A stretch of 59,333 nt of DNA, from assembly GCA_022565795.1 (NCBI GenBank), contig JAIUMA010000009.1, forward strand, positions 24,001 through 83,333, in the 5' to 3' direction. The position numbers and the translations under genes are program-made. Source of the DNA: Balneolia bacterium (GTDB taxonomy: Bacteria; Bacteroidota; Rhodothermia; Balneolales; Cyclonatronaceae). Of this stretch, positions 1-59,333 are shown piece after piece (within the stretch, counting starts at the first letter, position 1; every line of letters begins with the position of its first letter). The notes below the pieces were generated by a model. That model did no database searches. It had not been told where the DNA came from and saw only the letters and a list, made by a program, of their open reading frames with translations.

Positions 1-26
1 TACGATATCGAACGGTCGTAAAAAAC

Positions 27-49
27 AAAACCCGGATGAACCGGGTTTT
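27..49 (-). terminator. Rho-independent terminator after radC
   Basis: A 9-bp perfect stem (AAAACCCGG / CCGGGTTTT) with a 5-nt loop is followed, reading the minus strand, by a T-rich tract (TTTTGTTTTTT). It lies 46 bp beyond the radC stop codon and would end minus-strand transcription; the T/A-flanked stem could also act on the plus strand. Confidence 0.8.
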
Positions 50-94
50 CTGCTGAATGGTAAGCGTCTAATATAAAGAGGTTTCACGACTCTT

Positions 95-820
95 TCATGT
101 AATGATTCCCTTATCGCGCATGCTGGTATACTTGAATCCGGCTACGATAATATGATCAAGCACCTGAATGCCCATCATTCGACCTCCCTCGACAAGCCGC
201 TGCGTAAGGCTGATGTCCGACCGCGAGGGTGTCGTGTTGCCACTGGGGTGATTATGCAGCAGGATGATGCCGTGCGCGTGGTTCATTACCGATTTACGGA
301 GCACTTCCGGCGGATCTACGATTGTCGCGTTGGTGCCGCCAACACTTATACGGTCGTATCCGGTAAGTACTTTTGCTGAATTCAGGTAGGCCACGATAAA
401 GATCTCCTTTTTAAGATCGCGCATCATCGGGCCAAAATATCCGTACACCTGATCAGGCTGATGCAGCGTCACCTTGTCGCCTCCGGTATCCTGATTCAGC
501 CTTCTTGCCAGCTCAAACGCCGCCATGAGCGTAATCGCCTTCACCTTTCCAATTCCTTTAATTCTGCTGATTTCCTGCCAGTCGCATCTCACCAGCCGGT
601 GCAGTCCTTTGTTTGTCTCCAGAAGATGCCGGGAAGTCTCCATCACGTTCATTCCCTTTGTGCCTGAGCGAAGGAGAATGGCCAGCAGCTCGGAATCGGT
701 GAGTACGTCCGAACCGTATTTCATGAGTTTTTCGCGTGGCTGCTCGTCGGGCAGCATGTTTCGTACGCCGGTCGGGCGCTGTGAGATGTATTCGGTTTCT
801 TTCAGGTTGATTTCTGTCAT
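95..820 (-). CDS. radC: RadC family JAMM-domain protein (DNA repair protein RadC)
   Basis: RadC/MPN+ family protein. The N-terminus carries the family start pattern (PDEQPREKL), then a helix-hairpin-helix (RIKGIGKVKA). The C-terminal JAMM metalloprotease-like domain shows the zinc motif H-x-H-x10-D in HNHPSGNTTPSRSD, so the metal site is intact. Length is normal for the family. The frame is open to an upstream ATG at 871, which would add 17 residues (MATPVIRIL...) with no family resemblance. I prefer the ATG at 818-820, which begins MTEINLKE. Neither start has a clear Shine-Dalgarno site, as is common in this phylum. The historical role in DNA repair is weakly supported for the family; the biochemical function is unsettled. 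It is monocistronic, with its own terminator downstream. Confidence 0.93.
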   Translation of the reverse strand: MTEINLKETEYISQRPTGVRNMLPDEQPREKLMKYGSDVLTDSELLAILLRSGTKGMNVMETSRHLLETNKGLHRLVRCDWQEISRIKGIGKVKAITLMAAFELARRLNQDTGGDKVTLHQPDQVYGYFGPMMRDLKKEIFIVAYLNSAKVLTGYDRISVGGTNATIVDPPEVLRKSVMNHAHGIILLHNHPSGNTTPSRSDISLTQRLVEGGRMMGIQVLDHIIVAGFKYTSMRDKGIIT

Positions 821-938
821 AGCAGGTGCTGTTTTAAAGTTTAGTAAAATTCGTATAACGGGTGTAGCCATCGATGCATGCAGATTCGATTTATGATTGC
901 ATCACCCTTTAGATTGGCCAAATCCAAAAACCTTACAC

Positions 939-974
939 AAAAAAAACGGCCGACTGAAAAATATCAGCCGGCCG
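939..974 (-). terminator. Rho-independent terminator after amn
   Basis: An 11-bp stem with one mismatch (CGGCCGACTGA / TCAGCCGGCCG at 947-957 and 964-974) encloses a 6-nt loop. On the minus strand it runs into an eight-T tract. It sits 35 bp past the amn stop codon and separates amn from radC. Confidence 0.85.
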
Positions 975-1008
975 TCTGCTTGCAGAAGGGTATACCTTCG
1001 TGTCTAAA

Positions 1009-2193
1009 TTAGAGGTGAGAGCCACCCATAAGCGGTTCGTTAGAAGCGCGAATACTTGAGTTCGGTAAGCCCTGAGGATTTTGCTGTTTACTCAGTTCGA
1101 TGGCTTCAATAACGATTTCAAGATGCTTTTCCTTTGAGTTCTGATAGAACGTCTGGGCCGCTCCGCTAAGCTTTGGCTTTCCATGAAGCGGCTTGTCGCT
1201 AACGCAAAGCAGCGTCGCATTTGGGATACGGTAGCGGAACCCGTTTGTCGCTACGGTGGCCGATTCCATATCGATTGCGATACTACGGCTTACGTGAATC
1301 TCGCTCACCGAACGCTTTTTGGAAAACTCCCAGTTGCGGTTGGCCGTGGTATAGACGGTACCAATCCGGTAGTTCATCTCATACCTTTCCAGAATTTGTT
1401 TCAAGAAAATGTTGAGGGTGTAGTTCGGGATAATCGGTACGCTGAGCGGCATGTCGTCGTCGAGTACGTTGTCTGCACGCATGTAGCCGGATGCCAGCAC
1501 AAAGTCTCCGATTTCCTGGTGGTTGCGTAAGCCGCCGCAGTGGCCCACCATTATCATCGCATCCGGGCGAAGGACGGCAATGTGATCGGTACAGGTCTTT
1601 GCGTTCGAAGGACCAACTCCGATATTCACAAGGGTGATGCCCAGATTGTCTTTTAGCTTGTGGTGATACGCCGGCATCTGTACCCCGTCGCGCGATGGTT
1701 GCACGCAGTCCGGATACTTGTTCTTGAAAACCTCTACGTGCATGTCGTAGTTGGTGAAAAGAATGTATCGCTGAAAATCTTCGGCCGGGGTTCCGGTATA
1801 ATGCTCAAGACGATCAAGGCTGATATCAATTCGCTCGGGGCGAAACAGGAACAGCTTTTTCATGGTGAAGTCCATCTCGTCTTCATCGAGGAAGTCGAGC
1901 AGACGCGGTTCGTTGAGCGGGATGGCTTCGCGTGAGCGGTACACTTTTATCTGTGCGCCAAGTTTGGCCAACTTTGTGAGTTCGCGGGTGAGATACCAGC
2001 GGTACACGCGCGGCTTGGCAAACTCGCCGGTTATCTCCGGGTTGTGCTCAGACCAGTCACGGGTGATACTCAGCTTCGGGTAGTACCCGTCCTGATAGGC
2101 CTGCTCCATGAAATCGCAGGCGTTTTCTACAGCTTTAAGAATATCCTCGTCGCTGCTGTCTGCATTTTTTTTGTATTCGAAATAGTCTTTCAT
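1009..2193 (-). CDS. amn: AMP nucleosidase
   Basis: Hydrolyses AMP to adenine and ribose 5-phosphate, controlling adenylate levels. The N-terminal 170 residues form the Amn-specific regulatory region. The C-terminal part is a purine-nucleoside-phosphorylase-like fold with GVGPSNAKT (about 193-201), the MVGHCGGLRN strand-loop (about 216-224), AIDMESATVATNGF (about 306-319) and CVSDKPLHGKP (about 330-340), whose aspartate is the catalytic acid in the superfamily. At 394 residues it is shorter than the roughly 480-residue enterobacterial form, mainly at the N-terminus. It stands alone, divergent from the Nudix hydrolase at 2391 and followed by a strong terminator. The family assignment is firm; regulation by phosphate or ATP is known only for other species. 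Confidence 0.92.
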   Translation of the reverse strand: MKDYFEYKKNADSSDEDILKAVENACDFMEQAYQDGYYPKLSITRDWSEHNPEITGEFAKPRVYRWYLTRELTKLAKLGAQIKVYRSREAIPLNEPRLLDFLDEDEMDFTMKKLFLFRPERIDISLDRLEHYTGTPAEDFQRYILFTNYDMHVEVFKNKYPDCVQPSRDGVQMPAYHHKLKDNLGITLVNIGVGPSNAKTCTDHIAVLRPDAMIMVGHCGGLRNHQEIGDFVLASGYMRADNVLDDDMPLSVPIIPNYTLNIFLKQILERYEMNYRIGTVYTTANRNWEFSKKRSVSEIHVSRSIAIDMESATVATNGFRYRIPNATLLCVSDKPLHGKPKLSGAAQTFYQNSKEKHLEIVIEAIELSKQQNPQGLPNSSIRASNEPLMGGSHL

Positions 2194-2231
2194 TCAGTCT
2201 TTTTTATGCCTGCGCTGCGGGTCAAAACAGG

Positions 2232-2258
2232 TTTGCAGGAACGGTGATTATAATTTTG
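2232..2258 (+). promoter_or_regulatory. Possible Bacteroidetes-type promoter for the Nudix gene
   Basis: TTTG (2232-2235) followed 15 nt later by TAATTTTG (2251-2258) matches the -33 TTTG / -7 TAnnTTTG consensus of Bacteroidetes sigma-ABfr promoters, with spacing a few bases shorter than usual. It lies in the divergent amn/Nudix spacer about 130 bp before the Nudix start. Sequence match only. Confidence 0.35.
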
Positions 2259-2390
2259 CCCTAAAAATTGTATAATCGTGTTAAGATACCTCATGTTAGC
2301 TCCACGTTCAACAGCTTAAGAAACAACGGCAAAATCTTTATGTGGAGTTTACAGCCTGAAGATACCAGATAACCCAAATGAACGGAATTT

Positions 2391-2960
2391 ATGCCTGATA
2401 AACCCGCAAAATGGTCGACTGAAAGCGAAACCGTAATATGTGAAACGCGTGTATTCGACGTAATTAAAAAGAAGATGAGAATGCCCGGAGGCGCAAAAAG
2501 CTCCGATTTTTTTACTCTCAAAGCGCCGGATTGGGTAAACGTAATAGCTATTGATGAAAACAATGAAGTCATCCTGGTTGAGCAGTACCGGCATGGGACC
2601 GACGACATCTCACTCGAAATACCAGGAGGGGTAATCGAAGCCACTCATGGAAACAATCCGCTCGAAGCCGCCAAGCGTGAGCTGAAAGAAGAAACGGGAT
2701 ACGAATCCGATAACTGGACGCACCTTGGGTCGGTGAGCAGCAACCCGGCGCTATTCAACAACTACTGCCACGTATTCCTGGCCGAAAACTGCCGCAAGAG
2801 TGGCAATCAGGAGCTGGACAAGCACGAGGATATCAGCGTTCGGAAGATGAGCTACTATGATTTTTGTGAAAGCGCACTGGACGGTCGTATTCACCACGCA
2901 TTGGCCATAGCCGCCCTGGCGAAGTACCAGGTGTACCGCCGGCGGGAGTATTACGGATAA
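2391..2960 (+). CDS. Nudix hydrolase, probably ADP-ribose/NDP-sugar type, with degenerate first half of the Nudix box
   Basis: A 189-residue protein of the ADP-ribose pyrophosphatase-like Nudix group. The catalytic half of the box, R-E-L-K-E-E-T-G-Y (residues 96-104), is intact, as are the preceding EIPGG strand and the EQYRHG substrate-side strand typical of ADPRases. The usual G-x5-E start is replaced: two extra residues precede PLEAAK and the expected glutamate is asparagine (ATHGNN). Metal-binding glutamates of REUxEE remain, so activity is plausible. The start is fixed because a closer upstream ATG (2378) runs into a stop within six codons. Family knowledge suggests hydrolysis of a nucleoside diphosphate linked to another moiety; the substrate is not determinable here. 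Confidence 0.85.
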   Translation: MPDKPAKWSTESETVICETRVFDVIKKKMRMPGGAKSSDFFTLKAPDWVNVIAIDENNEVILVEQYRHGTDDISLEIPGGVIEATHGNNPLEAAKRELKEETGYESDNWTHLGSVSSNPALFNNYCHVFLAENCRKSGNQELDKHEDISVRKMSYYDFCESALDGRIHHALAIAALAKYQVYRRREYYG

Positions 2961-3046
2961 TAACATCAAATTAACGGCAAAATATTTATTAAAAACAATT
3001 ATATTCGTCATATAACTGTGTTAATACCCACGAATGACAGGTTCCA

Positions 3047-3793
3047 ATGGATGATGCGCTCAAATCCGATTTAATCAGGCAGACGTTTACCAATGGTGAG
3101 TCCTTCACAAGGGATGAACTGCGTGCGCTCTACAGGAAAGAGGGTGAAGACGACCTGAATGAGAATACCCTGCTTTCCCGGATTTACGGCCTCAAAAAGA
3201 AAGGCGTTATTTCGAGCTATGAGCGCGGGCTTTTTGTAGTTGGCGGCCGGCCCGACCTGAAAAAACTTGTGAGCAAAAAGCATAAAGAGCTTGCCCGGAA
3301 AATCTCGTCCGAGCTTCCGCACATCCGGTTTACTATCTGGGAATTACAAAGTCTGATGAGCATTGTCGGGGCAGAGCCAAAGCAGAATCTTATTTTTATT
3401 GAGACCGACAAGGAGGCGTGTGAGTCTGTTTTTGAAGAGCTGAAGGAAATCCGAAAAGATCTATTTCTGAAGCCGGATGATGAAATAATCTCCCGCTATG
3501 CCAGCATGCACGAGAATCCGGTCGTCATAAAACCATTGATTTCTGAAGCTCCGCTCGACAAAATAAAAAAAACGACCTTGCCCTCACTCGAAAAGCTTTG
3601 CGTAGACCTGATGGTCGAGCAGGTCTACTTCAGCGAGATGAAGGGCCAGCTTTACAGAGAGATGCTAAAGAAGTTTTTCACTGATAACGTAATAAACCAT
3701 AGCGCACTCAGGCGGTATGCTTCGAGACGCGGTTGCAAGGATGAAATCACAAAAATGCTCCATAGCTTAAACATCACCCTAAAAACAAGCTGA
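3047..3793 (+). CDS. Solitary winged-helix protein resembling AbiEi-type antitoxins (DUF6577-like)
   Basis: A 248-residue soluble protein. Residues 1-70 look like a winged helix-turn-helix ending in the wing pattern LKKKGVISSYERGLFVVGG, similar to the N-terminus of AbiEi (type IV) antitoxins. Residues 75-150 form an alpha/beta domain (FTIWELQSLM, NLIFIETDKEACESVFEEL) like the AbiEi middle domain, and the rest is helical. AbiEi normally sits beside its nucleotidyltransferase toxin AbiEii, but no such gene is next to it here: upstream is a Nudix hydrolase and downstream a membrane protein. It may be a stand-alone regulator descended from an antitoxin. The similarity is from motif and architecture memory, so the name is provisional. 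Its stop codon lies inside the terminator stem. Confidence 0.6.
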   Translation: MDDALKSDLIRQTFTNGESFTRDELRALYRKEGEDDLNENTLLSRIYGLKKKGVISSYERGLFVVGGRPDLKKLVSKKHKELARKISSELPHIRFTIWELQSLMSIVGAEPKQNLIFIETDKEACESVFEELKEIRKDLFLKPDDEIISRYASMHENPVVIKPLISEAPLDKIKKTTLPSLEKLCVDLMVEQVYFSEMKGQLYREMLKKFFTDNVINHSALRRYASRRGCKDEITKMLHSLNITLKTS

Positions 3794-3820
3794 ACCTAAT
3801 TTAATGGCAGCTTGTTTTTT
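3781..3820 (+). terminator. Terminator whose stem contains the upstream stop codon
   Basis: AAAACAAGCTG (ending within the TGA stop at 3791-3793) pairs with CAGCTTGTTTT at 3808-3818 across a 15-nt loop and is followed by T residues. It would end transcription of the winged-helix gene and insulate the membrane-protein gene at 3855. Confidence 0.7.
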
Positions 3821-3854
3821 AACCAACTAAATCGAATTCAGAAGCACATCAGCA

Positions 3855-4919
3855 ATGAGCGATACCAATAAGAATAGCTATAAGGAAGGACGCGCGTACA
3901 TCATCGGCGATGTGCTGATGATTGTTTTGCTGCTGATTAATCTTGCGCTCATTAGCTTCGATTGGTTGTTTCAAAGCGCGCAGTTTCGCGAGTGGGTAGA
4001 ATTCGTATCGCCGGCTTTCAAAGCTTTTTATGCAGATACGATTCATGAAGACTTCATTCTATACGACCTGATATTCGTGGCAATCTTTCTGGCTGAGTTT
4101 TTCTTCAGGTGGGTACTCTCCTTAAGGCACCATGAGTTTAGCAAATGGTACTATTTCCCGTTCGTCTACTGGTATGATCTGGTGGGCTGTATCCCAATCG
4201 GGGGCTTCCGTTTCCTGCGTCTGCTTCGTCTGGTCACTATAACCGTTCGTCTGCAGCGGTTAGGCATGATTGACGTGACTAAACTGGCGCCGTTCCGGTT
4301 TTTCATGCACTATTTCAATGTATTTATTCAGGAAGTAACCGATCGTGTGACCCTCACGATATTATCAAACGTGCGCGAAGAGCTTCATGAGGGAACGCCG
4401 GTAATTGACAGCATTGTAGATGATGTGCTGCGCCCGAGGCAGGCGGAGCTGATTAACTGGATATCAGTGCGGCTTCAGCTGGCAGCTTCGAAGGGCTATG
4501 CGCTCCATGAAGATGAAATCCGCGACTATGTGCAGCAGCGAATAAACGAAGCGGTTGATAAAAACCGTGAGCTTCGCAATTTGGAGTCGGTTCCGGTGAT
4601 GGGGCGCGTAATTGTGAAGCAGATTGAAGGTGCCATCAGCGACATCGTTTTCAGCGTGGTACATGGAATAATCAAGGATTTGGGCTCATCGAAAAACAGG
4701 GCTCTTGTGGAAGATGTTTCCGAGCTTCTTCTTGAGGAAGATATCGAAAACGGGGGCGACCAGATTCGGGTGCTAAATCTTCAGGTTGCTGATATCCTTT
4801 CGGAAAGCGTCGGAATCGTAATGGACAGGGTGAAAGAGCGGAAGTGGACACCTCGCGAAATTGCTGAAGCCGAGGAGCGCCTTGAAGAGAATCTTCGCCA
4901 AAGCGCTCAGAATCCCTGA
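3855..4919 (+). CDS. Membrane protein with voltage-sensor-like four-helix domain and long cytoplasmic tail
   Basis: 354 residues. Four hydrophobic segments lie in the first 140 residues (about 16-37, 67-88, 100-118, 119-136). The fourth has arginines at 119, 122, 125, 132 and 135, largely every third position, as in the S4 helix of voltage-sensor domains. The second carries E81 and R85 and the third D108, positions reminiscent of the S2/S3 counter-charges. No pore segment or K+-selectivity filter follows. Instead there is a charged, mostly helical tail of about 200 residues (LRPRQAELINWI, DVSELLLEEDIENG, EIAEAEERLEENLRQ). Similar proteins in this phylum are often labelled ion transporter or hypothetical. 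Its stop codon directly abuts that of the convergent gene at 4920. Ion-channel activity is an inference from helix chemistry only. Confidence 0.65.
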   Translation: MSDTNKNSYKEGRAYIIGDVLMIVLLLINLALISFDWLFQSAQFREWVEFVSPAFKAFYADTIHEDFILYDLIFVAIFLAEFFFRWVLSLRHHEFSKWYYFPFVYWYDLVGCIPIGGFRFLRLLRLVTITVRLQRLGMIDVTKLAPFRFFMHYFNVFIQEVTDRVTLTILSNVREELHEGTPVIDSIVDDVLRPRQAELINWISVRLQLAASKGYALHEDEIRDYVQQRINEAVDKNRELRNLESVPVMGRVIVKQIEGAISDIVFSVVHGIIKDLGSSKNRALVEDVSELLLEEDIENGGDQIRVLNLQVADILSESVGIVMDRVKERKWTPREIAEAEERLEENLRQSAQNP

Positions 4920-5858
4920 TTAATCCTCAGCCTTCTGTTCGAGCAGCTTGTTGGTGTAAAGATGCCATCCTTCAATCGGACGCTTGGGCTGAAGCAGATC
5001 TATTTCTACCAGCCAGTTGATGAAGTCACCCCATACTCGTCCTTCCATTAACCCCCATTCGCCTTTGTTATTCAATAGAGCGGGCTGAAGTTCCTTAAGT
5101 GAAGCGGTAATAAAAGCGGAGTCGTTAAAGTCAGGGTGCGCTACGTGCTGGCACAGATAGGCCGCGGAGCCTTCCGGGTCTTCGGCAATTTCTTTGTATG
5201 CCTGTGCTGTAGCAAGCATGAATCGACGGTACACTTCTTCGTTTGAGCGGAGTGAGGAAATATGAGCGAGCATCAGAGGCGTATAGCCATACGGAATCTG
5301 GTAGTCTTCCATCCTGAAAACGTTGAGCTCAATGCCGTTTTGCGCCGCTTCAACACCCTCCCATGGCATAAAGACCCATGTTGAATCCGCCTCGCCGCTT
5401 TTGAGCATATCCCAGATTCCAAGACGGCCAATGGCAACCGGCTCGAATTCGCCTTTGCCGCCATCATTCTTTACCATTTGGGCTACAATGCCGTCTTCGA
5501 AGCGCGCGCTGTAGGATGCGTACGTACGCCCGTCAAGTTCTGCAGGGCGGGTGATACCGCTTGACTTAAGGGTTACAATAGCGCTTGTATCCCGCTGCAA
5601 AATGCTGGCAACTGAGGTGATAGGCGCGGGACGGCGCGATGTGTTGTAGGAAATGACGCTTTCGGACGGCGCTATTGCAAAATCGACGTTTCTGCGCGAG
5701 AGCCGTCGCGCCGGAGTTAACTTGTAGTTATCCGTTTCCGGTGAAATAAACTCAGCCTTAATTCCGGCATCTTTGTAATACCCTTTATGATGCGCTAAAA
5801 ACAGGCCGGAATGAATGGTGTTGGGAGTCCAGTCGAGGGCGATTCTAATAATTCTCAT
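4920..5858 (-). CDS. NMT1/THI5-like substrate-binding protein lacking a signal peptide
   Basis: A 312-residue type-2 periplasmic-binding fold of the NMT1/THI5 (ThiY/SsuA-like) family. The start MRIIRIALDWTPNTIHSG is the family's opening strand (LxWxPNTxHxG), and DFAIAPSESVISY, TSVASILQRDTSAIV and ADSTWVFMPWEGVEA follow in the expected order. The mature fold begins at residue 1, so there is no signal peptide or lipobox. No ABC permease or ATPase lies nearby. The cysteine-rich motif and iron site of yeast Thi5 are not present. It may be a cytosolic binding protein or enzyme acting on a pyrimidine-like thiamine precursor, but the ligand is unknown. It is the last gene of the minus-strand run, and its stop touches the convergent neighbour. 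Confidence 0.75.
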   Translation of the reverse strand: MRIIRIALDWTPNTIHSGLFLAHHKGYYKDAGIKAEFISPETDNYKLTPARRLSRRNVDFAIAPSESVISYNTSRRPAPITSVASILQRDTSAIVTLKSSGITRPAELDGRTYASYSARFEDGIVAQMVKNDGGKGEFEPVAIGRLGIWDMLKSGEADSTWVFMPWEGVEAAQNGIELNVFRMEDYQIPYGYTPLMLAHISSLRSNEEVYRRFMLATAQAYKEIAEDPEGSAAYLCQHVAHPDFNDSAFITASLKELQPALLNNKGEWGLMEGRVWGDFINWLVEIDLLQPKRPIEGWHLYTNKLLEQKAED

Positions 5859-5988
5859 AACCGTATGTTTTACTTTCCTAAGACGGTAAATGGATGTGGA
5901 AACTAAGTCAATTGAACATCAGCTGTAGTAAACTAGTAAAAACCTTACATCATTCCTGAGTTGACTCCCGGAAAAACGAGCGCATTGG

Positions 5989-6441
5989 CTATCCGGCTTC
6001 CTGCTGTTCGCTAAGCTGCTTAGCCTTCAGCTCTTCATACATCAGAAAACCTTTCTGCCTCCCTTTCCAGGTTCCGATGGCAGACCCCGCAATAATAATC
6101 ACAATAAAAACAATCTCGGATTGAATTGTTGGGAAAACGTCGCCTTTCAAACGGATGAGAAAGATTGCCGGAAAGAGTACGATCAGTCCTATTAGATAGG
6201 AAAACGGCTCAAAGGTGAACTCGCGGCGCAGATAGCGGCGCGTGAGCAGATAGGTGATATTTCCGTAGGCAAACGCGTAGGCAACCAGCATAGCAGTTCC
6301 GATCCAGTCGGGCCGGTAGGTGAACACGAGCAGGTTGCTGGTAAACAGGTAAAACGTAGCGCCGATTAAAAAAGCGGTGGTAATGTAGCTGAACGTCCGG
6401 GCAATTTTCTGCTGGAACGGATCAGGTTGTTCGAATCTCAA
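5989..6441 (-). CDS. Small four-helix membrane protein of unknown function
   Basis: 150 residues with four hydrophobic spans (about 16-36, 45-66, 82-98, 109-127) and a charged C-terminal tail ending QLSEQQEAG. A short amphipathic N-terminus (MRFEQPDPFQQKIART) precedes the first helix. I recognise no family motif. It follows the EnvC-like gene by 63 bp on the same strand, so it may belong to the envelope gene train, but nothing in the sequence ties it to murein hydrolysis. The reading frame and hydropathy pattern support a real protein. Confidence 0.7.
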   Translation of the reverse strand: MRFEQPDPFQQKIARTFSYITTAFLIGATFYLFTSNLLVFTYRPDWIGTAMLVAYAFAYGNITYLLTRRYLRREFTFEPFSYLIGLIVLFPAIFLIRLKGDVFPTIQSEIVFIVIIIAGSAIGTWKGRQKGFLMYEELKAKQLSEQQEAG

Positions 6442-6504
6442 AGTCGTGTGGTGTTAAAAGAATGATGGTGTTGTATGTGTAGTGTGATGGCCTCCTGTGC
6501 CGAA

Positions 6505-7944
6505 TCAGGGCAGGGGGCGCGGGCGGTTTGTAATCCATGGCTCCGGATCTACATAACGACTGCCGTCGTGAAGGAAGAATACAACAGCGGTTCCGTTGGT
6601 CGAGTCGTCGTCGCCCGAAAGTCCGATGATGTCACCGGCGCGCACGCGGCTGTTTTTGCGCACGTTAATTTCGGTAAGATTGGCGTAAGCCGTGTAATAA
6701 TCGCCATGACTGATAAAGACTGCATCATCGAAACCCATAATCGCCATTACCTCAATGACGTATCCGTCGTGAACTGCGCGAATCTGTGAGCGGGGCTCTG
6801 TTGAAATATGGATGCCGGGATTCGGCGTGGAGGTCCGGTGAACAGGGTGAATGTAGTTTCCGAAACGGCGGCTGATTGCTCCTTCGCCGGTCGGCCACGG
6901 CAATTGGCCACGGGAGGCCGTGAACGACTCGCTTATCAGCCTTAGCTCTTCCGGTGAAAAAGCCGCTGTATTTGTGCGGCGAACAGGCTCCGAGTAACGT
7001 GCAATCTGGCGCTCGCGCTCGGCTTCATCCTCAATCTGGCGGGCTTCAGCAAGGCGCCTCTGGCGCTCGGCCTCAAGCTGGCGAAAACGCTCTTCCTCAG
7101 CACGGCGGAGGCGCTCTTCTTCGGCAATCAGCTGATTGAAAAGGTTAGACAGCTCTTCAATTTCGGTTCGGGACTGCTCGAGCTGTGCCTCAAGAGAACG
7201 GCGGTCTTCCTGAAGCCGTGCAATGGTTGCAGCCTGTTGCTCGCGACGCGATTGCATACGATTGCGTTCCTGTCGCGCTTCGGCCAGTACCTGCTGGTTG
7301 CGTTGACGCGCGTCTTCCATCTCTTCCCGCTTTACGAGCAATTGTTCCTGCGCTTCCCGGATAGCTTCAGCCTGACGCTCTCTGAACTCTGCAAATTTGC
7401 GAAGATAATAACGGCGAACCTGCGCCTGGTTCAGCGAGGATGATGTCACTAAAAGCATAACTTCGCTTTGATTGCCCTGCTTATAAACCTGGCGCATGAA
7501 ATCTTTATAATTGCTAATGAGGCGCTCCAGATCAGCTTCATATTCGTCGTAGGAGGCCTGAATAATGCTGAGCTCCCGGCCAATATTTCTGCTTTCCTCT
7601 TCAAGTTCGGTTACAATCTGGTTCCTCAGGCTTATTTCCCGCTCCGCCTCCTGAAATTGCCTGTAAAGCTGGTTATACTCGGTAGCGGTTTCGGTTACGC
7701 GGGACTCTATCCGGGCTATCTGGCTGCGGAGGAACTCGATATTTTCGCGTGCTTCCTGCTGCTGCTGCTGAACCTCGGAGCGCATCCGCTCATAATTCTG
7801 TGCCCCGGCAGCTGATGGAATAAGCAGAAGGATGATTGCTGCTAATACACATAACAATCCCGCAGCTCCGATTGAAGCTGATTTTTTGTTTTGGAGGGTT
7901 GTTGTCTCAGATACGAACGATTGGGATATCATCAGGTATGCCAA
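6505..7944 (-). CDS. EnvC-like murein hydrolase activator with degenerate LytM (M23) domain
   Basis: 479 residues. An N-terminal signal sequence ends near SAAGAQ (residue 48). A long coiled coil rich in E, R and Q (about 52-310) follows, then a LytM/M23 fold (about 345-470). The zinc ligands of active M23 enzymes are absent: HNGxD is NPGIHI (375-380), the YxHL site is YANL (419-422), and HLHFE is FFLHD (456-460). This is the pattern of EnvC/NlpD activators, which switch on amidases rather than cut peptidoglycan. The frame overlaps the DUF4292 gene by 38 bp; starting at the internal ATG (7930-7932) would shorten the overlap to 26 bp. TPR, DUF4292 and EnvC adjacency is common in Bacteroidota and suggests a shared envelope role. 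Confidence 0.88.
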   Translation of the reverse strand: MAYLMISQSFVSETTTLQNKKSASIGAAGLLCVLAAIILLLIPSAAGAQNYERMRSEVQQQQQEARENIEFLRSQIARIESRVTETATEYNQLYRQFQEAEREISLRNQIVTELEEESRNIGRELSIIQASYDEYEADLERLISNYKDFMRQVYKQGNQSEVMLLVTSSSLNQAQVRRYYLRKFAEFRERQAEAIREAQEQLLVKREEMEDARQRNQQVLAEARQERNRMQSRREQQAATIARLQEDRRSLEAQLEQSRTEIEELSNLFNQLIAEEERLRRAEEERFRQLEAERQRRLAEARQIEDEAERERQIARYSEPVRRTNTAAFSPEELRLISESFTASRGQLPWPTGEGAISRRFGNYIHPVHRTSTPNPGIHISTEPRSQIRAVHDGYVIEVMAIMGFDDAVFISHGDYYTAYANLTEINVRKNSRVRAGDIIGLSGDDDSTNGTAVVFFLHDGSRYVDPEPWITNRPRPLP

Positions 7945-8704
7945 TATCGAATGAAGGAGCTGAAGGGTTTAGCTCAAGCGCCTGAATAAGCAAAAAAATA
8001 GTGGATTTTTCGTCATTACTCAAAATTTGAATACGTCGGGGCAGCATCAATCCTTCCAGACGCGCGTGGTTGCTGAAAATGAAATGATTGTAAGCCTCTG
8101 GCCCGGTGGCCGGCTGAAAGATTCGCTTCAGTAAACCGCTCGATTTGTTGAAATAGAGCTGATTTCCATTCTCCAGACCAAGCATCCATTTGTCTTCAGA
8201 TTCATATACAGCGCTTATGTCAGTGGCTGAAAATGCCGGAAGAAGAAACTCCAGGAGATTGAAAGCGGTAAGACCGTTCAGCAGAATTCTGTGTGATTCT
8301 TCGGTGCTCATTCGCCACGCTTTGCCTTCAATCCGGTCGTACATAGTTACAGAATCGGCATCAGCGTAGATGCGTCCGCCCTCGACTCCCAGATTGTTGC
8401 GCATAGCAAGCAGGGACTGAGAGCGGTCGCTTGTAAAGAGCAGGGTTGCCTGATCGCTGTAATCCGGACTGCTGATTCGCGCATTAGCCCTGCCGGTAAG
8501 CGCGTCGACCTGCTCAAAGTCGAGCACCAGACTGCTCATCACCTCTTCGGCCGAGGCCTGACTAGGCTCAAAATCACCTATCGGCTGAAATTCAGCAATA
8601 CGAGGCGAACAGGCTGCAAGGGCCATCACCACGACTATCAGAAGGGCAGCGTGAGGGAAGTTTAATCCCGGGACGGGCGTTGGGTCAGGATTCAATTTTT
8701 TCAA
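7907..8704 (-). CDS. DUF4292 lipoprotein (LolA/LolB-like fold)
   Basis: 265 residues with a lipobox at the end of the signal peptide (MALAAC, Cys32), so it is predicted to be a lipid-anchored envelope protein. The body has the DUF4292 pattern: a beta-rich half-barrel (ALTGRANARISSPDYSDQA, SLLAMRNNLGVEGGRIYADADSVTMYD) that resembles LolA/LolB lipoprotein carriers. In this phylum it regularly lies between a TPR protein and an EnvC-type activator, exactly as here, and it overlaps both (20 bp upstream, 38 bp downstream), implying translational coupling. Transport of lipoproteins or another hydrophobic ligand is an inference from the fold. The signal region is unusually long at the N-terminus (KKLNPDPTPVPGLNF before the hydrophobic core). 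Confidence 0.85.
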   Translation of the reverse strand: MKKLNPDPTPVPGLNFPHAALLIVVVMALAACSPRIAEFQPIGDFEPSQASAEEVMSSLVLDFEQVDALTGRANARISSPDYSDQATLLFTSDRSQSLLAMRNNLGVEGGRIYADADSVTMYDRIEGKAWRMSTEESHRILLNGLTAFNLLEFLLPAFSATDISAVYESEDKWMLGLENGNQLYFNKSSGLLKRIFQPATGPEAYNHFIFSNHARLEGLMLPRRIQILSNDEKSTIFLLIQALELNPSAPSFDIGIPDDIPIVRI

Positions 8705-10436
8705 TCAGATGTTCCTTGCTGTTGTCCTTTTCGAGGGCTTTTTCCCACCAGTACTTCGCGTTAATCATGTCGCCGAGCTTTTCGTAGACATCGCCCATGT
8801 GTTCCAGAACAACCGCGCTGGCAGAGCCTGTGTCGATAGACGCCTGGATGTATTCACGTGCTATTTCGTAATTGCCCAGCTTAAAATGAACCCAGCCCAG
8901 TGTATCGAGGTAGGCGGCATTTTCGGGCTCGGCTTCGACGGCGCGCTCCGACATTTCAAGCGCCTCATCGAGCATTATTTCGCGGGTAGACAGAAAATAG
9001 GCGAAGTTGTTCAGCACAACGTCGTTGTCCGGATTGAGGCGAAGCGCCTGTTCGTAATTTTCATCGGCTTCATCCCAGTTTTCAAGATTGGAGAGCACAT
9101 CGCCAAGGGTTCCGTAAATGGCCGAGCGAAACTCGCGGCTGGCCGGAGAGGAAGCAGCACGACCCAGAACTTCAGCGGCTTTTTCGTACTCATCATTAAG
9201 CATGTGGGCGTTTCCTACAAAGAAGAGCACAAAAGCATCATCGGGGATGTGCCTGTCGGCTTTAGCGCCTACTTCAATTACTTCATCGTAGCGTTCATCC
9301 ACAAGCAGGAGCTGCAGCCGCTGGCGCCATGCCGGCTCGTTCTCCGGTAGAAACTCGTTGGTATTAGCCAGCGCTAGAAGCAGATTTTCATCATCCTGAA
9401 TCAGGCTGTAGTACTCTGAGGCCAGCGCGTGCGCATATCCGAACTCGGGCTCTTCTTCGAGCAGGGCATAGAGCAGACCACGGGCTGCATCATGGAGCTG
9501 TTCGTTGTTGACATCGCGACTGAAACGACCAAGCATGTACTGGGTGAGCTCCACTTTAGTAAACGGTTCCACACCCGGGTTACGAATAATTCGATCGAGC
9601 AATTCGGCCGCTTCTTCCCAGCGGTTTTCGCGAATATACAGGTCCGAAAGGGTGATGATGGTCTCCTCGTTTTGGGGCTCGATGCTGTAGGCTTGCTCCA
9701 GAAGTTCGATGGCGCGTTCAAAACGGTTTTGCTCAGCGTACATTTGACCCAGAATCTGCATGGCCGCTACGTTGTCGTTATCCAGATCGAGCATGGCTTC
9801 GAGCTGCTCCATAGCCAGCACAGTTTCGCCCATTACGCTATAGTTACGGTACTTCTGGAAAAGGATCTGAAGATCAGGACCGTTGATTTCCAGTATGCGG
9901 CCCAGCGTCTCATTGGCTTGCCCGAGGTCACCTTCCTGCCGGTAAATGCCGGCTATGGTGTAAAGCACGTCCAGATCAGCCGGGTAGCGCTTGAGCACTT
10001 CTTCAAGCTGATTAATGCTGTCGGAAACGCGCCCGTTATCCTGATAAATTTCTGCCAGGGTGATGCGGTACCATTTGTTTTCTTCATCCTGCTCGACCGC
10101 GCTTTCTGCGTAGTAGAGGGCGTCGATAATGTTTCCGGACTTGAAGAATGATTCGGCTATGGAAAAGTCGAGCCCGGCATTCCGCCCCAGCTTTTCGCGG
10201 GCCTGAACTAAAAGGTCAGCGGCCTCTTCATAGTTTTCGAATTCATACTCTGTGATTCCGCGCACAAACAGGCGGCGGCCTTCGGCAGCATCACTCTCCG
10301 AAACCTGAATCTCGCTGGTATCGGGAATTGCCGGTACGTTGCGGTCCTGAGCGGAAACGGTGCCGAAACCGGTGAAAATCAGAAGTGCGGTAAACAGGAT
10401 GAGGCCGGAGCCTTGAGTCTTAAAACTGGAAATCAT
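8685..10436 (-). CDS. Large secreted TPR protein of the DUF4292/EnvC operon
   Basis: 583 residues with an N-terminal signal peptide (cleavage probably after TVSAQ) and about a dozen tetratricopeptide repeats showing the W/L-G-Y-A-F-A-P spacing, for example YEEAADLLVQAREKLG, FERAIELLEQAYSIEP and WDEADENYEQALRLNPDN. TPR superhelices mediate protein-protein contacts; no enzymatic domain is visible. It is first of the three overlapping envelope genes and 75 bp downstream of the BtuF-like gene. It probably acts as a periplasmic or outer-membrane scaffold. Its C-terminal end overlaps the DUF4292 start by 20 bp. Confidence 0.87.
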   Translation of the reverse strand: MISSFKTQGSGLILFTALLIFTGFGTVSAQDRNVPAIPDTSEIQVSESDAAEGRRLFVRGITEYEFENYEEAADLLVQAREKLGRNAGLDFSIAESFFKSGNIIDALYYAESAVEQDEENKWYRITLAEIYQDNGRVSDSINQLEEVLKRYPADLDVLYTIAGIYRQEGDLGQANETLGRILEINGPDLQILFQKYRNYSVMGETVLAMEQLEAMLDLDNDNVAAMQILGQMYAEQNRFERAIELLEQAYSIEPQNEETIITLSDLYIRENRWEEAAELLDRIIRNPGVEPFTKVELTQYMLGRFSRDVNNEQLHDAARGLLYALLEEEPEFGYAHALASEYYSLIQDDENLLLALANTNEFLPENEPAWRQRLQLLLVDERYDEVIEVGAKADRHIPDDAFVLFFVGNAHMLNDEYEKAAEVLGRAASSPASREFRSAIYGTLGDVLSNLENWDEADENYEQALRLNPDNDVVLNNFAYFLSTREIMLDEALEMSERAVEAEPENAAYLDTLGWVHFKLGNYEIAREYIQASIDTGSASAVVLEHMGDVYEKLGDMINAKYWWEKALEKDNSKEHLIEKIES

Positions 10437-10511
10437 TATCGTTAGTTGATGTTCACTTTGTGGCTTATCATATCTTAACGCTACTTAGCATGGGTTGGTA
10501 TGAGGAGCCGT

Positions 10512-11249
10512 TTACAGTACAGAACCTAATTCTGCGCGCCAGCGGTTCAGGTAGCGGAAAGCCGGAAGCATCCGTGATCCGTACCAGCTGAAAAACTCGC
10601 CGTTTACAAGCATTGGTTTTGATCCTGGTACCTCTTTTTCAAGTTCAGAAACGTGCTTTACCGAAAACGGATAGGGTTCACTGCTCAGCAGAATAAGCTG
10701 AGGCGCTAAACGGCGGAGATCATCGGTTGTTATCTCCGGATAGCGCTGGTCATCAGCGAAAACGTTTTTGAGGCCCCATTTGTCCATAACATGATGAATA
10801 TACGTATCCCCGCCGACTGTCATGTATGGTTTTTTCCAGATCAGATAGGCCGCCGTTAAAGGTTCGAATGTTTCTGCTTTTTTCAGCTCCCGGTTGATGG
10901 CGTTGGTGAGTTGCTTTCCGGCCTGCCCGGTTTCGGTGCGCTCCGCGATTTCGGTAATCGAAATCAGCGCGTCTTCAATGGTATTGATATCGGTAACGAG
11001 CAGGTCGGCAACCTGCTCCAAAAGCAGCGCGTCCTCCTTACGGTTCTCCTCTTTATTCATGATGATGAGATCCGGACTGAGTTCCTTTATCCGGTCGATA
11101 TTCGGATTTTTTGTACCGCCAACAATGGCCACGTTTTCAACACGGTCGGCAGGGTGAATGCAAAAACGGGTGCGGCCAACAACATTTTCGGCGAGACCTA
11201 AATCAAAGAGCAGTTCAGTTAGGCTTGGTACAAGACATACAATTCGCAT
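10512..11249 (-). CDS. Helical-backbone metal receptor (BtuF-like) without signal peptide
   Basis: 245 residues of the class III binding-protein fold used by BtuF and siderophore receptors. The start MRIVCLVPSLTELLFDLGL is the family's first strand-helix. VVGRTRFCIHP, VAIVGGTKNPNIDRIKELSPDLIIMN, a long connecting backbone helix and a second lobe (WGLKNVFADDQRYPEI, LAPQLILLSSEPYPF) follow in order. There is no export signal or lipobox and no ABC transporter partner, so it is presumably cytosolic. It lies 9 bp behind the fructosamine-kinase gene, suggesting co-translation. Many Bacteroidota carry such signal-less members; ligand and role are unknown. C6 and C29 are the only cysteines I noted. 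Confidence 0.8.
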   Translation of the reverse strand: MRIVCLVPSLTELLFDLGLAENVVGRTRFCIHPADRVENVAIVGGTKNPNIDRIKELSPDLIIMNKEENRKEDALLLEQVADLLVTDINTIEDALISITEIAERTETGQAGKQLTNAINRELKKAETFEPLTAAYLIWKKPYMTVGGDTYIHHVMDKWGLKNVFADDQRYPEITTDDLRRLAPQLILLSSEPYPFSVKHVSELEKEVPGSKPMLVNGEFFSWYGSRMLPAFRYLNRWRAELGSVL

Positions 11250-11258
11250 GGCAGAAAA

Positions 11259-12122
11259 TCAGGTATACTGGTTGAAAATGGCGTTCGCCTGACTCACATA
11301 TCCACCGCCAAACAGGTTTACGTGAACCAGAACCGGGTACAAATTATAGAGATCCCGCCTTTGGGCAAAACCGGGCTCAATCGGCCAGGCCTCCTCGTAG
11401 GCTTCATAAAAGCCGGCAGGGAAGCGCCCGAAAAGCATAGTGAACGCCAGCTCGATTTCGCGATTGCCGTAATAGACGGCGGGGTCAATCAACGCGGCCT
11501 GGCCCGACTCGCTGTAAAGATAGTTGCCGCTCCACAGATCCCCGTGAAGGAGTGAGGCCGGCTCATCAGGAAACAGTGAGGCCGCCGAGCGCTGCAGAAG
11601 CGGAAGTTTTTTTATACAGGATGATGGCATCAGGCCCGAATCTACGGCAGCGCGGATTTGCGGCTCAATGCGGCGAATCATGAAAAACGTAACCCAATCC
11701 TCATGCGGACTGTTGTTCTGAGGCAGGCGCCCGATGTAGTTGTTGTGGGAGAGGCCATATCCCGATGCTGTATTCCTGTGCAGTGCGGCGAGACCGTTTC
11801 CAAACTCGCGGTCAGTTGTGCTTCCGTTGCTGCCTTCATGGATATATTCCATTACAATCCAGCTGTAGGACGCGTTTTTACCAGTGCTGTATACCTCAGG
11901 CACAAGAAGCGTGTCCGTATGTTTCCGCAGCAGGTCGAGACCCTGATGTTCAGTTTCAAACATGGATGCTCTGGCTGCCGTATTCCACTTAATTACCACA
12001 CGTTCGGAGCCGGAGTCGGCAACGGCAGCATCGTTAATTGAGCCTCCGCTTAGCGGATACTCATTTCTAAGGGTGATGCCCTCTGCGGCTTCGACATCCC
12101 GTTTTATGGAATCCGGTATCAT
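11259..12122 (-). CDS. Fructosamine kinase family protein (ketosamine/ribulosamine 3-kinase)
   Basis: 287 residues with the aminoglycoside-phosphotransferase-like kinase fold of the FN3K family. ATP-site Lys45 lies in RVVIKWN. The catalytic loop LLHGDLWSGN (about 191-200) has Asp195, and the metal-binding IDPAVYYGNREIE carries Asp213. Family enzymes phosphorylate C3 of sugar amines on glycated proteins, making the adduct unstable and restoring the amine. Bacterial members characterised so far prefer ribulosamines or erythrulosamines. The start overlaps the phosphatase stop by 4 bp (ATGA), so the two are translationally coupled. This matches reported kinase-LMW-phosphatase pairing and supports a deglycation role, though the substrate here is inferred. 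Confidence 0.9.
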   Translation of the reverse strand: MIPDSIKRDVEAAEGITLRNEYPLSGGSINDAAVADSGSERVVIKWNTAARASMFETEHQGLDLLRKHTDTLLVPEVYSTGKNASYSWIVMEYIHEGSNGSTTDREFGNGLAALHRNTASGYGLSHNNYIGRLPQNNSPHEDWVTFFMIRRIEPQIRAAVDSGLMPSSCIKKLPLLQRSAASLFPDEPASLLHGDLWSGNYLYSESGQAALIDPAVYYGNREIELAFTMLFGRFPAGFYEAYEEAWPIEPGFAQRRDLYNLYPVLVHVNLFGGGYVSQANAIFNQYT

Positions 12123-12646
12123 GGAGACACTTGAGGTTTCAGCTGCTCGAGCAGCTGTTTGCAGCTCCTTTCAACTATTTGGAAGACGTTCTCAAATCCT
12201 GAAAGTCCGCCGTAATAGGGATCGGGTACTTCACCGTCCTCAGGTTTTGGATCGTATTCCCGTAAGAGCTGAACCTTCTCCTTATGGTCTTCAGAATCGG
12301 TCATCGCGAGGATATTTTCCAGGTTTTCTTTGTCCATCGGGATAATGAGGTCGTAATAATCGAGATCAGACTTCTTGAACTGGCGCGCACGGCTCAGAAG
12401 CTTCACCCCGTGGGACTCAGCTACCTGACTGCTTTTGCTGTTTGCCGGCTGACCTACGTGAAAAGCCGAGGTTCCGGCCGAGTCAATTTCAAAATAGTTT
12501 TCAAAACCGGACTCGTTTACCAAATGCTGAAAAATGCCTTCACCGGTGGGGCTGCGGCAGATATTGCCAAGGCAAACGAATACAAGTTTATATGGTTCAT
12601 TCTCTGTGATGGGCCTGAGCGGCGGAAGTTTCATCCATGATGACAT
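12119..12646 (-). CDS. Low-molecular-weight protein-tyrosine-phosphatase family protein
   Basis: 175 residues. The P-loop CLGNICRS (Cys25 to Arg31, CX5R) and the general-acid loop DPYYGG (Asp142) are intact, so the enzyme should be active. The family dephosphorylates phosphotyrosine, but some members next to fructosamine kinases act on sugar 5-phosphate adducts of proteins. The 4-bp overlap with the kinase gene makes the second role attractive: removing the 5-phosphate of a ribulosamine 5-phosphate so that the kinase can act. No tyrosine-kinase or capsule gene is nearby, which weakens a polysaccharide-control role. The N-terminal 20 residues (MKLPPLRPITENEP) extend beyond the usual family start, and a shorter start is possible. 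Confidence 0.9.
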   Translation of the reverse strand: MSSWMKLPPLRPITENEPYKLVFVCLGNICRSPTGEGIFQHLVNESGFENYFEIDSAGTSAFHVGQPANSKSSQVAESHGVKLLSRARQFKKSDLDYYDLIIPMDKENLENILAMTDSEDHKEKVQLLREYDPKPEDGEVPDPYYGGLSGFENVFQIVERSCKQLLEQLKPQVSP

Positions 12647-12716
12647 GAGATATCGGTTTGATTAAAAAAAGTGAACTGGCATCATCAATTATGATACAAA
12701 ATGCAGCTTTCGCAAC

Positions 12717-13286
12717 TTACGGAATTTCATTCATTTCGAAGCTGCGCAGCAGTTCTTCAAGATCGGTGCCCAGAAACTGAAGCTCTTCCTCAGCAGCCTG
12801 TCTCAGCTCCGATTCCGGATACTCAGCAATGAGCTGCCGGTAGAACGGTTCAGCCTGATCAGGCTGCCCGAGCATGTGGTTGTGGGTGTAGCCCGCAAGA
12901 AATAACGAGCGTTCGGCTTGCTCTGTACCAGGCCAGCGCTGGCTAATCTGACGAAAGAGCCCGATGGCTATGGCGTACTCCTGCAGGGCATCGGCTTTCA
13001 GGTTTGCCGCACGAAACATCATTTCGGCAGCATCTTCATGGGTTTCAAAGTGATCGGCAAACCTGCGATACTCTTCGGCCAGGAATCGCGCGGTTGGTCT
13101 GAACTCCGGACTGTTCGGGTTATTATCAACCAAATCATAAAAACGTTCTTCGGCTTCTTCAATTTGGGCGAGGCGCTGCTGTTCCGGGCTTTGAGGTTCG
13201 TCTTCAACGGACTCACATCCCGAAAGAAGGAGTAAAGGGATGAGGACCAACGCTATGGGCTGGCTCCGTATAGCTACTGAAAACAT
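12717..13286 (-). CDS. TPR-like lipoprotein (BamD/YfiO-type architecture)
   Basis: 189 residues with a lipobox (LLSGC, Cys24) followed by tetratricopeptide-like helical pairs: EAEERFYDLVDNNPNSPEF, YAIAIGLFRQISQRWPGTEQAER and AEPFYRQLIAEYPESELRQAAE. The repeated spacing and the W-P/Y-P turns resemble the outer-membrane assembly lipoprotein BamD, though it is shorter than the usual 240 residues or so and may be a paralogue. It heads the minus-strand train, diverging from ileS, with 70 bp to the phosphatase gene. Probable periplasm-facing scaffold; its partner is not identifiable. Confidence 0.78.
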   Translation of the reverse strand: MFSVAIRSQPIALVLIPLLLLSGCESVEDEPQSPEQQRLAQIEEAEERFYDLVDNNPNSPEFRPTARFLAEEYRRFADHFETHEDAAEMMFRAANLKADALQEYAIAIGLFRQISQRWPGTEQAERSLFLAGYTHNHMLGQPDQAEPFYRQLIAEYPESELRQAAEEELQFLGTDLEELLRSFEMNEIP

Positions 13287-13342
13287 ATCTGAGACTTAAT
13301 TAACGGGTATAAATGAGTACAATGCGAAAGGTTTAAAATTCG

Positions 13343-13350
13343 TATATTTG
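13343..13350 (+). promoter_or_regulatory. TAnnTTTG -7-like box upstream of ileS
   Basis: TATATTTG lies 40 bp before the ATG of ileS and fits the Bacteroidetes -7 consensus TAnnTTTG. No convincing -33 TTTG is seen at the usual distance. The same octamer precedes leuS (23271-23278). Confidence 0.45.
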
Positions 13351-13389
13351 CCACCTTAATCAAAATTGCAAAAAGCTTTTACCGCTTAT

Positions 13390-16300
13390 ATGGGTGCCAA
13401 ATTTAAAGAAATCAAAAACGTCGATTTTCCAAAGCTCGAACTTGAAATTCTCGAATACTGGAAGAAAAACAATATTTTTGAAAAAAGCGTAACGACCCGC
13501 GAAGACGGAATTCCGTTCACGTTTTATGAGGGCCCGCCAACTGCTAATGGAAAGCCTGGTATTCACCACGTATTGGCACGCACGGTTAAAGATTTGTTCT
13601 GCCGATACAAAACGATTAAGGGCTACCGTGTTAACCGCAAAGCCGGCTGGGACACACATGGTCTTCCGGTGGAAATTGAGGTAGAAAAAAAGCTTGGTCT
13701 TAAAGGCCGTGCTCAGGTTGAAGAGTACGGGATAGCCGAATACAACAAGCACTGCAAGGAAAGCGTGCTTCAGTACAAAGATCTTTGGGATGAACTCACG
13801 CGTCGTATGGGCTACTGGGTTGATCTAAACGATCCGTACATTACTTTTGAAAACCGATACATTGAGTCGGTTTGGTGGGCCCTAAGCAAGCTGTATGAAA
13901 AAGACCTGCTCTACAAAGGCTATAAAATTCAGTGGTATTCACCGGGCAGCGGAACAGTACTGAGCTCGCATGAGGTAAGCCTGGGCTACGAAAACGTACA
14001 AGACCCTTCTGTTTACGTTAAGTTTCGTCTCGATGAAGCGCCGGATACATACTTCCTGGCATGGACGACCACTCCATGGACGCTCATCTCCAACATGCTT
14101 CTGGCCGTAAATGAGAAGCTCGACTATGTGCTCATTCGCGTGAAAAACGATGAAGATCAGGATGAGCACCTGATTGTGGTCAAAGACCGCCTGGAAGTAA
14201 TCGACGGCGATTACGAGATTCTCAAAGAGATGAAAGGCTCCGAACTGGTTGGTAAAACCTATCAGCCGGTATTCGACTACGCCCTTAGAAAGCACGAGAA
14301 AAGTGAGGCGTGGCGGGTGGTCGCGGCCGATTTTGTCACTACTGAAGATGGTACAGGCGTGGTTCATCTTGCCCCTGCTTTTGGTGCAGATGACTTTAAC
14401 GTGTGCCAGCAAAATGATATCCCGCTTTTCAATCCGGTTACAAAAGACGGTACGTTCGGTAATGAAATTGAAGAATATGCGGGCATGTGGTTTAAAGATG
14501 CCGACAAGCATATCACCCGTAACCTGAAAGAGCGCAAGCTGCTTTACAGGCACGAAACCTACCTTCACAATTATCCGCACGACTGGCGCAAAGGAACACC
14601 TTTGATGTCGTATCCGGTAGAGTCCTGGTTTATTCGTACTACGGCCTACAAGGACCGGATGGTTGAGATCAATAAGAACATAAACTGGAAGCCAGAAAGC
14701 ACCGGAACCGGACGATTCGGTACATGGCTGGAAAACAACGTAGACTGGGCCATTTCTCGTCAGCGCTACTGGGGGACTCCGCTTCCGATCTGGATCAACG
14801 ACAATAACCCGGAAGACATCGTTTTTATCGGCTCTATCAAAGAGCTTCGCGAGAAGGCAAAAATTGCCAAAGACAAAGAGCTCGATCTTCACCGCCCGTA
14901 CATCGATGAAATCACATGGGAAGCCGCAGACGGTGGAACCTATCGCCGCATCCCTGATCTGGTTGACGTTTGGCTCGATTCAGGCGCAATGCCGTTTGCG
15001 CAATGGCACTATCCGTTTGAAAACAACCATAAGTTCAAGGACAACTTCCCGGCCGATTTTATAGCCGAGGGGGTTGATCAGACGCGAGGCTGGTTCTACA
15101 CGCTGCATGCGCTGTCAACCATGCTTTTCGACAAACCTGCCTACCAGAACGTGGTATCCAACGGGCTTGTGCTCGATGCCAAGGGTAACAAGATGAGCAA
15201 GAGCAAGGGCAACACCGTCGAACCGTTTGAGGTTATCCGCAATTACGGAGCCGATACCGTTCGCTGGTACATGATGAGTAATACAGCGCCGTGGGAGAAT
15301 CTGAAATTTAGCGAGGAAGGCCTCAAAGAGACTCAGCGCAAGCTTTTCAACACCATCATGAATACCTACTCGTTCCTGGCTATGTATGCCAATATCGACG
15401 AGTGGACCTATTCTGGTACGCCGATTCCGGTGGCCGACCGATCCGAAATGGACCGCTGGATAATTTCCCGGATGTTCACCACGGTTAAAGAAGTAGACGT
15501 ATTTTATGATGAATACGAGCCAACAAAAGCCGCCCGTGAAATCGAGCAGTTTGTAGAGGACCTAAGCAACTGGTACATCCGTCGCAGCCGTCGCCGTTTC
15601 TGGAGAGAAGGCAAGAGTCTGGATAAAACAGCGGCCTATCAGACGCTGTTTGAGTGCTTGTTCAACCTCACCAAGCTTATGAGCCCGCTTGCTCCGTTTT
15701 TCAGCGACTGGCTATACCGTCAGCTCAATTCGGTGCACAAAATTGATGAAGAGTCTGTTCACCTGTCGTTCTACCCCACGGTAGAGGAGACCTCTATCGA
15801 TAAGGCGCTGGAGTACAGAATGCATCAGGCGAGAGTAATCAGCTCTACGGTGCTGCGCATCAGAAACAAGATTTCGATAAACGTTCGCCAGCCGTTGTCG
15901 CGCATCATCCTGCCGACACAGGGCGTGGAGCACCGTGACGCTGTGGAGAGGGTGAAATCCATTATCCTGGATGAAGTGAACGTTAAAAACCTGGAGTATG
16001 TAGATGACGACTCCGGTATCGTTCATAAGAGTGCCAAGCCTAATTATCCCGTCGTCGGGTCGCGTCTCGGCAAGAAAATGAAGGCCGCTGCTGCCAGAAT
16101 TGCCAAACTAAGCAATGAAGAAATTACGACTTACGAAGCAAATGGGAGCATCGAATTAGATATCGACGGAGAGCAGATTACATTCGCAAAAAGTGATATT
16201 TTAGTAACAAGAGACGGTCTCGAAGGTTGGGAGGTAGAAACCGAAGAAGGTGTTACCGTAGCAGCCGATACCACGCTTACTGAAGAACTTATTAGAGAAG

Positions 16301-16557
16301 GTCTGGCGCGCGAAATTGTAAACCGCGTCCAGAATATGCGTAAAGAAGCAGACTTTGAAGTTACAGACCGTATCAGGCTAACCGTAGAAGGCGACGAGCA
16401 GGTTTTAGGAGCTCTCGAAAGCATGGCCGGATACATAAAGGATGAAACCTTAACAGAAGAAATTCACACCATCTCCGACGGAGACGACGACTTCGTTAAG
16501 GAGTGGGACATCGACGATAAAAGCGTAAAAATTTCTATTAAAAGAAAACTTAATTGA
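13390..16557 (+). CDS. ileS: Isoleucyl-tRNA synthetase with GXHH signature
   Basis: Charges tRNA-Ile with isoleucine. From the preferred ATG it has 1055 residues: class I catalytic core with the first signature at residues 57-60 and KMSKS at 601-605, a CP1 editing domain between (including the WTTTPWTL region), then the anticodon-binding and C-terminal domains (FVEDLSNWYIRRSR). The usual HXGH signature reads G-I-H-H: first and third positions are exchanged. This GXHH form is known in a subset of eukaryote-like IleRS2 enzymes and has been linked to extreme mupirocin resistance. Length and C-terminus (no zinc knuckle) also fit IleRS2. The frame is open to a TTG at 13366, but the ATG is the better start. 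dksA-like and lspA genes follow closely and may be co-transcribed. Confidence 0.97.
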   Translation: MGAKFKEIKNVDFPKLELEILEYWKKNNIFEKSVTTREDGIPFTFYEGPPTANGKPGIHHVLARTVKDLFCRYKTIKGYRVNRKAGWDTHGLPVEIEVEKKLGLKGRAQVEEYGIAEYNKHCKESVLQYKDLWDELTRRMGYWVDLNDPYITFENRYIESVWWALSKLYEKDLLYKGYKIQWYSPGSGTVLSSHEVSLGYENVQDPSVYVKFRLDEAPDTYFLAWTTTPWTLISNMLLAVNEKLDYVLIRVKNDEDQDEHLIVVKDRLEVIDGDYEILKEMKGSELVGKTYQPVFDYALRKHEKSEAWRVVAADFVTTEDGTGVVHLAPAFGADDFNVCQQNDIPLFNPVTKDGTFGNEIEEYAGMWFKDADKHITRNLKERKLLYRHETYLHNYPHDWRKGTPLMSYPVESWFIRTTAYKDRMVEINKNINWKPESTGTGRFGTWLENNVDWAISRQRYWGTPLPIWINDNNPEDIVFIGSIKELREKAKIAKDKELDLHRPYIDEITWEAADGGTYRRIPDLVDVWLDSGAMPFAQWHYPFENNHKFKDNFPADFIAEGVDQTRGWFYTLHALSTMLFDKPAYQNVVSNGLVLDAKGNKMSKSKGNTVEPFEVIRNYGADTVRWYMMSNTAPWENLKFSEEGLKETQRKLFNTIMNTYSFLAMYANIDEWTYSGTPIPVADRSEMDRWIISRMFTTVKEVDVFYDEYEPTKAAREIEQFVEDLSNWYIRRSRRRFWREGKSLDKTAAYQTLFECLFNLTKLMSPLAPFFSDWLYRQLNSVHKIDEESVHLSFYPTVEETSIDKALEYRMHQARVISSTVLRIRNKISINVRQPLSRIILPTQGVEHRDAVERVKSIILDEVNVKNLEYVDDDSGIVHKSAKPNYPVVGSRLGKKMKAAAARIAKLSNEEITTYEANGSIELDIDGEQITFAKSDILVTRDGLEGWEVETEEGVTVAADTTLTEELIREGLAREIVNRVQNMRKEADFEVTDRIRLTVEGDEQVLGALESMAGYIKDETLTEEIHTISDGDDDFVKEWDIDDKSVKISIKRKLN

Positions 16558-16575
16558 CAGAGTAAAGGAGCTATT

Positions 16576-16968
16576 ATGAGCAAGGATGCTGATAAAAGAA
16601 TTTCCCCGTATTCAGATGAAGAGCTGGAGTACTTCCGGGACATCATTCTGAAAAAGCGTGCCGATTCCGAGCAGGATTTGGAAATGCTGCAGGCATCGCT
16701 GCGCGACAGCACCGAAAACGCATCCGATGAGTCGGCCTACTCGTTTCACATGGCTGATGCAGGAACCGATGCGCAGGAGCGAGAAAAGACCTATATGCTT
16801 TTCAACCGTACAAAAAAGTTCATCCGTTATCTTGATGATGCCCTCACACGCATCGACAACAAAACCTATGGTGTTTGCAAGGTAACCGGAAAAAAAATAT
16901 CCAAAGGTCGTCTTGAAGCTGTACCGCATACGCAAATCAGCATTGAAGCCAAACTTAAGCAAAAGTAA
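16576..16968 (+). CDS. DksA/TraR-family transcriptional regulator lacking most zinc-finger cysteines
   Basis: 130 residues: an N-terminal coiled-coil hairpin with an acidic tip (DAGTDA, about 61-66, comparable to DxxDxA of DksA) and a C-terminal finger (YGVCKVTGKKISKGRLEAVPHTQ). Only one cysteine (Cys101) of the usual four remains, so zinc is probably not bound; this is common in the phylum. DksA-like proteins bind the RNA polymerase secondary channel and modulate rRNA and stress promoters. A clear AAGGAG ribosome site lies 5 bp before the ATG, and the gene starts 18 bp after ileS, so co-transcription is likely. It ends 12 bp before lspA. Confidence 0.9.
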   Translation: MSKDADKRISPYSDEELEYFRDIILKKRADSEQDLEMLQASLRDSTENASDESAYSFHMADAGTDAQEREKTYMLFNRTKKFIRYLDDALTRIDNKTYGVCKVTGKKISKGRLEAVPHTQISIEAKLKQK

Positions 16969-16980
16969 CTACGGCTACTG

Positions 16981-17724
16981 TTGAGCGATTCAGCTAAAAA
17001 AATTACCTGGTTTTCTGTAATTGTGGTTATCGTGGCTGTGCTGGATCAGTGGAGTAAAACCACGGTCTGGAACAGCCCCGAGCTTCATCGCCTTACCCTC
17101 ATCGACGGGTGGCTGATGTTCAACCTTACCACAAATCCGGGTATGGCTATGGGGATTTCATGGGCTCCGACCTGGGTGATAAGCATCGTGGCTATACTGG
17201 CTACGATCGCCATCACCTGGTACGCAATGAGCATTAGAAAATATGCAAACCTGGGCTTCATGATCTGTATGGGCCTCATCATAGGCGGAGCTGTGGGCAA
17301 TATTCTGGATCGTTTTCACCGGGCGATATCCGGTGGTTACGGTGGGGTTCTGGAAGGCCACGTTGTCGACTTTATTCATTTTACCTACGTTTGGCCCGAG
17401 TGGATGCCCTTTGTAGGCGGGAATCCGTCGTTCCCCTACATTTTTAACGTAGCCGATATTGCCATATCGGTTGCTATCATCACGCTTCTTGTGTTCGCGA
17501 AGTGGCTCCTGCCTGATGAGCCTCCGAAGAAAAAGAAAACAGAAAGTCAGGACAAAGTACAGGAAGCTGATTCAGCCCCGGCTCCGGATACTTTAACTAC
17601 TAAAACTTCCGAAACGCAGGAAAACGTAAAAGCAGATACCGACCAACCAGAAGAGACCAAAACAGACGATCCTCTTCCCGGCCCAATAGAAGACGAAGAC
17701 CCGAAGTCGCCCGGTAAAGGGTAA
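16981..17724 (+). CDS. lspA: Lipoprotein signal peptidase (signal peptidase II) with charged C-terminal extension
   Basis: Inner-membrane aspartyl protease that cleaves prolipoproteins before the lipidated cysteine. Four transmembrane helices are present, with the family motifs DQWSKTTVW, NPGMAMGI, GNILDR, VVDFIHF (catalytic Asp130) and FNVADIAIS (catalytic Asp159). The start is a TTG, since no in-frame ATG lies before the first conserved motif. After the last helix (about residue 177) comes a roughly 70-residue low-complexity tail of lysine, glutamate, aspartate, threonine and proline that ordinary 160-200-residue LspA proteins lack. The many predicted lipoproteins in this window are its likely substrates. 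It lies 12 bp behind the dksA-like gene. Confidence 0.95.
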   Translation: MSDSAKKITWFSVIVVIVAVLDQWSKTTVWNSPELHRLTLIDGWLMFNLTTNPGMAMGISWAPTWVISIVAILATIAITWYAMSIRKYANLGFMICMGLIIGGAVGNILDRFHRAISGGYGGVLEGHVVDFIHFTYVWPEWMPFVGGNPSFPYIFNVADIAISVAIITLLVFAKWLLPDEPPKKKKTESQDKVQEADSAPAPDTLTTKTSETQENVKADTDQPEETKTDDPLPGPIEDEDPKSPGKG

Positions 17725-17774
17725 TTAACACACCGGCCGAGTATTCACCATCCGTTTAATTACAGCCAGCACCC

Positions 17775-18242
17775 ATGTCAACTCCCTCCATTTATACCGG
17801 ACTGATAGCTGAAGCTGGTCGCGATACGTCTCATTCCGGACTTCCCGCCGGTGCCTCTCCGGGCGATTACCATACTGCTGAAGGCATCAATCCCGTATGC
17901 GGAGACCGGGTTAGCTGGTATTTCAAGGTGAAGGACAGAATCATCACAGAAATACGCTACGAGGCAAAAGGTTGCCTCATGAACAAGGCTTCAGCCGCAT
18001 TTTTAGCCCGCTTCGCTGAAGGCCTTGATATCGATGATGCCCGCCAAATCAAGAAGAAGATTGACGAAATTACCGACTCCCCAAAAGGTGATGGCGTAAG
18101 CGGAGAGTTTTCAGCGGATAAGCTCGAAGCAAAGCCATGGCTGTCACTGGCTCAAATTCGGGACTTTCCCGCAAGAAGAAAATGTGTGATGATGGCCTGG
18201 GATAGTTTTTTCAGTGCTTTAGATAAAGACACCGAAGGCTGA
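17775..18242 (+). CDS. SufU/IscU-type iron-sulfur cluster assembly scaffold
   Basis: 155 residues of the NifU-N/IscU fold. The three ligand cysteines are in place: NPVCGD (Cys42, followed by the conserved Asp44), GCLMNKASA (Cys67) and RRKCVMMAW (Cys137). The extra 18-20 residues between the second and third cysteines fit the SufU branch, which often works as a zinc-dependent sulfur acceptor for SufS. No sufS, sufB or sufC gene is adjacent, so partners must be elsewhere. It lies 50 bp behind lspA on the same strand and converges on the Ppx/GppA gene, whose stop is 9 bp away across an AGCTTATAAGCT palindrome. Confidence 0.88.
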   Translation: MSTPSIYTGLIAEAGRDTSHSGLPAGASPGDYHTAEGINPVCGDRVSWYFKVKDRIITEIRYEAKGCLMNKASAAFLARFAEGLDIDDARQIKKKIDEITDSPKGDGVSGEFSADKLEAKPWLSLAQIRDFPARRKCVMMAWDSFFSALDKDTEG

Positions 18243-18251
18243 GCTTATAAG

Positions 18252-19796
18252 CTATTTCTTTCGTGCCGAGACCACTTCGACGGGCTTGCTAATCATCGAC
18301 TCAACCATTTCACGTTTACGCATAGCACCCCAGATTTCCAGCTCGGGATCACTCATTGTTACGATGGAGATGCGAAGAACATCGTTGTCTTTGGTATCGA
18401 ACGAAATCACGTTTTGGTAGTGGCTTCGGTCCAGTCCGTCGGCGAGGCGCATCAGCCCGGAAAGCTTTTTAATCCGATCCTGCTGCTCTTCAGAAAGTGA
18501 ACTAAACAAAATATGACGTTTTTTGGGAGTCGAACGACGGTGGTACCGGGCAACGTGACCCATAATTTCGATCTCTTCCTGCGTAAACCCTTTGAGGTTT
18601 GAGTTCACGATGATGTAGAGTGAATGCTTATGGTGCTTTTTGTTCGAAATATGATACCCGATATCATGCATTAAAGCGGCATAATGGAGCAGTTCCCGGT
18701 CATTTCTGTCCAGCTTGTGATACTTTTGCAGATCATCAAAAAGTTTCAGTGCCATAGTGGCTACGTGGCGTGAGTGTTTCTTCGGCCAGTTGTATTTTTT
18801 CAGCAATTCGTGAACGGAACGCTCCCGTGTGTTCGGGTATGCGTCCAGAAGCTTCAGTCCTTTCACATTATGCTTCACATATTCTACAATGATTCCTTCA
18901 CGCATGGCCTGCACGGAAGTCTTCACCCTTGAAATTCCGAACTTTTCCAGAACATACTTCACCAAAACCAAACCCGGCAGAATGAAATCAACCCGCTTTT
19001 CATCCAGTCCTGGGGTTTGCAGCCGTTTTTTGCGATTCAGTTTCATAAATTCCTGATAGAAATTCAGGAAGTCTTCTTTACTGTACTCAAACTCGTTTAG
19101 GGTAATGCTAAGACTCAGACCCTTGTGCTGCGCTATCATCGATGCGATATTCTGCATGGTTCCGGAAGAACCGATTAAAACCTCCGGACTGTGGATATCA
19201 ACTTGCCCGGCAAGCATGTTCAATTCTTTTTTGTAATGCTTGGTGATGGCATCAATATCGCTTTTTGTGATGGGGTCATTTTTCACAAAGTCGGAGGTCA
19301 TTCGGCTGACACCAATTTTCCGGCTTACGATGTACAAAAGCTCAGTTTTGTTCAGGATCACAAATTCGGTGCTTCCTCCGCCGATGTCCATCACAAGGGC
19401 GGGTTTTTCATCCAGTGCCATTCCGTGCATTACGGCGTGCCCAATCAGCTCGGCCTCTTTGTAGCCCGGAATTGGCTGTATTTTGAAGCCAAGTTCATCA
19501 ATCACCTGCTGTACAAAATCACCGCCGTTTGGCGCCTCCCGGATGGCAGAAGTAGCAAAGGCGAGAATTTTCTCTACGTTTCTGTGGTCACAAAGCGTCT
19601 TGATTTTACGAAGGGCGTCCATGCCGCGGGTGAAGTCGCTTTTGGTCATTTTTTTGCCAACGCCGTTTTTGCCGAGCGTGACCATTTCCTTTAGTGAATC
19701 AACGCTGGTAAAGCGCCCGTCGGAATGCACATCAACAATAATTGCATGAAAGGAGTTGGTGCCCAGGTCGATGGCGGCGATTCGTTTTGATGGCAT
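18252..19796 (-). CDS. Ppx/GppA exopolyphosphatase / pppGpp phosphatase family protein
   Basis: 514 residues. The N-terminal actin-like ATPase/phosphatase half has AAIDLGTNSFHAIIVD (phosphate-1 loop), the catalytic-glutamate region (EAELIGHAVMHG) and MDIGGGSTEFVI. The C-terminal third is an HD-type helical domain with ALMHDIGYHIS and further histidines (HKHSLYIIVN, HVARYHRR). The family removes the terminal phosphate from polyphosphate and/or pppGpp; sequence alone does not separate Ppx from GppA. It is single-gene and convergent with the SufU-like gene, with its promoter presumably in the 19797-20007 divergent spacer shared with the GNAT-nitrilase gene. Confidence 0.9.
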   Translation of the reverse strand: MPSKRIAAIDLGTNSFHAIIVDVHSDGRFTSVDSLKEMVTLGKNGVGKKMTKSDFTRGMDALRKIKTLCDHRNVEKILAFATSAIREAPNGGDFVQQVIDELGFKIQPIPGYKEAELIGHAVMHGMALDEKPALVMDIGGGSTEFVILNKTELLYIVSRKIGVSRMTSDFVKNDPITKSDIDAITKHYKKELNMLAGQVDIHSPEVLIGSSGTMQNIASMIAQHKGLSLSITLNEFEYSKEDFLNFYQEFMKLNRKKRLQTPGLDEKRVDFILPGLVLVKYVLEKFGISRVKTSVQAMREGIIVEYVKHNVKGLKLLDAYPNTRERSVHELLKKYNWPKKHSRHVATMALKLFDDLQKYHKLDRNDRELLHYAALMHDIGYHISNKKHHKHSLYIIVNSNLKGFTQEEIEIMGHVARYHRRSTPKKRHILFSSLSEEQQDRIKKLSGLMRLADGLDRSHYQNVISFDTKDNDVLRISIVTMSDPELEIWGAMRKREMVESMISKPVEVVSARKK

Positions 19797-20007
19797 AAAT
19801 GAGCTGCGGTTTGTAAAAGTTAGCTACACGGTTTCAGCTGAGAAACACACTGTTATAAGGTATCAAAATGACGCGGAAAGTAAAGATGATATTTAATGTT
19901 GAATACATCTGAGTTTGCATAGACCACAAACGAACCTTCATACTTAACAAGCCTGTTAGTATATTAGGTCGGAAGAAAAAACTCCCATTTAATCCCGTTT
20001 AAACGCT

Positions 20008-21603
20008 ATGAAACTGAATCCGGATAATATCGACAACATTGAAGTTCGCCCGCTTAAGCTAAGTGATTTTGAAAGCTTACTGAAGCTGCAGCAGCGCTGT
20101 TTTCGGGATATGGAGCCTACATCTAAAGCTGAGTTCGAGAGTCAGTTATATCAGTTTCAGGAAGGGCAAATTGGCGTTTTTATGAACGGTGAGCTTGTGG
20201 GCTCCTCAAGCGCACTTGTGCTGGATTTGGATGAGTATTCCATCAACCATACGTGGAGCGAAATTGCTGATGATGGATACATACGCAACCACGATGAAGA
20301 GGGCGACACGCTCTATGGTATTGAGGTGATGGTCGATCCCGAATACCGCGGGATGAAAATTGGGCGACGCCTGTATGAGGCCCGCAAAGACCTGTGCCGC
20401 AAGCTTAATCTCAAGCGGATTTTGGTTGGTGGCCGATTGCCCAACTACCACATACACGCCAGCGATATGCGTGTTACCGAATATGTGAACTCCGTTATGG
20501 ACAAAAAGTTTGAAGATCCGGTGCTCACGTTTCAGCTGAAAAACAGCTTCACGGTAAAGCGTATCATAAAAAACTATCTGCCGGATGATGAGCAGTCCTG
20601 CTACTACGCAACCCTCATGGAGTGGGTTAACCTCGATTATGAGCATACCGCTCCGAAGTCCAAGGTGTCGTCATCACCGGCCAGAATTTGCTGTGTGCAG
20701 TACAAGATGCGTAAAATCAAAAGCTTTGATGATTTCGCACAGCAGATAGAGTACTTTGTTGATGTAGCTTCTGAGTATAAGTCGGACTTTGTGCTTTTTC
20801 CGGAACTGCTGACCACTCAACTGCTCAGCTTTGTGGGTGAAAAAAGACCGGGTGCCGCCGCTCGTGAGCTGTCTAAATTTACCGATCAGTATATCGAGTT
20901 CTTTAACGAGATGGCGATTCGTTACAACGTGAATATCATCGGCGGCTCACACTTCACCCTGGAAAATGATCAGGTGTATAACGTCTCCTATTTGTTCCAC
21001 CGGGATGGTAAAATCGACTCTCAGTATAAAATACACGTTACGCCTTCAGAGCGGCAGTGGTGGGGCGTTCAGCCGGGTTCGGAGCCAAAGGTTTTCGATA
21101 CCGACCGCGGTCGCGTAGCGATCAATATTTGTTATGATGTGGAATTCCCCGAGCTGGCGCGGCATGCGGTAGATAACGGGGCGCAGATTTTGTTCGTGCC
21201 CTACTGTACTGACGAGCGCCACGGATTTACCAGAGTACGAATTACGTCTCAGGCGCGTGCTATCGAAAATCAGATTTATGTTGCCATTGCCGGTACGGTT
21301 GGGAACATACCTTCGGTACCAAATATGGATATTCAGTACGCGCAGTCGGCTATTTTTACGCCTTCTGACTTCCCGTTCTCCCGTGACGGTATAGTGGCGA
21401 TTTCAGAAGAGAACACCGAAATGGTGGTGATTGCCGATGTGGATCTCGAAGTGCTCCGCCGAACGCGCTACAGCGGTACTGTAACGCCGTTGAAGGACAG
21501 GCGGAAAGATCTGTACAGTATCAATTTCAATGAGATCAGCGATGAGAAGATCATTCTTAAAATGAATGAGAAAAGCATCACCGAACCGGATAATCTGAAG
21601 TAA
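20008..21603 (+). CDS. Bifunctional GNAT acetyltransferase / carbon-nitrogen hydrolase (nitrilase) fusion
   Basis: 531 residues in two parts. Residues 10-210 are a GNAT-type N-acetyltransferase with the acetyl-CoA loop VDPEYRGMKIGRRLYEARK (about 109-127). Residues 225-510 are a nitrilase-superfamily amidase with the full E-K-C triad: Glu266 (FPELLTT), Lys341 (YKIHVTP) and Cys375 (INICYDVEFPE). This fusion is a recognised family in many bacteria, but its substrate is not known; an amide whose freed amine is acetylated, or the reverse, is a reasonable guess. It converges on the M20 peptidase gene with only 3 bp between stop codons, so no separate terminator fits between them. Confidence 0.92.
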   Translation: MKLNPDNIDNIEVRPLKLSDFESLLKLQQRCFRDMEPTSKAEFESQLYQFQEGQIGVFMNGELVGSSSALVLDLDEYSINHTWSEIADDGYIRNHDEEGDTLYGIEVMVDPEYRGMKIGRRLYEARKDLCRKLNLKRILVGGRLPNYHIHASDMRVTEYVNSVMDKKFEDPVLTFQLKNSFTVKRIIKNYLPDDEQSCYYATLMEWVNLDYEHTAPKSKVSSSPARICCVQYKMRKIKSFDDFAQQIEYFVDVASEYKSDFVLFPELLTTQLLSFVGEKRPGAAARELSKFTDQYIEFFNEMAIRYNVNIIGGSHFTLENDQVYNVSYLFHRDGKIDSQYKIHVTPSERQWWGVQPGSEPKVFDTDRGRVAINICYDVEFPELARHAVDNGAQILFVPYCTDERHGFTRVRITSQARAIENQIYVAIAGTVGNIPSVPNMDIQYAQSAIFTPSDFPFSRDGIVAISEENTEMVVIADVDLEVLRRTRYSGTVTPLKDRRKDLYSINFNEISDEKIILKMNEKSITEPDNLK

Positions 21604-21606
21604 GAT

Positions 21607-23115
21607 TTACCCTTTAGCCTCGGTGAAGGCCATCGTGACCTGATTGAGCTTGTCAGCAGGCTCGGAAACGGATGTGTTTACTACAAGTCTGCCATAAAAC
21701 TGAATCATCTCTCCGTAGTTTTCGATAGAGAGGCGTTCATTGGTGCCGTGAACTCTGTCCAGGTCGCTCTGCTCGGCGCGGAGTGGGAAAAAGCGGTAGA
21801 TGTTTTTACTTACCGCAGCATAGTGCCGGGCGTCTGTTGCGCCAACCATTAGGGAGGGAGCGACAGCAACTTCGGGAAAAATCTGCCGGATGGAACGGGA
21901 AAGCTGCTTGTATGGCTGGTTCTCGACGGATGAAACCGATGATGGCTCAATATATCCGAACAGTTTTTCGATTTTGATGTCATCATCGTTTATAACTCTT
22001 CTCACGTGCTCGATCACGCCTTCGACGGAGTCATTCGGGTGAATTCTGAAGTTCACAACGGCTTTAGCGAGGGTTGGAATCAGGTTCTCTTTAACCCCTG
22101 ATTCAAAAATTGTGGTTGCAGTTGTCGTGCGAAGAGCAGCATCGGTTGCCGGAATTGTGGTAAGGAATCGGCGCAAGGGCGTTTTAAACATCCACAGGTT
22201 GGCAAAAGCATACCGAAGTGGAAAGGGCATACCCGAGCAGAGCGATTCAAAAGTGGATTTCACCAAACCGTCGAATTTGGCGGGCAGCGGATTTTCTTCG
22301 AGCCTGTGCAGCGCATCACCCAGCCTGGCTATAGACGTTTTCCCCTGAGGTACGGAAGAATGACCACCCTCTGTAAGAATGCTCAGCTCAAGGCTCAGAT
22401 AACCTTTTTCTGCCACCGCCACGAGAGCTACCGGACTTTTAATTCCTTCAATCAGCTCTTCCACCACGGGAAGTCCCTCATCAAGCAGAAATTCAAGCTC
22501 AATGCCCCGGTCGGCCAGAATGCGGCCGATTTCACTGGCTCCGAACTCACCGTCGATTTCCTCATCGTGTCCGAATCCAAGATAAATGGTCCGTTCCGGG
22601 GCGAATCCCTGCTTGAGTAGCGCCTCGGTTGCTTCCAGAATAGCCATCACGCCGGACTGCACATCCATGGTGCCGCGGCCGTAGATATGCTCATCAGTGA
22701 TGGCTCCCTGAAACGGAGGATGATCCCAGTCTTCTTCGGTTCCGGGCTCAACGGGAACAACATCGAGGTGGCAGGTAAGCATCATCGGTTTGAGGTCGGG
22801 ATTGGTACCTTCCCACTTAAAAAGCAGGCTGTAGTGGTTTATGATCTCCTTACCGAGCTTGTCGTGCACTTCCGGAAATGCCTTCTCGAGGAAAGCATGC
22901 ATTTTCTTAAACTCGTCGCCGTCCACTTCGTTTGCGTCCTGTTTGGACACCGTTTTAAACTGAATAGCTTTGCTCAGCCTTTTTACGGCATCATCCAGAT
23001 TAACGGGAATGTGCCGCAGATCTGCCTTAATCGAATCACGACGCGAAAAGAGATACGTCCTGAAGAGTGTGAACCCGACGAAGAGAGCGAGCAGGGTTAA
23101 AAAAGCGTACAGCAT
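21607..23115 (-). CDS. M20 family metallopeptidase (carboxypeptidase S-like), membrane-anchored
   Basis: 502 residues. The N-terminal hydrophobic helix (LYAFLTLLALFVGFTLF) is probably an uncleaved signal anchor. The catalytic domain carries the zinc and base residues of M20 enzymes: CHLDVVPV (His116, Asp118), YGRGTMDVQSG (Asp151), FGHDEEIDG (the catalytic glutamate pair), and GATDARHYA near the C-terminus. A lid/dimerisation domain is inserted between. The closest relatives by motif are yeast carboxypeptidase S-like di- and aminoacyl peptidases; the periplasmic orientation is inferred. Convergent with the GNAT-nitrilase gene and divergent from leuS. Confidence 0.9.
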   Translation of the reverse strand: MLYAFLTLLALFVGFTLFRTYLFSRRDSIKADLRHIPVNLDDAVKRLSKAIQFKTVSKQDANEVDGDEFKKMHAFLEKAFPEVHDKLGKEIINHYSLLFKWEGTNPDLKPMMLTCHLDVVPVEPGTEEDWDHPPFQGAITDEHIYGRGTMDVQSGVMAILEATEALLKQGFAPERTIYLGFGHDEEIDGEFGASEIGRILADRGIELEFLLDEGLPVVEELIEGIKSPVALVAVAEKGYLSLELSILTEGGHSSVPQGKTSIARLGDALHRLEENPLPAKFDGLVKSTFESLCSGMPFPLRYAFANLWMFKTPLRRFLTTIPATDAALRTTTATTIFESGVKENLIPTLAKAVVNFRIHPNDSVEGVIEHVRRVINDDDIKIEKLFGYIEPSSVSSVENQPYKQLSRSIRQIFPEVAVAPSLMVGATDARHYAAVSKNIYRFFPLRAEQSDLDRVHGTNERLSIENYGEMIQFYGRLVVNTSVSEPADKLNQVTMAFTEAKG

Positions 23116-23270
23116 ATATTAGATCAGAAAGGGACAATTAGCGGAGAGTGCTCAGACCGGTCCCGATGATGTGATTGGTTTGTGAATTGAAATAAAGAGC
23201 CAAAATAAACACTTCGTTCGTAAAACAGAATAATTAAACTTGTTTTCAGTAGTTCAGGCACCAAATCCTT

Positions 23271-23278
23271 ATATTTGC
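23271..23278 (+). promoter_or_regulatory. TAnnTTTG -7-like box upstream of leuS
   Basis: TATATTTG lies 52 bp before the leuS ATG and is identical to the octamer before ileS. A -33 element at standard spacing is not evident. Confidence 0.4.
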
Positions 23279-23330
23279 AGGCTTAAACGGATACCTAATT
23301 CAACCATCAGTCTGTAAAGAAATCAGCTAT

Positions 23331-26030
23331 ATGAGCGACTACAAACCATCGGACATAGAGTCTAAATGGCAGCAATACTGGGACAATAACAAAACCTTCA
23401 AAACCGACGACAGCGACCGGAGTAAGCCCAAATACTACGTGCTGGATATGTTTCCCTATCCAAGCGGAGCCGGTCTTCATGTAGGCCATCCGGAAGGCTA
23501 CACGGCTACCGATATCGTGGCTCGGTACAAGCGGATGAATGGTTTTAACGTATTGCACCCGATGGGATGGGACGCTTTCGGACTTCCAGCCGAGCAGTAT
23601 GCCGTGAAAACGGGCACGCATCCCAGAATAACCACTGAGAAGAACGTGAACGGATTCAGAAGGCAGTTGAAGTCACTTGGATTTGGCTACGACTGGGATC
23701 GTGAAATCAATACGACTTCACCGGACTACTTCAAGTGGACACAGTGGATCTTTCTTCAGCTGTATAGCAAAGGACTCGCATATCAGGCCGATGTTGCCGT
23801 AAATTGGTGTCCTGAGCTTGGTACTGTTCTTGCAAATGAAGAAGTGATTGACGGCAAAAGCGAAGTAGGAGGTTTTCCAGTAATCCGCAAGCCGATGAAG
23901 CAGTGGATGCTCAAGATTACCGAATATGCCGAGCGCCTGCTTACCGACCTGGATGATTTGGACTGGCCGGAATCCATCAAGGAAATGCAGCGAAACTGGA
24001 TCGGGAAGTCATCCGGGGCTAACGTCGATTTCGCGGTTAAGGGCATTGACGAAAAGATCTCTGTATTTACAACCCGTCCTGACACGCTTTTTGGCGCTAC
24101 ATATATGGTCCTTGCTCCCGAGCATGAGCTGGTACAGAAAATTGTCGATAGCGGTAAAAAAGAAGAAGTAGACGCCTATCTCAAGGAAACCGAGAAAAAG
24201 TCTGATCTGGACCGAACCGATCTCAATAAAAATAAGACGGGAGTTTTTACCGGAGCGTATGCCGTCAACCCTGTAACGGGTAAGGATATTCCTATCTGGA
24301 TAGCCGATTATGTGCTCATCAGCTACGGAACCGGCGCTATAATGGCGGTCCCTGGTCATGACGAACGCGACTGGGAGTTTGCACAAAAGTTCGATCTGCC
24401 GATAGTTGAAGTAGTAAAAGGAGGGGATGTTACAAAAGCAGCCTTCACCGATACGGCCGATGGCGTAGCCGTTAACTCCACCAACGATGAAATCTCTCTC
24501 GACGGCCTGAAGGTTGATGAGGCCAAGGAGCGCATCACCCTATGGCTGTCAGAAAAAGGACTGGGTGAAGCCACGGTTACCTACAAACTGCGCGACTGGC
24601 TGTTTTCGCGTCAGCGCTACTGGGGAGAGCCGTTTCCGGTCATTTTTGTTGATGGTAAGCCAAAGCCGCTTCCGGAGGATCAGCTGCCCGTAATGCTTCC
24701 TGAGGTTGAAAAATATGAGCCGAGCGGAACCGGAGAGTCACCGCTTGCCACTATTGAAGAGTGGGTGAACACCACGGATCCTGAAACCGGAAAGCCAGCC
24801 CGTCGTGAGACAAACACCATGCCTCAGTGGGCCGGTTCCTGCTGGTATTATCTGCGTTATATTGATCCTGATTATACCGAGGGTCCGGTTTCGAAAGAAA
24901 AGGAAAACTACTGGATGCCAGTCGATCTCTACGTGGGCGGTGCAGAGCATGCCGTTCTTCATCTTTTGTATGCACGATTCTGGCACAAAGTGCTTTACGA
25001 TATAGGCGTGGTGTCTACAAAAGAGCCGTTTCAAAAGCTTGTAAATCAGGGCATGATTCTGGGCGAGATGGAGTACACGCTTTACAGAGGCTCGGACGGC
25101 AATTTCCTTTCACAGGATGATTTAGAGAGCTATGAAGGCGACCTCACCAGAATAAAAGTTACGGCAGAGCAACTTTCCAAGAAGGGTGATGGATTTGTGA
25201 TAAATCCTCAAAATGCCGGCCGGCCTCTCACGGTAATTCACCCTGACGGAAAGCGTGAAGAAAAGAGCGATTACTTTACGGCTTCCGACCTTGAAAATGA
25301 TCTTTATGTTGAGGCGCGATCCTATAAAATGTCGAAATCACGCGGTAATGTAATCAATCCGGATGACGTGGTTGAGCAGTATGGTGCCGATGCGCTGAGG
25401 CTCTATGAAATGTTTATGGGGCCGCTCGAGCAGGTTAAGCCGTGGAGCATGAGCGGCGTTGAGGGGGTATACCGCTTCCTCAAGCGCGTATGGCGTATGA
25501 TTGTGGATGATCGCAGCGGAAACCTGCTTCCTGAAATCGCCGACGTTGAAGCTGCTAAAGCTCAGGAAAAGGCGCTTCATGAAGCCATCAAAAAGGTAAC
25601 CGAAGACATCGAGGGATTTCGTTTTAATACGGGTATATCTGCTCTGATGATTTTTGTGAATGAGGCTATGAAGTGGGAGAAGCGCCCCCTAAGCGTGATG
25701 AATGATTTTCTGCTGCTATTAAGCCCGTATGCGCCTCACCTTGCGGAAGAGCTCTGGCTCAAGCTTGGGAACGAGCCTTCGGTAGCGCATCAGCCGTGGC
25801 CAAAGTATGATGAATCCAAGCTGGTCGATGATTCAAAAACCTATGCTGTTCAGGTAAACGGTAAAGTTCGCGGGCAGATTAACGTGCCGATGGATCAGGC
25901 AAAAAACAAAGACCTTGTTCTTGAGATGGCAAAATCCGAGCCCGGCGTTCTGAAGTATCTTGAGGGTAAAGAACTGGTGAAGGAAATCTTTGTACCGCTC
26001 AAAATTGTGAACCTGGTGGTGAAGGGGTGA
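23331..26030 (+). CDS. leuS: Leucyl-tRNA synthetase
   Basis: 899 residues; charges tRNA-Leu. The class I signatures are canonical: [18 protein letters not shown] (HVGH at 50-53) and [16 protein letters not shown] (KMSKS at 666-670). The CP1 editing domain contains the threonine-rich [14 protein letters not shown] and [16 protein letters not shown] motifs, so proofreading should be intact. The leucine-specific domain and anticodon/C-terminal domains ([11 protein letters not shown]) are present. Unlike ileS in the same window, its HXGH signature is normal. The gene is monocistronic and faces the GH3-family gene across a 313-bp spacer. Confidence 0.97.
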
Positions 26031-26343
26031 TGGATTTTGGGGTGTTTTGGCCGTCCCGGCTTTTGTGTCAATACCGAATGGTCGGGACAGGTTCCGCGGT
26101 TTATTTCCGTTAATCTGCGTCCGGAAATTTTCACACAACGTCCGCAAAATGAAATATCACGGCCCTTCGGCTCCGGCTCCGCCAGGGACCAGTTGCGTTG
26201 CCACGATGGTTGTACCTTTCGAGTCTGCTGTCGTGGAGGCAAAAGCTAGAAAAATGTTACTGTGCCCTAATTAAGCTGTTTGCCAACACATTCTTTGCGT
26301 TAATCCGCGGTATAATCTGAGTGCCTCTGCGTCCTGCCATTCA
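26031..26343. repeat. Intergenic spacer with repeat-like CGTTAATCYGCG elements between convergent leuS and GH3 genes
   Basis: No gene is credible in these 313 bp. Two similar elements occur: CCGTTAATCTGCGTCC near 26107-26122 and GCGTTAATCCGCGG near 26297-26310, the second followed by CCTCTGCGTCCT near 26323. I recall similar text recurring in intergenic spacers of unrelated bacteria as a dispersed repeat. A GTCCCG/CGGGAC inverted pair lies at about 26062 and 26094. No classical terminator is visible. Assignment as a dispersed repeat remnant is tentative. Confidence 0.4.
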
Positions 26344-27798
26344 TCAAGCCAGGCGCTCACATTTTTCCATGAGGCTACGGCACTTGTCGTGATCATGAAT
26401 CATGCGTGGAAATTTGGTTTGCGCTTTAACATTCATATGCTCCCGCTGCCACTCTGCGATGGCTTCTTTGGTTAGCTCATAGAAATGCGGCATATCGATA
26501 GCGTTACCGTTTCGGCGAATCATGTAGCTGCGGTTCGTTCTGGCAAGCTCATCATCAATACCCTTGGCAAACTGCTTCATATCGGCAGGCTTCTCGGCCC
26601 ACTGCACGAACCAAACGTGGTGCGGACTGTCCTTCTCCGAGTTATGGACTACACCAACGGTGCAGCTGGAAAAAACGCCGCCCAGTTCGCTTGTTACTTT
26701 CTGCATCGCTTCCTGAACGTGCAGAGCCTCGATAGTTTCGCCATAATTGTCGAGCACGTCGCTTGCCCGTCCTGCAACGCGTATTCTGGGTGTGTTCATA
26801 TCGGTGAAAATTACCACATCATTCAGAAGGTAGCGCCATAAGCCGGAGTTTGAGGTTACGACCATGCCGTAGGGTTTGCCTTTCTCAACGTCCCAGGTGG
26901 GAATGGTTGGCTGCTTGGCAAGCTCTTCCCGGTTCTGTGAAGGGTTTGGTATCCACTCGTAGAAAACGTTGTTGTCGACAACCAGCTTCATATCGTCGCG
27001 GTGCTGATCGGTATTAAAGGCAAAATAACCTTCCGAAGCGCCGTAGTTTTCAATGAAGTGCAGACCCATGCCGTCGGAGAGCTTTAACAGATGCTTTTTG
27101 TATGAAGGAAGCGGCTCCCCACCTGAAACAAGTACGCGCAAATTGGGCCAGATGTCGCCGACATTGCTTTTGCCGGTATACTCAAGACAGAGCTGGAAAT
27201 AACGAAGCATAACTGAAGGCAGTGCGGTAATAACGCGGATATCTGACTTCACTCCTTTTTCAACGGCGATTTCCAGCTTGTCCTTAAAGTTCATCCAAAC
27301 GGATTCGGAAGGTGGAATGACCTGAGCCTTGGACAGAATAGGAGGCGCCATTAGAGCAAGGTGACCGCTGATTTCTCCAAAAATCACGCCGGGATAGTCA
27401 GGGTCTTTTTCAATTGTTCCCGGGAGACTGAGCTGTTTGCCCATCAGCTTGAAGATGTTGGGATTCTTACTGAGGTAGGAAAGCGCAACGCGGCGAAGAA
27501 AAAGCTTATCACTTCGTTCTCGGTCGGCGTTGATCTGAATGTCTTTTGGTTTGCCGGTTGTCCCCGCGGATATGGCGAATTTGTGGGCGCTTCCCGGCCA
27601 GGTCAGATTGGGCACTCCGCGCTTCATGGGCTCACGATACATATCGTAATCCTTAAAAGTAGTGAGAGGTAGCGCCTCTTTGTACTCGTGATAGCTTTTG
27701 ATGAGTTCGAAATTATACCGCTTGCCGAATTCGGTATCGGCAGCATAACGAATGTATTTGTTCAGGATTTTATTCTGTGCATCAATAATAGAACTCAT
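26344..27798 (-). CDS. GH3-family acyl-adenylate-forming enzyme (GH3 auxin-responsive promoter family)
   Basis: 484 residues of the GH3 branch of the ANL adenylating superfamily. The ATP-binding SAGTTGKPKDIQI (an SSGTTxGxxK-type loop), VSGGEPLPSYKK, ENYGASEGYFAF and the C-terminal lobe (RIRVAGRASDVLDNYGETI) are all present. Plant GH3 enzymes couple amino acids to acyl acids such as auxin; bacterial homologues are common in Bacteroidota, with unknown acyl acid and acceptor. No carrier protein or biosynthetic cluster is adjacent. It lies 205 bp downstream of the citrate synthase gene, from which it is separated by a strong terminator. Confidence 0.88.
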   Translation of the reverse strand: MSSIIDAQNKILNKYIRYAADTEFGKRYNFELIKSYHEYKEALPLTTFKDYDMYREPMKRGVPNLTWPGSAHKFAISAGTTGKPKDIQINADRERSDKLFLRRVALSYLSKNPNIFKLMGKQLSLPGTIEKDPDYPGVIFGEISGHLALMAPPILSKAQVIPPSESVWMNFKDKLEIAVEKGVKSDIRVITALPSVMLRYFQLCLEYTGKSNVGDIWPNLRVLVSGGEPLPSYKKHLLKLSDGMGLHFIENYGASEGYFAFNTDQHRDDMKLVVDNNVFYEWIPNPSQNREELAKQPTIPTWDVEKGKPYGMVVTSNSGLWRYLLNDVVIFTDMNTPRIRVAGRASDVLDNYGETIEALHVQEAMQKVTSELGGVFSSCTVGVVHNSEKDSPHHVWFVQWAEKPADMKQFAKGIDDELARTNRSYMIRRNGNAIDMPHFYELTKEAIAEWQREHMNVKAQTKFPRMIHDHDKCRSLMEKCERLA

Positions 27799-27942
27799 GC
27801 GCTTTATTTAGCTAAAAAATTACCCGTTGGGGCGATATTGTTAAAAGTAACAGATGATGCGTAAGCCGGGTTTAAATATCCGAAATCCCCTGCACAATTT
27901 ATAGGGAAATATGATATTGGCGTCATTGGGATTTAAGTACAT

Positions 27943-27975
27943 AAAAAAAGACCGCCTGATACGGGCGGTCTTTTT
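27943..27975 (-). terminator. Terminator after citrate synthase
   Basis: AAAAAGACCGCC pairs with GGCGGTCTTTTT across a 7-nt loop, with T tracts on both strands. It lies about 30 bp beyond the citrate synthase stop codon and separates it from the GH3-family gene downstream on the same strand. Confidence 0.9.
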
Positions 27976-28003
27976 AAATAATTTCCCATAGAGAAGACGG
28001 TGC

Positions 28004-29164
28004 TTATTTACGGTCTTCGATCGGGACGTAGGTAAGGTTTTCGTTTCCGAGATAAAGTACACGCGGACGGATGAGTCTGTTCTTGCTGAGCTGCTCGAGG
28101 TAGTGAGCTGTCCAGCCCGACATACGGGCCATCGCAAAAATTGTAGTGTACAAATCCGGCTGAATTCCCATTGAGTAGTACACGGTTGCAGAGAAGAAGT
28201 CGACATTAGGGTCGATGTTTTTCTCTTCTTTCATCACCTTAACGATGGACTCAGACCATTCGTAAAGGTACTCCATATTCACTTCGGCAGCGAGGTCCTG
28301 AGCCATAGTGCGGAGGAACTTGGCACGCGGATCGTAGGTCTTGTACACACGGTGTCCGAAGCCCATAATTTTTTCCTTGCGCTCGAGTTTGCCTTTGATG
28401 AAAGCCACGATATCGGTGTCTTTATCAAGTTCCTTCAGCATGTTCATTACTGCCGTGTTGGCACCGCCGTGAAGAGGGCCTTTCAGCGATCCGATAGCCC
28501 CGGTTACAGCTGAATGTATATCAGACATGGTCGCGCAAACCGTACGGCAGGTAAAGGTTGATGCATTCATTCCATGCTCGGCATGGGTAATGAGAAGTAC
28601 ATCCATGGTACGCTCGGCGTTTTCACCCGGCTCTTCGCCGTTGAGCATATAGAGGAAATCGTAGGCAATGCTGTTCTTTTTGAGCGGGCTCAGGATTTCC
28701 TTGCCGTTACGTGAACGATCGAAGCCAGCAATGATAGCCGGAAGTTTGGCCGTTAGACGGATAGCTTTGCGAAGGCTGGCTTCCGGTGAAGTATCAGCCG
28801 ATTCCGGATCGTCATCAGCGAGCATTGAGGTGGCAGTGCGAAGCACGGCCATTGGCTCAGAGTCTTTGTTTGCAGACTTCAGATAGTTGAGAACCATCTC
28901 CGGTAGGTCACGCTCGCTTCTGAGCTTTTCATTCAGCTCATCTAGTTCGGCCTTGTTCGGCAGGCGTTCATTCCAAAGCAGGAAGCAAACTTCTTCAAAC
29001 GTGGAATGGCGGGCCAGACTGTCGATGTCGTAACCAGCATAATAAAGTTCACCTTTCGCTCCGTCGATCAAACTTTTTCTTGATGAAAATGCAACAATAC
29101 CTTCAAGTCCCTTGTCAACATATGGGTACTGTGAGTAGTCGATTTCTTTTTCAGTAGTCGTCAT
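28004..29164 (-). CDS. gltA: Citrate synthase
   Basis: 386 residues; condenses oxaloacetate and acetyl-CoA to citrate, the entry step of the TCA cycle. Catalytic residues are visible as LHGGAN (His232), GFGHRVYKTYDPRAK (His271) and the later Asp322 in NVDFFSATVYYSMGI. HAEHGMNASTFTCR is the substrate-side helix. The protein is of the shorter, Gram-positive/archaeal-like type, without the extended N-terminal regulatory region of enterobacterial GltA. Methylcitrate synthase cannot be fully excluded by sequence, but no prp genes are near. The upstream 233-bp spacer should hold its promoter; I see no clear box. Confidence 0.93.
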   Translation of the reverse strand: MTTTEKEIDYSQYPYVDKGLEGIVAFSSRKSLIDGAKGELYYAGYDIDSLARHSTFEEVCFLLWNERLPNKAELDELNEKLRSERDLPEMVLNYLKSANKDSEPMAVLRTATSMLADDDPESADTSPEASLRKAIRLTAKLPAIIAGFDRSRNGKEILSPLKKNSIAYDFLYMLNGEEPGENAERTMDVLLITHAEHGMNASTFTCRTVCATMSDIHSAVTGAIGSLKGPLHGGANTAVMNMLKELDKDTDIVAFIKGKLERKEKIMGFGHRVYKTYDPRAKFLRTMAQDLAAEVNMEYLYEWSESIVKVMKEEKNIDPNVDFFSATVYYSMGIQPDLYTTIFAMARMSGWTAHYLEQLSKNRLIRPRVLYLGNENLTYVPIEDRK

Positions 29165-29397
29165 TCGTTACTCCGTCAATATTTGGATTCTTTGTTTTTT
29201 CTAAAATAATATCAGTTAACTGGCTGAAAATACTATTTTTGGCACAGTCCGTAAGCTCTCTGAATGGCTTGGCCAGCTTGTGGAACAAAAAGCGCTTTTC
29301 GTCGGACTGAAGCCCAAACTATGTTGCAGGTGATTGTGTTCCAGCTGCTTGGGCTGAGAGCGGAAGATACAAAAGTTTAGCCTTTTAATGCTACTTT

Positions 29398-30192
29398 TTA
29401 ACCCAGCTTTACCTTGGCTTCATCCCACAGTTTATCCATCTCTTCTAAAGTGGAATCGCTGGTGCTTTTTCCTTGCAGAGCGAGCTGCTCTTCCACATAA
29501 TTAAAGCGGTCCCGGAACTTGTTATTTGTGGTACGAAGGGCGTTTTCCGAGTCGATTCCTGCGAGTCTGCCAACGTTTACCATCGAGAAAACTACATCAC
29601 CGAATTCCTTCAGTTTCTCTTCTTCGGTGCCGCTCTCAAGAACGTCTTTGAACTCGCCAAGCTCTTCATCAAGCTTTTTCCAGGCTTCAGGCCATGTTTT
29701 CCAGTCGAAGCCAACCGCGCCTGCCTTTTCCTGCATCCGCTGCGCTCTGAGAAGGCCGGGCAGGTTATTAGGTACGCCCTGAAGCACAGATTTTCTTCCC
29801 TTTTCGCGCTGTTTCAGCTTTTCCCAGTTTTGCTTTACAATTTCCGGGTCGCCGGCTTCGGTATCGCCAAACACGTGAGGATGACGGCTGATGAGCTTGT
29901 CCTGTATGGAATAGATCACATCACCCATGTCAAACGATTTGGTTTCATTGGCCATTTCGGCATGGAATACTACGTGAAGCAGAATATCTCCAAGCTCTTT
30001 TTTGAGCTCATCCATGTCGCCGCTGTCAATGGCCTCAATTGCCTCGTAAACTTCTTCGACCATCAGATCGCGGATGGATTCGTGCGTTTGTTTCTTATCC
30101 CACGGGCAGTGGTTCCGCAGGATGTGCATCACCCTTAATAAATCGTCGAATGAAGTGCTTGGTTCTGCGGTGAAGCGTTTTTGATCAGCCAT
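29398..30192 (-). CDS. mazG: Nucleoside triphosphate pyrophosphohydrolase MazG
   Basis: 264 residues, two MazG repeats as in the E. coli-type protein. The first repeat has RNHCPWDKKQTHESI and the metal-binding EEVYEAIEA...KKELGDILLHVVFHA (ExxE-12-28-ExxD pattern); the second is the shorter LDEELGEFKDVL...KEFGDVVFSMVNV. It hydrolyses (d)NTPs to monophosphates and pyrophosphate and can affect ppGpp-linked stress survival in other species. It acts in the same nucleotide house-cleaning area as Maf (33716) and the Nudix enzyme (2391). It follows the 30231 gene by 38 bp on the same strand, so an operon is likely. Confidence 0.93.
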   Translation of the reverse strand: MADQKRFTAEPSTSFDDLLRVMHILRNHCPWDKKQTHESIRDLMVEEVYEAIEAIDSGDMDELKKELGDILLHVVFHAEMANETKSFDMGDVIYSIQDKLISRHPHVFGDTEAGDPEIVKQNWEKLKQREKGRKSVLQGVPNNLPGLLRAQRMQEKAGAVGFDWKTWPEAWKKLDEELGEFKDVLESGTEEEKLKEFGDVVFSMVNVGRLAGIDSENALRTTNNKFRDRFNYVEEQLALQGKSTSDSTLEEMDKLWDEAKVKLG

Positions 30193-30230
30193 GTATGAGT
30201 TAAGAATGAGAGATGAGTTCTGTGATTTGT

Positions 30231-31589
30231 CTATTTCGAATCAGCTTGCTGGATTCCGGTTTGCTGAAGCGCCCATGCGCGGTAGAGCGCGCTTCCGGGT
30301 CCGAAATCATCCGGCCTCATGGTCTTCAGCTCCTGACGCTCGGCAGCAGGGAACAGAATGTTGTTAAGGATAAGTCGATAGCCTGGACTGTTAGGAAACA
30401 AATCCAGGTCGGTGGGTGGATCGCCTACTCTGTGCGTGTAGTCCTCAGGGTCGTGACCGCCATAGAAGGTCCAAAAGCCATCACCAAAATTTCCGTGAAT
30501 ATATTTGGCCTCTTCGCGACCGGAGTTTTTAGCCATAATTACCACATTGCTTTTTACGGTCTCCATGCGAAAAGCGGTAGACTGCCCGTAAAACCCTTTG
30601 ATACTGCTTACATGGTTCTGCGTGAGCATGGTTGGAACCGGATCCCACTTTGCCGAAAACTCGAAAAGGGTGAAGTAATCGAGTGATTCATCCAGCTGAC
30701 CAATGCGAACAGGAACATCGATATTTCCGTGGCGGTACTGGGCGGGGTCGGTTTCGACTTCGAAGTTTTCAAAAGCCAGCGTCTGGCTGAAATCGAGACG
30801 CTCCTGTGCATCAGGGTCCATGGGGTCTCCGTCGAACTGAGTCGGCACAATGTCGACCTCCAGAGCGGCTAGTGCTATGTCGAATGTATCGGTAGCCGAG
30901 CACATGGCAAACATGAACCCGCCGTTGCCAACAAAGTCGCGGATGGTTAACGCCACGGCAGCCTTCATATCGCTAACCTTATCAAAACCGTGACCGGCAG
31001 CCATTTCCTCAAGGTCCCGAACCTGTCGCTGGTACCAGGGCGTGTTGCGGTATGCGGCCCAGAACTTTCCAAACTGTCCGGTAAAATCCTCGTGGTGAAG
31101 GTGAAGCCAGTCGTAGTTTTCAAGCTCCCCGGCCAGAATTTCATCGTTATATATGATGTCGTAAGGGACCTCGGCATAAGTGAGTGCGAGTGTAACGGCA
31201 TCATCCCACGGAAGCGCGTGAGAGGGGGAGTATACGGCAATGGAGGGCGTTTCCTGCAGCGGCACAACGGCCGTGTTTGAAGCCGGGCTTTCGACCTCGG
31301 CCACAATGCTGCTGGCACGGGAATCCGAAATTTGTTCAATGCGGATGTTTCTGAGACGGGCCTCACGAACAATACCGCCCTCCTCACGGGCCATGAAGCT
31401 GCCGCCTCTGTAGTTTAGCAGCCAGCTGGCTTCGTAGCCTTCACCGATGTGATTATAAATTAGACCGTAAGCTTTCAGATGGTTCGTCTGGCTGTCGTCC
31501 ATCGGAATGAGGACATGCTGCGAAAAAGCAGCCGAAATCGAAAGCACAGCAAAAAGCAGAGATAGTATGATAATTCTAAGCGTATTCAT
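30231..31589 (-). CDS. Secreted 'asparagine synthetase B'-like protein with amidotransferase/ThuA-type fold
   Basis: 452 residues with a signal peptide (cleavage after AAFSQ). The start of the mature protein (HVLIPMDDSQTNHLKAYG, then WLLNYRGGSF) matches a Bacteroidota family that databases often call asparagine synthetase B. It shows no AsnB features: no N-terminal Cys2 nucleophile and no PPi-synthetase SGGxDS loop. Instead it has an alpha/beta core with LENYDWLHLHHEDFTG and GGFMFAMCSATDTF (Cys230 at a sharp turn, like the nucleophile elbow of class I amidotransferases or ThuA-like proteins). Late in the chain, GFWTFYGGHDPEDYTH resembles the ThuA His-rich end. Function unknown. The gene lies 16 bp behind the TPR gene. 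Confidence 0.75.
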   Translation of the reverse strand: MNTLRIIILSLLFAVLSISAAFSQHVLIPMDDSQTNHLKAYGLIYNHIGEGYEASWLLNYRGGSFMAREEGGIVREARLRNIRIEQISDSRASSIVAEVESPASNTAVVPLQETPSIAVYSPSHALPWDDAVTLALTYAEVPYDIIYNDEILAGELENYDWLHLHHEDFTGQFGKFWAAYRNTPWYQRQVRDLEEMAAGHGFDKVSDMKAAVALTIRDFVGNGGFMFAMCSATDTFDIALAALEVDIVPTQFDGDPMDPDAQERLDFSQTLAFENFEVETDPAQYRHGNIDVPVRIGQLDESLDYFTLFEFSAKWDPVPTMLTQNHVSSIKGFYGQSTAFRMETVKSNVVIMAKNSGREEAKYIHGNFGDGFWTFYGGHDPEDYTHRVGDPPTDLDLFPNSPGYRLILNNILFPAAERQELKTMRPDDFGPGSALYRAWALQQTGIQQADSK

Positions 31590-31605
31590 GGTAATCTGGA
31601 GGGCT

Positions 31606-33591
31606 TCAGTTTAGCAGGGAAGAAGTTTGTTGAAGGGCGCGAATTCGCTCGCGGGCCGCCGAAGCGTAAAAGCCGCCCGGAAATTCGATAACGAGGTCTT
31701 CATACAGCGAGCCGAGCTGCGCGGTATCCATGTAATCAATCAGGTCGCTTCCCGGCTGCCCGAAAAGACGTTCATGACCAGTTTGCAGCGCGTTCTGCTC
31801 ATTATATCCGGCGATGATCTGCTGAAGGTTTTGCGGAGCCCGAACCGGATTTTCCCCGGACTGTATGATAGCATCCGCTAATCTGGCACGCTCCCATACA
31901 AGTCGCTCGCGCTGAGTGACCTGGTTGCTGGTGGTCAGGTAGGTGTCAAGCAGATGAAAGGCTGCATCCGGGGAGTAGGTGCGCATGATCTGGCTTGCCA
32001 AAAGTATGGCTTCGGAATGAAGTGGAAGAGTTTGGCTGTAGTCGGCAAAGTGCTTCAGCGTTTCCAGAGCTTCGGCGTGCTCACCGGCGCTGTGCTGAAA
32101 TTTGGCTCTGGAAAAAAGAGTTAACTCATGGGTAGTGCTGTCACGAACGATGCCTTCCTGCAGCAGGCTGCGCAAGCGAAGCGCATCGTTGGCATAGTAC
32201 GACGTCGTCTGCCGCTGAAGCGAGCGCATTTGCAGACGCGCATAGTCGAATTCACCGTTCAAAAAGTCGGACAAGCTGAGAAAGTAGCGCGTGCGTTCTG
32301 CCAGTTCGCCGGTTCCAGCAGCTCGGTTTGCCCTGCTGAGCGCGATTCGCGCACGGGCAAAATCATGTTGGGAAATGTAGATTCTGCCGCTCAGGTAGTC
32401 ACGTATAATTTCATCGCGCTCCCCACGCATTCTGTTCTCAAAATGATTAAGCCATTCTGATGCACGGGCGCTGTCTTTTAAATAATCCAGAGAGATCTCG
32501 ACAAGACTTGTGTAGACTTCACCGATTGCACGATACTGCCCGTGCGACTCATGAAGCTCACTTAGTAAATCATAAGCTTGTTCATAAAGCTCGTTCGCCT
32601 GATTGCCGAAATCGAGGTTGTTGTCGAGAAGGTAGCGGGCCTGACGTACATAAAGCTGCGAAAGCTGTCGTCTGGCGTCTACAAAAAGTTCGTGATTCTG
32701 ATTGTCGGCGTACCGTTTGAAGGCATCTTCAGCAAGATCGAACTGGTTGATGTTAGCCAGTCGCAACCCAAGCGAAAACACAGGAAAAGACTCCCCTTCA
32801 AGCCGGTCTTCAAGGCTGTTTGCTGTTGCAAAAGCCCGGCGGTAAAGACTGCGCTCGTTGTATAGCCAAATCAGCATTTCGCGATGGGCAATCCACTGTT
32901 CGCTGCCGGTACGCAGATTTCTGGAAGCTTCTTCAAACTGCATGATGCCTTCATCCTTGAAAAACTCATCATCATTCCGGGCAATTTGCCGCTGGATGGC
33001 GTTTATGAAGCTTGGATTGGTTGTGAGCAGATGGCTGTACTCCCGCATGGTTTCTTCATAATTCCCCGCAGCAGTGAAATTCTGGGCGATATCAAATCCA
33101 AACATCTGATCGTTCTGCATCACACGGCGCGCGTCTCTGTACAAAAATGCAGCACGCTCGTGCTCACGCCGGTTAACCATCGATTCTGCAACGAGCCTGT
33201 AAACCTGCACGTTCTGGCTGTTTCTTTCAACCAGTGATTCCCACCATGCGTAGGCCTGATCTCGCTGACCCGCCATGTGATAAATCTCACCGACCCGCAC
33301 GGAGAGGTTGGGATAACCTGGATTTCTGTCGGTAAAATCACGAAGCAGGGTTATGGCTTCATCATATTTACGAAGCTGTACCAAAGCAGTAGCTTTACGG
33401 TCGATTACGGGAATATTTGCGGGATCGCGTTGAAGCAGTACTCTGTATATTTCGAGCGCTTCTTCTACCTCTCCCTGCTGCATGAGCCGGTTTGCCTGCT
33501 GGAAGGAGCCGCTTTGGGCAGTTGCGGTTTCAAAGCCAATTAGCAGGAAAATTGAAAATACGACGGAAGAGAAAAGGAAGCGGTTTATCAT
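31606..33591 (-). CDS. Large secreted TPR protein
   Basis: About 661 residues from the preferred ATG at 33591, where MINRFLFSSVVFSIFLLIG gives a good signal peptide ending near TATAQS. The frame is open to 33657, but those 22 residues (MHHKEQSIPF...) would bury the signal. The mature protein is a chain of tetratricopeptide and TPR-like repeats (QQGEVEEALEIYRVLLQRDP, YDEAITLLRDFTDRNPGYP, FDLAEDAFKRYADNQN). It probably acts as an envelope scaffold. It is first in a likely operon with the asparagine synthetase B-like gene (16 bp) and mazG. No catalytic motif is seen. Confidence 0.82.
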   Translation of the reverse strand: MINRFLFSSVVFSIFLLIGFETATAQSGSFQQANRLMQQGEVEEALEIYRVLLQRDPANIPVIDRKATALVQLRKYDEAITLLRDFTDRNPGYPNLSVRVGEIYHMAGQRDQAYAWWESLVERNSQNVQVYRLVAESMVNRREHERAAFLYRDARRVMQNDQMFGFDIAQNFTAAGNYEETMREYSHLLTTNPSFINAIQRQIARNDDEFFKDEGIMQFEEASRNLRTGSEQWIAHREMLIWLYNERSLYRRAFATANSLEDRLEGESFPVFSLGLRLANINQFDLAEDAFKRYADNQNHELFVDARRQLSQLYVRQARYLLDNNLDFGNQANELYEQAYDLLSELHESHGQYRAIGEVYTSLVEISLDYLKDSARASEWLNHFENRMRGERDEIIRDYLSGRIYISQHDFARARIALSRANRAAGTGELAERTRYFLSLSDFLNGEFDYARLQMRSLQRQTTSYYANDALRLRSLLQEGIVRDSTTHELTLFSRAKFQHSAGEHAEALETLKHFADYSQTLPLHSEAILLASQIMRTYSPDAAFHLLDTYLTTSNQVTQRERLVWERARLADAIIQSGENPVRAPQNLQQIIAGYNEQNALQTGHERLFGQPGSDLIDYMDTAQLGSLYEDLVIEFPGGFYASAARERIRALQQTSSLLN

Positions 33592-33715
33592 GGAAAAGGA
33601 AAAGTAGCGGTTGCAGGTATTCATACTGAACGGTATCGACTGTTCTTTATGATGCAATTCAGATGTAGCTATTTGTTAACTTTTGGTAAACGGTTTTGGT
33701 TCAGCTCGGTTCGAT

Positions 33716-34315
33716 TTACGGTTTTTGAAAGCCTGATGGCAGATAATCCGGAGCGAAGGACTTTAGCTCTGTGTAGAATCTGTGCAGCGGAAAACCAACC
33801 ACGTTATAATAGTCGCCCTCAATTTTCTGTACAAAGAGTGCACCCAAATCATCCTGAATACCGTAAGCTCCGGCTTTGTCCATTGGTGAGCCCGTTGCAA
33901 TATAACGGTTGATTTCGTCGTCACTCAGCTCTGCAAAGGTAACACCGGTTGACTCAAAGAAGGTTTTAGAATCCGACCCCCTGTGTATAAGGCAAACTGC
34001 GCTGATGACAGTGTGCCTGCGGCCGCTTAGCTTGCGAAGGATGTCGAAAGCTTCCTCTTTGCTCAGGGGTTTCCCAAGAATGATGTCATCCAAAAGAACA
34101 ATGGTATCGGAACCAATAACCAGACTATTTTGATTTCTCTCTGCGACATTAGCAGCCTTCATCTTAGCCAGATGCATTGCGTAATCGGCCGGAGCTTCTC
34201 CGTTTGGCAAGGGTTCATCTACGGATGAGGGAATAATGCTCAGATTCGGGTAGAGCATACCTAAAAGCTGCTTTCTGCGAGGACTTGCTGATGCCAGAAT
34301 GATTGAGTTTTTCAA
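33716..34315 (-). CDS. maf: Maf-family nucleotide pyrophosphatase
   Basis: 199 residues. The family signature SASPRRKQLL near the N-terminus, VIGSDTIVLLDDIILGKP in the middle and AGAYGIQDDLGALFVQKIEGDYYNVVGFPL near the end are intact. Maf proteins hydrolyse dTTP, UTP and modified nucleotides, limiting misincorporation, and some affect septum formation. The IQDDLGA and GDYYNVVGFPL features fit the dTTP/UTP (YhdE-like) subgroup. It lies 58 bp upstream of the TPR gene on the same strand and is divergent from the secreted nuclease-like gene. Confidence 0.93.
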   Translation of the reverse strand: MKNSIILASASPRRKQLLGMLYPNLSIIPSSVDEPLPNGEAPADYAMHLAKMKAANVAERNQNSLVIGSDTIVLLDDIILGKPLSKEEAFDILRKLSGRRHTVISAVCLIHRGSDSKTFFESTGVTFAELSDDEINRYIATGSPMDKAGAYGIQDDLGALFVQKIEGDYYNVVGFPLHRFYTELKSFAPDYLPSGFQKP

Positions 34316-34363
34316 AAGCTACAATTATGTTTTTTGTGACAAGGAAGAAGACGATCAATTATA

Positions 34364-34371
34364 TAGTTTTG
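34364..34371 (+). promoter_or_regulatory. TAnnTTTG -7-like box upstream of the secreted nuclease-like gene
   Basis: TAGTTTTG fits the Bacteroidetes -7 box and lies about 145 bp before the preferred ATG at 34516 in the divergent maf spacer. Sequence match only. Confidence 0.3.
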
Positions 34372-34515
34372 CAAAGTCTTCTTAGGCAATAGAACGCGTT
34401 AAGGTACGTAATCGGTTACTCTTATGCGAAAGCTGCACAGGTTTTCGGAAATCGGGTGCAATGCAAAAGGCGGTTGTCTTATCTTACCGACTCTAATTTT
34501 AATGAAATTCGACTT

Positions 34516-36339
34516 ATGGATACAAGAGCTTTACTTACAACTTTATTAGTGTTAATCATCACAATTTCGGGCATTTTTAAGGACCAGGCCGTGGCACAGT
34601 CCGGTGATGAAGGCGTTCAGAATGATGAAATTATGACCATTGCCGAGGCCCGGCAGCAGCCGCTGGGTACCGTAATTACCGTAACCGGCTGGGTTACGGT
34701 AACGGATGAATTCCGCGGCCCGGTTTATTTCCAGGATGAAACAGGCGGCCTGGCCTGGTACAATGGTCCGCTTATGCGCGTTGGTGATTTCGATATAGAT
34801 GTTGCCCACGGAGATTCTTTGGTAATCACCGGTACGCTATCGCAGTTTGGAAACACAGTTACTCTGGATGATGGTCTTCGCCAGATTACCAACGAGCAAA
34901 GTTTTACGATTTATCCGGAAGGAAACCGCCAGATTGATCCGCTTCTAATTACCGTTGAAGAGCTCAACAGCACCGACTTTGAAGGTCAGCTTGTGCAGAT
35001 TGAAAATGCCTATGTCGATCATTTGGGTGAGCTGCGAGGCAACACGAACTACACGCTTGTCGACAACTCCGGTGAAGGCGTTTTCCGGGTTGATGGCTTC
35101 AGTGGTGTTGCAAAAACGCCCGCTCCAAACGAACCGACTACACTTGTAGGCGTGGCCGGAATGTTTCGCGGTGATGCCCAGCTGATTCCAAGAAACGCTT
35201 CGGAAGCCAATCCGATTCCGCGGCCGGGCGATGAAATTTCACAATCCGAAACCTTCGACGTTGTAACATGGAATATCGAGTGGTTTGGCAGCAATCAGAA
35301 CGGACCAAGCGATATTGAGCTCCAGATTGAAAACGTTATTGAGGTTATTACAACCATCGATGCCGATTTGTATACCTTTCAGGAGATTGCGAACGCTTCC
35401 CGCTGGGTACAGCTCGTAAACGCCCTTGAAGATTTTGATGGTTTCCGTGCCGGTTACTCCATCACCCAGAATACGGCATTTCTTTACAGAACTGATACCA
35501 TTGAGCCAATCGCTTCCGGACTTCTGGAAACCGGCCAAAGCGTATTCGACTGGGCCAGCCGTCTCCCGCTTTGGTTTAACTTTAACGTAACCATAGGTGG
35601 TGAAACCCGGGAGGTTCATGCCTACGGCGTGCATGCAAAAGCATTTCCTGATGCGGAGTCCTACCAAAGAAGAGTTAACGCCTCAACCCAGCTGAAAACC
35701 TATCTGGATAACAACCGTCTGGGTGAGAATATCATTTTCTTCGGTGATTTTAACGACAAGCTTCTCAGCTCTACGCGTTCCGGATTTCCGTCGCCTTATG
35801 AAAACTTTGTAAGTGACCAAAACTACCTTCCGATTACAGCTACGCTGGAAGAGGGGGGGATGAGCTCGTTCCGCTTTGTGGATATAATCGATCACATTAT
35901 TGTGTCCGGTGATCTCGCAAACTACCATATTGCCGGCTCGGAACGCGTTGAAAACACGAATGCGTACATCACTAATTTCGAAGGCACAACTTCAGATCAC
36001 TATCCGGTATGGACGCGTTTTGACTTCAGCAACTTTGTTTCTATTGATGAGCCGGAGAATGACCTGCCGCAGGCGGTCACCCTGGCACAGAACTACCCAA
36101 ACCCGTTTAACCCGACCACTAACATCAGCTTTCAGCTGCCGGAGTCTCAGCAGGTTACGCTAACGGTATATGATGTAACCGGTCGTCGCGTAGCTACACT
36201 CCTAAACGGAGAAACGCGCCAGTCGGGTGAGCATACCATTACGTTTGACGCCTCGAACCTGGCTTCGGGTATATACCTGTATCGTTTGTCAACGGCTGCA
36301 GGCCAGACGTTTACCAACAAAATGATGCTCGTCAAATAA
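34516..36339 (+). CDS. Secreted OB-fold / endonuclease-exonuclease-phosphatase protein with T9SS sorting domain
   Basis: About 607 residues. From the ATG at 34516 there is a signal peptide (MDTRALLTTLLVLIITI...AVAQS); the frame is open 20 codons further to a GTG, which would hide it. Domains in order: an OB-like domain (VITVTGWVTV, YFQDETGGLAWYN) and a middle strand-rich part; an EEP-family catalytic domain (TWNIEWFGSN, FQEI, FFGDFNDKL, TSDHYPVWTRF) with metal and catalytic residues apparently intact; and a C-terminal type A T9SS domain (NYPNPFNPTTNISF ... KMMLVK). It is likely exported across both membranes as a DNase or phosphodiesterase/phosphatase. It is closed by its own terminator. Confidence 0.88.
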   Translation: MDTRALLTTLLVLIITISGIFKDQAVAQSGDEGVQNDEIMTIAEARQQPLGTVITVTGWVTVTDEFRGPVYFQDETGGLAWYNGPLMRVGDFDIDVAHGDSLVITGTLSQFGNTVTLDDGLRQITNEQSFTIYPEGNRQIDPLLITVEELNSTDFEGQLVQIENAYVDHLGELRGNTNYTLVDNSGEGVFRVDGFSGVAKTPAPNEPTTLVGVAGMFRGDAQLIPRNASEANPIPRPGDEISQSETFDVVTWNIEWFGSNQNGPSDIELQIENVIEVITTIDADLYTFQEIANASRWVQLVNALEDFDGFRAGYSITQNTAFLYRTDTIEPIASGLLETGQSVFDWASRLPLWFNFNVTIGGETREVHAYGVHAKAFPDAESYQRRVNASTQLKTYLDNNRLGENIIFFGDFNDKLLSSTRSGFPSPYENFVSDQNYLPITATLEEGGMSSFRFVDIIDHIIVSGDLANYHIAGSERVENTNAYITNFEGTTSDHYPVWTRFDFSNFVSIDEPENDLPQAVTLAQNYPNPFNPTTNISFQLPESQQVTLTVYDVTGRRVATLLNGETRQSGEHTITFDASNLASGIYLYRLSTAAGQTFTNKMMLVK

Positions 36340-36356
36340 AACTTGCGCTTAATTTA

Positions 36357-36388
36357 AGGCTGTGCTTTTTTGAGTACAGCCTTTTTTT
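36357..36388 (+). terminator. Terminator after the secreted nuclease-like gene
   Basis: AGGCTGT (36357-36363) pairs with ACAGCCT (36376-36382) and is followed by six T residues. It lies 18 bp after the stop codon. Confidence 0.88.
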
Positions 36389-36415
36389 ATGCTCAAAAGA
36401 CAAAGTTTCTGACGA

Positions 36416-36853
36416 ATGTTTATGATACCGAATTCTGAAAAATCTCTGCTTATAATCACAGTCTTTTCAATGATGTTTTTACCGTTCATGATGATATCAT
36501 GTAAAAGTACAGAACAGGCACATATTGAGAGGGTTCAGTCTGAAGACGTAAGTGCGGTTTATGACCGGGCGGCTTCCATTGAAGGCGGGCAGAATGCCTT
36601 TTATGAAATGCTTAGTTATCCGAGATCTGCCCTGCTCGACAGAAGGGACGGCCGAGTCCTGCTTATCGTAGATGTAAATACAGATGGTCTGGCAGACGAG
36701 ATAAGAATTCATGAGGGCTCTGGTTATGCAGATTTCGATCGTAATGCAGTTCAGGCAATGCAGCAAATGCGTTTCATACCCGCCGTTGAAAATGGTGAGC
36801 TTGTAGACTCCGAAATGCTTTTTCCGGTTGTTTTCCGGCATGCAGATCAATAA
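36416..36853 (+). CDS. TonB C-terminal-domain lipoprotein, copy 1 of 3
   Basis: 145 residues. Signal peptide with a likely lipobox (MMISC, Cys29). It continues with AHIERVQSEDVS, a segment shared with the two following genes, then a TonB C-terminal-type domain (IEGGQNAFYEML, GRVLLIVDVNTDGLADEIRIHEGSGYADFDRNAVQAM, MRFIPAVENGE). Ordinary TonB is held in the inner membrane by an N-terminal helix and a proline-rich spacer; neither is present, so it probably cannot energise receptors in the normal way. Copy 1 is the most diverged: it replaces the usual charged turn before GRV with LLDRRD. The start could also be the ATG two codons later. Confidence 0.75.
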   Translation: MFMIPNSEKSLLIITVFSMMFLPFMMISCKSTEQAHIERVQSEDVSAVYDRAASIEGGQNAFYEMLSYPRSALLDRRDGRVLLIVDVNTDGLADEIRIHEGSGYADFDRNAVQAMQQMRFIPAVENGELVDSEMLFPVVFRHADQ

Positions 36854-37055
36854 CCGCAGGGCGAGCCGGAGCAACAGCTTCATTTTTTCAGGGAATGCTA
36901 TGATTTGGGACAGAGGGAGATAAGCGGTTTTGTAAAGCTTTTTGTCAGGTTTAACGTGCACGGTCTTTCAAAAAAGCCGAATAAAAGTTCCTTTTAAAAA
37001 GCATCTTTATCTATATTGACACGCACAAATTTTTACAATCATTACAAAAAAGACG

Positions 37056-37478
37056 ATGTTGTCATACAGATTTATTCCCCTGCTTTTTATCATTGCGGCT
37101 TTTTCATTAGGCTCATGCGGAAGTTCGAACATTGTAAGTGAAGAAGATCATATAGCCGAAGTACAGGCTGAAGACGTGAGCGAGATTTTATTCCGCGAGC
37201 CTGTAATGCTTGGGGGAATGAGGGCCTATTTTGATGTACTGCGCTACCCGAAATCAGACAGAGACCGGGGCAGAGAAGGAACTGTGGTATTAGCCTATAC
37301 CGTATCAGAGCAAGGCTTGCCGGTTGATATCATAGTTAGCCGTACGTCAGGATTTCGGACGCTTGATGAGCATGCTGTTGAAGCTCTCGCCCAAATGCGG
37401 TTTCTTCCAAGCGTGAGAAGAGGGGAGCGGATGGCATATGAATCCACTTTGCCGGTTGACTTCAGAATAAACCAATGA
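37056..37478 (+). CDS. TonB C-terminal-domain lipoprotein, copy 2 of 3
   Basis: 140 residues with a lipobox (LGSC, Cys21) directly followed by a serine/asparagine linker and DHIAEVQAEDVS. The TonB-C-like domain shows MLGGMRAYFDVLRYP, GTVVLAYTVSEQGLPVDIIVSRTSG, LDEHAVEALAQMRFLPS and LPVDF. The architecture is as for its neighbours: lipid anchor plus bare TonB-C domain, about 100 residues. A 202-bp spacer precedes it, so it may have its own promoter. The three copies are clearly paralogous but well diverged, suggesting an old tandem duplication. Confidence 0.78.
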   Translation: MLSYRFIPLLFIIAAFSLGSCGSSNIVSEEDHIAEVQAEDVSEILFREPVMLGGMRAYFDVLRYPKSDRDRGREGTVVLAYTVSEQGLPVDIIVSRTSGFRTLDEHAVEALAQMRFLPSVRRGERMAYESTLPVDFRINQ

Positions 37479-37589
37479 ACCAGAAAGGGTTTTAAGGATT
37501 CGTATCATTTCAACCACAGGTTACTTATGTATTAGGGCAAACCAGTAGCCCTTAAACCTCAACCATGTATCACAAAATCACTTTTTTCC

Positions 37590-38024
37590 ATGCACATATT
37601 TAAGCAGATCGTTTGCCTTCACGCTTTACTCTTGATTGTTGCCTTAGGTCTTCAGTCATGCGCAAGTTCAGAATCAGCCCGGGTTAGCGATGAAGAGCAT
37701 ATTGAGTTCGTAAAATCGGAAGATGTGAGCGATATCGAGTTCAGGCCTGCTGAAATTGTTGGCGGGCAAATAGCTTTCTATAATGAACTTCGATATCCGG
37801 ACAGATCCAAAGAAAGAGGATCTCAGGGCAGGGTGCTGCTCTCATATACAGTTAGTGAGCTCGGAATTCTGGAAAGGGTGGAAGTTGAAGAGAGTTCCGG
37901 TGACCGAGCCCTTGACAGAGCGGCCGTTCGTGCATTTGAGCAGATGAGATTTTTACCAGCCGTTCATAACGGGGAGCGGGTTCCGATTGATTTGCTCTAT
38001 CCGGTCCCGTTTCTATTGAATTAA
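37590..38024 (+). CDS. TonB C-terminal-domain lipoprotein, copy 3 of 3
   Basis: 144 residues; lipobox LQSC (Cys24), then EEHIEFVKSEDVS and the TonB-C-like domain (IVGGQIAFYNELRYP, GRVLLSYTVSELGILERVEVEESSG, LDRAAVRAFEQMRFLPA). It is closest to copy 2 by eye. No TonB box partner, exbB/exbD or receptor gene is adjacent; the nearest TonB-dependent receptor is at 48286. The shared HI-x2-V-x-[SA]-E-D-V-S stretch right after the lipid anchor in all three copies is not part of the TonB fold and may be a partner-binding tag. Role unknown. Confidence 0.78.
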   Translation: MHIFKQIVCLHALLLIVALGLQSCASSESARVSDEEHIEFVKSEDVSDIEFRPAEIVGGQIAFYNELRYPDRSKERGSQGRVLLSYTVSELGILERVEVEESSGDRALDRAAVRAFEQMRFLPAVHNGERVPIDLLYPVPFLLN

Positions 38025-38039
38025 CCGTGTGCTGAGTGG

Positions 38040-38072
38040 CTCATAGTCTATTGTATAGCAACAGGCTATGAG
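38040..38072. terminator. Weak hairpin between convergent genes
   Basis: CTCATAG (38040-38046) can pair with CTATGAG (38066-38072). It has no strong T tract on either side, so it may be a weak bidirectional terminator between the third TonB-C lipoprotein gene and the convergent TPR gene. Confidence 0.35.
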
Positions 38073-38115
38073 GCACAGCTAATTCACCGTGCGCGTTTAA
38101 AACCTTCCTCAGCTA

Positions 38116-39036
38116 TCACCCTTCGGCGGTAAGAATCTCGAGTCGTTCCCCGGCCTGATCGCGCAGATAAAGCAGATTGCTGTTATTCAGGTCCACGACG
38201 GTTCTGTAGGATGAACGCGCCTCAGCTGTCCGTCCAAGCTTCTCAAGGCTTTGGGCCTTATAGAAGTGGAAAATCACGTTTTCGGGATGTTTTTCAATGA
38301 GTTTCTCTGAAGTTCTGAGGGCATTTTCAAATTCTTCGTCTCTAAGGTAGAGGTAGGTAAGAATCATAAGCGCATCCACGCTTACGTGTGTGCCGGCACG
38401 GGCTGCCGTTTCAAGCTGCTCGAAGCCTGTTTCTCTGTCTCCGGAAAAGCCCGCAAAACTGGTAACCCAGCGTACTTCGCTCGGGATGGTACCCATCATA
38501 TAGTTGAATACACCACGGCCCATCATCGCATTCGGATCGTCGGAATCCATAGATAGCAGCTGGCGGGTATAGGTGAAACCTGTCATGGCGCTTCGCACGG
38601 CGGTTCTGTATTCACGCTCACTTGCGGCTACCAGACCGCGATAGCCGTGTAGCCCGCTTAACAGCAGCACGGTTGACGTATCATTGCGTGCTGTTCTAAG
38701 ATGGCGTTCGGAGACATCGATTGCTCTCTCAGAGCGGTCCAGGAACTCTTTGGCGTCTGAGTTTTGGCTCCCCGCAAAAAAATAGGCCCAAAAAGGGAGC
38801 ATGGAGTCGTAGAAATAGACCGTTGGGTTGTTCGGAGAATCCGATTTCAGCTGTTCAATCAGCTGCCGGGCGGTTCGCCAGTCGCTGTCGTAAAATGCCT
38901 GTATGGCCTCAGTCAGCAGGGCGTCAACCGGATCTGATTCTGCTTCAGAGTGGGAAGAATCGGTAGAAGAGAAGGCCATCATGCTGAGCGATAAAATGAT
39001 CAACAGTATAAGCGCCGGCAGGCGGGACAAGATCAT
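38116..39036 (-). CDS. Secreted TPR protein
   Basis: 306 residues. The N-terminal hydrophobic segment (RLPALILLIILSLSMMAFSS) is a signal peptide or anchor with no lipobox cysteine. The body has tetratricopeptide-like helix pairs (FYDSDWRTARQLIEQLKSDSP, AVRSAMTGFTYTRQLLSMD, FENALRTSEKLIEKHPEN, TAEARSSYRTVVDLNNSN) and a central conserved patch (GRGVFNYMMGTIPSEVRWVTSFAGFSGD) that recurs in a Bacteroidota family of unknown function. It is probably a periplasmic scaffold. A perfect 14-bp inverted repeat lies about 85-120 bp upstream of its start. Confidence 0.78.
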   Translation of the reverse strand: MILSRLPALILLIILSLSMMAFSSTDSSHSEAESDPVDALLTEAIQAFYDSDWRTARQLIEQLKSDSPNNPTVYFYDSMLPFWAYFFAGSQNSDAKEFLDRSERAIDVSERHLRTARNDTSTVLLLSGLHGYRGLVAASEREYRTAVRSAMTGFTYTRQLLSMDSDDPNAMMGRGVFNYMMGTIPSEVRWVTSFAGFSGDRETGFEQLETAARAGTHVSVDALMILTYLYLRDEEFENALRTSEKLIEKHPENVIFHFYKAQSLEKLGRTAEARSSYRTVVDLNNSNLLYLRDQAGERLEILTAEG

Positions 39037-39119
39037 AATTGGAAAATGTAAGAGGTGGATGTAGCTGGCTTAAAACGATTTAGGCTGGTATTCGTTCCGT
39101 GATGATAGCTGAGACGCAT

Positions 39120-39153
39120 ACCGGTTCTGACGTACTACAACGTCAGAACCGGT
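39120..39153. other. Perfect 14-bp inverted repeat
   Basis: ACCGGTTCTGACGT (39120-39133) and ACGTCAGAACCGGT (39140-39153) are exact reverse complements around a 6-nt loop. It lies between the symporter stop codon and the TPR gene start, both on the minus strand. On that strand the downstream flank (ATGCGTCTCAGC) lacks a T tract; on the plus strand TGTTTTG follows. It could be a symporter terminator of unusual form or an operator for the TPR gene. Confidence 0.6.
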
Positions 39154-39181
39154 TGTTTTGGTCTGTTTAAATTGGTGCTGT

Positions 39182-40483
39182 TTAATCGTCGAAGTGGCCT
39201 TGCGAAAGTTTGCCTTCGGTGCTGGCTATGACAACTGAAACGGCAGCATCACCGGTAATATTCACCGCGGTACGGCACATATCAAGAATTCTGTCGACAC
39301 CCAGAATGAGGGCGATTCCTTCAACCGGCACCTGAACGGAGTTAAGCACGATAACCAGCATGATGATTCCGGCGCCGGGAACGCCTGCTGTACCAATAGA
39401 GGCAAGGGTGGCGGTAAGTACAATCGTTAGCTGTTGTGCAATTGAAAGATCCATTCCAACAGCCTGCGCGATAAAAACAGCGGCCACAGCCTGGTAGAGA
39501 CTGGTACCGTCCATGTTGATTGTGGCACCCACAGGCAGCACAAAGCTGGCAACTTCTTCTTCAACACCCAGGTTTTTTTCAACCCGCTCCATAGTAACGG
39601 GCAGGGTTGCGGCACTCGAGCTGGTGCTAAAACCAAGCAGCATAGCAGGTCGAATCCCTTTGAAGAAGTTCTTCAGCGACATGTTGCTGAAAATCTTGAA
39701 CAGCCCCATATAAACGAGCGACATGTGGGCAATCAATCCGGCTAGAACAGCTATGGAGTACCAGCCCAGAGCAAAAAGGAGATCCACAGCCCGGCCAAGG
39801 TCATCGCCGGCAAGATCAATGATAACGGCTGCAAGAAGTGCAAAAACTCCATAAGGAGCCAAAAGCATTATATAATCCACAATTTTGATGATTACATCGT
39901 TGAAGCCATCAAACATATTTACCAGTAAATCACTTTTCTTCCGGTCTATTTGTATAAGGCCAATTCCGAGAAGTATAGCCAGAAAAACCACTTGCAGCAT
40001 ATTGGAGTTGCTGCTCATCGACTGGATCAGGTTTTGGGGCACAATATCAACCAGCGGCTGAAGCGGTCCGCGCTCCAGGGCCTGTTCGGCCGTCTGCTCT
40101 CGATCGGCGACGTTTTCCTGATAGCTTTCGAGTAGCTCAATACGGGTTTCTTCAGGAAGTGCTTTCCCAGGCTGAATTAAGTTTACGGATATGAGTCCAA
40201 TGGTGATGGCCAGCACGGTGGTAACCATGTAGATACCAATGGTCTTTCCGCCCATGCGGGAAAGCTTGGTAATGTCGTTTAGCTTGGTAACGCCCACAAC
40301 AAGTGATGCCAGTACCAGCGGTATAGCAATCATCTGGAGCATATTCACAAAAATGGTTCCAAAAGGGCGGATGAAATCCGATGTGAACTGATTGAAACCT
40401 GCCTGTGTAGATATCAATCCCCAGATCAGGCCCAGAACCAAGCCGATGATTATTTGCCAGTGAAGTTTTCTATACCAGGGCAT
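39182..40483 (-). CDS. Dicarboxylate/amino acid:cation symporter (DAACS family)
   Basis: 433 residues with the eight-helix, two-hairpin GltPh-like topology. Diagnostic motifs are GFSTSSSAATLPVTM (serine-rich first hairpin tip), PVGATINMDGTSLYQ (the NMDGT sodium/substrate motif), GTAGVPGAGIIML (second hairpin) and RILDMCRTAVNITGDA (substrate-binding R/D/N helix). It imports glutamate, aspartate or C4-dicarboxylates with Na+ or H+. The Arg in MCRTAVNITGD position fits acidic amino-acid transport, but the specificity is not certain. It overlaps the DUF92 gene by 14 bp, showing translational coupling. Confidence 0.93.
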   Translation of the reverse strand: MPWYRKLHWQIIIGLVLGLIWGLISTQAGFNQFTSDFIRPFGTIFVNMLQMIAIPLVLASLVVGVTKLNDITKLSRMGGKTIGIYMVTTVLAITIGLISVNLIQPGKALPEETRIELLESYQENVADREQTAEQALERGPLQPLVDIVPQNLIQSMSSNSNMLQVVFLAILLGIGLIQIDRKKSDLLVNMFDGFNDVIIKIVDYIMLLAPYGVFALLAAVIIDLAGDDLGRAVDLLFALGWYSIAVLAGLIAHMSLVYMGLFKIFSNMSLKNFFKGIRPAMLLGFSTSSSAATLPVTMERVEKNLGVEEEVASFVLPVGATINMDGTSLYQAVAAVFIAQAVGMDLSIAQQLTIVLTATLASIGTAGVPGAGIIMLVIVLNSVQVPVEGIALILGVDRILDMCRTAVNITGDAAVSVVIASTEGKLSQGHFDD

Positions 40484-41291
40484 AAACGAAAAGATTATAA
40501 AGAATGATGGCTAAAAAGGCAGCAAACCCAACAGCCATAAAATTGACAAGATTATTTCCGGGACGAACAGTTCTGCCTGCTAATCGAAGCGTTTTAGCTT
40601 TATGCTGAAAATGCGCACCAAAATAGGAATCTATAAGGCAACCTGAAAACCCGGATATAAATATGATTAGTATGCCCGCCGTTATATCGCCTCCCTGAAA
40701 GAGCCAGACAAGACCGGCAACGGCCGCGGAGCCAGCCAGCCCTCCAATACTGCCAATAAGACTGATTCCTCCGTCGGTTCCTTTGGGTACTTTTTGTGCT
40801 GGGTTGGTGATGAGCCGGACTTCAGCCTTGGGCGAACTGCTTCCGGTTATGGTAGCCCATGTATCCGAATTAGCCGCAGCGATTGCTGTTATTGATGCAA
40901 TGGCGAACGGCCAGTAGCCAAATATATAATAGAGACAGAGAAACAGCACAAACCAAAAGCTGTTTGCCCAGACCTGATCAGAACTTCGCCGTTCAACCAG
41001 TCCGTTCGATGAGCTGTGCGCATCTGCGTTGAAGATTACGCCAAGGAGATTGCTGCCGACAAAAAAGAAAAGCAGATAGCCTGCAAACTCGAGTCCGCCC
41101 GTTCCCAGTGTGATTGTTCCAACGAGTATGGCTGTTTTCATGCCGTCCAGCGTTAGCGAACGAACTGTGAAAGCTATGATGGATACCCCGGCCGCAAGCA
41201 GAAAGGAAAGAGGTATTAAAATTTTGTCGAAAGGATCGGCTGCCAGCACAAATATAAAGACGAGCAGAACCGCAAACGCATAGTTAAGCAT
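40470..41291 (-). CDS. DUF92 family membrane protein (VTE6/MMP1-like)
   Basis: About 273 residues from the ATG at 41291, directly before the first membrane helix (MLNYAFAVLLVFIFVLA). The frame is open to an ATG at 41429, which would add 46 residues and overlap the DUF3098 gene. Seven or so hydrophobic segments surround the family's conserved patches: RRSSDQVWAN, AANSDTWATITG, PKGTDGGISLIGSIGG and SGCLIDSYFGAHFQ. DUF92 includes plant VTE6, a phytyl-phosphate kinase of tocopherol synthesis; bacterial members may phosphorylate polyprenyl substrates but this is untested. Overlap with the symporter gene suggests co-expression rather than shared chemistry. Confidence 0.85.
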   Translation of the reverse strand: MLNYAFAVLLVFIFVLAADPFDKILIPLSFLLAAGVSIIAFTVRSLTLDGMKTAILVGTITLGTGGLEFAGYLLFFFVGSNLLGVIFNADAHSSSNGLVERRSSDQVWANSFWFVLFLCLYYIFGYWPFAIASITAIAAANSDTWATITGSSSPKAEVRLITNPAQKVPKGTDGGISLIGSIGGLAGSAAVAGLVWLFQGGDITAGILIIFISGFSGCLIDSYFGAHFQHKAKTLRLAGRTVRPGNNLVNFMAVGFAAFLAIILYNLFVYALV

Positions 41292-41394
41292 ACGCAGATT
41301 AACTATGCGCGGCGTAGAGGAAACCGGTGAGTTGGTTTTACTGCTCAATGCGGGAAGAAAGAGAGATTTTGGGTTCAGCTGATAAACAGAGCAG

Positions 41395-41664
41395 TCAGGC
41401 AGGGTTGGACTGCCCGGCTTCGTTGGCATCACTTTTTTTCTTCATGATACCAAAACCAAAAACGATAAATCCGGCAATTACCAGTATAGGTGAAATGAAA
41501 AGTGAAACGAATCCGTCGATCTCATTTTCCATGGCCATGATAGTAAAACCGAGGAAGACCAGACCTGCACCACCCGCCATCAGCTGATAGTTTTGTTTGC
41601 TAAAAATTGGTACTTCTTTTTCGACTGGACTCTTGCGTTTTCTTTTCGGGTCTTTGCGTGGCAT
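41395..41664 (-). CDS. DUF3098 family small membrane protein
   Basis: About 89 residues from the ATG at 41664 (MPRKDPKRKRKS); the frame extends 14 codons upstream but that part is not family-like. A lysine/arginine-rich N-terminus is followed by FSKQNYQLMAGGAGLVFLGF and a second helix (ISPILVIAGFIVFGFGIM), the DUF3098 pattern of two helices widespread in Bacteroidota, often near cell-division or lipid genes. Function unknown. It probably starts the DUF3098-DUF92-symporter operon. Confidence 0.8.
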   Translation of the reverse strand: MPRKDPKRKRKSPVEKEVPIFSKQNYQLMAGGAGLVFLGFTIMAMENEIDGFVSLFISPILVIAGFIVFGFGIMKKKSDANEAGQSNPA

Positions 41665-42010
41665 GTGTTTATGTAGGAAATTTGGTTGAGGATAAGGAAT
41701 TAGCAATCCAATTTAAACCTATGCAATTTTTTGCGTAAATTAAATGCCCTGATTCAAATTCGATTCAGGCAAATTGGGACTTTTGGAAGCGCTTTTAGTC
41801 AAAAATAGTTCTCAGTTGGTTATTCGGAGCTAAGTACAAAAGACTGTTTAGGTTAGTAACTGTATCAGATTTCAATGTTACTGAAATGTAAAATGAAGGT
41901 TTGAAAATTTCTATTTCCAAGGGAAACCCCTAACTTTCGAAATCCGAATGATTCCGCTCAGGGAACTGAATATAGGTCAGATTTAATATATATCAATCGA
42001 AAATAGCTGA
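41665..42010. other. Divergent AT-rich spacer before the secretory cluster
   Basis: No gene is visible. The spacer separates the DUF3098 operon (minus) from the six-gene secretory cluster (plus) and should carry both promoters. TAACTTTC at 41931-41938 is one base off the TAnnTTTG box; there is no clean -33 partner. A 15-bp stretch (41762-41776) recurs at 53587-53601 just after the cluster. Confidence 0.5.
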
Positions 42011-44146
42011 ATGAAACAAATCAGGTTACTACTCGCACTACCTATCTTATTGTTATTACAGGATTTTTCTTACGGGCAGCAGGTGTTTGAAAGACGCGCC
42101 GTTACCGTAAGCAACTTGGGTATATCGTACACAAACGTTGGTGTAATCGGTCGATCTAACGTTAATACCCAGCCTGTTGGTCTGCCGAGTATGGCTTTCC
42201 CCCGTGATTCCGGAACGGAACACTTATTTGAAGCCGGCATCTGGCTAGGTGCACAGGTTCAGGGAGATGTTCGTGTTTCAACATCATCGGTAACCAACTC
42301 AGGCGGTTACAGTGAAACTGCCCAGGGTTTTGAGTTCACTAACGATGGATCACTCATTCTTGAGCGGTCGTCACTGCCGGACAATCCAAACTTTGCCCCA
42401 AGCGCTGTTAGCCATCAGGATTTAATCGCTGAATTTTCAGACAGACGTACAGTTCGAAACAACAGCCCTGTTCCGGGCCACGAAAATCCGCTTTATGCTG
42501 ATGTCAGAATGGAAACCTACAATTGGAACTTTGGTTTTACTGAAGGGATCAGCATCATCCGATACGACATCACCAATAACTCTCAAATATTCTCCAGCTC
42601 TGCAAACGGATTTACCTGGCAGAACTTTTATTTCAGCCTTTATTCCAACATGGTAGTTCGTAACGTGAACACTACTGTGGAAACTGGAACGCCATATTTT
42701 AACAAAAACGGAATGGGCTGGCTGGACGATTTTTATGCATTTTATGTGTTTGACCGCGGTTCTGCAGATGAACCCAGAATTAATACGCACGCAGCAAACG
42801 CAATACTTGGTACGGAGTATCGTGGAATCGATTTTCATCCAAGAAATGCAGAAGCTGTAGAAGCTGCAGGACTTCCTGTTCCGACTGTTTCCCCCGATTT
42901 CTGGCTTTTTTCTGCCGGTACGGGTGCTTTTTCAAGGCCGAATAACGATTTGCAGCGGTACGAGCGTCAGAGCGGAATCTGGCCGCAAAGCCTCTTGCCT
43001 GAAGGAGACAACCGCACGCTCGATGATTTCCGTTTTGCCCTGCGTAACGATGGCTTTAACTCAAACGGTAACTACATACAGGCAAATACTATCGGTCCGT
43101 TTCCGGAGGTTGAGCCGGGTGAGACCATCACCGTATATGTAGCCTTTGTAGCCGCTGCGATGCCGGAGCAGTTTCAGGGTATTGTGCCCGCTAGTGAGCC
43201 AAACGTTGATAATCTTGATAATGAAGACTCGCGGGCAAACCTCACAGAAAGCATCGACTGGGCATTTCGCCTCTATGACGGTCAGGAAAACGAAGACGGA
43301 ACGCGTACGCGCTTCCTGGTTCCCGAGCCGCCGGCAGTGCCGTTAATCCGTGTTGAGCTTGATGCCGGTGTAGCCAGCGTATACTGGGATAACAGAGCTG
43401 AGTTTTCTGTGGATCCCGTTTCCGGTGAAGTAGACTTCGCCGGTTACCGTCTGTATCGCTCAAGGCTGGGGGATGATCTCGATGGTGTGATTACCCAATC
43501 TGCTCAGATGATCCGTGAGTGGGATCTGCCGGAATCCGGCGCTGGCTTTGGTACGGGATTCGATGAAATAAGACTTGACGAACCGGTAACCTTTGAAGGT
43601 GACCCAACTGAATACCACTACCGCTTCGATGTAACCGGAATGCTAAGCGGCTGGCAGTATCTTTTTGCCGTTACGGCTTTCGATCAGGGTGAGGACAACT
43701 CACCGCCTCTTGAATCTTCTGTGAATGCAAATGCAGTACGTGTTTTCCCCGGTACAGCACCAAATGAGAACTTCAGCAGCAGCGACCCCGAATATAAAGT
43801 GGGCGTATACCCGAATCCATACAGGGTGAACGCCGCGTGGGATGGTGGTACTCCGTTCACCAGGAAAATTATGTTTTACAACCTGCCTCAGCGTGCGGAA
43901 ATACGAGTCTATACGCTGGCAGGTGAAATTGTGGCAACGATGCAGCACGATTCGGAAACCTACATTGGCGATACCCGCTGGTTCAGGGATTTCAGCAGCA
44001 GCAACCGGATTCTTCCGGGTGGCGAGCACGCCTGGGACCTGCTTTCGGCTGCCAACCAAAATTTGGCGACCGGCCTTTATCTGTACACCGTTCGCGACCG
44101 CGACTCAGGGCATGTGCAGAGAGGACGTTTTGCGATCATCAAATAG
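42011..44146 (+). CDS. Large secreted surface protein with FN3-like region and T9SS-type C-terminus
   Basis: 711 residues. The signal peptide (MKQIRLLLALPILLLL...SYGQ) is clear. The long N-terminal part is beta-rich with no recognised enzymatic motif (NTQPVGLPSMAFPRDSG, HLFEAGIWLGAQVQGDVRVS). Around residues 440-575 is an FN3/Ig-like segment (PPAVPLIRVELDAGVASVYWDN, FAGYRLYRSR). The C-terminus is a T9SS-type tail variant: GVYPNPYRVN, AEIRVYTLAGEIVATM, LATGLYLYTVRDRDSG, ending FAIIK. It is the first gene of the six-gene cluster and is expected to be exported to, or through, the outer membrane. Ligand or substrate unknown. Confidence 0.82.
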   Translation: MKQIRLLLALPILLLLQDFSYGQQVFERRAVTVSNLGISYTNVGVIGRSNVNTQPVGLPSMAFPRDSGTEHLFEAGIWLGAQVQGDVRVSTSSVTNSGGYSETAQGFEFTNDGSLILERSSLPDNPNFAPSAVSHQDLIAEFSDRRTVRNNSPVPGHENPLYADVRMETYNWNFGFTEGISIIRYDITNNSQIFSSSANGFTWQNFYFSLYSNMVVRNVNTTVETGTPYFNKNGMGWLDDFYAFYVFDRGSADEPRINTHAANAILGTEYRGIDFHPRNAEAVEAAGLPVPTVSPDFWLFSAGTGAFSRPNNDLQRYERQSGIWPQSLLPEGDNRTLDDFRFALRNDGFNSNGNYIQANTIGPFPEVEPGETITVYVAFVAAAMPEQFQGIVPASEPNVDNLDNEDSRANLTESIDWAFRLYDGQENEDGTRTRFLVPEPPAVPLIRVELDAGVASVYWDNRAEFSVDPVSGEVDFAGYRLYRSRLGDDLDGVITQSAQMIREWDLPESGAGFGTGFDEIRLDEPVTFEGDPTEYHYRFDVTGMLSGWQYLFAVTAFDQGEDNSPPLESSVNANAVRVFPGTAPNENFSSSDPEYKVGVYPNPYRVNAAWDGGTPFTRKIMFYNLPQRAEIRVYTLAGEIVATMQHDSETYIGDTRWFRDFSSSNRILPGGEHAWDLLSAANQNLATGLYLYTVRDRDSGHVQRGRFAIIK

Positions 44147-44227
44147 GAACTAAACACGTTCAAAAGCAACAAATCAGCTTTGGTCAAACCGTCTGAAGCT
44201 AACTATTAATAAACCCTACAAGCTAAA

Positions 44228-46702
44228 ATGATGAAACAGTTACAACTCCTGATTATAGGTTTGATAATCTCCGGATTTATGTATCTCGACGCTTTTGCAC
44301 AGCAAGAGGTAACTATCCGTGAGCTCAATACCTACGAATTCCCGCTTGAGAGCCAAGATGACCTTCCGAACCATCCCTTGGTAGGTGTACCGGTATCTTT
44401 CGATGCTGTGGTAGTTTCATATCCAAGAAGCTCTGGTCTGGCAAACATTACTGCAGCCGGCGTTCCCGGTCGTATTCACGTTTTTGTTGCTGATGTTAAC
44501 GCAATCGAAGACGGTCTTGACGGAAATTCCATGCAAATCGTAGTAGCCGGCGCGCTGCGCGAAACGCTGGAAGGGCTTGGCCGTGGCGATGTTATTAATG
44601 TAGTTGGTGAACTTACGTTCTTTGGAAATGTTGGACAGTTTAACGCTACTGACATCAATTTCCTTGGAAGTGCAAACGAGCCTGGTGAGTTCGAAGACCT
44701 GCTTCCGCTTCTTGAGCCAACCGTAATTTCTATGGATGAACTCAATATCCCGGCTGATACTGAAGGACTGTTCCAGTGGAATGCTGAAAATTATACCAAG
44801 TACATCTTCCGCTATGTAAGAATCGAAGGTGCTGAAGTTATTGACCGCCTTGAGGCTGATAACGGTCGTCCATGGATGATTGCTTCACAGGGAAACAGCG
44901 TAATGGTATCTAACGATACTTCGCTTCGTTACAGAAATGACCGTAACAACTACGCTTTTGATCCAGAAACAGGCAATGGCCTTAATTACAACTACCGTCG
45001 CCCGGCAGTTGATGGTCCATTCGTACCGCCTGCAACAGGTTCACTGGTAAACTGGTCTGGTTTCCCTGTGGTAAATACGTTTAACCCGGGTGGTACAGAT
45101 GTTGCCGGCAACCAGTCTACGCTTAAGCTTGCTTATTTCGAAGATGGCTTTGTATGGGTCGCCGATGGCGACGATCCTGCGAACCGCTTTGCTCCTGAGG
45201 GATGGCCAAACGACCTTGTGGTTGTAGGTTTCCCACCGGTTTTCGAAAACTTCACGCTAACTCCGGAAGGCAATATTAATGGCGGAGATGATGTGTCTCT
45301 TTCCATCGATATTACCCTCGCTGAAGAAGATTACAGCTTCGAAAGCGTAACTATCGAGTATAACACGCTTAACTACACAGAAGATGAGCCAACTACATTC
45401 GATGGCGTGCTTGATCAAAGTGGCAACAACTTCACGTTCGATTTTGGCTCTTTTGGTGATTTTACATCAGTAGATTTTACTATCATTGCTCAAATCACAA
45501 CAGGCGACGGTACACCGATTACTGGTACATTTAGTGAGTCCTTCTTTGTTGGTAATGAAGACCTCACCTCTCCGGTACTTTTCTCTCCGGCTTCCGGCGA
45601 ATTTACTGACTTCGTTCAGGTATCGCTGAGCTCTCCAACTGAAGAGGCCACTATCTACTACACGATTGATGGTTCTGAGCCAACTGAAGAATCTCTTGTT
45701 TACGGATCTCCGCTGGTACTTACCGAAACCACTACTGTTCGCGCTATTGCAACAAGCAGTGGCCTTGGCAACAGTCCGGTTAACGAGCGTACGTACGTTG
45801 TAGCTAACGAAAACCTTGTTGATGTTTCTACAATTGGTGAGCTGAGAGAAGGCCTCAACGATGGCACGCTCTACCGACTAACCGGTGATGCAGTAGTTAC
45901 CTTCACCCGCGCTACCAGAAATCAAAAGTACATCCAGGATGAAACCGGTGGTGTGCTAATCGATGATGCAGCAGGTCGTGTTACGGAATTCTACGCAACC
46001 GGCGACGTAATGACCAATGTAATTGGTACACTGAGTGTATTCCAGGGAGTAATTCAGTTTACTCCGCAGGCAAACCCGGGTGCCCCAACCGGCAACGAAG
46101 ACGTAATGCCTGTTGATGTTACCCTGGCTGACATCGATCTCGACGTGCACGAATCAGTTCTCGTTCGCGTAACTGATGTAAACTTTGGTGGTGTTGCCGG
46201 TACATTCAGTGTAAACACCAACTACGATATCCTTGACCCGTCTCTTGATGATGGCGAATCACGTGTTTTCAGAACTATTTTTAACGAAAACGAAGTGAAC
46301 TACATCGGTATGCCAATTCCAAGTGGTAACATCACACTTACTGCGCTGGTATCTCAGTTCAACGGTACCATCCAGCTTACCGCACGTAGTGGTGCAGACC
46401 TCGGCATGGATGTAAGCACACGCGATGATGAAATCCCAAGTGGTTTCGAACTTAGCCAAAACTACCCGAACCCGTTCAACCCTACAACGAACATCCGCTA
46501 CACGCTTCCTGAAGCAGCTGATGTAACGCTTACGGTTTACGACGTTCTGGGCCGTCGTGTAGCTCTGCTTGTAAACCAGCAGCAGACTGCAGGCCAGCAC
46601 ACGGTAAGTTTTGATGCTTCAAGACTGGCTTCCGGTACTTATATCTACCGTATCCAGGCCGGAAACTTTACTTCCACCAAGAAAATGATGCTCATTAAGT
46701 AA
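44228..46702 (+). CDS. Multi-domain secreted protein with OB-like, chitobiase-C-like and T9SS domains
   Basis: 824 residues. Signal peptide ends near DAFAQQ. Two OB-like units with DUF5689-like features are visible: one near the N-terminus (GDVINVVGELTFFGNVGQFNATD) and one after residue 530 (LYRLTGDAVVTF, QKYIQDETGGVLIDD). Between them is a chitobiase/hexosaminidase C-terminal-like module (VSLSSPTEEATIYYTIDGSEPT...RAIATSSGLGNSPV). The end is a standard type A T9SS tail (NYPNPFNPTTNIRYTLPEA, VYDVLGRRVALLV, GTYIYRIQ, KMMLIK). The QDETGG strand is shared with the nuclease-like protein at 34516. It is likely a surface polymer-binding or adhesive protein; no catalytic domain is seen. A bulged hairpin follows the gene. 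Confidence 0.85.
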   Translation: MMKQLQLLIIGLIISGFMYLDAFAQQEVTIRELNTYEFPLESQDDLPNHPLVGVPVSFDAVVVSYPRSSGLANITAAGVPGRIHVFVADVNAIEDGLDGNSMQIVVAGALRETLEGLGRGDVINVVGELTFFGNVGQFNATDINFLGSANEPGEFEDLLPLLEPTVISMDELNIPADTEGLFQWNAENYTKYIFRYVRIEGAEVIDRLEADNGRPWMIASQGNSVMVSNDTSLRYRNDRNNYAFDPETGNGLNYNYRRPAVDGPFVPPATGSLVNWSGFPVVNTFNPGGTDVAGNQSTLKLAYFEDGFVWVADGDDPANRFAPEGWPNDLVVVGFPPVFENFTLTPEGNINGGDDVSLSIDITLAEEDYSFESVTIEYNTLNYTEDEPTTFDGVLDQSGNNFTFDFGSFGDFTSVDFTIIAQITTGDGTPITGTFSESFFVGNEDLTSPVLFSPASGEFTDFVQVSLSSPTEEATIYYTIDGSEPTEESLVYGSPLVLTETTTVRAIATSSGLGNSPVNERTYVVANENLVDVSTIGELREGLNDGTLYRLTGDAVVTFTRATRNQKYIQDETGGVLIDDAAGRVTEFYATGDVMTNVIGTLSVFQGVIQFTPQANPGAPTGNEDVMPVDVTLADIDLDVHESVLVRVTDVNFGGVAGTFSVNTNYDILDPSLDDGESRVFRTIFNENEVNYIGMPIPSGNITLTALVSQFNGTIQLTARSGADLGMDVSTRDDEIPSGFELSQNYPNPFNPTTNIRYTLPEAADVTLTVYDVLGRRVALLVNQQQTAGQHTVSFDASRLASGTYIYRIQAGNFTSTKKMMLIK

Positions 46703-46734
46703 TCACTTTCTGAGTTTCATCGAAAACAAAACTC

Positions 46735-46770
46735 CAAGGGGATGGGCCTCAGATCGGCTCATCCCCCTTG
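46735..46770 (+). terminator. Intercistronic hairpin (possible attenuator)
   Basis: CAAGGGGATGGGC can pair with GCTCATCCCCCTTG with a one-base bulge, followed by TTTAACC. It lies between the 824-residue secreted-protein gene and the lipoprotein gene 14 bp downstream. The weak T tract suggests partial termination or mRNA stabilisation rather than a full stop. Confidence 0.6.
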
Positions 46771-46783
46771 TTTAACCTAGCTT

Positions 46784-48289
46784 ATGCGCACTCGTACAAT
46801 TTCAGTTATTGTGGCCCTTGCTGTATCCGCACTTTTTTACAGTGCATGCGATACCGGCTTGAAAGGTGATCTCAACGAAAACCAGCCGCCAAGTACTTTT
46901 TTTACCGTTGATGAAATCAATCTACCCGATGATGTACGCCTGGTCAGTCAGGTTAGCATTTCCTGGTGGGGTGATGATCCTGACGGATATATTGTAGGCT
47001 ATGAATTCCAGATAGGCGACGAAAACGAGCCATGGGTGTTTACCACCCGCTCAGATTCCACGTTTGTACTTCCGATTGAGGAAGGAAACATGGACGCTGA
47101 CGTTCGATTCTCAGTACGGGCAATCGACAACGACGGTGCCGTTGATCCTAACCCGCCGAGCCTGGTATTTCCAATTCGTAATTCACCACCTGAAATTGGT
47201 TTCGTTTCAAACGAAACACCACCGGACAGCACGTTCAGAGTTTTCAGCTTTGGCTGGAGCGCCAGCGATCCGGATGGGGATGCAAACCTAAACCGAATCG
47301 AAGTAGCGCTGAATGACAGCACCGAATGGCAGGAAATTCCGATAGATATTACGTTCCTTACTGTTCGTGTAGATGATACCGTATCGCCGGCAACTTCTCA
47401 GGTCTTTCTGGGCCGCGGGCTAAACAGCAGCGGTATTACTTTCGACAGTATAAATCTCGACGGAGACAACGAATTTTACATTCGTGCTGTAGATAATGCC
47501 GGTGCGGTAAGCGAAGTTGCAGTACACGAATGGTACATCAAGCAGCAGACTTCGAGGATACTGTTCCTGAATGACTATTTCGGAACCAACAGCAACACCA
47601 TTTCTCAGCTTCACCTGGATATCCTTGCAGATCTTGGCTTAACTCAGATTGACTATATGGATATTTCGGATGGACTTGCAACAGGTGGCCGTCGCGTTCC
47701 GTTTTCTCAGGCATTTCCGGATCGCTCGCTGGCTCAGCCAACCATTAACCTGATGCTGGCCGAGTGGGATCATATCTACTGGCTCTCTGATAACCTAGAC
47801 CGCCACATCGGCTACGGAATTGAGATAACGACTCAGTTCTTTGAAAACGGCGGAACCATGTTCATCAACATTCCAACCAAGAACATTTCTCCTGACAATC
47901 CGATGTTTGAGTTCCTGCCCTTCGAAAGAATGGAAATCCTCCCTTCCGGACAGCAGAGCTTTATTATGGCTAACAATTCAATTGTAGAGCCAAACGAGGA
48001 TTTTATTGACAATCCGCCATTTCTTGCTGCTGGTGGTAACCTCATTTCTTATTACCCGATTGTACCGTTCGGCGAATCTGTGCCTTTATTTGAAGGTGAT
48101 TTCAGAACGAGAAATCCATCATTTATTGGTGGAACAAGTGATTTTGACGGCTCAAAACTGATTTCAGCTACTAATCCTGATGAAAATATCGTCTTCTTTG
48201 GAATACGCTTTCAGGATTTATCGGCCGACAGTGACCTGAACCGCCTTGTAGAGTTAACATGTATTGAAATCTTAGGTTTTCAGCAATGA
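46784..48289 (+). CDS. Lipoprotein with Ig/FN3-like repeats and amidotransferase-like C-terminal domain
   Basis: 501 residues; lipobox FYSAC (Cys22). Residues 30-250 carry two or three Ig/FN3-like units (PPSTFFTVDEINLPDDV, VSISWWGDDPDGYIVGYEFQIGD, FSFGWSASDPDGDANLNRIEVALN). The C-terminal half is alpha/beta: ILFLNDYFGTNSNTIS opens a Rossmann-like strand, DHIYWLSDNLD and FFENGGTMFINIPT resemble the strand and elbow of ThuA/class-I-amidotransferase-like folds, and NIVFFGIRFQDLS ends it. No confident catalytic triad. It overlaps the TonB receptor start by 4 bp, so the two are coupled. It may be the surface lipoprotein partner of that receptor, in SusD-like position but with no SusD fold. Confidence 0.75.
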   Translation: MRTRTISVIVALAVSALFYSACDTGLKGDLNENQPPSTFFTVDEINLPDDVRLVSQVSISWWGDDPDGYIVGYEFQIGDENEPWVFTTRSDSTFVLPIEEGNMDADVRFSVRAIDNDGAVDPNPPSLVFPIRNSPPEIGFVSNETPPDSTFRVFSFGWSASDPDGDANLNRIEVALNDSTEWQEIPIDITFLTVRVDDTVSPATSQVFLGRGLNSSGITFDSINLDGDNEFYIRAVDNAGAVSEVAVHEWYIKQQTSRILFLNDYFGTNSNTISQLHLDILADLGLTQIDYMDISDGLATGGRRVPFSQAFPDRSLAQPTINLMLAEWDHIYWLSDNLDRHIGYGIEITTQFFENGGTMFINIPTKNISPDNPMFEFLPFERMEILPSGQQSFIMANNSIVEPNEDFIDNPPFLAAGGNLISYYPIVPFGESVPLFEGDFRTRNPSFIGGTSDFDGSKLISATNPDENIVFFGIRFQDLSADSDLNRLVELTCIEILGFQQ

Positions 48290-51237
48290 ATAAATTGATA
48301 TTAAGCTTTCTTACCATTTTCGCGGTTATGTTCTCAGGCCTGAGTATGGCTAATGCGCAGAATACGGGCAACATAACCGGAACAATCACAGATCGGGATG
48401 ATGGCGAGACGCTGATAGGTGTTAACGTTATTGTTCGTGGAACCAGTTTCGGTGACGCTACAAACCTCGACGGCGAATTCAATATCAGAAACATTCGACC
48501 GGGAGAGTATTCACTGGAATTCAGCTACGTGGGTTACGAACGAATCCTTATTACTGGTGTACGGGTAGAAGCCGGAGAGACAACGGTATTAGACGTGGAA
48601 ATGAGACTACAGCCTGTTTCTGCAGGTGATGAAATTGTAGTAATTGGTGAACGGCCGATTTTCGATATTGAACGCTCCTCAACCTCTACAAACCTGAGTC
48701 GTGAGCAGATTTCTGCGGCCCCCGTTCGACAGGTCGATGAAGTGGTTGGTATGACAGCCGGTGTGGTTCGCGATCCTTCAGGTCTCTACATTCGCGGTGG
48801 TCGTGCCAACGAAACCGGTTTTGTAATTGATGGTGTATCTTCACAGAATCCTCTTGCCGGCACAGGTTTTGGCCTGGATCTCGGTGCTAATGCCTTCCAG
48901 AGCGTGGAGGTAACAACCGGTGGTGTGGATGTTGAGTTTGGTAACGCTACTTCCGGCGTGGTTTCTGTGCAGACACAGTCCGGTGGCGATAGCTTTGCTG
49001 GTAATTTTGCGCATAAACGCGATAACCCGGGACGTATGACCGGTTCAACGGCGAACTTCTTTACTGATATATACGACTTCTCGCTTGGTGGTCCGTTCCC
49101 GGTTACGGAAAGTCTTCTTCCTGCAATTGGCATAAACCTGCCAGGTACCATGACATTCTTCATGGCAGGTCAGGCGAACATCACCAATGAGTTCATGCGT
49201 CAGACTGCTGATCAGGTGCAAAGCTCACTAATCGAGAATACCTTCTGGTCACCACGACAGGACAACAGATGGAGCGGTCTTTTTAAACTTACCTACCGCA
49301 TTAAGCCAAGTATGCGTATAGAGGCAGCTTATAACCGATCGCTGACGGTTAACCAGAATACACGAATGCTCCAGATTATTGGAGATAACGTGCAGATTCG
49401 TCCGGGTTATCAGTTCTTCTTCGAGGAGAGCCTTGATAATGCAAACACCTATGCCAACGACAGCAACATGTCGTATGTAAAATGGACCCACGCTGTTTCG
49501 AGCTCTACGTTTTACGATGTTCAAATAAGCCGTTTCTTCACACGCCTTCGCGCAGATGCGAACGGAAGAAACTGGCGTCCTGAATTTGTTGATGGTGAAT
49601 TTGATGCTGCAAGTATCATCACCTTTCCAATCACGCCATTCCCTGCCGGTGCCAATTTCACGTACGCACTTCCGGGCGACGGTTTTGCCAACAACGGTGG
49701 TATTGCTTCTTTATGGCACGATCACTTTGCCGAGGAGTATACCCTTCGCAGTACAGTTACAACTTACCTAACTGAGAACAACCACAGACTCCGTGTCGGA
49801 CTTGAAGCAAAGTTCATGAACTACCAGTGGATCGATATCACCCGGCCTTGGGTTGGTGCCCCGATTCAGCTTGATGACGAAACGACCACAGAGACGGGTC
49901 GCCTCGGCGCTACATCAGATATCTGGAATGTACGCCCGGCCCAGGGAGCTCTTTTCATAAGTGATGAAATTCGTTACCGCGGCCTTATTGCTAATATTGG
50001 TGGTCGTCTGGAATATTGGTTCCCTGGTTCTTACGTAGACAACTTTGTAGACGATCCGTTGTCTCCAATTCCTGATGCTGTTCGTGAAGCTTACAAAGAA
50101 GACACGTTCAACCTCTTCGGTAACAGATTTAAGATGCGTTTTCTTCCAAGAATTAACGTGTCTTTCCCGGTTCGCGAAAACATGGTGATGTATTTCAACT
50201 ATTCGCATAAGTCGAAACTGCCTCACCCGACACATATTTATGCCGGCCTGGATCCGTTCTACCAGGATCGTTCGTTCCTCTCCAACCTCGGTAACCCGAA
50301 TCTCGATCCGGAAGTAGATATTTCCTACGAAATTGGTTTCCGCTACCAGTTGAGCTCGAACGACGCGCTTAACGTAACAGCATTCTGGAGCGATAAGTAC
50401 GACTTCATTACTTCAGAACGTATCAATATTGTTGATGCAACCGGCCGTGAGTCTGAGCGTACTTTCCGTGTGAACGGTGATTTTGCCCGCGTTCGTGGTC
50501 TTGAGCTTTCGTACCTGAAGCGCTACTCTCACTTTTTGCAGGGATCACTTAGCCTAACCTATTCCCGCGCTGAAGGCTTGAGTTCAACATCTAATGATGC
50601 CCTCCAGGACATCATTTCAGGTGGGCAGGATTTTGGTAACAATATCGAAACACCGCTCGCATGGGATCGTCCGTGGGATATAAAAAGCAGCATAATTTTC
50701 ACTTGGGATCGTGCTAATGACCCGTTATTCGGGCTGAGACCACTTAACCAAATGAGACTCTTTTTGTCCGGTACTTTTCGCAGTGGTCTTCGCTATACGC
50801 CTATGGTATTCCAGGGTAACCAGCGTAACCCTGTAACCGGTGAAGAAGACTGGCGCCCGATCTACGAGCGTGATCCGGATCCAAACCGTCGATTCTCAGA
50901 AGTTGGCGAGCCATGGATTATGTTCGACATGAACTTTGAGCGCTGGATTAATATCGGAAGTACCAGACTGCTGGCTTCGCTTGAGATTACAAACCTGTTC
51001 AACACAAGGAATGCAGCTATTATCAACCCGGTAACAGGACAGGCGTACAGAAGTGACTATCCAACCGATCCGGATGCGCTTATTGCGCTGCGCGATGACC
51101 GCTCGTTCGACGTTCCTGAAAACGTTCGCGACCCGCGCTATGTGGATCCGCGGGATAACAACAGCCCGGCTTTCCTAAACCCGGCTAACTTCCTGCAGCA
51201 GCGTCACATCATGTTTGGTTTAGCATTTAATTTCTGA
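48286..51237 (+). CDS. TonB-dependent receptor with carboxypeptidase-regulatory-like N-terminal domain
   Basis: 983 residues. Signal peptide MNKLILSFLTIFAVMFSGLSMANAQ, then the beta-sandwich common in Bacteroidota receptors (TGTITDRDDGETLIGVNVIVRGTSFGDATNLDGEFNIRNIRPGEYSLEFSYVGY, within residues 26-105). The plug domain follows (RQVDEVVGMTAGVV, LYIRGGRANETGFVIDG, ATSGVVSVQTQSGG) and a 22-strand barrel ends in HIMFGLAFNF, with the terminal aromatic. The usual TonB box is not obvious. It belongs to the general SusC-like class, but there is no SusD gene. It probably imports or binds a substrate processed by the secreted proteins encoded upstream, or serves in secretion of its partner. Confidence 0.9.
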   Translation: MNKLILSFLTIFAVMFSGLSMANAQNTGNITGTITDRDDGETLIGVNVIVRGTSFGDATNLDGEFNIRNIRPGEYSLEFSYVGYERILITGVRVEAGETTVLDVEMRLQPVSAGDEIVVIGERPIFDIERSSTSTNLSREQISAAPVRQVDEVVGMTAGVVRDPSGLYIRGGRANETGFVIDGVSSQNPLAGTGFGLDLGANAFQSVEVTTGGVDVEFGNATSGVVSVQTQSGGDSFAGNFAHKRDNPGRMTGSTANFFTDIYDFSLGGPFPVTESLLPAIGINLPGTMTFFMAGQANITNEFMRQTADQVQSSLIENTFWSPRQDNRWSGLFKLTYRIKPSMRIEAAYNRSLTVNQNTRMLQIIGDNVQIRPGYQFFFEESLDNANTYANDSNMSYVKWTHAVSSSTFYDVQISRFFTRLRADANGRNWRPEFVDGEFDAASIITFPITPFPAGANFTYALPGDGFANNGGIASLWHDHFAEEYTLRSTVTTYLTENNHRLRVGLEAKFMNYQWIDITRPWVGAPIQLDDETTTETGRLGATSDIWNVRPAQGALFISDEIRYRGLIANIGGRLEYWFPGSYVDNFVDDPLSPIPDAVREAYKEDTFNLFGNRFKMRFLPRINVSFPVRENMVMYFNYSHKSKLPHPTHIYAGLDPFYQDRSFLSNLGNPNLDPEVDISYEIGFRYQLSSNDALNVTAFWSDKYDFITSERINIVDATGRESERTFRVNGDFARVRGLELSYLKRYSHFLQGSLSLTYSRAEGLSSTSNDALQDIISGGQDFGNNIETPLAWDRPWDIKSSIIFTWDRANDPLFGLRPLNQMRLFLSGTFRSGLRYTPMVFQGNQRNPVTGEEDWRPIYERDPDPNRRFSEVGEPWIMFDMNFERWINIGSTRLLASLEITNLFNTRNAAIINPVTGQAYRSDYPTDPDALIALRDDRSFDVPENVRDPRYVDPRDNNSPAFLNPANFLQQRHIMFGLAFNF

Positions 51238-51251
51238 TTCTGGATATATAC

Positions 51252-52277
51252 ATGTTTATTAAAAAAGTAACATCACTCACGATTAAGACGCTTAGCCTGG
51301 TTGCGCTGATGCTGCTGGTTGGTGCATCAGACACCGTGCAGGCGCAAAGTATTCTGCCAAGTCTCGGGGGATCGAGATCGGGTACTTCCGGCTTTCAGTT
51401 CGTGAAGATTAACCCTGATGCCCGTTCTGCTGGTTTGGGTAGCTCAAGCGTAGCTGATGCCATCGACGGATCGGCCCTATACTTCAACCCGGCCCTTGCG
51501 GCTCAGCTAGACCGTAATCAGGTTTATTTGGGGCACACGCAGTATTTCGCCGACATTTCTCTAAACTACGCCAGCTACATCCACCGCTACAGAGGCATGG
51601 CCTTTGGCGGATCGCTCATGTATCTGGATTCCGGCGAAATGGACGTCACGAATGAGTTCAATCCCTTTGGTACTGGGCAAACCTTCCGTACGGTTCACCT
51701 TGCAGCTGGTCTGACGTTCGCGCAGGAACTCACTAACCTGTTTAGTTACGGCATATCAGTAAAATACCTGGACGAACGTATTGAAGAAGTGGAGTCACAA
51801 ACGGTTGTTTTTGATGTTGGATTCTTCTATCGCGTAGGTGATACCGGGCTTCGTTTTGCCGTTGGATTGAACAATTTCGGCCTGGATGCATCACCAAGTG
51901 GTGAGTCTAGCCGGCAAACCCTCGATGGCGTTGTTATTGAAACGGATTTTGAAGACGTGTCTCCACCAACCACGTTCATGCTTGGTGCAGCCTATGATCT
52001 CTACTCTACCGACAACTTTGACCTGCTTGGCACAGCACAGATAACAAATCCAAGTGATAATGCAGAGCAGTTTAGCTTCGGTATGGAGTTGGCGTATCTC
52101 AACCAGTTTTATGTTCGTGCCGGATATGAGTTTGGTGTGGATGAAGCCCGTCTGCCAAGTTTTGGAGTAGGTTTCGATCTCCCTATTCTGGGTTATGGTC
52201 TGGGCCTCGACTACGGCTTCAGCACGCGTCAGTACCTTGGAAGCCTGCACAGATTTTCCCTCAAGTTTAATCTTTGA
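51252..52277 (+). CDS. PorV/PorQ-like outer-membrane barrel protein
   Basis: 341 residues with a signal peptide ending DTVQAQ and the family opening FQFVKINPDARSAGLGSSSVADAIDGSALYFNPAL (about 44-80), the UPF0164/PorV pattern. A series of amphipathic beta strands follows and the chain ends in FSLKFNL. PorV shuttles T9SS substrates to the attachment complex and PorQ acts in cargo release. Here a PorV-type gene sits with two T9SS-tagged proteins, suggesting a dedicated helper. It follows the receptor by 14 bp and leads into the propeller lipoprotein gene. Which Por subfamily it belongs to is not determined. Confidence 0.85.
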   Translation: MFIKKVTSLTIKTLSLVALMLLVGASDTVQAQSILPSLGGSRSGTSGFQFVKINPDARSAGLGSSSVADAIDGSALYFNPALAAQLDRNQVYLGHTQYFADISLNYASYIHRYRGMAFGGSLMYLDSGEMDVTNEFNPFGTGQTFRTVHLAAGLTFAQELTNLFSYGISVKYLDERIEEVESQTVVFDVGFFYRVGDTGLRFAVGLNNFGLDASPSGESSRQTLDGVVIETDFEDVSPPTTFMLGAAYDLYSTDNFDLLGTAQITNPSDNAEQFSFGMELAYLNQFYVRAGYEFGVDEARLPSFGVGFDLPILGYGLGLDYGFSTRQYLGSLHRFSLKFNL

Positions 52278-52297
52278 TTTTTTTACCGCTTAGTATT

Positions 52298-53587
52298 ATG
52301 AAGCAACGTATTGTAGTATTACTGCTCGTCTTAGTTGGCTCCGCCTATATCTTCACGGCCTGTGATGATCTGTTCGGTTCCAAGCAAGACAGTATCACAG
52401 ATGAAATCTTCAGGGACGGAGAACAAGATCCCAATCTAATTGTAGAAGACGTTGGCTACGTAGCCCTTCTTCCATTTTGGTCCGGTTTCGATAACCCGAC
52501 AGACGTTTTTGTCGGATATGATGAACTTGTGTATATAACTGATAGTGAAGGCCTGCATGTACTTGACCGCGCCGGTCGTAACTACTCTACGATTCCATTG
52601 CGCGGAGCGGTTTCTGTTACTCAGGATCGTCTTCTCAACGTATACGTGGCTGCACGTATCGATACAGTTATTACTGCAGTTGATCCAAACAGAGTATGGG
52701 ATCTTCCGGCGGTCTACAAGATCAGAAACGCCAACGGAGCGGGTCCGCTTGAGTTTATTCAGACGATGGTTCATCCGTTTATGGATGCCAGCCGCTCAAC
52801 CACAGCATCGCAGCGCGGACGCCTCAACGACAATCCGGACAGCGATGAAAATGTGGAAATCACAGGTCTTGCAACGCTTGCCAATAATGATTTGTACGTA
52901 ACCCGCCGCGGGCCTCGTAATCAAACCGGCCAGGCTGTGGCGCAAGATAATACGGTGCTTCTTTTTGCCCGTACTACAGATTCTGAGGGCAATCTAACCG
53001 ACATCATGCGCAATACGAGCCAAATTCGTACGCTCAACCCCAACACGCCGTCTCTGCTTAGCGCTATCGACGTGAGCGCTATTGCCTCCTTCGCCACACC
53101 TCCGCAGCGTGATAATGTGCCGGCAGAGCGCAGCTTTCTAATTGCACAGGGTAACGAAGACCGTGAAATTCCATTTCGGGTTCTTTGGATAAATGCCGTA
53201 CAAACTCCGGATGGTCTTGAGTACCGCTCGAACCCGCAGCTTCTGGCTCAGGATACCACGCTTGCTGACTCTTTCCTATACGAGCAGGATAAGTTCAGAA
53301 GTCCGTCAGGTATTGCTTTTTCGGGTGACGAGCGTGCACATATCTTCATCACCGATGCGGTAACCGACAGTCTCTATCTGTTCCAGTCGAACGGTATTGA
53401 GGGCGTGAATCCTCCGGCCGGTTCTTCTGCTACACGTGCCATCAATGTTTCTTTTGGCGGTACGGGCAGCGGACCTCGTGAGTTCCGCGACCCGAGCGGC
53501 GTTGCCTACTTCCGCCGTATCGTATATGTGGCTGATAAGGGGAATAATCGTATTGCCCGCTACAGACTGAACACTGACTTTGAATAG
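52298..53587 (+). CDS. Lipoprotein with NHL-type beta-propeller
   Basis: About 429 residues from the ATG at 52298, which gives a clean signal peptide and lipobox (IFTAC, Cys22); the frame is open to a TTG 8 codons earlier that overlaps the barrel gene. The mature part has NHL/6-bladed-propeller features: FDNPTDVFVGYDELVYITDSEGLHVLDRAGR, IDTVITAVDPNRVWDLPAVYKI, FRSPSGIAFSGDERAHIFITDAVTD and EFRDPSGVAYFRRIVYVADKGNNRIARY, each a blade repeat. Such domains bind proteins or sugars. It is the last gene of the cluster, followed 24 bp later by a strong terminator. Confidence 0.8.
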   Translation: MKQRIVVLLLVLVGSAYIFTACDDLFGSKQDSITDEIFRDGEQDPNLIVEDVGYVALLPFWSGFDNPTDVFVGYDELVYITDSEGLHVLDRAGRNYSTIPLRGAVSVTQDRLLNVYVAARIDTVITAVDPNRVWDLPAVYKIRNANGAGPLEFIQTMVHPFMDASRSTTASQRGRLNDNPDSDENVEITGLATLANNDLYVTRRGPRNQTGQAVAQDNTVLLFARTTDSEGNLTDIMRNTSQIRTLNPNTPSLLSAIDVSAIASFATPPQRDNVPAERSFLIAQGNEDREIPFRVLWINAVQTPDGLEYRSNPQLLAQDTTLADSFLYEQDKFRSPSGIAFSGDERAHIFITDAVTDSLYLFQSNGIEGVNPPAGSSATRAINVSFGGTGSGPREFRDPSGVAYFRRIVYVADKGNNRIARYRLNTDFE

Positions 53588-53610
53588 ATTCAGGCAAATT
53601 GATTAAGTAC

Positions 53611-53646
53611 AAAAAGAGCCGTCAGATTCATCTGGCGGCTCTTTTT
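53611..53646 (+). terminator. Strong terminator closing the secretory cluster
   Basis: AAAAAGAGCCGTCAGA pairs with TCTGGCGGCTCTTTTT (one G-T type change) around a 4-nt loop, with T tract. It lies 24 bp after the propeller gene stop. Confidence 0.92.
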
Positions 53647-53708
53647 GATTTAAGCCCTGATGCTTCAGGCACATTCTGCGCTAAAACGGGCATGTGCAAT
53701 TAGCGGCG

Positions 53709-53747
53709 AAAAAACAAAGGCCACCCCGGATAAGCCGGAGCAGCCTT
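53709..53747 (-). terminator. Terminator after the LolA-like gene
   Basis: On the minus strand AAGGCTGCTCCGG pairs with CCGGGGTGGCCTT (with G-T wobbles) around a 5-nt loop and runs into TGTTTTTT. It is about 55 bp past the stop of the 53804 gene. Confidence 0.75.
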
Positions 53748-53803
53748 CTGTTCAGTTCAGGTCTCACGTGAAGACCTTCACTTTAAAAATAATTACGGGG
53801 ACC

Positions 53804-54640
53804 TTACGGATTAACCTGCACATTCGTAATGCGCATGGTCATGCCGCCGGGGCCTTCACCAGCCATCATCTGCTGGAACTGTTCGATTTGAGGCCCCATT
53901 TGCTGCATAATCATATCGCGCTGGGCTTCAGGCATGTTTTCGAGCTCACGCATCAGCTCTTCCATTGCCGCCATTCCTTCAGCCATTTCTGCATCTGAGA
54001 TCATATCCTGCCAGCCGTCGATTTCAATGCGGGTTTTCATGGCAATAGGCATTCCGTTGAAGGTCTCGTAATCCTCCATATACATATTCATGGTGAAGCT
54101 GTTGCCTTCGCTGTTTTCCATAACAAAGCTCATACGGTAAAAGAGCATATCATCCTGGCCTATCCATGCAGTGGCTTCTTTAATTTCACCATCATCCTGG
54201 TCGTCGAACTCATCGCCAAGACCTGCATCCATGTCGAGCTGTTCGAATACAGCAGGGTCGTCTACTACGATTTTATACATAGCCCGACCGTCTACGCGCT
54301 CAGATGTAATGCTTCTGGCACCGTTAATAAACGTATAAATTTCGGAGGTGCCATATCCAAATATTGCAGCCATTTCATCTTCATCCTCATCTTCGGGCAG
54401 GAGTACAGGAGCGCCGTCTACCACTTCCTTCCGGTAGTAGGCGGTAGACTCACCAAGCATTTCATATTCGGTTGTAATGGCAATTCGGTCGATATTGGCA
54501 AGGTATCCGGCGCTGGCTTGCTGTAATCGTTCGGCAAGCTGGGAAGGGGAAGGTTGAGCAGAAGCGTAAAAGGGCAAAAGCACCAGACCGCAGTACATAA
54601 TACAGCTTAGTAAAGCAGAGTTTTTAATTGAAGGAGACAT
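53804..54640 (-). CDS. Secreted beta-rich protein, LolA/LolB-like fold, with glutamate/methionine-rich C-terminus
   Basis: 278 residues. Signal peptide (YCGLVLLPFYASAQ). The mature protein starts LAERLQQASAGYLANIDRIAITTEYEML, then beta-rich stretches (EIYTFINGARSITSERVDGRAMYKIVVDD, TAWIGQDDMLFYRMSFVMENSEGNSFTMNMYMEDYETFNGMPIAMKTRIE, residues about 85-215) reminiscent of the LolA/outer-membrane-lipoprotein-sorting-like half-barrel. The end is a helical methionine/glutamate-rich segment (AEMAEGMAAMEELMRELENMPEAQRDMIMQQM). No conserved catalytic motif. It may carry a hydrophobic ligand or sense the envelope state. Its own terminator follows. Confidence 0.65.
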   Translation of the reverse strand: MSPSIKNSALLSCIMYCGLVLLPFYASAQPSPSQLAERLQQASAGYLANIDRIAITTEYEMLGESTAYYRKEVVDGAPVLLPEDEDEDEMAAIFGYGTSEIYTFINGARSITSERVDGRAMYKIVVDDPAVFEQLDMDAGLGDEFDDQDDGEIKEATAWIGQDDMLFYRMSFVMENSEGNSFTMNMYMEDYETFNGMPIAMKTRIEIDGWQDMISDAEMAEGMAAMEELMRELENMPEAQRDMIMQQMGPQIEQFQQMMAGEGPGGMTMRITNVQVNP

Positions 54641-54845
54641 AGGTTTAGTAAATTAATTACAGTTGGTTAGGTGCATTACTTCACTAATAAAATGAAATTA
54701 ATGCTACATCGCAAGATGTTCACGGTCAAATGCGTATTTATTCTCTATTCATGTTCAAACATAAAGCTGCTGTTTTTTAAAGTGCACAGCTGTATTATAC
54801 CGTATGTAAATCATTTAAGAGTACCATCATCACAAAAAAAAGGCA

Positions 54846-57041
54846 TTGAAAATGAATCGCTATTACTGTTGGGTAGTATATGTTGGTATAGTATTGTTTG
54901 CTGCAGGCTGTGCGGCCTCATCTGAAGCAACTTATCCGGAAACGGAACACGTCAGCGAGGTACAGACTGCACCCAAAGTACAGATGGAGTTTCCGTCCCG
55001 TATTTACCCTGTAGTTGAGCCCGGTCGTTTCGACAACGGAAAAATGTGGACCTTCGAACACGCTCCGGCTGACTATTTCGAGGAGGAGTACAACCTCACC
55101 CTTACAGACGACTGGATTACCCAAGCTATGCGGGGAAGCGTACGGCTTCCTAACTGTACGGGCTCATTTGTGAGCAGCAGAGGCCTTATACTCACCAATC
55201 ATCACTGCACGAGAGAAGAGGTCACGGCCGTAACACAAAACGGGGAAAACCTTGCGGAGGAGGGCTTCTACGCGGTTGATCTGAGTGATGAGCGCCGGAT
55301 TCCTGACTTTTATGTGGATCAGGTGATTGCAATTGAAGACGTAACCGAAGAAATTTACGCGGCTTTGGAAGGTGTGCAGGGCAGACAGCAAACTGTACAA
55401 GCCATCGAACAGGCCAGACAGGCCGTTGCCGACCGTATCGACGCCGCATTCGACGATGAGTCTGTGTTTACAGACGTGGTAGCTCTCTACAACGGAGCGC
55501 TCTATTCGGCCTATACCTTCAAAAGGTATGATGATATTCGCCTGGTGATGGCCCCCGAGCTCGAAGTCGGCTATTTTGGCGGCGACCCCGACAATTTTAC
55601 TTATCCAAGGTATACGCTGGATATGGCATTCCTGCGCGCGTATGAAAACGATGAGCCGCTTCATTCGGAGTACTATTTCAACTGGTCGCAGTCTGGATCA
55701 GCGGAGGGGGATGCCGTTTTTGTAGTCGGAAATCCCGGATCCACCAGCCGTCTTTACACAGTGGCTCAGCTTGAGTACACCCGCGATGTATCTCACCCGG
55801 CTTTCATTAGCCTGCTGGAAGAAGTTGTGGACGCCTTCATACATTATGAAAGCGCCAATCCGGTATCTGCGGCGCGGCTTGATCTTCGTAACTACATCTT
55901 CCAGATACAAAATGCGATAAAAGCGTACACCGGCGGACTTGAAACTCTGGAAGACGACTTCTTTATGGGACGCCGAATGCAGTCTGAGCTCGCATTCATA
56001 AACGAGCTTTCTGCCAGTGATGAACTCATGAGCAGATACGGAAATGTGCTGAATGAAATAGAAGACGTAGTGATCGAAAAGTCGGAGGTTTTTGAAACCT
56101 ACTACGCCATGCTCGGAATGAATGCCGGCACGATACTGTCGTCGGGTACGCTTCAGCGTGCGATGCTGGTCGGGAATATCAATAACCACTTGAACAACGG
56201 GAATGAAGAGGCGGCCGGGTTTTATCTCAATCTGATTCCGCAAACGATTGAGTGGCCCGAGGAGCTGGAGAGAAAGCTCATGCTCAGCCGATTCGCGAGA
56301 ATCAAAAACGTCATTTCGGAAATGGATGGTGATGTTGAAAATCCCGTAGCTTTTTCGCGCATTTCCGGTGGGCTGAGCCCCGAAGATCTCGCCGATCTGA
56401 TTATGGCTGAGTCTGCGCTTATGTCTGTCGAAGGAACAATCGGGCTCATCCAGAATGGCGTCGATGACAGCGATCCTGCAGTACTATTTGGCGCACTTTA
56501 TGGCCCGGTAACAGAATACACCATGGGACATGTCGCCGGACTTGAAGATCTGGAAGATGAGCTCAACCGCAGGCTTGGCCGCGCGCGCTACGAAGTGTAC
56601 GGCACCTCTATGCCGCCGGATGCGACATTCTCCATAAGGCTTCAGGACGGCAGGGTAGCAGGCTATGATTACAACGGAACAATTGCGCCCGCCTATACCA
56701 CTTTTTACGGTATGCTGGACCGCCATTTTTCGCACGGTGAAGTTCACCCGTGGTCGTTGCCCTATCGGTGGAGAAACCTCCCCGATTCATTTGACCTGTC
56801 GGCAAAACTAAATCTGGTGACAACTAACGACATTATAGGCGGCAACTCCGGCTCGCCATTGCTGTCAAGAGACCTGAACCTGGTAGGCCTGATCTTCGAC
56901 GGAAATATCGAGTCGCTCTCGGGCGATTTCATCTACACAGATGACTCCGCCCGGGCTATCTCGGTTGATTCCCGGGGTATGCTGGAAGCATTAAGGTATA
57001 TTTACGGAGCAGACCGAATTGTACGCGAGCTCGTAGACTAG
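54846..57041 (+). CDS. S46 family dipeptidyl-peptidase (DPP7-like), lipoprotein
   Basis: 731 residues with a lipobox (LFAAGC, Cys22); known S46 enzymes usually have a plain signal peptide. Catalytic residues: His120 in LTNHHC, the aspartate near GGDPDNFTYPRY, and Ser668 in GGNSGSP. The residue 18 positions after the serine, which sets P1 preference, is Gly686 (LIFDGN); Gly there fits DPP7-type hydrophobic P1, while Arg marks DPP11 acidic preference. A helical cap lies between the two halves of the chymotrypsin fold. It releases dipeptides from oligopeptides, likely at the outer membrane or periplasm, for amino-acid growth. The gene could also start at the ATG two codons later. Confidence 0.92.
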   Translation: MKMNRYYCWVVYVGIVLFAAGCAASSEATYPETEHVSEVQTAPKVQMEFPSRIYPVVEPGRFDNGKMWTFEHAPADYFEEEYNLTLTDDWITQAMRGSVRLPNCTGSFVSSRGLILTNHHCTREEVTAVTQNGENLAEEGFYAVDLSDERRIPDFYVDQVIAIEDVTEEIYAALEGVQGRQQTVQAIEQARQAVADRIDAAFDDESVFTDVVALYNGALYSAYTFKRYDDIRLVMAPELEVGYFGGDPDNFTYPRYTLDMAFLRAYENDEPLHSEYYFNWSQSGSAEGDAVFVVGNPGSTSRLYTVAQLEYTRDVSHPAFISLLEEVVDAFIHYESANPVSAARLDLRNYIFQIQNAIKAYTGGLETLEDDFFMGRRMQSELAFINELSASDELMSRYGNVLNEIEDVVIEKSEVFETYYAMLGMNAGTILSSGTLQRAMLVGNINNHLNNGNEEAAGFYLNLIPQTIEWPEELERKLMLSRFARIKNVISEMDGDVENPVAFSRISGGLSPEDLADLIMAESALMSVEGTIGLIQNGVDDSDPAVLFGALYGPVTEYTMGHVAGLEDLEDELNRRLGRARYEVYGTSMPPDATFSIRLQDGRVAGYDYNGTIAPAYTTFYGMLDRHFSHGEVHPWSLPYRWRNLPDSFDLSAKLNLVTTNDIIGGNSGSPLLSRDLNLVGLIFDGNIESLSGDFIYTDDSARAISVDSRGMLEALRYIYGADRIVRELVD

Positions 57042-57063
57042 AGGTCGAATAGCTATGGACATA

Positions 57064-57102
57064 AAAAAGGCCGGTCATGCCATGCGCATGACCGGCCTTT
57101 TT
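57064..57102. terminator. Bidirectional terminator between S46 peptidase and DoxX genes
   Basis: AAAAAGGCCGGTCATGC and GCATGACCGGCCTTTTT form a 17-bp perfect stem around a 5-nt loop with T tracts on both strands, midway between the two convergent genes. Confidence 0.95.
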
Positions 57103-57119
57103 AGTTTCAGAAATCAGAA

Positions 57120-57554
57120 CTATGATTCTGATCGGCGTTTTTTCTTAAAGTAGCTGTCTAAGGACCACTTACGTGCTCCTACAAAAAACAACCCAAGAAA
57201 TACGATTCCAAGTTCAATCGGATAGGCTACATGCGGTATAAAATCATCACCCTGAGCGATGTGCATGGTTGCCGCAACAATCATCGTACTTAGAAGTAAT
57301 AGCGCTGCAATACGGTGAAAGAACCCTAGTATTAGCAAAATGCCGCCAAAAAATTCTGCAAATGCGGCCATGAAACCCCAAAACATGGGTGCAAACGTAA
57401 TGCCGAAGTTACCCATTGCTCCGCCAAGTCCTGTCCACATTTCGGGACCACCCATTATTTTGGGGAATCCATGGAGCATAATCATAAAGCCGATGCCGAC
57501 CCGAATAATCAGGAAGCCAATTTCGCGAAGTGTATCAGAGAAGTAAAAAAACAT
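57120..57554 (-). CDS. DoxX family membrane protein
   Basis: 144 residues with four membrane helices. Family features: LRVG-like opening (EIGFLIIRVGIGFMIMLHGFPKIMGGPEMWTGLG, about 10-43), AEFFGGILLILGFFHRIAALLLLSTM (68-93) and the C-terminal helix (YPIELGIVFLGLFFVGARKWSLDSYF). DoxX-type proteins of unknown mechanism are linked to redox or disulphide stress in some bacteria and occur next to quinone oxidases in archaea. Here it has no partner. Single gene between two terminators. Confidence 0.9.
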   Translation of the reverse strand: MFFYFSDTLREIGFLIIRVGIGFMIMLHGFPKIMGGPEMWTGLGGAMGNFGITFAPMFWGFMAAFAEFFGGILLILGFFHRIAALLLLSTMIVAATMHIAQGDDFIPHVAYPIELGIVFLGLFFVGARKWSLDSYFKKKRRSES

Positions 57555-57644
57555 AGGTTAGGAATTTGAGAGATTAACTTAGTTGTTTAAACAACAATTA
57601 AATATAAGAAGTATTTTACTCACATATTCATTCCCGCAAACACA

Positions 57645-57675
57645 AAAAAAAGGCCGAATCATTCAGACCCGGCCT
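57645..57675 (-). terminator. Terminator after the OmpA-family gene
   Basis: On the minus strand AGGCCG pairs with CGGCCT, enclosing a GGTCTGAATGATT loop with further pairing (TC/GA), and is followed by eight T residues. It lies 21 bp past the stop of the OmpA-family gene. Confidence 0.85.
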
Positions 57676-57696
57676 GGAAAATTTAAACTTTTGAAA

Positions 57697-58359
57697 TTAT
57701 TGATTTTCAGCTTCTTCGCGGAACTCTTCTGAAGCGATAATAATAATTTCAACACGGCGGTTCAGAGCACGGCCTTCGTCGGTATCGTTATCGGCGATAG
57801 GCTCGGTTTCGCCACGGCCTTCAACAACCAGACGGCCTCTGTCAACTCCAATAGAAGACAGGTAGTTTACCGCTGACTGAGCCCGACGCTCGCTGAGGCC
57901 CTGATTGTAGGTGGCAGAACCAATGGAGTCGGTATGCCCGATTACAACTACATCGGTATTGTCGTAGCGGTCGAGGCTGTTGGCCAGCGATTGCAGGTTG
58001 GTCTGCGCTGTTGGCGAAAGCGTTGCCGAATCGAATCCGAACAAGAGGCCCGAATCGAACTTAATGGCAATGGCTTCACCAACGCGCTCGATGGTTGCGC
58101 CTTCAATTTCATCTTCCAGCTCCTCGGCCTGACGATCCATTTGTGAGCCAATGATTGCACCTGCTGCACCTCCAATTACCGCTCCGATGATAGCGCCTTT
58201 AGCAGTATCACCTAACGCGGCTCCGGCAATAGCTCCGGCAGCTCCGCCGGCACCTGCGCCAATTAATGCTCCCTGTCCGGTAGTGGAACAACCCACGAGG
58301 CCGAGCATGGAAACGATGCAAATCACTTTAAAGATTGAAGATTGTGTAATAGCTTTCAT
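57697..58359 (-). CDS. OmpA-family lipoprotein with glycine-zipper domain
   Basis: 220 residues. Lipobox GLVGC (Cys24), a glycine/alanine-rich zipper (GALIGAGAGGAAGAIAGAALGD and GAIIGAVIGGAAGAIIGSQMD, about 30-73), then an OmpA-C peptidoglycan-binding domain (FDSATLSPTAQTNLQSLANSL, VIGHTDSIGSATYNQGLSERRAQSAVNYL, VEGRGETEPI...RALNRRVEIII). The conserved Asp (HTDSIG) and Arg (NRRVEI) that bind diaminopimelate are present. It links the outer membrane to the wall, similar to YiaD-type proteins. Single gene, divergent from the DUF389 gene with a shared 165-bp spacer; its terminator is downstream. Confidence 0.92.
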   Translation of the reverse strand: MKAITQSSIFKVICIVSMLGLVGCSTTGQGALIGAGAGGAAGAIAGAALGDTAKGAIIGAVIGGAAGAIIGSQMDRQAEELEDEIEGATIERVGEAIAIKFDSGLLFGFDSATLSPTAQTNLQSLANSLDRYDNTDVVVIGHTDSIGSATYNQGLSERRAQSAVNYLSSIGVDRGRLVVEGRGETEPIADNDTDEGRALNRRVEIIIIASEEFREEAENQ

Positions 58360-58524
58360 AGGTTAAGTAAGGATAAGTTGAAAATTGAGTTATTTATCAC
58401 AGGTAAAATCATTAACATAATGTCGGATGATGCTAGATCTTAACGACCATTATGCTGGCACAATTTACAAAATTGAACCATAACCTTAACCTGTTACACC
58501 TCATTTAATTGCATTGCCTAACGT

Positions 58525-59333
58525 ATGGCTCTGAGACTAATAGAAATTTACGCACCGCCGGAAAAACCTGAAATGGATGAAGCCCTCGATAAGGCCAATA
58601 TGGTCGATATGTGGGTGAGTAACCTGGATAATGGCGGCAAGGTAATCAGGGTGCTTTGTGAAGTCGAATATTCAGAAAGTATCATTACCGAAGCTTCTGA
58701 AATGGGGGAAGGCTTCGATAAGTTCAGAGTGGTGCTGCTTGGGGTGGAGGCGACAATTCCCAAAGTGGAAGTTGATGAAGATGCCGAAGAGTCGAAAAAC
58801 AAGTACAGCTCCGGGATCCGGCCGTCGGGTTATCCGGAGGTGCCGGATGAGCGGGATAAAGTACACCGTATCTCCACAGTTGAGATGTATGAAGACGTAA
58901 AGGAAATGGTTGACCTTTCCTGGATCTACATCACCCTAACGATTATGAGTACTATCGTGGCGGCCACGGGAATGATCAGGGATAACCCGGCAATCGTAAT
59001 CGGTGCCATGGTTATTGCACCGCTTTTGGGCCCGAACGTGGGCTTGTGCCTGTCAACGACGCTTGGTGATCAGCGATTGCTTACACGATCACTCAAGTCT
59101 CTGGTGAGCGGTTTTACGCTTGCCTTTCTCTTATCCGTAGCGATGGGGGTTATAATCACCTTCGGTATTGAAACGCCCGAATTGTTTTCTCGAACGGAGG
59201 TTTCCTTTGGGGATATTGCCCTCGGAGCCGCAGCCGGTATTGCAGGCGTGCTTTCTTTCACCCGGGGTATTTCTGCGGCTGTAATCGGGGTGATGGTTGC
59301 CGTGGCTCTTCTGCCTCCGCTGGTTGCAACCGG
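58525..59333 (+). CDS. DUF389 (TIGR00341-like) membrane protein, 3' end outside the window
   Basis: The frame opens at the ATG at 58525 and runs without a stop to the window edge, 269 complete codons. The N-terminal 110 residues are soluble (MALRLIEIYAPPEKPEMDE, VEVDEDAEESKNKY). The DUF389 membrane region starts with LSWIYITLTIMSTIVAATGMIRDNPAIVIGAMVIAPLLGPNVGLCLSTTLGD (about residues 132-182), followed by SVAMGVIITFG and the SRTEVSFGDIALGAAAGIAGVLSFTRGISAAVIGVMVAVALLPPLVAT run. Function of the family is unknown; some members are reported in outer-layer or stress contexts. Divergent from the OmpA-family gene. Confidence 0.9.
   Translation, partial: MALRLIEIYAPPEKPEMDEALDKANMVDMWVSNLDNGGKVIRVLCEVEYSESIITEASEMGEGFDKFRVVLLGVEATIPKVEVDEDAEESKNKYSSGIRPSGYPEVPDERDKVHRISTVEMYEDVKEMVDLSWIYITLTIMSTIVAATGMIRDNPAIVIGAMVIAPLLGPNVGLCLSTTLGDQRLLTRSLKSLVSGFTLAFLLSVAMGVIITFGIETPELFSRTEVSFGDIALGAAAGIAGVLSFTRGISAAVIGVMVAVALLPPLVAT

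Follow-up and report, generated by a model that had tools for sequence, protein, structure and literature searches.

In 11 genomes, genes for low-molecular-weight phosphatases (LMW-PTPs) have reportedly been found immediately preceding those for FN3K homologues. Of five FN3K homologues studied, four are said to phosphorylate ribulosamines/erythrulosamines, with E. coli YniA being inactive, and the LMW-PTPs of Thermus thermophilus and S. aureus reportedly act on both phosphotyrosine and ribulosamine 5-phosphate. In the repair scheme proposed for these enzymes, a ribose 5-phosphate (R5P) adduct is dephosphorylated by the LMW-PTP and phosphorylated at position 3 by the FN3K homologue, followed by spontaneous release (Gemayel et al. 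2007, FEBS J 274:4360; restated for S. aureus PtpA in a passage of PMC5617981). In the literature accessible to our search, nothing on the FN3K/LMW-PTP pair was found beyond citations of the 2007 work.

Here we analyzed a gene pair of these two families in a stretch of 59,333 nucleotides from the genome of a Balneolia bacterium (contig JAIUMA010000009.1; referred to as the window). Like the Thermus thermophilus operon described by Gemayel et al. (2007), the pair has the phosphatase gene first and directly adjacent, so that an LMW-PTP gene lies immediately upstream of an FN3K gene. Unlike that operon, it belongs to another phylum, is known from sequence alone, and sits in an order-specific envelope/IleRS block. 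The features of the locus are as follows.

10512..11249, minus strand: BtuF/TroA-like helical-backbone metal receptor, 9 bp downstream of the kinase gene
11259..12122, minus strand: predicted FN3K-family ketosamine (ribulosamine/erythrulosamine) 3-kinase, PF03881, 287 aa (profile match, catalytic residues)
12119..12122, minus strand: 4-bp ATGA overlap between the end of the phosphatase gene (stop TGA) and the beginning of the kinase gene (start ATG); the plus strand reads tcat
12119..12646, minus strand: predicted low-molecular-weight phosphatase, LMW-PTP class I, PF01451, 175 aa (profile match, catalytic residues)

Gene structure and active-site residues

The original prediction described both genes as intact and joined by an ATGA overlap of 4 bp, and the open reading frames, profile matches, catalytic residues and the sequence itself all agree with this description. 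The stop/start overlap suggests translational coupling of the two genes.

The kinase open reading frame contains no internal stops. Its product matched the Pfam profile PF03881 (Fructosamin_kin) with 265 bits (gathering cut-off 22.4) and an E-value of 1e-78, covering profile positions 16–284 of 288, and the profile search detected a single PF03881 gene in the genome. The residues I29, K45, E58, H193-G-D195-L-W197, D213 (the Asp of DPA), H267 and F271 are present. Across 137 bacterial homologues, K45, E58, D195, W197, D213, H267 and F271 were invariant or nearly so, and D195 and W197 of the HGDLW motif were invariant. Profile and catalytic residues thus both assign the predicted protein to the ketosamine 3-kinase family PF03881. 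In human FN3K, the counterparts of I29, D195 and W197 are I25, D217 and W219, and loss of any of these abolishes activity (PMC13223202). The positions of human N287 and H291 are occupied by Val and Leu in the window kinase; the human N287A and H291A variants stay active (PMC13223202). The closest solved kinase structure is the plant protein-ribulosamine 3-kinase 6oid (E-value 4e-43), which has the HGDLWSGN motif in common with the window kinase and also carries Leu at the H291 position, whereas it is a chloroplast enzyme and the window kinase has Val instead of Asn at the N287 position. F244 of FN3K, which has been linked to fructosamine use in vertebrates, corresponds to Ile in the window kinase, and Phe was never among the commonest residues at this position in the 137 homologues. 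Reading the substrate from the kinase residues was rejected as weak, since active-site residues in the vertebrate work do not settle fructosamine versus ribulosamine specificity.

The phosphatase matched the profile PF01451 (LMWPc) with 147.5 bits and an E-value of 4e-43, and is the only full-length PF01451 gene that the profile search detected in the genome. It possesses the P-loop CLGNICRS and the acid loop DPYYG, with the predicted nucleophile C25, R31, the acid D142, Y144/Y145, and Ile29 in the P-loop. C25, R31 and D142 were invariant in 144 phosphatase homologues, and the CX5R(S/T) signature together with the acid Asp places the protein in LMW-PTP class I. The second-best solved match is 2cwd, which we take to be a Thermus LMW-PTP. 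The proteins slr0328 (5o7b), YfkJ (4etm) and human LMW-PTP belong to the same family and share the CLGNICRS and DPYYG loops; however, these are named phosphotyrosine phosphatases, whereas the substrate of the window protein is only predicted. Matches to the Wzb and YwlE branches of the superfamily were much weaker (E-values of about 1e-16 and 1e-10, respectively). Thr at the P-loop position of Ile29 selects phosphoarginine and is found in YwlE, whereas Ile is of the tyrosine-phosphatase type, which speaks against a YwlE-type protein-arginine phosphatase. Probably, the window phosphatase accepts phosphotyrosine too.

A second, weak LMWPc match in the genome is an arsenate-reductase-like protein with the motif CTHNSRRS (207 aa; G000:C12:14000-18500, 1740-2363). 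Its gene directly precedes an MsrA-like gene, and a similar weak match occurs in many relatives.

In all respects that can be tested in the sequence, the window pair fits the published FN3K/LMW-PTP repair pair.

Linkage and co-occurrence of the two genes

Conservation was assessed in 79 genomes of the order, comprising the window's own genome and 78 relatives; the closest named ones are Balneolia/Balneolales metagenome-assembled genomes. The kinase was present in 75 and a phosphatase-family match in 78 of these genomes, and 74 contained both genes at full length. In 57 of the 74 two-gene genomes, representing 22 genera, the phosphatase gene was located directly upstream of the kinase gene on the same strand. 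In a further 14, it preceded the kinase gene on the same strand at a distance of 0.6–3.3 kb, and the two genes were on different contigs in the remaining three. The reversed gene order was never observed among the 74 genomes. Among the 71 loci with adjacent genes that were examined, 23 showed the 4-bp overlap, and in most of the others a potential start codon lay no more than 30 bp from the stop.

Genes inserted between phosphatase and kinase were lineage-specific wherever the intervening stretch was inspected, and were thus rejected as a common part of the unit. In genera g14, g19 and g27, a TetR regulator and a FabF-like beta-ketoacyl-ACP synthase gene are located between the two genes on the same strand. 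Several g25 genomes carry genes for a sigma factor, a small unannotated protein and a DUF6249 protein at this site on the opposite strand, an insertion that probably breaks co-transcription while proximity persists. Phosphatase-kinase gene fusions were looked for unsystematically in the gene listings, and none were noticed.

The unevenly sampled phylum set consisted of 198 genomes, 81 of which contained the kinase. Outside the order, the phosphatase gene was directly upstream at 29 of 52 kinase loci and in 11 of 18 families. Linkage there was nearly always all-or-none per family, and the kinase gene was unlinked in seven sampled families. The same adjacency was found in named Cytophagales (Cyclobacteriaceae, Cytophaga and Sporocytophaga). 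At the two proteobacterial kinase loci inspected, the only ones outside the phylum, the phosphatase gene was beside the kinase gene in neither case. By a rough estimate, one gene placed randomly among ~3000 would lie directly upstream of another on the same strand in about one genome per several thousand, and the observed adjacency (57/74 in the order and 29/52 loci outside) is more common than this chance expectation. The count of conservation in related genomes, which had been proposed as a check on the original prediction, thus showed that the pair is kept across the order and elsewhere in the phylum.

A full-length LMW-PTP (E-value of about 1e-30 or better) was encoded in all 81 kinase-containing genomes of the phylum sample, compared to 49 of the 117 genomes without the kinase (Fisher's exact test, which ignores shared ancestry; p = 2e-21). 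The co-occurrence is one-sided: genomes with the kinase always have the phosphatase, whereas the reverse does not hold.

Alternative roles and the surrounding genes

The kinase may repair ribulosamines while its neighbor is a general LMW-PTP, whose main role lies elsewhere (e.g., in the phosphotyrosine turnover of BY-kinases involved in polysaccharide export) and for which repair is secondary. We regard this division of labor as possible but unlikely. It would be in line with the status of the phosphatase as the sole full-length LMW-PTP of the genome, and with the presence of a BY-kinase above the cut-off in 52 of the 79 order genomes, which mostly have the same pair. Moreover, in family f5 the phosphatase is kept although the kinase is missing from three of four genomes, so that the phosphatase can serve without the kinase. 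A tree of 92 phosphatases followed taxonomy with paired and unpaired copies intermixed; because it showed about 13 gains or losses of pairing and no single paired clade, a dedicated repair subfamily of LMW-PTPs was rejected. However, the pair also exists in genomes without any BY-kinase above the cut-off, including that of the window, every genome of the phylum sample with an FN3K homologue has the phosphatase, and neither a BY-kinase nor a Wzz gene was found next to the pair in the window or in the relatives inspected. The phosphatase may have further or dual roles beyond repair.

In f5, the phosphatase gene is flanked by recF-like and methylmalonyl-CoA mutase genes, and the kinase gene is absent or located elsewhere.

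The original prediction had favored repair over signaling on the grounds that the pair sits in an envelope gene train without a tyrosine kinase. This argument proved weak and found no support. The window contains no tyrosine kinase, and the same is roughly true of the genome, but this absence cannot separate the two roles, given that the pair is also present in relatives that do possess tyrosine kinases; the envelope gene train itself is a local neighborhood of this order only. The genome of the window contains no BY-kinase above the cut-off and one degenerate, sub-threshold BY-kinase-like ATPase of 238 aa, which is devoid of a tyrosine-rich tail and adjoins Wzz-type and O-antigen-ligase-like genes (G000:C1:114500-119500). 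The gene of a Wzb-type BY-kinase partner would be expected beside a BY-kinase or Wzz gene. The phosphatase gene has no such neighbor, and the ATPase gene, the single BY-kinase-like gene of exopolysaccharide type in the genome, is situated on another contig and scores below the cut-off.

A salvage function, in which the pair would act on free ribuloselysine or other small ketosamine phosphates instead of proteins, appears very improbable. The published LMW-PTPs and kinases are reportedly active on free lysine adducts as well, but a transporter or deglycase-type gene was not seen recurring beside the pair.

Within the order, the pair travels with genes for IleRS and the BtuF-like protein, and in several families also with TPR, LolB-like and EnvC-like genes. 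Outside the order, the flanks of the pair (1.5–4 kb, phylum sample) yielded none of these genes, and its immediate neighbors vary by lineage. The conserved unit is the pair and not the wider block, and a third conserved partner gene was rejected, since none recurred outside the order. Many genomes of the order have the BtuF/TroA-like gene, found here downstream of the kinase, in linkage with the pair. Its product has no evident signal peptide and is apparently cytoplasmic. We treat this gene as context only, because it was not found beside the pair elsewhere in the phylum sample. The least credible explanation is that the linkage is functionally meaningless, inherited synteny of an old cluster: the wider block is indeed kept too in several families of the order, but the pair persists outside the order where none of the block neighbors were found, the 4-bp overlaps recur, and the co-occurrence is one-sided.

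Elsewhere in the window, two secreted proteins (34456-36339 and 44228-46702) have similar C-terminal tails of the type IX sorting-domain kind, reading LTVYDVTGRRV ... KMMLVK and LTVYDVLGRRV ... KMMLIK, respectively.

A proposed unit for the repair of sugar-phosphate adducts

We consider it likely that the pair forms a translationally coupled two-enzyme unit for the repair of proteins carrying ribose 5-phosphate (or erythrose 4-phosphate) adducts. In this route, ribose 5-phosphate (or erythrose 4-phosphate) would react spontaneously with lysine side chains to form protein-bound ribulosamine 5-phosphate. The LMW-PTP would take off the 5-phosphate of the ribulosamine adduct, and the FN3K-family kinase would next phosphorylate C3 of the sugar, yielding an unstable 3-phosphate whose elimination would release free lysine. 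The substrates and the order of these steps are presumed by analogy to what has been published for other homologues from bacteria. The support obtained here consists of the intact genes, their catalytic residues, the conserved gene order and linkage, and the co-occurrence of the two families.

Since the pairing was already described in other bacteria in 2007, the pair in the window is most likely a well-conserved but ordinary example. A broader reading is that FN3K-type repair depends on LMW-PTP across the phylum, and that many "orphan" LMW-PTPs of bacteria therefore have the ribulosamine 5-phosphate adduct, and not phosphotyrosine, as their main natural substrate; we put this forward as a speculative and rather doubtful extension. 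What our data add is scale, namely a strong, lineage-wide linkage of the two genes and their one-sided co-occurrence in the phylum. This makes the clade suitable for testing whether LMW-PTPs with housekeeping roles act mainly as phosphatases of sugar adducts.

Follow-up and report, generated by a model that had tools for sequence, protein, structure and literature searches.

The first signature motif of class I aminoacyl-tRNA synthetases, HXGH, occurs in two forms among prokaryotic IleRS2 enzymes. Brkic et al. 2023 found G/AXHH in 86 of 163 sequences and HXGH in 77, and inferred at least two origins for G/AXHH (PMC10485003). Motif exchanges in both directions showed that mupirocin sensitivity is set by the motif: the Ki changed by a factor of about 175 to 820, at a modest cost to catalysis. 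In Deinococcus radiodurans IleRS2 the Ki was 6,600 uM with ALHH and 8.1 uM with HVGH. The change to GVHH raised the Ki from 0.20 to 35 uM in Thermus thermophilus IleRS2 and from 1.08 to 460 uM in Priestia megaterium IleRS2 (PMC10485003). In two enzymes this laboratory swap impaired kcat or KM, by as much as about tenfold. The structures revealed a displaced motif, in which the third histidine replaces the first in catalysis and clashes with mupirocin. In IleRS1 the swap abolishes activity, and GXHH is not known from any natural IleRS1; selection of the motif by the antibiotic was favoured by the authors (PMC10485003). The work of 2023 thus showed that the most conserved class I signature can be rearranged and that this change alone makes the enzyme nearly insensitive to mupirocin. 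The IleRS of Streptomyces griseus possesses the same motif, has a mupirocin Ki of 10 mM and is without tRNA-dependent pre-transfer editing (PMC4861432). The 2023 paper does not mention Bacteroidetes by name in its main text (PMC10485003). As its sequence set spans prokaryotes, they are very probably present in its IleRS2 tree.

The ileS gene studied here lies in a window of 59,333 nucleotides, the whole stretch of DNA that was analysed, and its features are collected in the table. The ATG is the likelier start, while an in-frame TTG upstream at 13366 is also possible, and the frame is open to 16557. TIGR00392 covered residues 17-859 of the product with 983.8 bits against a curated cut-off of 621.4. 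Pfam identified the class I catalytic domain (PF00133), the anticodon-binding domain and the C-terminal domain DUF5915, and its results on this product contained no zinc-finger model, which agrees with type 2, as the zinc-binding part belongs to IleRS1. In the PDB comparison the product scored 861-943 bits to bacterial IleRS2 chains, with those of P. megaterium and T. thermophilus as the best matches, versus 370-378 bits to IleRS1. The alignment with P. megaterium IleRS2 took in its C-terminal part as well. Together these matches assign the product to type 2 IleRS. Directly 3' of ileS, on the + strand between 16576 and 17724, a 130-aa frame resembling a DksA/TraR-type protein and a second frame resembling signal peptidase II (lspA) were recognized by eye. 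The gene order ileS-lspA is a common arrangement.

Table. Features of the ileS gene, and of leuS as internal comparison, in window coordinates.
Feature	Position	Strand	Residues or size	Basis
ileS, assigned to type 2 isoleucyl-tRNA synthetase	13390..16557	+	1,055 aa, intact	TIGR00392, Pfam, PDB matches
G-I-H-H in place of class I HXGH	13558..13569	+	residues 57-60 from ATG	translation, PDB alignment
TTTPWT of CP1 editing domain, intact	14065..14082	+		read from translation
KMSKS, second class I signature, intact	15190..15204	+	residue 601	read from translation
Anticodon-binding domain PF08264	15451..15903	+		Pfam
C-terminal domain PF19302 (DUF5915)	15958..16545	+	residues 865-1060	Pfam, 218 bits
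HVGH in leuS, outside ileS	23478..23489	+	leuS residues 50-53	translation

At the signature position the gene reads GGTATTCACCAC (GGT ATT CAC CAC), coding for Gly-Ile-His-His; counted from the TTG, these are residues 65-68. The best PDB match of the product was 8c8w, the GVHH mutant of P. megaterium IleRS2 (943 bits), and GIHH falls on its GVHH column for column without any gap. In the chains 8c8u, 8c8v and 8c9d the same columns are occupied by HVGH, again without a gap. With glycine at the first position, histidine at the third and fourth positions and KMSKS retained, the enzyme has the sequence features of the G/AXHH IleRS2. The preliminary description had reported GIHH instead of HXGH in this IleRS beside a normal HVGH in leuS (23331-26030) of the same window, and translation and alignment bear out both observations. 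It had also named the right phenomenon, a swap of the first and third signature positions which brings mupirocin insensitivity, described in 2023 (PMC10485003). Its view that such enzymes form a minority of IleRS2 was wrong, given the 86 G/AXHH and 77 HXGH sequences cited above. The GIHH of this IleRS is of a kind already known, and it is ordinary for the phylum.

The distribution of the two motif forms was analyzed across related genomes. GIHH was found at the same place in all 20 nearest relatives, whose proteins are 66-93% identical to that of the window. In a sample of the window's class, the GXHH pattern matched in 144 of 146 genomes. The two genomes without a match (G364 and G370) may be incomplete and so miss the gene, or they may differ in sequence upstream of the motif. 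In the phylum sample, a pattern accepting either form, which required ANG upstream of the motif, matched in 192 of 296 genomes, and all among the matches listed were Gly-x-His-His. About a third of the sample thus seemed to be without the motif. The protein served as query against thirty of these apparent exceptions, which were picked to represent the families in question; all 30 possess GXHH preceded by VNG. The absence of GXHH from about a third of the phylum was accordingly rejected as an artefact of the pattern, as VNG replaces ANG upstream of the motif in the 30 genomes examined. An HXGH pattern in the same context matched in none of the 296 phylum genomes. This type of pattern is able to detect HXGH, as it matched GPPFANGLPHYGH in a genome of another phylum. 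The earlier suggestion that the change could be the mark of an entire clade is correct but too modest, since GXHH is the state of practically the entire class and phylum and occurs in many other phyla as well. For the same reason, the motif does not single out the organism of the window. The near-fixation of GXHH across class and phylum is the small addition of this analysis to the published work.

Among the matches listed from named genomes, which indicate the breadth of GXHH and not its frequency, GXHH IleRS was present in Bacteroidota, Actinomycetota, Chloroflexota, Ignavibacteriota, Gemmatimonadota, Bacillota and Planctomycetota. Acidobacteriota, Myxococcota, Patescibacteria, Cloacimonadota, Caldisericota and some gammaproteobacterial MAGs were also represented among them. 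A FastTree tree of 124 GXHH proteins grouped the window's order and the named Bacteroidota with 100% local support, and the VNG group and Ignavibacteriota came next to them. This tree and the gene content point to an origin of the window in Bacteroidota in the wide sense of GTDB, probably close to Rhodothermia/Balneolales. The residue at the X position (L102, L107, L119, L155, L187) was alanine in Streptomyces, serine in another actinomycete MAG, and threonine in Bifidobacterium, Jatrophihabitans and a Thermoflexus. The choice at this position, with Ala, Thr or Ser in some Actinomycetota and Thr in some Chloroflexota, is thus wider than the hydrophobic set Ile/Val/Leu/Met/Tyr of the 2023 legend (Fig. 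1; PMC10485003). The GXHH IleRS2 of MAGs labelled Pseudomonadota was found in five gammaproteobacterial bins (L105, L129, L157, L203, L218), and the pattern detected no HXGH IleRS in these MAGs. Pseudomonadota are said to use IleRS1. In the tree, L105, L129 and L203 form one clade, while L218, an Oceanococcus MAG, adjoins the window's order. Either gene transfer or mis-binning may explain these cases.

We read the gene as the sole housekeeping IleRS of its organism, of type 2 and with the published G/AXHH motif, in which the third histidine is catalytic and clashes with mupirocin (probability about 0.93). In such an enzyme, the histidine at the third position would take over the stabilization of the transition state from the missing first histidine. 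The same side chain would clash with mupirocin, and the Ki is predicted to lie between tens of micromolar and the millimolar range, not in the nanomolar range. The enzyme itself is likely to be hyper-resistant, a prediction that follows by analogy from the published exchange experiments, the structures and the Ki of the S. griseus enzyme. The Ki values of the two laboratory GVHH mutants, 35 and 460 uM, stop short of the millimolar range; how large the effect is thus depends on the remainder of the enzyme. The literature yielded no usable mupirocin Ki or MIC for Bacteroidota, for this IleRS or for a close relative. One culture study predicts a greater diversity of Bacteroidaceae isolates on medium with mupirocin (PMC13085705), which agrees weakly and not specifically with insensitivity to the drug. 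In a Gram-negative, resistance of the whole cell would be hard to separate from poor entry of the drug.

Two other explanations of the motif are very improbable. If GIHH were an error of sequencing or alignment, neither the gap-free alignment with solved IleRS2 chains nor the open frame would be expected, and its recurrence in 20 of 20 relatives at 66-93% protein identity, all of which encode the same residues by different synonymous codons, refutes this reading; its probability is practically nil. The preliminary description had likewise held that the motif is no sequencing or frame effect. The motif could instead reflect a local loss of function, with another ileS serving the cell. The genome of the window (3.59 Mb, 100% complete, 0.16% contamination) possesses only one ileS over the family cut-off; the other matches are far below it, in the way that other class I synthetases would be. 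A pattern accepting both HXGH and GXHH matched in this genome at no place besides the present ileS. The second ileS with HXGH that would have spoken against the preliminary description was thus sought by family and by pattern in the genome and not found. The frame, KMSKS and the editing motif are all intact, and the sole matching IleRS of the relatives bears the same motif. Loss of function is contradicted by these observations and is very improbable.

A different question is what selected the swap. The motif may work as described and still be an old state, near-neutral or useful in catalysis, for example through a link to pre-transfer editing, with the drug insensitivity as a by-product and mupirocin not as the selector. 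GXHH is nearly fixed in a class and a phylum whose habitats differ greatly, and no HXGH was detected there. This argues for such an origin, since selection by mupirocin would hardly be expected to fix the motif in such a range of unrelated habitats. The S. griseus IleRS, which has the same motif and is without tRNA-dependent pre-transfer editing (PMC4861432), points in the same direction. Against it stand the cost of the GVHH swap in two enzymes, which means that the swap is not free unless compensated, and the preference of the published authors for antibiotic selection (PMC10485003). On balance an origin apart from mupirocin is possible, with the odds somewhat against it. Its more specific version is rather unlikely, namely that GXHH is ancestral and fixed phylum-wide, has not reverted in the absence of obvious mupirocin exposure and is kept for catalysis or fidelity, such as altered pre-transfer editing, insensitivity being a by-product. 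The near-fixation makes the question of the selector somewhat easier to test. For this window the motif means little beyond a caution for annotation: GXHH in ileS warrants no flag as an oddity in this phylum, in Actinomycetota and in several others, and it is an inherited trait of a housekeeping enzyme rather than the sign of a resistance gene that was acquired.

Compared with known systems, the IleRS of the window shares with IleRS1 (Staphylococcus aureus 1ffy, P. megaterium 8c9e/8c9f) the identity as a class I isoleucyl-tRNA synthetase, with only 370-378 bits. MupA and MupB are the acquired mupirocin-resistance IleRS of staphylococci. They have the IleRS2 family in common with the window's enzyme, which scored 924.3 and 875.1 bits to their models (NF000257, NF000258), far under the curated cut-off of 1,900, and it was rejected as a member of either. 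Unlike them, this ileS is a chromosomal housekeeping gene with no second IleRS in the genome. The canonical HXGH IleRS2 (T. thermophilus 1ile/1jzq/1jzs, P. megaterium 8c8u/8c8v) share the fold, the order of domains and the sequence around the motif (861-936 bits) but differ in possessing HVGH and in their mupirocin Ki of 0.2-1.1 uM (PMC10485003). The closest likeness is to the G/AXHH IleRS2 that Brkic et al. described in 2023, from which the window's enzyme differs in lineage. As in D. radiodurans (ALHH), S. griseus and the GVHH mutants of P. megaterium and T. thermophilus, positions 1 and 3 of the motif are exchanged and KMSKS is intact.
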